Origin: Panopea generosa
Taxonomy: Eukaryota > Mollusca > Bivalvia > Adapedonta > Hiatellidae
DNA length: 64,000 nt
NCBI GenBank assembly: GCA_029582155.1
Contig: CM055895.1
Span: forward strand, 19,083,004-19,147,003
Direction of reading: 5' to 3'
In this document: positions 1 to 64,000 of the stretch, piece after piece
Position numbering within the stretch: the first letter of the stretch is position 1
Layout of the letters: every line of letters begins with the position of its first letter
The notes under the pieces: model-generated
Seen by the model: the letters and a program-made list of their open reading frames with translations, nothing else
Told to the model about the DNA's origin: nothing
Database searches by the model: none
Position numbers and translations under genes: made by a program

Positions 1-1611
1 CTAAATATTCAATCAAGCAAACAGGCAATTTAATCATATTAAAATGCACAGTTTTACGAGTTCTACAAAAACTGTCTTACATAATTCCATGTAAAGTAAA
101 AAGTTTATTTGGAGTTCAAACCAAGCAAAAACACTAAGAATTGTATTTCACAATGAAATACTTTAAAATCTAAATTCCTCACTTAGAATACTTTATAACT
201 GTTCAAAGCAATGGCAGCATAGAAAAATTATCCTCTCTAGGGAATAGTACAGTGATAAAGGGGTATTCTTTACCAAAGCGTTTATTCTCTTACTCTTCTA
301 CCAAATCCACCAGAAGATCAATTTAAAACAGTAAATAATAGTATAGACAAATTATTATTGGATAAAAAATCTGATAAAAACAAATGAAAAAACAAAAATT
401 CAATATTTTGAAATGGATGCCCTCAAAATGATAGATATTTATAAAGTTGTGAAATCATTAAAATCAAACTTGACAAAAATACTTTTTGATACTTTTAATA
501 ATGGACTACTTTTTTATATAAACAAATTCGACAAATTCTGCAGGAAAACATTCGAAAGTGACCTCAGTATTAGTGATCTTCAACATCTATATCCAAAAGA
601 AAGGCTTTTTTCAAAGCATTGCTATTTTAAATACATGACCGAAAAGAAAAAGACTGCATTGGTAAAAAAAATGGAATAATTCAAAAATAAAAGTAGTAGG
701 TAACAAGACATTTTTTTAACAACACTTGGTATGATAGAGGAACACAATATTGTGAGCATTTATATGATTGTAGGAAACATCAACTTCTCCGACTTTATTG
801 AATTATATGCATAACCGGAACATTCTTTTATTTTTTATGCATCTTTGATTTCGAGTATTCTCAAAGAATGGAAAACACTTAATCAGAAAATATCCGCAGA
901 TAAGAAACATCAAAAAGAAACAAATAAACACATTTAATATGATTTCAAATTAAAGACAGATGGGAACAGTTTTTCAATACTCCCCAGGTAGGTAGGAAAT
1001 ATATTTATACATTGCCTTTTAACTCAACCGTTAATACAGAACTTCGTAGGTTCCAATACAAATATTTTATGCTGATTATACCTACATATTGATATATCTT
1101 CAAATGTATCTTGACAAAGTCAAATTTGTACGATTTTTGCAGTAGTTACATTTAAACAGTACAGTAAACCATAGTTTTAGGGAATGTCACAATATTCAAC
1201 AGTTTTCGTCGAAACTCAATATATTTTTATCACTTTTAAATATTAACATATCATAGATCTTTTAACAGTTACTTTTGGTGTAAAGGAGGGAAAGGTTTAC
1301 TAACTGCCCTTATCAATTTTATTGTAATAAGTGGTAAGTCTTTCAAATTCAGAAGCAAATACATTAATACAACTCCATGTTTAAACTAGTTCAAAACTTA
1401 ATTGAATAAACCAATTAAAATTGAAAAACACATTGCTCTAATTAAGAATAAGTAAGAAATTCATAACCGGAAATGGGCACCTTAAATTTTCTAACATGTT
1501 ATGTTAGAAATAGTATTTTTCAAAATAAAACACAACTGAGACATCTTGGCATTATTCTAATACTATTCTCACAATTTCACTACTTTTTAATACTGTGTGG
1601 CATATGAAGCT
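1..1611. other. 3' flank of PAPSS copy A, no gene seen
   Basis: AT-rich sequence downstream of the copy A stop codon. An 88-codon open frame at 413-679 (+) has no recognisable domain and low-complexity, Lys/Phe-rich composition, so I do not call it. The near part must hold the 3' UTR of copy A. A minus-strand AATAAA (plus TTTATT) at 1318-1323, about 290 nt past the stop, is a candidate polyadenylation signal. Similarity to copy B ends about 20-30 nt past the stop, so one edge of the duplicated block, or a replaced 3' UTR, lies here. Confidence 0.5.
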
Positions 1612-10923
<9,312 letters not shown>

Positions 10924-10996
10924 TTTATATATTCAAACACTGTTATGCTTTATCTGAATATCCACAATAACAGTGACATACAGAGATAATACAGAA

Positions 10997-11004
10997 CTTA
11001 TATA
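10997..11004 (-). promoter_or_regulatory. Candidate TATA box of PAPSS copy A
   Basis: The minus strand reads TATATAAG, about 75 nt upstream of the copy A start codon, which would place initiation near 10965-10975 with a short 5' UTR. The position is suitable, but TATA-like strings are common in such AT-rich DNA. The homologous segment is missing in copy B. Confidence 0.3.
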
Positions 11005-11068
11005 ACCGGCATCATCATTGTGAAATGTCAGATTACATGAGACAGAGGGTCATCATCTGGAACAAAGA

Positions 11069-11205
11069 ATTTATCATCAAGAACCAATTTGTATTAGGTT
11101 TATTATCAAGAACAATTTTGTATTAAGTTTATTATCAAGGACAATTTTGTATTAAGTTTATTATCAAGGACCATCTTGTATTAAGTTTATTATCAAGGAC
11201 AATTT
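11069..11205. repeat. 29-bp tandem repeat upstream of PAPSS-A
   Basis: About four imperfect copies of tttattatcaaggacaattt, period about 29-31 bp. One remnant is visible in copy B at about 38640-38690, which helps to align the two upstream regions. Confidence 0.65.
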
Positions 11206-11828
11206 CGAGGGTTTAATGCAACACTATTCCATCTACATATCAACAAATAAGGAAATATAGCAGTGTTGCATTTAACCATCGAGAAACTTTGCAAATGAAA
11301 TAATAAATATTTAAAATACATTATTAGTACATAATTAAGAATGGGTTTTCTTTACAAATAAATGTTCGTCTCTTTCCGATAATCACATTCGGCAGAAAAT
11401 GGGGAGTCACAAAGCTTGTTCGGAAACGCCAGAGTCTGCAGGTTTGACCTCACTCTTGTCTTAAGGGTTACTAAAAACAAGACCAATTACTGGTTCTGTC
11501 TAGAAAATGGACTGGAGAATAAATCACAAAAGCTTTGTAATAACTAAGCAATAAAGTCAAAATAAGTTTGTATAAAACAAATGTTGTTTCGGTTTATAAA
11601 ATAAAGTTGTTTACAATTAATTTACAAGTCATTCAGAAATGTTAAAATGTGACACTAGTGACCAATGAGTGACAGTTGAGTACTCATTCTTTCCTAAAGT
11701 AATACTGGATTATTTTCAGTACAACAAACGGTGTCGATGTTCTATATATTCAACCTTGCAACATTATCAGTAGTCAATACATGATGAAACAACTTCAGAA
11801 GTTTACATTAGAAGATCGGGAATGAACA

Positions 11829-11897
11829 GCTTCTTCTTCTTCTTATTCTTCTTCTTCTTCTTCTTTTTCTTCTTCTTCTTCTTCTTCTTCTTCTTCT
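11829..11897. repeat. (TTC)n microsatellite
   Basis: Nearly pure TTC repeat (GAA on the minus strand) with two small interruptions, about 120 bp from the edge of the 36-bp minisatellite. Confidence 0.9.
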
Positions 11898-11940
11898 ATA
11901 TACAGGTCATAGACTGTATGGTTGACCTGATTATTTGAGT

Positions 11941-13900
11941 AACTAGCATGATCAGAACTGCCATTCTTCCTCAAGTGACTGGCATGATCAGAATCAACAT
12001 TCTTCCTCAAGTGACTGGCATAATCAGAACCATCATTATTCCTCAAGTGACTGGCGTGATCAGAACCGCCATTCTTTCTCAAGTGACTGACATGATCAGA
12101 ACCACCATTCTTCCTTAAGTGACTGGCATGAACAGAATCACCATTCTTCCTCAAGTGACTGGCATGGTCAGAACCGCCATTCTTCCTCAAGTGACTGGCA
12201 TGGTCAGAACCACCATTCTTCCTTAAGTGTCTGGCATGATCAGAACCAATATTCTTCCTTAAGTGTCTGGCATGATCAGAACCAATATTCTTCCTCAAGT
12301 GACTGGCATGGTCAGAACCGCCATTCTTCCTCAAGTGACTGGCATGATTAGAACCATCATTCTTCTTTAAGTGTCTGGCATGATCAGAACCACCATTCTT
12401 CCTCAAGTAACTGGCAAGATCAGAACCACCATTCTTCCTCAAGTGACTGGTATGATCAGAACCATCATTCTTCCTCAAGTGACTGGCATGATCAGAACCA
12501 TCATTCTTTCTCAAGTGACTGACATGATCAGAACCATCATTATTCCTCAAGTGACTGGCATGATCAGAACCATCATTATTCCTCAAGTGACTGGCATGAT
12601 CAGAACCGCCATTCTTTCTCAAGTGACTGACATGATCAGAACCACCATTCTTCCTTAAGTGACTGGCATGAACAGAATCACCATTCTTCCTCAAGTGACT
12701 GGCATGGTCAGAACCGCCATTCTTCCTCAAGTGACTGGCATGGTCAGAACCGCCATTCTTCCTTAAGTGTCTGGCATGATCAGAACCAATATTCTTCCTT
12801 TAGTGTCTGGCATGATCAGAACCAATATTCTTCCTCAAGTGACTGGCATGGTCAGAACCGCCATTCTTCCTAAAGTGACTGGTATGATTAGAACCATCAT
12901 TCTCCCTTAAGTATCTGGCATGATCAGAACCAATATTCTTCCTCAAGTGACTGGCATGATCAGAATCAACATTCTTCCTCAAGTGACTGGCATGATCAGA
13001 ACCATCATTATTCCTCAAGTGACTGGCAATGACAGAGCCGCCATTCTTTCTCAAGTGACTGACATGATCAGAACCACCATTCTTCCTTAAGTGATTGGCA
13101 TGAACAGAATCACCATTCTTCCTCAAGTGACTGGCATGGTCAGAACCGCCATTCTTCCTCAAGTGACTGGCATGGTCAGAACCACCATTCTTCCTTAAGT
13201 GTCTGGCATGATCAGAACCACCATTCTTCCTCAAGTGACTGGCATGATCAGAACCAATATTCTTCCTTAAGTGTCTGGCATGATCAGAACCAATATTCTT
13301 CCTTAAGTGTCTGGCATGATCAGAACCAATATTCTTCCTTAAGTGTCTGGCATGATCAGAACCAATATTCTTCCTCAAGTGACTGGCATGGTCAGAACCG
13401 CCATTCTTCCTAAAGTGACTGGCATGATTAGAACCATCATTCTCCCTCAAGTGTCTGGCATGATCAGAACCACCATTCTTCCTCAAGTGTCTGGCATGAT
13501 CAGAACCACCATTCTTCCTCAAGTGACTGGCATGAACAGAACCACCGTTCTTCCTCAAGTGACTGGAATGATCAGAACCATCATTCTTCCTCAAGTGACT
13601 GGCATGATCAGAACCACCATTCTTCCTCAAGTAACTGGCATGACCCGAACCACCATTCTCCCTCAAGTGACTGGCATAATCAGAACCACCATTCTTCCTC
13701 AAGCGCCTGGCATGATCAGAACCACCATTCTTCCTCAAGTAACTGGCATGACCCGAACCACCATTCTCCCTCAAGTGACTGGCATGATCAGAACCACTAT
13801 TCTTCCTCATGTAACTGGCATGATCAGAACCACCATTCTTCCTCAAGTAACTGGCATGATCAGAACCACCATTCTTCCTCGTGTAATTGGAATGATCAGT
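11941..13900. repeat. 36-bp minisatellite, about 54 copies, upstream of PAPSS-A
   Basis: The unit contains aagtgactggcatgatcaga and ends accaccattcttcct; period 36. Because 36 is divisible by 3 and the unit has no stop codon in some frames, long frames stay open on both strands (minus RKNGGSDHASHL, plus MIRTTILPQVTG); I regard these as artefacts. Most units carry GTGACT, but units at both edges (11940 and about 13620-13880) carry GTAACT, the form that dominates copy B. A multi-unit block starting cattctttctcaagtgactg recurs at about 12071, 12611 and 13045, a higher-order pattern. The same unique flank (gtcaagatcctggacca) ends this array and the copy B array. Confidence 0.95.
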
Positions 13901-14144
13901 AACAGTCAAGATCCTGGACCATTTAAGATTGGAGAACCTAATAGTATTTAAATAATAGTGAAACAATATCTACCCATTTATACATATGTCAAAGATAAAT
14001 GGCTACATTTATACTATCATTTGCATTAGATTGTAAGAAAGAGGTAATTTAATATCATAATAGCATAGTTGTTGTTTTGTCAACAATAAATGACAACAAT
14101 TCGTAAAAATTTATACTGAACTTTTATTTGATACTACAGTATAA

Positions 14145-16720
14145 TGTTTAGTTTAAACATATTTTATTGCATAATTCACATAGCAAACAGGTTGGGCCAC
14201 AAGTTCTAGCAACATTAGTTACGGCCCTCCCCTTTCAATATACAAATAACATTAGAATCAAGATGGCAATTTTAACAATCAATAGGATGTAAACCAACAA
14301 TAAAATTGAAGAGATAAATAAAGAAAAATAAATAAATAAGGTGAGAAAAAGAGAGAAAATACATAATATGTTTTCAAGTGCTGTCATAATATCGTTCCAA
14401 TGCTTTGAAGGGCTGCATAAAATTGGGCATGATGCCGAGAGTCAATTGTTGACAAAACGTTTCGTGTCTTTAATGTATTGTTGTACTTGTGTAAATATAA
14501 ATGTATTTGTGTCACTGGTATATGTACTCTTACCAAATAATAACACTTGTGTACTTAAGGGATGAAAACGGCGTGTGGAACGAAAAAGACGAAGTCGTTC
14601 ATCAGTATATATAGAACATTGCATAAAGTAGTGCTCGGCGTCTTCTTTTTCATTACCGCATCCGTCGCATTTTGCATCAAGTGTTAAAGAATTTAAAAAT
14701 GTATCAAACTTAAGATGACTACATCCGTTTCTCAAACGAGCGTGGAAAACTGATAAAATTCGACTACCAGTTAGATAATACGATGGTACTATTTGCGTTT
14801 TAAAATACATGTTTGTTATATGAGTTTTAAATATTGATAGTGTCTCTGAGTTACGAATGTACTCGGGAAGTGTATTCCAAATAGATACGCATGACGGAAT
14901 AAACGAATTTGCAAATAGTTGTGTTCTTGTGTTAAAAACAACATAATCGGAAGAATTTCGTAAGTTGTAAGGTGTATTTACTCCTACTGTTTCTGGAAAA
15001 AGAGAACATAAATAATCGGGTAGAATTCCTGTTTTAAGTTTATATGCAATAATATATTTTTGATATTTTCTTCTTTCTGATAGCGATAACCATCCGATTT
15101 CGGTGTATAACTTATTTATAGAAACTGAACGCGTCAAACCAGTAACCACTCTAGCTGCTTCGTGTTGTATTTTTTCTAGTTTGTCTTTTTCATATTGGGA
15201 ACAATTATCAAAAACAATTGATGCATATTCAAAAACTGGTCGCAGAAATGATATATATATTTGGTTTAGAGATTTCCGATTAAGTGTAAATTTGATTTTC
15301 CGCATCATGCCTAAAATTTTTGAAGCTGATGAAACAATATTATTTATGTGTTGATGCCATTTTCCATCATGACTAAAAGTAACACCTAAATGTTTATGGT
15401 GTTCTACAAAATTAACTAAAACATTTTCAAACAATAAATTTGGATTTGAAACATTTCTATTTAGAGTTAAAAGTACATGTATAGCTTCAGTCTTTTGGGG
15501 ATTAAAATTCACTAACCATTGTTTTGCCCACTTTGATATAACGATCAGATCATTATTGATTATACCTTCTAAATCTGTTAAATTTGAAGATGTAAAAGCA
15601 AGAGATGTATCATCTGCAAATATTCGTGTAATACTTAACAAAATTTCGGCTATATCATTAATGTAAATTAAAAAGAATAAAGGACCTAATACAGAACCTT
15701 GGGGAACTCCGGCAGTTGTTTCTTTTATTTCTGAGAAACTATTACCTATAAATACTCTTTGTTCACGTTTGTTTAAATAACTGTCGATCCAATTATGAAG
15801 ATTACCATTTATACCATTTTGCTTTAATTTGAACAAAAGACCTTTTAACCACACGCGATCAAATGCTTTCGATACATCACAGAATACCATACAAGTGAAT
15901 TGTTTATTATCTATGCCTTGACAAATTTGATGATATATATCTAAAAGTTGGTAAACCGTGGAATGTCCTTTGGGAAATCCAGATTGTAACTTATAAATGA
16001 GGTTATTATCAACAAGAAAATTATATATATGTTTGTACACAATTCTTTCCATTAACTTGCCAATACAGCTTAAGAGTGAAATTGGTCGATAATTAGACGC
16101 TAGGTTTGTTTTACCTTTTTTGAAAAGTGGCATTACTAGGGCTGATTTCCATAAATCTGGAAATTCACATTTGATTAATGATCTATTAAATAACAATACT
16201 AGAGGTTTAGAAATACTATATTTTGTATACTTCAAAACTTTGTGACTTATTTTATCATTCCCAACAGATTTGTTAGGGTCAAGGATGTCAATCGTATCTT
16301 CTATTTCAGACTTTGTTATAATTATATTAGAAAGAAAATGATAAGTTTTCGAGTTTTCATTTGGAAATGTAATATTAGTTTCATTACTGATTGTTGAAAT
16401 AGAAATGAAATAGTCGTTCAAACAATTTGCCTTTTCTTCGTCGTTATAAAAGTAGGTTTCCTCCCCAGCGTCTGAGGTTCTTTTTAAGGGGGGTATGGTT
16501 TCAGTATTTTTGTTTTCCTTAATGATTTGTTTAAGAACTTTCCAGTAAAGTTTTGGATTTGTATTTCTGCTGTCTGAAACTAAAGCTTCTATATTATTAA
16601 AGTACTGTTCTTTAGCATGCGTTTTCAAATTATTAACTTTGTTTCTTAACTGTTTGTATTTAGTCCAGTCGTCTGTTCTTTTCGTTCGTATTGATTTTAT
16701 TGATATACTACAGTATAATG
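14145..16720 (-). mobile_element. 5'-truncated jockey/CR1-like LINE
   Basis: Contains the reverse-transcriptase frame described separately, then a ~300-bp 3' UTR ending near 14145-14170 with gcaataaaatatg on the minus strand. Coding similarity runs upstream to about 16715 (KRTDDWTKYKQLRNKVNN) and then stops in ctacctacctaccc-type sequence. The apurinic endonuclease region expected upstream is absent, so the insertion is 5' truncated, as is usual for LINEs. I could not identify target-site duplications. Confidence 0.85.
14442..16628 (-). CDS. LINE ORF2 fragment: reverse transcriptase and C-terminal CCHC
   Basis: About 728 codons, uninterrupted, with no start ATG of its own; it is the 3' part of a longer ORF2 and is probably not expressed alone. 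Visible RT blocks: YRPISLLSCIGKLMERIV, FCDVSKAFDRVWLKGL (first catalytic Asp), GVPQGSVLGPLFFLIYINDI, and the catalytic IFADDTSLAF. Thumb-like and C-terminal segments follow (KYQKYIIAYKLKTGILPDY, FIPSCVSIWNTLP), then a Cys/His motif CDGCGN...HYFMQC near the end. This arrangement is typical of the jockey/CR1 group; the exact clade needs a tree. An intact frame over 2 kb implies recent insertion. It is retrotransposon sequence, not a host gene. Confidence 0.9.
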   Translation of the reverse strand: MKTHAKEQYFNNIEALVSDSRNTNPKLYWKVLKQIIKENKNTETIPPLKRTSDAGEETYFYNDEEKANCLNDYFISISTISNETNITFPNENSKTYHFLSNIIITKSEIEDTIDILDPNKSVGNDKISHKVLKYTKYSISKPLVLLFNRSLIKCEFPDLWKSALVMPLFKKGKTNLASNYRPISLLSCIGKLMERIVYKHIYNFLVDNNLIYKLQSGFPKGHSTVYQLLDIYHQICQGIDNKQFTCMVFCDVSKAFDRVWLKGLLFKLKQNGINGNLHNWIDSYLNKREQRVFIGNSFSEIKETTAGVPQGSVLGPLFFLIYINDIAEILLSITRIFADDTSLAFTSSNLTDLEGIINNDLIVISKWAKQWLVNFNPQKTEAIHVLLTLNRNVSNPNLLFENVLVNFVEHHKHLGVTFSHDGKWHQHINNIVSSASKILGMMRKIKFTLNRKSLNQIYISFLRPVFEYASIVFDNCSQYEKDKLEKIQHEAARVVTGLTRSVSINKLYTEIGWLSLSERRKYQKYIIAYKLKTGILPDYLCSLFPETVGVNTPYNLRNSSDYVVFNTRTQLFANSFIPSCVSIWNTLPEYIRNSETLSIFKTHITNMYFKTQIVPSYYLTGSRILSVFHARLRNGCSHLKFDTFLNSLTLDAKCDGCGNEKEDAEHYFMQCSIYTDERLRLFRSTRRFHPLSTQVLLFGKSTYTSDTNTFIFTQVQQYIKDTKRFVNN

Positions 16721-16894
16721 GATGGTAACTTCTCCCCCACTAAAACTATATATTTACTTACCTACCTACCCACCCTAAATGGCATAGGTCAGAATTTGCA
16801 AACAAAAAATGTTTAAAGGTGCAGCCTAAAGCAGGACTTCATTTATAGAATTATGCAACCCAAAAGTAAAAGAAATTTCAAAATTTTCTCCTAA

Positions 16895-18445
16895 GGTTTA
16901 GGACTGAGCTGGATTCAAGCCCATGACCCAAACAGTGAGAGTTAATTGGTCATAAGGAGACAGTGCCTTAAACCCCTCGGTCAGGGAGTTAATTGGTCAT
17001 AAGGAGACAGTGCCTTAAACACCTCGGTCAGGGAGTTAAGTGGTCATAAGGAGACAGTGCTTTAAACCCCTCGGTCAGGGAGTTAATTGGTCATAAGGAG
17101 ACAGTGCCTTAAACCCCTCGGTCAGGGAGTTAATTGGTCATAAGGAGACAGTGCCTTAAACCCCTCAGTCAGGGAGTTAATTGGTCATAAGGAGACAGTG
17201 CCTTAAACCCCTCGGTCAGGGAGTTAATTGGTCATAAGGAGACAGTGCCTTAAACCCCTCAGTCAGGGAGTTAATTGGTCATAAGGAGACAGTGCCTTAA
17301 ACCCCTCGGTCAGAGAGTTAATTGGTCATCAGGAGACATAGCCTTAAACCCCTCGGTCAGGGAGTTAAGTGGTCATAAGGAGACAGTGCCTTAAACCCCT
17401 CGGTCAGGGAGTTAATTGGTCATAAGGAGACAGTGCCTTAAACCCCTCGGTCAGGGAGTTAATTGGTCATAAGGAGCGGGTGCCTTAAACCCCTCGGTCA
17501 GGGAGTTAATTGGTCATAAGGAGACAGTGCCTTAAACCCCTCAGTCAGAGAGTTAATTGGTCATCAGGAGACATAGCCTTAAACCCCTCGGTCAGGGAGT
17601 TAAGTGGTCATAAGGAGACAGTGCCTTAAACCCCTCAGTCAGGGAGTTAATTGGTCATAAGGAGACAGTGCCTTAAACCCCTCAGTCAGGGAGTTAATTG
17701 GTCATAAGGAGACAGTGCCTTAAACCCCTCGGTCAGAGAGTTAATTGGTTATCAGGAGACATAGCCTTAAACCCCTCGGTCAGGGAGTTAAGTGGTCATA
17801 AGGAGACAGTGCCTTAAACCCCTCGGTCAGGGAGTTAATTGGTCATAAGGAGACAGTGCCTTAAACCCCTCGGTCAGGGAGTTAATTGGTCATAAGGAGC
17901 GGGTGCCTTAAACCCCTCGGTCAGGGAGTTAATTGGTCATAAGGAGACAGTGCCTTAAACCCCTCAGTCAGGAGTTAATTGGTCATCAGGAGACATAGCC
18001 TTAAACCCCTCGGTCAGGGAGTTAAGTGGTCATAAGGAGACAGTGCCTTAAACCCCTCGGTCAGGGAGTTAATTGGTCATAAGGAGACAGTGCCTTAAAC
18101 CCCTCGGTCAGGGAGTTAATTGGTCATAAGGAGACAGTGCCTTAAACCCCTCGGTCAGGGAGTTAATTGGCCATAAGGAGACAGTGCCTTAAACTCCTCA
18201 GTCAGGGAGTTAAGTGGTCATAAGGAGACAGCGCCTTAAACCCCTCGGTCAGGGAGTTAAGTGGTCATAAGGAGACAGTGCCTTAAACCCCTCGGTCAGG
18301 GAGTTAATTGGTCATAAGGAGACAGCGCCTTAAACCCCACGGTCAGGGAGTTAAGTGGTCATAAGGAGACAGCGCCTTAAACCCCTCGGTCAGGGAGTTA
18401 AGTGGTCATAAGGAGACAGTGCCTTAAACCCCCCGGTCAGGGAGG
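16895..18445 (-). repeat. 47-bp minisatellite (about 32 copies) made from a SINE tRNA-like head
   Basis: The unit is gggagttaattggtcataag followed by gagacagtgccttaaacccc and tcggtca; 31 periods of 47 bp fit between 16984 and 18440 with one single-base deletion near 17968. On the minus strand each unit begins TGACCGAGGGGTTTAAGGCA, which resembles the A-box region of the tRNA(Ser/Leu)-like SINE head seen at 61270-61300 (TGGCCGAGTGGTCTAAGGCA). A single B-box-like gggcttgaatcc lies at about 16912-16924, on the 3' side of the array in SINE orientation. The array therefore looks like tandem amplification of the 5' half of a SINE. Confidence 0.85.
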
Positions 18446-19263
18446 ACATCAAATCTTATTTCTGTACATAAATATTCCTCATGGATACATCAAGTGAATG
18501 TTTTGATTTTATCAGGTCTGCAAGATAATCAGAGGGAAATCCCCTAGAAATCAATGAAGAATGACACATTGATATTGTATACCGGTAAGTCAAAATATCA
18601 GGACATGCTTCACAACTAGCGTTGAAAAATAAATTGCTTAGTTGCTATTTCTTATCTGTCTATATCTGATATTTAATTAATTCATGTTACAGATGGACTT
18701 GAGTACTGAAATTCACTCATCAGAAATTATTGTACATAAAAAACAATTAATTTAACTGTTATGTCTTATAATTTTGTAGTAAAAGATCATGCAAAACTTG
18801 GATAAATGTGGATAAATTTCTTGTAGACAAGCAATTAAAGTCGCCTTTTTATACATTTCTTTAAATATAGATTTAACATCTGAAGACCAATTATTCTTAC
18901 ATGTAAAATAATCATTATAAAAATAAAAAAATATTTCTATAACCGTACAGCATTAAGTTAACATCTTATATGTGGGGTGGCGGTACGTTTCCCCAAACCC
19001 ATATTGCCTTGAAAGACTGGTGTAGATTTACATTTATGTACAACTAAAAAGAATTTGATAACATGATTAGGTAGTTTGTCAATTTTTTAATTAACCTTTG
19101 CTGAAGATGACTAATCCATGAAAGGTACAATAATAAAATATCTTTTCTTTTTTTTACTATATGTAGATAACATTAATTCACTTTTATTAAACAAGTTTGA
19201 TACACGACACAATAAAAAAAACTACTGGCTGATTCTGTTTCAGTAAAATCTAGATATTCATTA
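18446..19263. other. AT-rich spacer, nothing recognised
   Basis: No coding frame, tRNA-like fold or tandem repeat seen. Confidence 0.5.
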
Positions 19264-21312
19264 ACAAGAGGCACAATGTGGGCCTAAGTCGCCCATCTGG
19301 TTTCACATGTCACTATGAAGAACTTGTTATAGTTGTAGATGAGAAAAGTATCTGTTTTCTCACAGCATTTCCATGTAAAGTGAAAGTCACCCTACTGGGC
19401 TCCAGTGAACCCTTGCCCCTAATTTCAAGCAGACTCCATACATACTTGTATTTGAAAAAATAAAAACCTCATACAGCAGTATTGAGACAAGTTTAAGTTT
19501 TTATTTACCCTCATGCTTTGAAGTGGTAATTTTGGTGAGCAAAATAGCAGTATCAAAAAATTCAAATGTTATGTAAAGTCAGACAGTTACTTTGAAATGG
19601 GGGAATTTTTGTCCACTAATTTTATGTTAAATATTTACTATAATCCTATTAATGACTTTTTTTTTAAAAAAAAATTAAAACTATACATATTAACTTATTG
19701 AACAGATATAATAACAAAAATTAAATAAAGGGAGTTATGAACTCTTAAAAAATAAGATATTTGAATCACTATTTTATCTGTTTTTGGGTCCCTGCTGGCC
19801 CCTTATGGATATTAAATACCCTTTTAATGTCTCGGGTTCAGCTGCTATGACTAAACAATTCTCCAGACCTCAAGATGATTAAAATAATTCCCAAAATAAC
19901 TGATAAAAATACAATTTACTGTTTTCCATAGTATTCCTATGTAAAAATCAAAATCCCCTTACTGGACCTCAATAGAGTCTAGTCCCATTATTTGAAGAAA
20001 TGATAATTGAAATAATACGTAAAATAGGTGACAAAAACAGAATTGTTTGTTTTGCCATAGTAATCATATGTAAAAATCAAAGTCCACTTACAGAGCCCCA
20101 GTATACCTTAACCCTTTATTTGAACAAGTTTGAAACCCCTTTTCATAGGGGACATTTAAACCAAATATTAACACATTTGGCTCATCAGTTTTTGAGAAGA
20201 AGATTTTTGAAATTTCACAATTTATTCTTTTTTTGGGTCCCTGCTGGTCCTGTATTTCTATCAAATCCCCTTTAAAGGACCCTGTCTCAACTGTTCTGTT
20301 TAAACAATGCTCCAGACATGAAGATAGTTGAAATAATACCTAAAATAGATCAGAAAAGCAGAATTTTCCATTTTCCCATACACAGTATTCTTATGTAAAA
20401 ATCAAAGTCCCCTTACTGGGCCCCAATCGATCCTAGCTCCTTTATTTAAACTTCTAGTAATAGGGATCATTTATACCAAATATGAACAAATTTGATTGGA
20501 CAATTCTTCTTGAGAAGAAGATGTTAAACTGACATGTCCCCAAGGCAGGATCAATTTTGACCCTAGTGTCATGGTTTGTCCTAACACGATAGAAACTCAT
20601 TAGATGATACTAATTGAACCAAATCTTATTGTCTATGACTAGATTATACTTCAGAACTCAAATTGAATAATAATTTTGCCCAAATAGATGAAAAAATGAG
20701 AATTTTCTGCTTTCTCATAGTATCACTATGTAAAATTCTTAGTCCCCTTACAAATTTGAATGACCAGTTTTGAAGGAAACAATTTTTATAATTCCCAATT
20801 TTTACCTTTTTGTGGCCCCTTAAGACAGTGGAACCCAGTCATTTCTACAAATCTGAACCTCTTTGACCATACAATGCTTCTGTAAAAATATAGGCAAAAT
20901 CAGTTTATTTTAAAAAAAAAATTAATGTTTACGATAATGACAGGATTGTGTTCCCTAATTGAACCCTCAGGACAGGGGCATTTTCACCCCAGGGATACTA
21001 TTTGAACAAATCTCATAGAACTTAAGTTGTTTATCATTACTACATAAATATTTACAAAACCTGTTAGGTGGTTCATGAGAATATTTTTTAAGTTTTGGAC
21101 TATTTTTAGTAATGGTGGCCATCTTGAATCTCAGATTGGAAAAAAAAATTCTTCTGTTTAGTCTCCTATCCAATAGAAACATCCACATGAAGTCTTGAGT
21201 TTAATTGGCCCAGTGGCTTCAGAGAAAGTGCTGCTAATGGATGACAGATGACAGACAACGGACAATGCACCATCGCATAAGCCCTTCTGGCCTTTGGCCA
21301 GTAGAGCTAAAA
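19264..21312. mobile_element. Dispersed ~2-kb modular repeat with ACAAGAG / GAGCTAAAAA ends
   Basis: Begins acaagaggcacaatgtgggc and ends ggccagtagagctaaaaat. Inside, a module like catagtattcctatgtaaaaatc plus ccccttactgggcccca recurs in diverged form near 19350, 19925, 20050, 20385 and 20710. A related element lies at 58860-59965, and a 76-bp internally deleted cousin with the same ends lies at 44834-44909. No protein-coding capacity. It looks like a non-autonomous element; class not determined. Confidence 0.6.
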
Positions 21313-21411
21313 ATCAATGGTGGTCTTACACCTATACTATGTGTACCACCATGAGGATATGAGTCAACTGTCAACCCATCAAAGATCAATATATATTTAA
21401 AGTTTTGTTGT

Positions 21412-21606
21412 TTTTAATGGGGTTCAATTCCATTTTCAGGTAAGATAAATAATGGCATATCCAGTTTTATTGGTGGAGGAGGACCTCAGAATGAATCTGA
21501 GTAGAACCACCATCCTTCCACAACTGGCAGCCTTTCTCACATTAAGTATTTTGTAACAAGCAAAACTCGAACTTTTGACCCTTAGACCACTCGACCATGG
21601 AGGAAC
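21412..21606 (-). mobile_element. tRNA(Ser/Leu)-like SINE
   Basis: Minus-strand order: head atggtcgagtggtctaaggg (about 21585-21604), degenerate B-box aaagttcgagttttgc, then body with gttctactcagattcattct and ctggatatgccat. The same body order is seen at 61084-61300 and, truncated, at 47545-47690 and 62757-62925. Confidence 0.7.
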
Positions 21607-22564
21607 CTACTTTAAAGTTTTCACTTCTTCACAATGTAAACTGGATTTTGAAATAAAACGAGACGTTTTTCTGTATTTTCTGTATTTTCCCATAGAACAC
21701 TGTCAATTTATATTAAAATAAATATGTAAGCATATAAAAAGAACCCTCAAATGACATTACAGTCAAATAAATATCAGTAACAAATAAATATAACATCAAT
21801 TTGAATATTGTAAAATATTCAATTTGTTTTAAATAATTTCATATCGAGTCTGTTCAATTAACGATTGAAAATAGGCATAAAACACAAACCCTGTTGTATA
21901 TAAAAACATTCATTTTAAAATGTACACTTCAAAAACATATCAAACTTGATATTTCTAACAATGTTAGATGATTGTTATAATGCAAAATTAGTTCCACAAA
22001 CAATTATTATCACAGATTTAAAAAAAGAATTTCTTGAAATAATCTCTAATAGTACATTCTGTCAATAATTACAATCCCTGTGAATATATATATTTGTTTT
22101 ATAAAAGATAATAAAATATTTGTCACTAAATAAGGATTAAATAACGAATAAAGATGTAAGAATGTTTGGTCCACAGTATGATGATTTAAACAGATAAGTC
22201 GAGGAATCCCATCGGTCTGGTTGATGCCTAAATTTATATAATCAAAATTCTTATGATAAAAGTTTAATAAATAATTTGTATATTCACAAAGATAAACATA
22301 TCCTTTTCAATTAATGTGCTCCAAGACTTGACAAATTCAAGATATTTTTAAACAATAGTGTATAGAAATGTTTTTTTCTTCTGTTGTCTTTTTTCATTTC
22401 ATTAAATCAATTATAAAATAACTGAAATTCCCTATTAAATTAAAATATAACGTAACAAAAGTCCAACTGCTTAAATAGATGTTATGATAACAGCATAAGA
22501 GTTGTGTAAGACATGGATAAATTCCCCCAGTGTCTACGGGAAATACTGTGTGGCGTATGCAGCT
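21607..22564. other. 3' flank of PAPSS copy B
   Basis: AT-rich. Must contain the copy B 3' UTR. It is not similar to the copy A flank beyond about 25 nt past the stop codon. No gene seen. Confidence 0.5.
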
Positions 22565-37412
<14,848 letters not shown>

Positions 37413-38221
37413 TTGTAGATTTAATTCACAACTCCTGAATTTAATACTGATATTAATATATTTTTATATGCATTTGCGATTCCTGAAACTATTGATAACA
37501 AAAACTTAATATTCCCTGGATTTGACCAGTAACATCTGACCTCACTGTTTATAGCTTTTGCATAATATCACTATGTAATATTAATATATGGTTCACACAT
37601 GTTTCTCTGCTTGGCATGGCTGATTACAGAGATATCAATAAAACACAATACAGTGTGTGTAATCAATTCTTTGGAAGTCCGGCTTTCAAATAAAGAAATG
37701 TCTTCATTCAATATTAGTATTTAAGTGAATGGATTAACTTTTCATTAAGTCAAGTTTTCAGGACGTTGCAATTAACTGTTATAGGGCACCAAATGATCGA
37801 GATTGTTTGAGAGAATCATATTATTGTTGATGTTGTTGTTTTCTATCACAACACAGTGGATTATATTTAAACACAAGTTATAATATACAATTCACTCACT
37901 TTGTGTCCCCATTTTCAAAGTTTATCTAATGAGATATGGAAAATATTGAGGGTATATAAAAAATTTAATGATTTCAATTACTTTATTTAGTCATACCGCT
38001 TGAAATGTATATGCGGCATTATTTTGAACAATGATAGGCTAGAGAACGTACACATGATCAAGTTAGCATTCAGCGATAACAGTTACCAGATTAAATGAAT
38101 AACAATTTACTCAAAACCAGAGCCAAAACTACTTTGTCTAAAACATTTAAAACAAATACTATCACGTGCAAAACAAAAAACAGAGGAAGCAGGGAAAATT
38201 GGTTAACATCATTAACAAAAC

Positions 38222-38372
38222 ACTAAAGGTTTTAAATGGCATCTAGTTTAATTGGTAGACTAAATATTTGTAAAGAACTGGCAAACTTTCTTGTATCAAA
38301 TCTTTGGACTGTGCTAGTACCTAACCCTAAACCTTAGGGAGGGAAGTAAACACTGACCACTTGGCCATGGAG
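38222..38372 (-). mobile_element. Old tRNA(Ser/Leu)-like SINE, copy B side
   Basis: Homologue of 10295-10440: minus-strand head ctccatggccaagtggtcag near 38355-38375, eroded B-box and body. Confidence 0.5.
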
Positions 38373-38439
38373 AACGTCGTTTTATACAGTTTATTGCAGT
38401 TTGGATATACTACACTTTAATCAAAGCATAACAGTTACT

Positions 38440-38650
38440 AAATCACGTTTTTTCAAATTCTGTCAAATATTTTACAAGATTATGATATGGAGCGGACACA
38501 AACTGTACCTATTTCTGACCCTAAACTTCCAATTGTGACCTTGACCTTTGAGCTACAGACCTTGCATGACACATCCTCTGATTATGGTGAACATTTGTGC
38601 CATGTTATTTCAAAATCTGTAAAGTGGTTTACCAGATAATGGAGTTTATT
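38440..38650. other. Site where the A-type exon 1 and promoter are missing in copy B
   Basis: Sequence is homologous to copy A up to caaagcataacagttacta (A about 10515, B about 38440) and again from tttattatcaagaac (A about 11097, B about 38645). Between them A has about 580 bp with exon 1 and a TATA-like element; B has about 200 bp that includes a gtgaccttgacctttgagct repeat fragment. Confidence 0.7.
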
Positions 38651-38959
38651 ATCAAGAACTATTAAATCTAATTTTGGTATTAAGTTTGAAATGTTAACAT
38701 GTTCCAATACCCATTTTCTGATGACAAACCTGATGCAATCACTTATATAATTGCACAAACTATTTGCTTTTAGACCCACTTAGTGCAGTGTTGACATTTT
38801 GCATAATCACCATAGAAAGACAAAAAAATACAATTAGTTTAACAACAAAACTTGTCTAAATGATTGTATGATAAAGATATTTGAGAACACTTGACAAAAC
38901 CTTTCAGCTAAGCAATCAAGCCAAAATAAGTCTAAATAAAGAAATGTTTCAGAACCACA

Positions 38960-40245
38960 ATTCTTCAGCATGTTACTGGAATGATCAGAACCACCATTCT
39001 TCCTCAAGTAACTGGCATGATCAGAACCACCATTCTTCCTCATGTATCTGGCATGATCAGAACCATCATTCTTCCTCAAGTAAATGGCATGATCAGAACC
39101 ACCATTCTTCCTCAAGTAACTGGCATGATCAGAACCACCATTCTTCCTCAAGTAACTAGCATGATCAGAACCACTATTCTTCCTCATGTATCTGGCATGA
39201 TCAGAACCACCATTCTTCCTCAAGTAAATGGCATGATCAGAACCACCATTCTTCCTCAAGTAACTGGCATGATCAGAACCACCATTCTTCCTCAAGTAAC
39301 TGGCATGATCAGAACCACCATTCTTCCTCAAGGAGCTGACATGATCAGAACCACCATTCTTCCTCAAGTAAATGGCATGATCAGAACCACCATTCTTCCT
39401 CAAGTAACTGGCATGATCAGAACTGCCATTCTTCTTCAAGTAATTGACATGACCAAGACTGCCATTCTTCCTCAAGTATCTGGCATGATCAGAACCACCA
39501 TTCTTCCTCAAGTAAATGGCATGATCAGAACCACCATTCTTCCTCAAGTAACTGGCATGATCAGAACCACCATTCTTCCTCATGTAACTGGCATGATCAA
39601 AACCATCATTCTTCCTCAAGTAACTGGCATGATCAAAACCATCATTCTTCCTCAAGTAACTGGCATGATCAGAACCACTGTTCTTCCTCATGTAACTGGC
39701 AAGATCAGAACCACTATTCTTCCTAATGTACTTGGCATGATCAGAACCATCATTCTTCCTCAAGTAACTGCCATGATCAGAACCACCATTCTTCCTCAAG
39801 GAGCTGACATGACCAGAACCGTCATTCTTCCTCATGTACTTGGCATGATCAGAACCACCATTCTTCCCCATGTAACTGGCATGATCAGAACCACCATTCT
39901 TCCTCATGCAACTGACAATATCAGAATCACCATTCTTCCTCAAGTAACTGACAATATCAGAACCACCATTTTCTGAATAACTGGCATGATCAGTACCACC
40001 ATTCTTCCTCAAGTAACTGGCATGATCAGAACCACCATTCTTCCTCATGTAACTGGCATGATCAGAACCATCTTTCTTTCTCAAGTAACTGGCATGATCA
40101 GAACCACCATTCTTCTTCAAGTAACTGGCATGACCAGAACCACCATTCTACCTCAAGTAACTGGCATGACCAGAACAACCATTCTACCTCAAGTAACTGG
40201 CATGATCAGAACCACCATTCTTCCTCAAGTAACTGGCTTGGTCTG
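38960..40245. repeat. 36-bp minisatellite, about 35 copies, upstream of PAPSS-B
   Basis: The same unit as 11941-13900, but almost all copies read aagtaactggcatgatcaga, giving SDHASYL rather than SDHASHL in the minus open frame. The flank gtcaagatcctggaccactt is shared with A, so this is the duplicated array. Open frames on both strands are a by-product of the 36-bp period. Confidence 0.95.
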
Positions 40246-40329
40246 TTATGATTCAGGAGTCAAGATCCTGGACCACTTAACAAAAAATTCTGTCAATTTC
40301 AGTCACTTAAACAAACCATATACTTAGAA

Positions 40330-40885
40330 TAACAAAAACAAAATACCGATATCAGCAATGACATTTGATATAATTGTCAATACCAGAAAGGTCAAACAAA
40401 ATTGCTGTGAAGTATGAATCACTTACGGCTGTCAAACATAATCAGCTTAACTAGACTTACATAGATCCACCATCACAGGATGGATCCTAGAAACCTCACT
40501 ACAATATGATGTTACTTCCATGCTGGTTAATATAATTATGTTTTTATTAATTTTTGTTGCAATAGGTACAGTATTTTTTGTAAAACTTAGGAGAAAAGTC
40601 CTGTTGTATTTATTTTTACCATTTTCACTTAAATAAATATTATTTCTCAATATTTCAGAAATTTCTAGTGTCTGACTCCAGATCTCCCAGTAATTTCAAT
40701 TTCTGGGCAGATGTGAACTTGATCATTATCAGTATGTTAAATGCTCTCTGAATGTCGGTCAAATTTTATCAAAAAGATAAAACTCATAAAATATCATGCT
40801 CAACTTCATTTGGGGTATTCCCACAATAGTAGGTTATATAACAATTGCATCTGTCTGAGCTGAGCTTGGGTTAACTGAAATATAA
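40330..40885. other. Spacer, nothing recognised
   Basis: AT-rich, no coding frame of note and no tandem structure. Confidence 0.5.
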
Positions 40886-40895
40886 TGCTACTAAT

Positions 40896-41490
40896 GCATG
40901 GACATACACCCTCAGATTGCATGGACATAAACACCCATTTTGCATGGACATACATGCCCAGATTGCATGGACATACATGCCCAGATTGCATGGACATACA
41001 TGCCCAGACTGCATGGACATACACCCCCAGATTGCACGGACATACAACCCCAGATTGCATGGACATACACGCTCAGATTGCATGGACATACATGCCCAGA
41101 TTGCATGGACATTCACGCTCAGATTGCATGGACATACATGCCCAGATTGCATGGACATACACAACCAGATTGCATGGACATACACCCCCAGATTGCATGG
41201 ACATACATGCCCAGATTGCATGGACATACACAACCAGATTGCATGGACATACACCCCCAGTTTGCATGGACATACATGCCCAGATTGCATGGACATACAC
41301 CCCCAGATTGCATGGACATACATGCCCAGATTGCATGGACATACACAACCAGATTGCATGGACATACACGCCCAGATTGCATGGACATACAGACCCAGAT
41401 TGCATGGACATTCACACTCAGATTGCATGGACATACATGCCCAGATTTCATGGACATACAACCCGAGATTGCATGGAAATATACCCCCAG
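40896..41490. repeat. 23-bp minisatellite, about 26 copies
   Basis: The unit is cagattgcatggacatacat plus gcc, with variants acgctc, acaacc and acccccc. Because 23 is not a multiple of 3 and the unit has no stop in most frames, all three plus frames and the minus frames stay open with a 23-residue period, giving spurious 200-aa frames. Confidence 0.95.
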
Positions 41491-41504
41491 ACTGCCACAT
41501 TATA

Positions 41505-41770
41505 CACACACAGGGCCTCAACACCTAGATACACACACAGGGCCTCAACACCTAGATACACACACAGGGTCTCAACACCTGGATACACACACATGGCCTA
41601 AACATATGGAGATACATACACAGGGCCTCAACACCTGGATACACACACAGGGCCTCAACACCTAGATACACACACAGGGTCTCAACACCTAGATACACAC
41701 ACATGGCCTCAACATATGGAGATACATACACAGGGCCTCAATACCTGGATACACACACAGGGCCTAAAAA
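41505..41770. repeat. 27-bp minisatellite, about 10 copies
   Basis: The unit is acacacacagggcctcaaca plus cctagat, period 27 (41511, 41538 and so on), directly following the 23-bp array. Variant units read atggcctcaacatatgg. Confidence 0.9.
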
Positions 41771-42181
41771 CTTTGAACTAACTTCCTACTATTGATGAAA
41801 TACATATATAAAGTAACATATTGTTTGAGAATTGCCTAGATTAACTGACATATAATATTCAGGTTAATGTAAATAACACCTGCTGCCTGAAATAACAGAT
41901 TAAACCAACCTCATGGAGTTGTTTTATTATAACTTTATTGCAGGCTGTCTAAAATTCCAACATCGGTCCAGGTTATTTACTACCATAAGAATCACACTTA
42001 TTTAAAAAAAATCACTATATGCCTTTACATATATGCATTCCCCACCCACCATGTCAGCTGCACCATGTATTTTTTTCCATTTATTCATTAATATACTTTA
42101 TCACAATGTGTACATTTTAATGATTGACATTTGTTTCCGCTTTACTGAATAATTTTCATTATATTAAAAATACTTGGTAGA

Positions 42182-42208
42182 ACCGGAAGTGTCGCAAGTA
42201 CCGGAAGC
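42182..42208. promoter_or_regulatory. Paired ETS-like motifs in a CpG-richer patch
   Basis: ACCGGAAGT at 42182-42190 and ACCGGAAGC at 42200-42208, 18 bp apart, in a stretch with several CpGs (to about 42560) inside AT-rich surroundings. Tandem ACCGGAAGT sites are typical of housekeeping promoters. The patch is about 4.8 kb upstream of the nearest PAPSS-B start candidate; no exon was found beside it, so the target is unknown. Confidence 0.3.
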
Positions 42209-42259
42209 TGCGTGAAATAATCACCGTGGAAACCAATGTTACAGTTCATTCAACTTTTT

Positions 42260-43260
42260 ATTTTTTATATGCGTTGTGCTGTAGCTAGCCACTACGTACA
42301 ATTACCAGAAACAGCTCATGTATAAAATTAAAGTTATTTTTAAAAAAAAATGAAACAAACAAGTAACACTGCACGTTTTATCAAATATTTTGATGATGCA
42401 AACAATATTTGGGTCGACCGTCCTAGCTTTGGCTAGCGTTATATCAAAGAAATTACGGACACAAACACAATCTTTTGATGAACCGACAGAACGCTATGGG
42501 TCGCTGATCACACATCGAAGGATGCTACATAGTGATAGACTCTTCCCATAAACTCCCCCTAATATCGTTTATGGTTTAGTCAAAATTGACATCATTTCAC
42601 ACAGCAGGTGACAAAACAATCGGATTATTAGGTCAAATGATATTGCCGCAAGGCGTATATCACAGGTCAGTATGGCATGGTAAGAGCAATTTATGAGATT
42701 TTATACGACTGATAGAAAATATCTGGACCGATTTTTTATTAAACTTTGAAATGAAAACCGGTTTTCAGAAATCGGTCCAAAAACCGAAAAACCAGCAATT
42801 TTAGAAGGCCTGCTTTATTGGTATATTATACATCTCAGTCCAAAAACTTAAGGTGAGAAAATTTGCCAGAAATCAATCTTTTTCTATGCAGATTCATTCT
42901 CTGAGATCTTCCTGTGTGCAATAGCTATATAACCGAATATTGTGTTAAATTAGGTTAAACACCTTATCTCAAACTTACTACTTTAAATGTCTCCAGATTT
43001 GCATTCTGCATTTTATTTGGCTAATCAAGTAGAAATCAGTAAAAAAATGTTGGCCAGTATTTACTCTTAACCCTAAAAACTTAAAGAGTTTGGCTATTCA
43101 AACAACCTAATATTTATTTTAAGTTAAAACATATTCTTATTAAAATGATTGAACTCTCAATCTACATAAAAAAAAATATTTGCAAAACCAAAAACTGGTT
43201 CACAGTAGACATGATTAAAGCTGTTGAAATTGGAATGATCATATTTACACAACATAAATT
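42260..43260. other. Non-coding stretch, nothing recognised
   Basis: No open frame above background and no clear repeat. Confidence 0.4.
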
Positions 43261-43639
43261 ATACCATTAGGCCATAATAAATCAATTGCTAGGTTGTCAT
43301 CCCCGCCAGCCCCCTAATTTTCATGCCGCCCTGACCCTTTTTATTTTCATAAAAAATAAATAAATAAATAAATAGATTCTTCTTGAGAACTAGGTCCATT
43401 CAACAGACTACCACTGTCGTTAAATCATCAACTAAAGTGTGATTTCAAGGAACTACAGTCTCTGTGGTGATTGGTCCTGAACCACGTGTCTCCCACCTCT
43501 GAATATGTGCAGAAAGTAGTCAGTGAAGGAAATTAAAGTCAAAGAAGCTATTGACAAAGGACTTCACAATGTCAAGAACCTGCCCAACTAGCTAACACTA
43601 TTTAATCTTGCAGAGTCAATAAAAACATTCTTATTCCCA

Positions 43640-43790
43640 CAAGTCGCAAGATATCTGTTGGGGTTGCAGGTTTGAGCCAAGCTCCATCCAAATACATTCT
43701 GTGAAAAAGGTTGCCAGTTATACTAGCGGCATGGAGGACAGTGGTTCTACTCAGATTCGTGTTTATAGGCATTGGAGATTTTCCTACTTC
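43640..43790 (+). mobile_element. SINE fragment of the tRNA(Ser/Leu)-like family, plus orientation
   Basis: B-box-like gcaggtttgagccaagctcc followed by body phrases ggttgccagttatactagcg and gtggttctactcagattcgt, the same order as in the minus-strand copies. Confidence 0.5.
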
Positions 43791-44234
43791 AATAAATGCT
43801 GGATGAACTTGTAAATAATTAAAAAATGCTCTAACCGCAGTAAAGAATATAAGTATCTTAATGTAACACTACTTATTAAAGTCCCATAAATCCCCCCACC
43901 CCCTGAAAAGAATCTATTATGTTGGAAACTAATTTCCATAGTCAACAATGGCTATACTAAGATTATTTTCAAAGGTATACAGCTACCTGTATACAGAGAG
44001 GCAATTATACCTACCGAGGAGAAAAATTTGTAGAGATTATTTTAAAATTATCACTCAGTTAACTGAGCATTACAATTATCTAGGGAAATAGTATATCTGC
44101 CCTGAATACCAAATATAAAAGAAGGTATTACATACAATTTACAGTAGTGACATACAATTCAGGTTCTGTAACCTACCACCTGTGATCTTCAACATATGTC
44201 ATATAAACAAATACTGGTAATCATTTTTAGGTTT

Positions 44235-44459
44235 GGCCATTACAAATAAATTGCTAGATTATCATTCAAATTTTTCTTAAAAATGGGGAGGGCGGGAGGA
44301 TTTAATTTTTTATTTTCATTTTTAAGACATTTGATGTCTTTTTAAAAAAAAAAAAAAAAAAAAATTTACATTAATTTTTTTTATGACAATGAAAAGTGTT
44401 GGGACAGCATGAAAATTAGGGGGCGGGCATGATAATCTAGCAATTAATTTATTATGGCC
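44235..44459. mobile_element. MITE-like element with ~30-bp terminal inverted repeats
   Basis: The left end ggccattacaaataaattgc and the reverse complement of the right end ggccataataaattaattgc agree over about 30 bp, including tagattatcat. Length about 225 bp, with a poly-A run inside (about 44342-44363) and no coding capacity. A solo end of the same family (ggccataataaatcaattgc) lies at 43271-43330 in the same orientation as the reverse complement of the right end. Confidence 0.65.
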
Positions 44460-44833
44460 TAAACATTATAATTATCGAAGATAGCTACATTAAATGGTAG
44501 TGGCTATAAGATTCTCCCATTTTTGCTCATAGAAAATACGTGTCTTTTCCATGGAGAAAAACTCTTTTATCTTCAATGACATGTGACATATCTTTCTCAT
44601 TATGACCTGACAAAAATCTGGGACAATTTTTTTTTCATGCTGACAACTTTTTTTTACTGAAGGAAACCATCAGTGAAGTGTATTATTTAAAGGTGCAATT
44701 TCTGGTACACACTTCATGTATGTACTTGAATATGTTGATATCTACAGGCCATCTTTTTAAAAAAAATTGTTTGCTGTGCTCTGACTCAGTATTTCTTATC
44801 CTAAATTTTGATTTTGCATATTCATTTTAAAGA

Positions 44834-44909
44834 ACAAGAGTTCCAAAGAGGACCTGAATCGGACGATGGACAATTTAACATGACATAAGCAGCCAGTAGA
44901 GCTAAAAAT
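44834..44909. mobile_element. 76-bp internally deleted ACAAGAG / GAGCTAAAAA element
   Basis: Starts acaagagttccaaagagg and ends gccagtagagctaaaaat, the same two ends as the 2-kb element at 19264-21312 with the interior gone. Confidence 0.55.
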
Positions 44910-45044
44910 GGACAGGATTCATGAAAAAAAAATAAAACACTCTGAAAGTCAGTAAAAAAAAATTAACTACAATTTTGAGTGAGTAAGTAGCAGCACGGCA
45001 AACAATTTATTTTTTAAGGATGGCCTCATATATCTGGAACAACC

Positions 45045-45310
45045 TGGGCTCTTTGGACCAAGCTGAGCTTTTTCTCATTTAAATCTTTGCGCCAGTCTAG
45101 GCTTTTTCTCACTTAAATCTTTGAATTAAGCTGGACTTTTTCTCACTTAAATCTTTGGACCAGGCTAAACTTTTTCTCACTTAGATCTTTTTTTTTTCTT
45201 ACTTTAATATTTGGATCACATAAGGCTTTTTCTCACAAACAAGCTGGGCTTGTGACTTCAGTAATTTTCTCACTCAAGCCTTTGAACCAGACTGGACTTG
45301 TGACAAAAAA
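45045..45310. repeat. Degenerate ~38-bp tandem repeat
   Basis: Recurring gctttttctcacttaaatct and ttggaccaggct phrases, about six imperfect copies. Confidence 0.6.
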
Positions 45311-45457
45311 GTATGGTTTTTAATAACAGAACTCTGAAGAATTTCAATTTGTAACCCAGATAAGCATGGCAGACATAGCCTGCAAATGTAGCATAGGTAT
45401 AAAGTGCAAAAAACTGTACCCAATAAATGTTACATAGAAAAAAAGTGTACTGGGCAA

Positions 45458-45722
45458 TGATTGATTGATTGAATATTTTGCATCATTTTTATGTCATTAA
45501 AAGCTATCAGATGATCACTTAATCTAACCCTCTTTCTTGGGATCCTTGGCAAGCTTAACCAGTTCTCAAGCACACCCCATCAACAGTGAGAGATGAATAA
45601 CAATGAGATGCAATATTGTATATTAATCATCACAGTGACTGCAACTGGGTGGGGATTCCAACTTCACGATACCTAGACAGAGTCTGACGCGCTACCGACT
45701 GAGCTAACCTGGCCCAGCCCAA
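45458..45722 (-). mobile_element. Full-length tRNA-derived SINE with GATT tail
   Basis: Minus-strand order: head ggttagctcagtcggtagcg (A-box, about 45690-45710), tcagactctg, B-box-like gttggaatcccc, a body, then an end with (CAAT)n that appears as (GATT)n on the plus strand at 45458. The head resembles a tRNA of the TAGCTCAGTCGGTAG type. Confidence 0.75.
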
Positions 45723-45938
45723 CTGGACAAAATGCATGAACAACTAAACAACAAAGGCTAAAGTACAATACAAAAGTAACAATAAGAACAGGTTCAATAC
45801 AACACTTTCAGACACACCCACTTGTACAAACACTACTGTAAAATAATGAAGTTGAAATATCACGCTAGCAGCCAGCCAGTGAGCAACACAACCAACATAA
45901 TTATATTCTTAAAAATACAAAAAAATATAAAATCTTAC

Positions 45939-45947
45939 CTGTGACAT
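45939..45947 (-). CDS. PAPSS: Alternative first coding exon of PAPSS copy B (option 2, MSQ)
   Basis: Minus strand ATGTCACAG|GTAAGA: a start codon, three codons, and an essentially consensus donor in phase 0, which would splice to exon 2 at 36463 across about 9.5 kb. A purine-rich GGGAGGGGTC and an A/T-rich TTTATAG lie 70-100 bp upstream on the same strand. It would give a 607-aa protein. The short coding part makes chance possible. Confidence 0.35.
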
Positions 45948-46575
45948 AGTTAATATTTCAGATTGTTCAAAAACTGTACTTGCAAGAAGATATACTTCTT
46001 CTCTGAATCAAACACACACTATAAATGACCCCTCCCGTTAAATTCTTTAAACTCATGTAAACAGCCTAGCAGTAGTGTGTATTGAATTATGTCTGATGAT
46101 GTGGCAAGCATGAAGAATATGTCTTACTAAGTAAACCCAATGTACTAGAGTGCTGTTCTAATTAAAATAGCAGAAAAGAAATAGGCCTTAGGTTATAATA
46201 TAAATACTAGTATATATTTTTATAACTACTTTGTTCAAGTATACTAATATTTGTAGAGAAATTGAATGGTTATATTGACCTGCTGTAAATTTATCAGTCA
46301 TGGACAATAATCTGTCCCTATTTTTTACCACTAGATATAAGCTGGTAAGAGTTACGCAAACTGTTTTTTATGCCCATAGTGTTATATGCACCTGGAGATT
46401 AGATTATAATGGAGTTGATCAAGATAAATGTGTTGCAATCATTTCCCTACAAACAATCTTTTTTCAATTTTTTTTAACAAATTCGTTTTCTAAGGAGGGG
46501 TTGCTGAACTTTTTTTTAATACTTTTATTTCATCAGTTCAGTGCTATGCATTTATAGATTGTACTCTTAAAGTGG

Positions 46576-46790
46576 TCAATTGATTGATTGATTGAATATT
46601 TAGCGTCATCTCCGCAAGTAACTGATAACTTTCCCACTTGAATCAGTGGTGAGAGACAAATGATAATGGGACACAATGTCATATATCAATCATTACGGAG
46701 ACTGTTGCTGGGCGGGACATTCAAACTCATGACCCCTGGATTGATAGTCAGACGTGTAACTGACTGAGCTAATCGGGCCCGGCTTGAAGT
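46576..46790 (-). mobile_element. tRNA-derived SINE with GATT tail, second copy
   Basis: Minus-strand head gattagctcagtcagttaca, then gtctgactatcaatccagg and B-box gagtttgaatgtccc; body with ctgattcaagtgggaaag; (GATT)n on the plus strand at 46576. The middle of the body is deleted relative to 45458-45722. Confidence 0.75.
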
Positions 46791-46894
46791 GGTCAATAAA
46801 AAGGGCTCAATGTTGTATTTTAATAATTTTGATTTTTTGGTTGTATATAATATTAACATATTTATATAATATTCACATATCCTCAGATAAACAA

Positions 46895-47180
46895 CAGTCT
46901 TAACAGAGCCTGTAAGCAACAGACCTATCAGGTCCTGTAAATAACAGCCTTTTATGGTCCTGTAAACTGGCCTATCAAGGCTTATAAACAACAGGCCTAA
47001 CACGGCCTGTAAACAACAGGCCTATCTTGGCCCACAAACAGCAGGTATATTTTGAACTGCAAGAAACGGGCCTGTCAGGGCCTGTAAACAACAGGTTTAT
47101 CAGGGCCTGTAAAGAACTATTAGGGCCTGTAAACAATAGGTCTATCAGGGCCTGTAAACAACAGGCCTAACAGGGCTGTA
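46895..47180. repeat. 25-bp tandem repeat, about 11 copies
   Basis: Unit like agggcctgtaaacaacaggc plus ctatc; spacing 25 bp in the cleaner part (47122, 47147, 47172), more degenerate to the left. Confidence 0.8.
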
Positions 47181-47544
47181 CGACTCTACTCATATTTATA
47201 TTAAAAGTGTGTTTTAGTGTTAGTAAGTGTGTATAGTACGAGAAGATTTATATATGAAAAGGTATATGTTATATGTGATGTTGGGTGTTGTATTTGGTTT
47301 GTGTAACGTATGTGGAATTTTGTACTGTGCGGGGGCTCAATATGAGAATATAAATTTTTGTTAACATGAGAAGATTTGTTTTTATGAGAATATGTTTGCA
47401 TGAGAAGAATTGTCTAAATGTGTGTTTGTATGACATTATTAAGATTTGTTTGCATGTGAAGTTTTATTTGTAAAAGAAGATAAATTTTGCTAGTATGAGA
47501 ACATTCGTTATATTTTTAAATGTTGTCGAAAACTTTTTTAACAA

Positions 47545-47690
47545 CATTTCAGGTCATATATGGCATATCCAGCTTTATTGGAAGGAAGACCTCAAAATGA
47601 ATCCAAATAGAACCACCGCCATTCTGCAAAGGACTGGCAAACTTTCTCACGCATTGTTTTTGGAGTGAATGGGACTCAAACCTACTACCC
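47545..47690 (-). mobile_element. Truncated tRNA(Ser/Leu)-like SINE
   Basis: Body phrases atggcatatccagctttatt, gaagacctcaaaatgaatcc and ctggcaaactttctcac, and the B-box end gggactcaaacctactaccc. The A-box end is lost and the 19/16-bp array follows. Confidence 0.6.
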
Positions 47691-47694
47691 TTGT

Positions 47695-50600
47695 ATGAGA
47701 AAATTTGTAAGTATATGAAAAGGTTTACAAGTGTTGCATGAGAAAATTTGTTAGTATATGAAAAGGTTTACAAGTGCTGTATGAAAAGGGTTGAGGTGTA
47801 TAGGAAGATGCATGTTGTATGAGAACATTTTGTAAAGTATGAAAAAGTTTGGGTTGTATGAGAAGGTTTGCACTGTATGAGAAGGTTTGTGATGTATGAG
47901 ATGTAAGCTGTATGTGAAGGTTTGCACTGTATGAGAACGTTTGTGTTATATGTGAAGGTTTGTGTTGTATGAGTAGGTTTGTGTTGTATGAGATGTATGC
48001 TGTATGAGAAGGTTTGTACTGTATGAGAAGGTTTGTGTTGTATGAGATGTATGCTGTATGAGAAGGTTTGCACTGTATGAGAAGGTTTGTGTTGTATGAG
48101 ATGTATGCTGTATGAGAAGGTTTGCACTGTATGAGAAGGTTTGTGTTGTATGAGATGTAAGCTGTATGTGAAGGTTTGCACTGTATGAGAACGTTTGTGT
48201 TATATGTGAAGGTTTGTGTTGTATGAGAAGGTTTGTGTTGTATGAGATGTATGCTGTATGAGAAAGTTTGTGTTGTATTAGAAGGTTTGTGTTGTATGAT
48301 ATGTATGCTGTATGAGAAGGTTTGTACTGTATGAGATGTATGCTGTATGAGAATGTTTGTACTGTATGAGAAGGTTTGTGTTGTATGAGTTGTATGCTGT
48401 ACGAGAAGGTTTGTGTTGTATTAGAAGGTTTGTTTTGTATTAGAGGGTCTGTGCTGTATTAGAAGGTTTTTACTGTATGAGATGTATGCTGTATGAGAAG
48501 GTTTGTACTGTATAAGAAGGTTTGTGTTGTATTAGAAGGTTTGTGTTGTATGAGATGTATGCTGTATGAGATGTATGCTGTATGAGAAGGTTTGTGTTGT
48601 ATGAGATGTATGCTGTATGAGAAGGTTTGTGCTGTATGAGATGTATGCTGTATGAGAAGGTTTGTGTTGTATGAGATGTATGCTGTATGAGAAGGTTTGT
48701 ACTGTATGAGAAGGTTTGTGCTGTATGAGATGTATGCTGTATGAGAAGGTTTGTGTTGTATGAGATGTATGCTGTATGAGAAGGTTTGTGCTGTATGAGA
48801 TGTATGCTGTATGAGAAGGTTTGTGCTGTATGAGATGTATGCTGTATGAGAAGGTTTGTGTTGTATTAGAAGGTTTGTGTTGTATTAGAAGGTTTGTGCT
48901 GTATGAGATGTATGCAGTATGAGAATGTTTGTACTGTATGAGAAGGTTTGTGCTGTATGAGAAGGTTTGTGCTGTATGAGATGTATGCTGTATGAGAAGG
49001 TTTGTGTTGCATGAGAAGGTTTGCTGTAAGAGAAGGTTTGTACTATATGAGAAGATTTGTGTTGTATGAGATGTATGCTGTATGAGAAGGTTTGTGTTGT
49101 ATTAGAAGGTTTGTACTGTATGAGAAGGTTTGTGTTGTACTAGATGTATGCTGTATGAAAAGGTTTGTGTTGTATTAGAAGGTTTGTGTTGTATGAGATG
49201 TATGCTGTATGAGAAGGTTTGTACTGTATGAGAAGGTTTGTGTTATATGAAAAGGTTTATGTTGTATTAGAAGGTTTGTGCTGTATGAGAAGTGTTGTGC
49301 TGTATTAGAAGGTTTGTGCTGTATGAGATGTATGCTGTATGAGAAGGTTTGTACTGTACGAGAAGGTTTGTGTTATATGAAAAGGTTTATGTTGTATTAG
49401 AAGGTTTGTGCTGTATGAGAAGGTTTGTGTTGTATTAGAAGGTTTGTGCTGTATGAGATGTATGCTTTATGAGAAGTTTTGTACTGTAATAGAAGGTGTG
49501 TGCTGTATGAGAAGTTTTGTACTGTATTAGAAGTTTTGTACTATAGTAGAAGGTTTGTGCTGTATGAGAAGGTTTGTGTTGTATAACAAGGTTTGTGCTG
49601 TACGAGATGTATGCTGTATGAGAAGTTTTGTACTGTATTAGAAGGCTTGTGTTATATGCAAAGGTTTATGTTGTATTAGAAGGTTTGTGCTGTATGAGAA
49701 GGTTTGTGTTGTATTAGAAGGTTTGTGCAGTATGAGAAGGTTTGTGCTGTATTAAAAGGTTGTTGTATGAGATGTATGCTCTGAGAAGTTTTGTACTGTA
49801 ATAGAAGGTTTGTGTTATATGAAAAGGTTTATTTTGTATTAGAAGGTTTATGCTGTATGAGAATTTTGTGTTGTATTAGAAGGTTTGTGTTGTATGAGAT
49901 GTATGCTGTATGAGATGGTTTGTGTTGCATGAGAAGGTTTGCTGTATGAGATGTATGCTGTATGAGAAGGTTTGTGTTGTATTAGAAGGTTTTTGTTGTA
50001 TGAGATGTATACTGTATGAGAAGATTTGTACTGTATGAGAAGGTTTGTGCTGTATTAGAAGGTTTGTGTTATATGAAAAGGTTTATGTTGTATAATATTA
50101 AAAAGTTTGTGCTGTATGAGAAGTTTTGTGTTGTATTAGAAGGTTTGTGCTGTATGAGATGTATGCTGTATGAGAAGGTTTGTGCTGTATGAGAAGGTTT
50201 GTGTTGTATTAGAAGGTTTGTGCTGTATGAGAAGTTTTATGCTGTATTAGAAGGTTTGTGTTATATGAAAAGGTTTATGTTGTATTAAAAGGTTTGTGCT
50301 GTATGAGAAGGTTTGTGTTGTATTAGAAGGTTTGTGCTGTATGAGATGTATGCTGTATGAGAAGGTTTGTACTGTATGAGATGTATGCTGTATGAGAAGG
50401 TTTGTACTGTATGAGAAGGTTTGTACTGTATGAGAAGGTTTGTGCTGTATGAGATGTATGCTGTATGAGAAGGTTTGTGTTGTATTAGAAGGTTTGTGTT
50501 GTATGAGATGTATGCTGTATGAGAAGGTTTGTACTGTATGAGAAGGTTTGTGTTATATGAAAAGGTTTATGTTGTATTAGACGGTTTGTGCTGTATGAGA

Positions 50601-50750
50601 AGGTTTGTGCTGTATGAGAAGGTTTGAGTTGTATGAGAAGATTTGTGTTGTATGAGAAAGTTTGTTTTGTATAAGAAGATTTGTGTTGTATGAGAAAGTT
50701 TGTGTTGTATGAGAACGGTTGTGCTATATGAGAAGGTTAAAGGTTTAAGA
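47695..50750. repeat. About 3-kb mosaic array of 19-bp and 16-bp units
   Basis: Built from two related units, gagaaggtttgtgytgtat (19 bp) and gagatgtatgctgtat (16 bp), in irregular alternation, with variants attagaagg, gtactg, gttata and gcatgag. More degenerate related phrases begin near 47330. Minus-strand frames read as Thr/Ser/His/Gln-rich repeats and are artefacts. It is the largest array in the window. Confidence 0.95.
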
Positions 50751-50759
50751 TTTAGATGT

Positions 50760-51240
50760 GTATCACTTTGAAAGGTTTGTCTCAAGGTTAACTCATGTGG
50801 TGATGGTCTTCCATAGATTACAAGCATATATATAGGTCAAACATGACATGGTTTTAAATTAGGGTGACATAGTTACAGTAGTTACACTTCTGCATGACAG
50901 GTAATTTATACATTAATTAGATAACATTAGATACCACCAATGTATTATTCAGTTACATGTAAGTGTGGTTTTGTAAAATAACCATTTTACTATAAGAAAT
51001 GGTCGCCATTCATAAGTCAGAAAGCAGCTCAGCATATCATGCACTTATAATCAATGTTTCACAAAACTATTCTTTTTAACAAATTCATGATTATGATAAT
51101 GGCCTTTGTTTTATTTTTCAGTACTGGTTTAATTTACAATAGCTGAACATTGCCCTCAGTTGCATCTTGACATTAAAGCTTTCTGATTCACACATGTGAG
51201 TTTATATATATTCTTGATACTGGTATAACTAGTTTGATTT
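50760..51240. other. Spacer, nothing recognised
   Basis: AT-rich sequence with no coding or repeat structure seen. Confidence 0.45.
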
Positions 51241-51246
51241 TGGAAA

Positions 51247-52785
<1,539 letters not shown>

Positions 52786-52789
52786 TTCA

Positions 52790-53165
52790 TATTGATCATT
52801 CACAGTCAGTTTTGTCAGGTTACATTGATCATTCGCAGTAAATTTTGCTGGGTAACATTGATCATTCGCAGTAAGTTTTGTCGGGTTACATTGATCATTT
52901 GCAGTAAGTTTTGTCAGATTACATTGATCATTCACAGTAAGTGTTGTCGGGTTACATTGTTCATTCACAGTAAGTTTTGTCAGGTTACATCGAACATTCA
53001 CAGTAAGTATTGTTGGGTTACATGTTTTGTCGGGTTATATTGATCATTCACAGTAAGTTTTGTCAGGTTACATTGATCAGTCACAGTAAGTTTTGTCAGA
53101 TTACATTGATCAGTCACAGTAAGTTTTGTCAGATTACATTGATCATTCACAGTAAGTTTTGTCGT
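52790..53165. repeat. 33-bp tandem repeat, about 11 copies
   Basis: Unit ttgatcattcgcagtaagtt plus ttgtcgggttaca. The 11-codon period (VNDQCNLTKLT on the minus strand) explains the open frame there. Confidence 0.9.
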
Positions 53166-53189
53166 TTGCTATGGAGATGAAGCCCAGGC

Positions 53190-53980
53190 AAAATGTGTAA
53201 TTCATATCTAAAGGTTCACATTTTGGTCAAAAGTCACTTAGCAGGGATGCAAAAAGGACATACAAAGATAGACTTCAGGCTGACTGTTCCTTTTCAGCAA
53301 GTTTCAGTTACTGATGGTTCAAGAAAAGAAACAAGGACAAGATTCTTCATTCCATTTTTGAAAATCTGCACCTTGTCAGAAAAAAATCAAACTGGAATGC
53401 CATTAAACCTCATTGTAATCCCTTCCAGTAAGTGTCACCTAAATCAAACCACAGACATAGGAGGATTTCTAAGGACAAAATGTTTAAATGCAATAAGAGG
53501 CTCATGGGCCTTAATGGTCACCCAATTATCTAAAAAACATTCACATAAGTCTATTCAGCCATTAGAAATAACGTTTTTGTCAATTTTTCTTATATAGATT
53601 TAGTAAAGTAGGCCCCAACCCCAGAACCAAGCCGTGAAAGCCTGGGACATGCAATTCACAATTTTAATAAAGGACCCATATACATCCATAATCATGCTTA
53701 CCATTTGGTTCCCAATGCTTCCTATATTGAGAAGATTTTCGAAGTTTACCTTGATTTTGACTGTTTTGGACCTGCCCCAAAGGCCCCAGGGGTGTCGGGG
53801 ACTATGCAATTCACAATTTTGATTCACCCTTAGGTACCAAAGCTGCATACAACGATTCATTACGATTGAGCATACAATTTTTGAGAAAAAGTCGAAAAAT
53901 GTCAATTGTTTACAGATGCAGGACACACGGCGACAGACAAAATACAATCTCAAAAAGTCCCTCAGGTGACCAAAATATGT
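53190..53980. mobile_element. Dispersed repeat, probably two fragments
   Basis: About 53497-53975 begins aagaggctcatgggccttaa with tggtcacc and ends gtccctcaggtgaccaaa, a partly inverted arrangement. It contains diverged duplicated parts (tgcaattcacaattttaata near 53650 and again near 53806). The 53193-53597 and 53600-54217 open frames in it have no recognised domain. Confidence 0.4.
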
Positions 53981-55070
53981 AAAGGGCCATAATTCAGTAA
54001 AAAACGATATATCCAGAACATAAATACGACAATACGTCACACTTCCCACCAAGTTTCTGCTTAATCTGACCACAGGTGTAGAAGTTCTCCAGACAATAAA
54101 TACATAGTTATCACATATTTCGTGACAATTTATTATTTTTTTTGTTACAATATCCAATTTCCAGAACAGAGGGTTTCTGGTTATAAAGGGTTCTTGCATT
54201 ACATATATAGAAGTCAATAATGAGATTATCAGTATGGTTTTAGCAATATCTTATTTAATTTCAACCATTTTTATTATTATCAAAAATTGTGTTTTGGGGA
54301 AGTTTATGAGACTTTAAGAGAAATTCTGAAAATGAAAGATTTTAGTATGTTTTAAGCAATGACAGCCATATTGAATTTTTGGCAACAAGGAAAAAAACAA
54401 AGGCTGGACAGATGGCTCACTCGTTCACAGTTTTGCAAATCACGTCATCTCTGTTAAATTTCTTGTCAGAATATGATACATGTACATGTATATAGATTTA
54501 CCAATGAGCTCATTAACTACTGGCATCATAATATACTTTTCCACATTGAATCTCTTTCGAAATATACTCAATTTGTTGTTCCTTGCAAAATGTAGAATTT
54601 GCACTTGTGACACCATTTTAAAAATAACATGACTGGTTTAATTATAATTTTTCACAAACTTTATATAACAAACTCATCCAGCCTGTTCTCTGAAAAAAGC
54701 TAAGACTGCAAATCTAAATTTTGAGGTTAAAAGTCGTCTCACTTCTGTAAAACAGATCTTATATCAAAATAATGACCTTGTGATTAGAGCAGTAAAAATC
54801 ATGACAAGATTCTGAAAAAAGCATGCAACTATCTTGTGGATGATCAACTTCTTGGAAAGAATTGTTCAACTCATCACTTTGGTTAAAAGGTAAACAGGTA
54901 AAAGATCATTTTAAAAGCACACTTTTTACGAACACACTAACGATAGTTGATGCACTTCAGGACCCAGTGGTTTTTGTTGACCATTTTGCAGCACTAATAG
55001 CATAAAAAATATTATATTGGAGGATGACTTCTGATGTCCTGGGTTGACAGAGATATTACCAGTGAGTAAA
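53980..55070. other. Non-coding stretch, nothing recognised
   Basis: AT-rich; no coding evidence, no tRNA fold, no tandem repeat. Confidence 0.45.
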
Positions 55071-55074
55071 GATT

Positions 55075-55235
55075 GACCGATTGATTGAATATTTAGCGTA
55101 ATTTTTATGCCATCGATCGCTAACAGATGATCAGTTAACCTTCAACCACTGTTTCCTTGGATCCTTGAAGATTAACCAGTACTCAACCGCACACCATCTC
55201 CACAAGTAACTGATAACTTTCCAACTTGAATCAGT
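55075..55235 (-). mobile_element. Truncated SINE with GATT tail
   Basis: The body phrases tatttagcgtaatttttatg, taacagatgatcagttaacc and caacttgaatcag match 9708-9885; the tRNA head is absent. Confidence 0.6.
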
Positions 55236-55239
55236 TCTT

Positions 55240-55920
55240 TGTGGAAACAAACAATTACAGGATGCAGTTTGGATAAAATGAAACAGTCTATGAATTAAAT
55301 GAGTCCTTTTGTTGCTAATATCCTGGTTGTTTGCCTCTATGAACAAAGGTAAAAATTCAAAGAATCATGAAAATACATGACATATCTATTCACTTACGTT
55401 TTATACAGTCTTACATAACACAAATTCTTTTAACTGTCCAGCCGCTGATGTAAATTGATGAATATTAACTGAAATACTATAAGATATATTTATAATTATG
55501 TTTATAGATATTTAAAAGTTATTTTACAATTTAAATTATTTGTTACAAAAAAAAAGACATGTTTGGCTATTGCAACGACGACTGGGTATCTAATATTCTG
55601 CTGTTTTTTTGTCGTTATAGATAGTACTTTTAATGTGGTAGGCATACAAAAAGTTCTGAATTTATAGCACATGCATAAAAAAAAAAGAAACAAACACATT
55701 TGTATAATAGCATAAATGATCGATTTTCACGAACAGCACAAAGATTTGGTCTTTGCGCGTGTTCAAATCGATATTTTGAATAAACAAAGCACTACCTTTT
55801 AAAAGTATACCGGCCTTTCTTTTATTAATATAAATAATTTGATTCGAACGTCAATTTAAATAGCAATATTGAGAACACAATTTCAATTTTCTCCTGTATT
55901 TATTGTGTTATTGGACATAT
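55240..55920. other. Spacer, nothing recognised
   Basis: AT-rich sequence without visible features. Confidence 0.45.
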
Positions 55921-55924
55921 GTGC

Positions 55925-56765
55925 CAACATTTAGTGTCATTGGACATGCATGCCAACAATGAGGGTTATTGGACATATGTGCAAACATTTAGCGTTATTG
56001 GACATACGTGCCAACATTGAGTGTTACTGGACATGCGTGCCAACATTGAGTGTTACTGGACATACATGCCACCATTGAGTTTAATTGGACGTGAGTGCCA
56101 ACATTGAGTTTTATTGGACATACATGTAAACATTGAGTGTTATTGGACATACATGCCAACATTGAGTGTTATTGGACATACATGCCAACATTGAGTGTTA
56201 TTGGACATACATATCAACATTGAGTTTTATTGGACATACATTTCAACATTGAGTGTTATTGCACAAACATGCCAACATTGAGTGTTACTGGACATACATG
56301 CCACATTGAGTGTTATTGGACATACATGCCAACATTGAGTGTTATTGGACATACATGCCAACATTGAGTGTTATTGGACATACATATCAACATTGAGTTT
56401 TATTGGACATACATTTCAACATTGAGTGTTATTGCACATACATGCCAACATTGAGTGTTATTGCACATACATGCCAACATTGAGTTTTATTGGACATACA
56501 TGCCAACATTGAGTTTTAAACATTGAGTTTTATTGGACATACATGCCAACATTGAGTTTTATTGGACAAACATGCCAACATTGAGTTTTACTGGACATGC
56601 GTGCCATCACTGAGTGTCATTAAACATACATGTCAACATTGAATGTTATTGGACATATATGCCAACATTCGTGTTATTGGACATATATGCCAACATTCGT
56701 ATTATTGGACATACATGCCAACATTTAGTGTTATTTGACATACATGCCAACATTAAAAATTATTG
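55925..56765. repeat. 29-bp minisatellite, block 1, about 29 copies
   Basis: Unit acattgagtgttattggaca plus tacatgcca. More diverged at both ends (tttagtgtcattggacatgc on the left; attcgtgttattgg on the right) and most regular in the centre. Confidence 0.95.
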
Positions 56766-57474
56766 GACATACCATTATAAATTTCTTATAAAAGTTACTC
56801 ATCCCCTTTTCAATCATCCAATTTTTTTTATTGTATGCTTTATGAGAGTATATTAGGAAAAAAACGCTGGAAGTGTCTTAAAAATAAAATTATTTGTATA
56901 ATAAATAAAAAGCATCTCATTATCATAAAAAAATAAAATCTTATTGGTTTAGTTTATCAAATCCTGTAAAACGTGATTAAATCAAATTGTAGTGGTAAAC
57001 TTGAAACGAAATCCCCATTCCAAAAATAGACTGCACTTAAATACTGCTTAACATTGTCACATCATCATTCGGACTGAAACAACTTTTACAACGCATGAAC
57101 CTGTTTCATGGATCAATTTGAAATCAAAATGAAATCACATGACTCAATTAATACGCCCCCAAAATATGTTGCAATTTTAAGCGGGAAATCTATTTTAGTC
57201 TAACCTAGGTGCGTAGCTCAAGCTAGGAAACCCCTTTTCAATATGTTATTTTAGCATGTTTAAAAAGATATACTTTTGGTATTGCAGGGTCAATGAGTAT
57301 ATAAAGGCACGATCTATTGGAAAAAAATGTTTATAGCAAATTTTAAAATTTTGAAAAATCCTTATAAATTCCCTTTAAAATCAAAGAAATGATCAGATCT
57401 TAAATCTTACTTGTCTTGACCAAAATTAATGTTCACACGCCATGGCGAGCGGACGAGTGGAATTTTCCAGTTTT
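56766..57474. other. 710-bp non-repeat segment inside the 29-bp array
   Basis: Unique-looking sequence between two blocks of the same minisatellite. It has a small CpG-richer end (catggcgagcggacgagtgg at 57442). No terminal repeats or coding frame recognised. Confidence 0.6.
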
Positions 57475-57885
57475 GCATACATGCCAACATCGAGTGTTAT
57501 TGGACATACATGTCAACATTGAGTGTTATTGGACATACATGCCAACATTGAGTGTTATTGGACATACATGCCAACATTGAGTTTTATTGGACATACATGC
57601 CAACATTGAGTGTTATTGGACATACATGTCAACATTGAGTTTGATTGAACATACATGCCAACATTGAGTGTTACTGGACATACATGCCAACATTGAGTTT
57701 TATTGGACATACATGTCAACATTGAGTGTTATTGGACATACATGCCAACATTGAGTGTTATTGGACATACATGTCAACATTGAGTTTTATTGGACATACA
57801 TGCCAACATTGAGTTTTATTGGACATACAATCATGCCAACATTGAGTGTTACTGGACATACATGCCAATATTGAGTTTTAATAAG
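57475..57885. repeat. 29-bp minisatellite, block 2, about 14 copies
   Basis: Same unit as 55925-56765, with fewer point changes. Confidence 0.95.
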
Positions 57886-57889
57886 TTCA

Positions 57890-58860
57890 TACAAAATTAA
57901 AAACCAACGCAATATAGAGATAACAATCTTAATGAAAGATTGCAAAATTACCACAAACAGAAATGATAAGATAAAACTAATGACAACAAAATTTGATTTG
58001 TCAAAATTTGCCAGGGGCAAAATAACAAAATAATTTACTGTTTAACAGTATGTTGCCTGCCAATCTTGTTTATGTATACCATGTCTGTAAACATCATCTA
58101 ATCTTATGTAACAATCAATGTTCTTCATAATTTCTCTAATTTACAAACTAGCATGATGCAGCAAATAAAAAAATAAGGCACATAGTTTTTATTTTCTGAA
58201 ACTAAGAATATGGTATTTTATACCAACTATCCATTATACAAGTTAGGTGCTGTTATTTATGTACATGTAGCAATATTCAACATAATTATTAAATGGCATC
58301 CAGTATTACAGAATACTCTATCTGACTCCAACTACATGACACGGGGTGGTGTATACGTGGGCTTAGACAGGTATACCTGGTGGTCAGTACTTATATTAAA
58401 CAAAAATCAAAGTTAATAAAGCAGGACAGTGATTTCATTGGGTTACATTAAATAGTCCAAGATTGCTATCAGTGATAGCGCATGAATTAGGACAAATCTG
58501 CATGGACTGATACAGGCTAAAATCTGTTACATGTCATACACAAGGTCTAGCCAATAAAGATGATAAAAACTGCCTAATTTTGATAATCAAGCAGAACAGG
58601 ATTGTATCAAACAGTCATGTCTTGTATGTCACTACTGCTAACCTGTGATAGAAGAGACAGTGTGCAAGAAATCCAAGTGTGACACTGACCTTTAAGCTAT
58701 GGACTGGAATCTTGCACATGAAAGTTACAGCCCCTGATGGACACACAGATGGAAACACATACACAGAATGGCCATTGTGTTGACCATTGCAAGTGGGCTT
58801 GACAATATAATCCCAACCACATGATTTGTAAAATTGAACTATTTTTGTACAAATGTATGC
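57890..58860. other. Spacer, nothing recognised
   Basis: No coding or RNA feature seen. Near 58675-58745, gtgtgacactgacctttaag resembles the CTTGACC-rich repeat family. Confidence 0.4.
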
Positions 58861-59965
58861 CAAACTATTTTTTGTTTTCCACATAGTATACTTATGCAAA
58901 ATTCTTAGATCCTCTGATAGGGCTCCTGTACATCACATTGTCTTGATTTGTAGAATATTCCATCCCTTGCTGATCTAAGTATAGTTTACATCATACATAA
59001 ACAATAAGGTTTTGAAATTTTACATTTACAACTCTTATTGGTAATTCAATCCTTATTGAACTAAATCTAATTTGCTACGACTAGACAATGCTTCAGATCT
59101 CAAACTGAAAATAATTATTGAAGCAACAGATGAGAAAATGAGATATTTTCCTGTAGTACCATATTCATATCTAAAACTCAAAATCCCCTATCTTGATCAC
59201 AATATACAAAAGACTTCAAACATTTGCTCATGGTAATAATTTATGTAAATTATCAAATTTGACTGACTGGCTGTTGACTTTTTATCCTCCTGGTCTCAAA
59301 GTTCCCCTATTTATAATATTAAGTTTCAAGAAGAGTTTTAAAAATCCACAAGTTTCAAAAAGGCCCCTGCTGGTCCATATTATATATATTACATCTCCTC
59401 TCAAGAGTTATGACTAAACAATGCTCCAGATATCAAACTAAAGAAAACAAAATTGCTCTAACAGATGCAAAGCTGAGATATTTGTTTTCCTGTAGCATTT
59501 TATGTAAAAAATCAAGATCCCCTTATGAGACCTCAATGGACATTAACTCCTTTGTCAGATCGAACTTGAAAACCCTACTCAGTGGGATCATTAATACCAA
59601 ATATGAAAACATTTGCTCAGCTATTTCTAGAAGATTTTTAAATTAAAATTTCCCCTATGTAAAACTGACAAGCCCCTTGAGTATACAATACTATAAATAC
59701 AATATATAATTTTACACTAGGATCATAGAAACCTTGGAAAACATCTCTAAGCAATTATACAGGCAAAATATTGAAAAAATTGAACAAAAAATAATATTGT
59801 TATAAGTCCCTGGGATGGGGCTAATTTTGACCATAGGGTCATGACTTAAACTTGAAAGGGCTTCATGTAAGAACGCTTCAATACGAATTTGGTGACAATC
59901 TGTGATGCGGTTCCAATAGACAGACATTGGACAGCAGATAACGTACACAAAAACTCATCAGAGTC
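58860..59965. mobile_element. Modular dispersed repeat related to 19264-21312
   Basis: Diverged modules near 58865 (ttccacatagtatacttatg), 59150 and 59490 (ttttatgtaaaaaatcaaga, ccccttatgagacctcaatg) and an end with gacagacattggacagcaga. Non-coding. Confidence 0.5.
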
Positions 59966-60403
59966 TTCCGGTGGTCCAATGGAACACTGCTGTATTTCCA
60001 TATTTGTTTATGGGTAGATAGAATTGTAACAGTGTAAATTACGCAGAGCCTTGCTTTGGTTCAGGTAAGCTAAACAAGAGAGTCAGAATGGCCCTAAATC
60101 ACTCACCTGTGATAGAGTAAACAATGCCAGAGACAGCAATTTTTGCAGGTGCTAGAGTGTACATAAATTCATATAATGCGACTTTTGTCGATTCAAGAAC
60201 AGTAACACCCGCTATTGATTATCCAAATTGACCAGTTCATAAACTTGTCCCAAGACATTATAGTTATAAAACAACTGTTTAAGATTAATGACGATCAAAT
60301 ATAAACTGTGAATGCTAGAGTGCACACATCAAATACACAGAATTTTTAACAATACAAAGGCCATAACTGTGACAATAGTTATCGGATTTGACCAGTTAAA
60401 CAA

Positions 60404-61079
60404 CTTGGTCAGTGACAAATAACATTGAAAATGCATACTGAACCTGACCCGTGACAAATAACACTGAAAATACATACTGAACCTGGTCAGTGACAAATAA
60501 CACTGAAAATGCATACTGAACCTGGTCAGTGACAAATAACACTGAAAATACATACTGAACCTGACAAGTGACAAATAACACTGAAAATGCATACTGAACC
60601 TGGTCAGTGACAAATAACACTGAAAATACATACTGAATCTGGTCAGTGACAAATAACACTGAAAATACACACTGAACCTGACAAGTGACAAATAACACTG
60701 AAAATACATACTGAGCCTGACAAGTGACAAATAACACTGAAAATACATACTGAACCTGGTCAGTGACAAATAACACTGAAAATACATACTGAACCTAACA
60801 AGTGACAAATAACACTGAAAATGCATACTGAACCTGGTCAGTGACAAATAATACTGAAAATACATACTGAACCTGGTCAGTGACAAATAACATTGAAAAT
60901 ACATACTGAACCTAGTCAGTGACAAATAACATTGAAAATGCATACTGAACCTGGTCAGTGACAAATAACACTGAAAATACATACTGAGTCTGGTCAGTGA
61001 CAAATAACATTGAAAAATCATACTGAACCTGGCCAGTGATAAATAGCACTGAAAATACATACTGAACCAGATCAGTGAC
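60404..61079. repeat. 39-bp minisatellite, block 1, about 17 copies
   Basis: Unit cagtgacaaataacactgaa plus aatacatactgaacctggt. The 13-codon period gives long minus frames (MYFQCYLSLTRFS); these are artefacts. Confidence 0.95.
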
Positions 61080-61083
61080 ATTT

Positions 61084-61300
61084 TTTTTTTAATGGAGTTT
61101 ATTGTCCTTTTCAACACATTTCAGGTTATATATGGCATATCCAGAAGACCTCAGACTGAGTAGAACCACCATCCTTTCCCAAGTAAATAGAAACTTTCTC
61201 ATATGAAGTTTTTGGAGCGAGTGGGACTCGAAACTATGACCTTAGCAATGAGAGGTAAGTGATCTTGAGATGATGCCTTAGACCACTCGGCCACAGAAAA
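61084..61300 (-). mobile_element. tRNA(Ser/Leu)-like SINE, best-preserved copy, inside the 39-bp array
   Basis: Minus-strand order: head tggccgagtggtctaaggca (A-box, about 61275-61294), B-box gtttcgagtcccactcgctc (about 61212-61232), then body gaaagtttctatttacttgg, gatggtggttctactcagtc and atatccag, and a poly-A tail (plus T-run at 61080-61090). Array sequence lies on both sides. Confidence 0.85.
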
Positions 61301-61304
61301 CCCT

Positions 61305-62220
61305 CTGGTCAGTGACAAACAACACTCAAATACATACTGAACTTGACCAGTGACAAATATTATAACACTGAAAATACATACTGAACCTGACCAGTGACAA
61401 ATAACACTGAAAATACATACTGATCCTGGCAAGTTGACAAATAATACTAAAATACATACTGAACATGACAAGTGACAAATAACACTGAAAATACATACTA
61501 AACCTGGTCAGTGACAAATAACACTGAAAATACAAACTGAACCTGGTCAGTGACAAATAACACTGAAAATACATAGTGAACCTGACCAGTGACAAATAAC
61601 ACTTAAATACATACTGAACCTAGTCAGTGACAAATGACACTGAAAAATACTGAACCTGACCTGAGACAAATAACTCTAAAAATACATACTGAACCTGACA
61701 AGTGAAAAATAACACTAAAATACATACTGAATCTGGTCAGTGACAAATAACACTGAAAATACATACTGAACCTGGTCAGTGACAAATAACACTGAAAATA
61801 CATACTGAGCCTGGTCATTGACAAATAACACTTAAAAACATACTGAACCTAGTCAGTGTCAAATGGCACTGAAAATACATACTGAACCTGACCAGTGACT
61901 AATAACACTAAAATACATACTGGACCTGACAAGTGACAAATAACACTAAAATACATACTGAACCTGACCAGTGACAAATAAGACTGAAAATACATACTGA
62001 ACCAGGTCAGTGACAAATAACACTAAAATACAAACTGAACCTAGTCAGTGACAAATAACACTGAAAATACATACTGAACCTGGTCAGTGATAAATAACAC
62101 TGAAAAAACATACTGAGCCTGGTCAGTGACAAATAACACTAAAATACATACTGAACCTAGTCAGTGACAAATGACACTGAAAATACATACTGAACCTGGT
62201 CAGTGACAAATAACACTAAA
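61305..62220. repeat. 39-bp minisatellite, block 2, about 23 copies
   Basis: Same unit as block 1 but with more single-base deletions (cactaaaatacatac) that vary the period between 36 and 39 bp. Confidence 0.93.
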
Positions 62221-62755
62221 AATATAGATAAACCAAAAATAACCAGACAAATTTGACATCAATAGCGCACACCTTACTGCCATAATTGATGATGCTTTGA
62301 TATAATTTACACAATGTGGAGATAAATATTGAATTGTTCAGCACCAACAGCTCTATTGATGCCACAATTTTGTATAAATAATTCTTGAAATATGAGAATA
62401 AAAATAATCCGATTAAGAGTAACATCTTGCATTAAACTAATGAATAGAATACATTTGACGTAGACAGGGCGACAGCTGGTATAAAGTGCTATCATAAATT
62501 CATATATATCAATATTTATTTACAATTTTTTATATCTGTATATGCAATTCAGTATTGGTCAAGATTGATTCTACTTACATGTATAGAGTAATATGAGGGA
62601 ATATCCAACACCCGTGTTTATCCAAACGATTTAAAATGTGCTATTTAAAAGCACTCTACATGTACTATATTTGTTTTCAGACCCTAGCAAAGCAGCTGCT
62701 ACATTAACACATCCAGCTAACGTTCCATGACAATATATGACTGCAGTTTTGATTA
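62220..62755. other. Spacer, nothing recognised
   Basis: AT-rich; no gene or repeat recognised. Confidence 0.45.
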
Positions 62756-62756
62756 G

Positions 62757-62930
62757 TATGGGTTTAAAGCCATTTTCAACAAAATTTAAGTTTATATATT
62801 ATCCAGTTAAATTCATGGTAGAAGACCTCAGCATGAATCAGAGTAAAACCACCATCCTTTCCCAAGTAACTGGCTAACGTCCTCACATAAACTGTTTTGA
62901 GCGAGTGGGACTCGAACCTACATACATTTT
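62757..62930 (-). mobile_element. Truncated tRNA(Ser/Leu)-like SINE
   Basis: Body as at 61084-61300 (cagagtaaaaccaccatcct, gagcgagtgggactcgaacc); it stops just past the B-box and the A-box is missing. Confidence 0.65.
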
Positions 62931-62989
62931 TTTTAATTCCAACAATGAAAATGGTTGTAACTCAGTAAAACATCAACTAACTGGATTGC

Positions 62990-64000
62990 AAATGGGGATA
63001 TGAACAACTAGACCTCACACTTATCCTTCTCAGCAAATTTCATTCACTGTTGGTTCTACACATGGGCGGACGGACAAGATTCTTATATCCAAAAGTACAA
63101 AGTGCCAGAACATAAAATGGATATGACAAGTAGACCTCATACTGATCCTTCACAGCAAGTTTCATTCACTGTTGGTTCTACACAAGAAGGACGGACAAGA
63201 TGTTTATATCCAAAAGTACAAAGGGCCAGAACATAAAATGGATATGACAAGTAGACCTCACACTAATCCTTCACAGCAAGTTTACTTCACTGTTGGTTCT
63301 ACACAAGGATGGACGGACAAGATTCTTATATCCAAAAGTACAAAGTGCAAGAACATAAAATGGATATGACAAGTAGACCTCATACTGATCCTTCACAGCA
63401 AGTTTCATTCACTGTTGGTTCTACACAAGAAGGATGGACAACATTTTTATATCCAAAAGTACAAAGGGCAAGAACATAAAATGGATATGGCAACTAGACC
63501 TCACACTGATCCTTCACAGCAAGTTTCATTCACTGTTGGTTCTACACAAGAAGGATGGACAACATTTTTATATCCAAAAGAACAAAGGGCCAGAACATAA
63601 AATGGATATGACAAGTAGACCTCACACTTATCCTTCTCAGCAAATTGTTTTCACTGTTGGTTCTACACAAGGATGGACGGACAAGATTCTTATATCCAAA
63701 AGTACAAAGGGCAAGAACATAAAATGGATATGGCAACTAGACCTCATACTGATCCTTCACAGCAAGTTTCATTCACTGTTGGTTCTACACAAGAAGGACG
63801 GACAAGATTTTTATATCCAAAAGTACAAAGGGCAAGAACATAAAATGGATATGGCAACTAGACCTCACACTGATCCTTCACAGCAAGTTTCATTCACTGT
63901 TGGTTCTACACAAGAAGGACGGACAAGATTTTTATATCCAAAAGTACAAAGGGCCAGAACATAAAATGGATATGACAAGTAGACCTCACACTAATCCTTC
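62990..64000. repeat. 121/122-bp tandem repeat, at least 8 copies, continuing past the window
   Basis: The phrase tggttctacacaagaaggac recurs at 63051, 63173, 63294 and 63416 and onward every 121-122 bp to the last base. Units also contain gacctcacactgatccttca and tatccaaaagtacaaagggc. Open frames in it are repeat artefacts. The right end lies outside the window. Confidence 0.93.

Follow-up and report, generated by a model that had tools for sequence, protein, structure and literature searches.

Introduction

Between two minus-strand copies of a PAPS-synthase gene (ATP-sulfurylase and APS-kinase exons) in the genome of Panopea generosa lies a tandem array of 47-bp units, in which A-box-like sequences are stacked ahead of a single B-box-like sequence. 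This locus raises the questions of whether the array was derived from a SINE, where its units were multiplied and whether they serve transcription by Pol III. The DNA analysed here (the window) is one stretch of 64,000 nucleotides, C2:19083004-19147003, and the assembly used for genome searches comprises 1.474 Gb in 39 contigs.

Structure of the Array

An array of period 47 was detected by TRF at window positions 16939-18444 on the minus strand (32.1 copies, 94% matches), and splitting at unit starts on that strand gave 32 units, whose spacing is 47 in 30 of 31 cases and 46 in the remaining one. These units represent 15 distinct sequences, and their pairwise identity averages 94.3%. Units nine apart are unusually alike, the value being reached in 13 of 5000 permutations, where lag 9 is the best of 19 lags inspected and is therefore mildly selected; this excess likeness suggests that blocks of several units have been copied within the array. 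The parts of the array and a related copy are listed below, where SINE positions refer to the consensus described in the next section.

18441..18447, minus strand: GTCCTCC before unit 1, fits SINE 3-9 (SINE 5' end); weak, 85/500 shuffles
16939..18444, minus strand: 47-bp tandem array of 32 units, each corresponding to the head's A-box half (SINE 6-55), by TRF, unit splitting and SINE alignment
16973..16983, minus strand: A-box-like TGACCGAGGGG in the last unit, with TGAC replacing TGGC
16870..16938, minus strand: single-copy part comprising the head's B-box half and the beginning of the SINE body (SINE about 55-126; BLAST ends at SINE 117)
16911..16921, minus strand: B-box-like GGCTTGAATCC, with two mismatches to GGTTCGANTCC
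61084..61310, minus strand (same as the array): unexpanded single copy of the same SINE family

The SINE Family

When the last unit and its 3' flank were searched against the genome, 31 of the 70 matches fell in the array itself and 39 elsewhere; a SINE consensus was built from the best 20 of these 39 together with the window copy at 61084-61310. The consensus is 237 bp long, starts with GGGTCCTCCGTGGCCGAGTGG and has an A-rich end, and its head carries the A-box TGGCCGAGTGG and the B-box GGTTTGAGTCC. A strict A-box is in place in 10 of the 21 copies and a strict B-box in two, and no copy has both. The Rfam tRNA model gave no score at five SINE-bearing loci with E up to 1, and 0 tRNA genes were found by ARAGORN in the window. 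Since a tRNA origin is suggested by the A-box and B-box only, we call the head tRNA-like.

Target-site duplications of 8-12 bp after the A-rich tail were found in three of the 20 copies (L047, L048, L049); for seven no 5' end was recognized by the pattern used, for eight no duplication was found and one had a weak 7-bp match. Nineteen of the 20 copies examined, as well as the window copy, are not arrays of the head. The exception is L044 (C18:23933985-23934869), where the entire head (SINE 3-86) is repeated in at least five tandem copies; its 17-bp match in the search for duplications was taken as its own repeat. Further SINE copies were seen within or beside unrelated minisatellites at window positions 60402-62224, 47513-47700 and 62758-62920 (39-bp, 19-bp and 121-bp arrays).

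Homology Between the Array and the SINE

When aligned with the consensus, the window element consists of SINE 3-55, repeats of 6-55 and a final 6-117, the match being colinear at the last unit. As judged by this alignment, the array represents a SINE head with 47 bp of it multiplied and with the B-box half following. A lone 47-bp unit scored 63 against the consensus (best of 500 dinucleotide shuffles, 30), the last unit with the 3' flank 126 (33), the 3' flank alone 63 (33) and the 5' flank with unit 1 75 (31). The initial annotation had described an amplification of the A-box half of a SINE about 32 times, and this is borne out by 32 units that correspond to SINE 6-55 and by a unit score reached in 0 of 500 shuffles. 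The one B-box half that it placed at the 3' end, in SINE orientation, was likewise recovered: SINE 6-117 runs on from the last unit, and GGCTTGAATCC lies at 16921-16911. A likeness confined to an A-box stretch of about 20 bp would have spoken against its reading; in the alignment of unit and SINE the likeness goes beyond that stretch by a wide margin. Its limits for the array, 16895-18445, were close, while the SINE likeness on the minus strand spans about 16870-18447.

On the 5' side, 18 bases at the edge of the array, when tested alone against the SINE, gave no significant match (the score was reached in 85 of 500 shuffles). The last four bases of GTCCTCC, which precedes unit 1, recur at most unit ends, and GTCCTCC is therefore weak evidence for the SINE 5' end at this place; because the SINE has few bases 5' of the unit start, a longer match is not to be expected. 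At the array locus, no sequence from the SINE's 3' half was recognized, and a full SINE insertion there is unsupported. A search for a target-site duplication around the array found none, the longest flank match being 9 bp and lying 1.2 kb off. An unexpanded twin was sought in the duplicated PAPSS region, where the matched duplication stops before the array, and no unexpanded allele of the locus was seen.

SINE-Derived Arrays in the Genome

For searching similar arrays, 50-bp quarters of the SINE consensus were tripled and used as queries, which favor units near 50 bp. Loci were scored from matches over at least 90 letters of the tripled query, which thus cross a unit junction, and same-strand matches within 10 kb were merged. 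Similar arrays elsewhere, for which the initial annotation had proposed to look, are numerous: among the matches listed, there are at least 53 SINE-derived array loci, with 19 from the A-half, seven from the B-half, nine from the core and 18 from the tail. The A-half count consists of 18 loci from the tripled-quarter matches listed and the C12 locus from a three-unit query, so that 18 loci exist besides that in the window. Besides the window array, 24 of the 53 loci were fetched and mapped, and 28 are known from the search matches alone. Outside this count are L044, an 86-bp head array that does not appear among the matches listed for the 50-bp queries, and two 36-bp arrays in the window (11938-13899 and 38949-40237). 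After merging of likely duplicates, about 44 loci remain; these duplicates are C3 0.29/4.48M and 0.62/4.12M, a C8 pair, a C10 trio, four on C21 and C6 58.07/58.43M, the grouping of C3 0.29/4.48M being based on shared flanks and the others inferred from match patterns. Two array pairs occur in inverted order on one contig (C3:288875/622902 and C3:4120181/4483614), which may reflect either an inverted duplication or an error of the assembly.

With the three-unit query, A-half arrays were found at C12:22.23M (49-bp units), C3:4.48M (48), C11:28.51M (51) and C10:45.66M (43). Two A-half arrays are long according to the search matches, C10:45650631-45658729 (about 8 kb) and C11:28507274-28519858 (about 12 kb). 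Three of the four A-half arrays whose 3' end was reached end in the B-half, namely those in the window, at C12:22.23M and at C3:4.48M; the exception is on C11, and the sequence read on C10 stops inside the array. The C12 array runs into a B-half with GGCTCGAGCCC, and seven bases on another whole SINE follows; the C3:4.48M array runs into a B-half with a decayed B-box. The array at C3:0.29M, likely a duplicate of that at C3:4.48M, enters a B-half as well. A view of the arrangement in the window as a single case is not borne out, given the 18 other A-half loci and these three arrays, which also enter the B-half.

The other quarters have been multiplied, too. At C18:11634100-11638667 (L079, L070), at least 97 SINE B-halves of 47 bp stand in tandem, with the 5' end beyond the sequence read. 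SINE sequence is present on both sides of the array at C13:44.22M, C7:59.54M, C3:27.53M and C17:42.97M; that at C7:59.54M reads SINE 1-208, then 152-208 repeated, then 152-234. In the tail-derived 55-bp arrays (L055-L064, L072-L074), the junction CCTGA/CTCA (SINE 208 to 152) was found at nine of 12 loci examined, with variants of it at L062 and L073 and a different one at L061. This common junction may be a recurrent breakpoint, or it may belong to a SINE variant spreading with an internal repeat. The A-half as a special target of amplification was considered and rejected: the other quarters gave at least seven, nine and 18 loci against at least 19, and such counts cannot rank the segments.

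The window array itself is ordinary, and the interesting part is the genome-wide breadth of SINE-born arrays. Arrays have arisen from each quarter of one SINE, at no fewer than 53 loci, and many of them are births of satellites with the parent sequence still adjacent. The question of what starts a satellite is made testable through such replicates within one genome, and the worth of the window array is that of a pointer to a genome rich in SINE-born arrays.

Origin of the Array

We consider that the 47-bp array is a SINE-derived minisatellite formed in place, inside one SINE copy, and assign to this reading a probability of about 0.85, a value kept from being higher by the weakness of the 5' side. 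In this reading, a SINE whose tRNA-like head contained A-box and B-box would have been inserted between the two PAPS-synthase gene copies, and 47 bp of that head (about SINE 6-55) would first have been duplicated inside that copy. The duplicate would then have grown to 32 copies through slippage or unequal exchange, partly as multi-unit blocks, and the remainder of the head would have stayed single at the 3' end. The Pol III boxes would already have been decayed in the founder unit and multiplied in that state. Since SINE copies are numerous, chances for the first duplication are numerous as well. The point where the founder SINE begins is presumably that indicated by GTCCTCC, and the array is probably neutral, as we infer. 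In the window element, neighboring copies overlap by CTC, and two CCTC sites, 47 bp apart in a 239-bp version of the SINE consensus and 46 bp apart in the 237-bp one, were considered as a candidate seed. Seeding at short repeats is not claimed here: the repeats at unit junctions have a mean length of 1.0 bp, where random placements give 0.64 (p 0.18; eight usable of 14 unit types, without extra bases).

Two other accounts of the array have been weighed. The array may have arrived already expanded, as a dispersed satellite or as part of a larger mobile element such as a Helitron-like carrier; carriers of this type are discussed for mollusc tandem repeats in the relevant part of PMC11121367, and one junction common to many loci, as observed for the tail-derived 55-bp arrays, would accord with it. 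For the array in the window this is very unlikely, because among nine scored candidates the three-unit query gave tandem matches above 80% at the window locus only, the 3' flank is the SINE itself and the four other A-half arrays differ in unit length (43, 48, 49 and 51). A chance likeness, in which an unrelated minisatellite happened to include a tRNA-like 20-mer, is refuted for practical purposes, since 0 of 500 shuffles scored as high as the unit, the 3' flank or either of the two longer pieces.

Pol III Boxes

The A-box consensus is TRGCNNAGYNGG, and binding of TFIIIC depends mainly on the B-box. In a motif scan, neither a strict A-box nor a strict B-box was found in the window array. After its first base, each of the 32 units reads TGAC, where the A-box consensus needs TGGC, and the B-box GGCTTGAATCC is degenerate, with the two mismatches listed above. 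Sister arrays retain strict boxes in various numbers: 27 strict A-boxes per about 51 units in the C12 A-half array (one lying in the following SINE), 32 strict A-boxes per about 37 units in the 1.6 kb read of the C10 A-half array, and, over 4.8 kb of sequence from the C18:11634100 B-half array, 80 strict B-boxes, 50 of which match at 11/11.

Variation of the boxes was measured by wrap-around alignment in six arrays; an earlier splitting by fuzzy anchors had lost units and made the anchor sites look invariant. The conservation rank of the box segment is 20/47 for C18, 18/43 for C10, 43/49 for C12, 25/47 for the window array, 45/51 for C11 and 11/48 for C3:0.29M, which is mid or low in five of the six and higher in the last. 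Per-site variation in the box and in the rest of the unit, given here as a description, is 0.053 vs 0.059 for C18, where the two are about equal, 0.031 vs 0.032 for the window array and 0.016 vs 0.032 for C3:0.29M. In three of the six arrays the box is slightly less variable than the remaining sites, clearly only in C3:0.29M, and in the other three it is more variable. Selection on the boxes finds no support here, since site variation in the six arrays fails to single them out.

The units had been regarded initially as potential Pol III A-boxes, and this designation is unsupported for a sequence with TGAC in 32 of 32 units, no strict box and an A-box about as variable as the remainder of the unit. 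A working Pol III unit, in which the stacked A-boxes would raise recruitment of TFIIIC and TFIIIB to the single B-box and yield a ladder of transcripts, has some geometry in its favor: the last A-box-like site is 62 bp from the B-box-like GGCTTGAATCC, no T4 run lies inside the array and the first one is about 28 bp past the B-box, which makes read-through conceivable. Such a unit is nevertheless hardly credible with an array devoid of strict boxes, an A-box conserved no more than the rest of the unit and a mismatched form of the B-box on which TFIIIC binding mainly depends. Judging from the letters of the boxes, Pol III function of the window array is unsupported and the array is probably without it; the geometry has been kept, and transcription would be possible in principle. 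We give very little credence to the wider idea that a subset of the stacks, such as the C18 B-halves and the C10 A-boxes, would form ordered sites for Pol III factors with bulk TFIIIC binding, as candidate chromatin boundaries or factor sinks; parts of the SINE would then regularly have been made into satellites, and the window array would be a decayed example.

Comparison with Known Repeats

A stack of A-halves ahead of one B-box was not found described in the open-licence papers searched. Alu and B1 are 7SL-derived SINEs. Minisatellites of man and mouse have likewise grown from Alu or B1 copies, for which slippage or unequal exchange was proposed; they differ in the shorter units named, e.g., (GGCAGA)n, and no A-box-half unit is described in the passages concerned (PMC6947457, PMC9659126).

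Tandem amplification of SINE segments has already been published for squamate reptiles, whose SINE-derived satellites (sSats), Squam1/2/3, are the known kind closest to the window array; the authors are uncertain whether such satellites are restricted to squamates (PMC10702118). Among the matches listed, this paper is the only one that uses “SINE-derived satellite” or a similar term in that sense, and others use “ssat” otherwise. The window array has the traits of an sSat: its units are part of a SINE that exists as single copies elsewhere, there are at least four alike units with a longer terminal one, and loci are many. These traits apply with two specifications, namely that the longer terminal unit is SINE 6-117 on the 3' side, with only seven fitting bases on the 5' side, and that SINE arrays are present at 53 or more loci, the 47-bp variant itself being at one.

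According to the parts of PMC10702118 that deal with them, squamate sSats resemble the window array in that the unit is part of a SINE and the terminal unit is longer and enters the rest of the SINE; likewise, several segments of one SINE are used, unit subvariants alternate and identity in long arrays is at least about 90%. They differ in their reptile host, and the likeness drawn here is one of array anatomy. The common snake sSat unit is 67 nt and includes the B-box, whereas the window unit is the A-box half (PMC10702118). Preference for subtelomeric regions, another sSat trait, is a matter of all loci together; the single locus in the window lies well inside its contig, 19.1 Mb into 100.3 Mb. 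As characterized in the pertinent text of PMC11121367, PcH-sat of the limpet Patella caerulea, derived from Nin-SINE, is also a mollusc tandem repeat containing part of a SINE, and it differs in its 179-bp unit, its share of about 10% of the genome, its pericentromeric location and its being without both Pol III boxes. Hy/Pol III of Hydromantes, Xenopus satellite 1/OAX and newt PolIII/TAN are amphibian tandem repeats said to include a tRNA-like Pol III region (as cited in PMC9659126 and PMC10702118); they differ from the window array in unit length, which is about 200 bp or greater, and their SINE origin is inconclusive according to PMC10702118.

Neighboring Genes and Repeats

The surroundings of the array in the window are as follows.

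1589-9355 and 22542-36860, minus strand: tandem duplicate of the PAPS-synthase gene, with exons of APS kinase and ATP sulfurylase
14442-16739, minus strand: LINE reverse transcriptase, a 765-codon open frame matching RVT_1, which adjoins the 47-bp array downstream on the same strand
11938..13899, minus strand: 36-bp array of 54.5 copies by TRF, with units from the SINE core (116-151), a SINE-derived minisatellite in its own right
38949..40237, minus strand: 36-bp array of 35.9 copies by TRF, paralogue of 11938-13899 in the duplicated PAPSS region

The 36-bp arrays are identical to SINE 116-151 at 29 of 34 positions in the aligned part (0/500 shuffles), and the flanks of both gave no score against the SINE. 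The two are paralogous because the PAPS-synthase gene region has been tandemly duplicated. In addition, a perfect (AGAC) microsatellite was found by TRF at window positions 51247-51499, with 63 copies and 100% matches.
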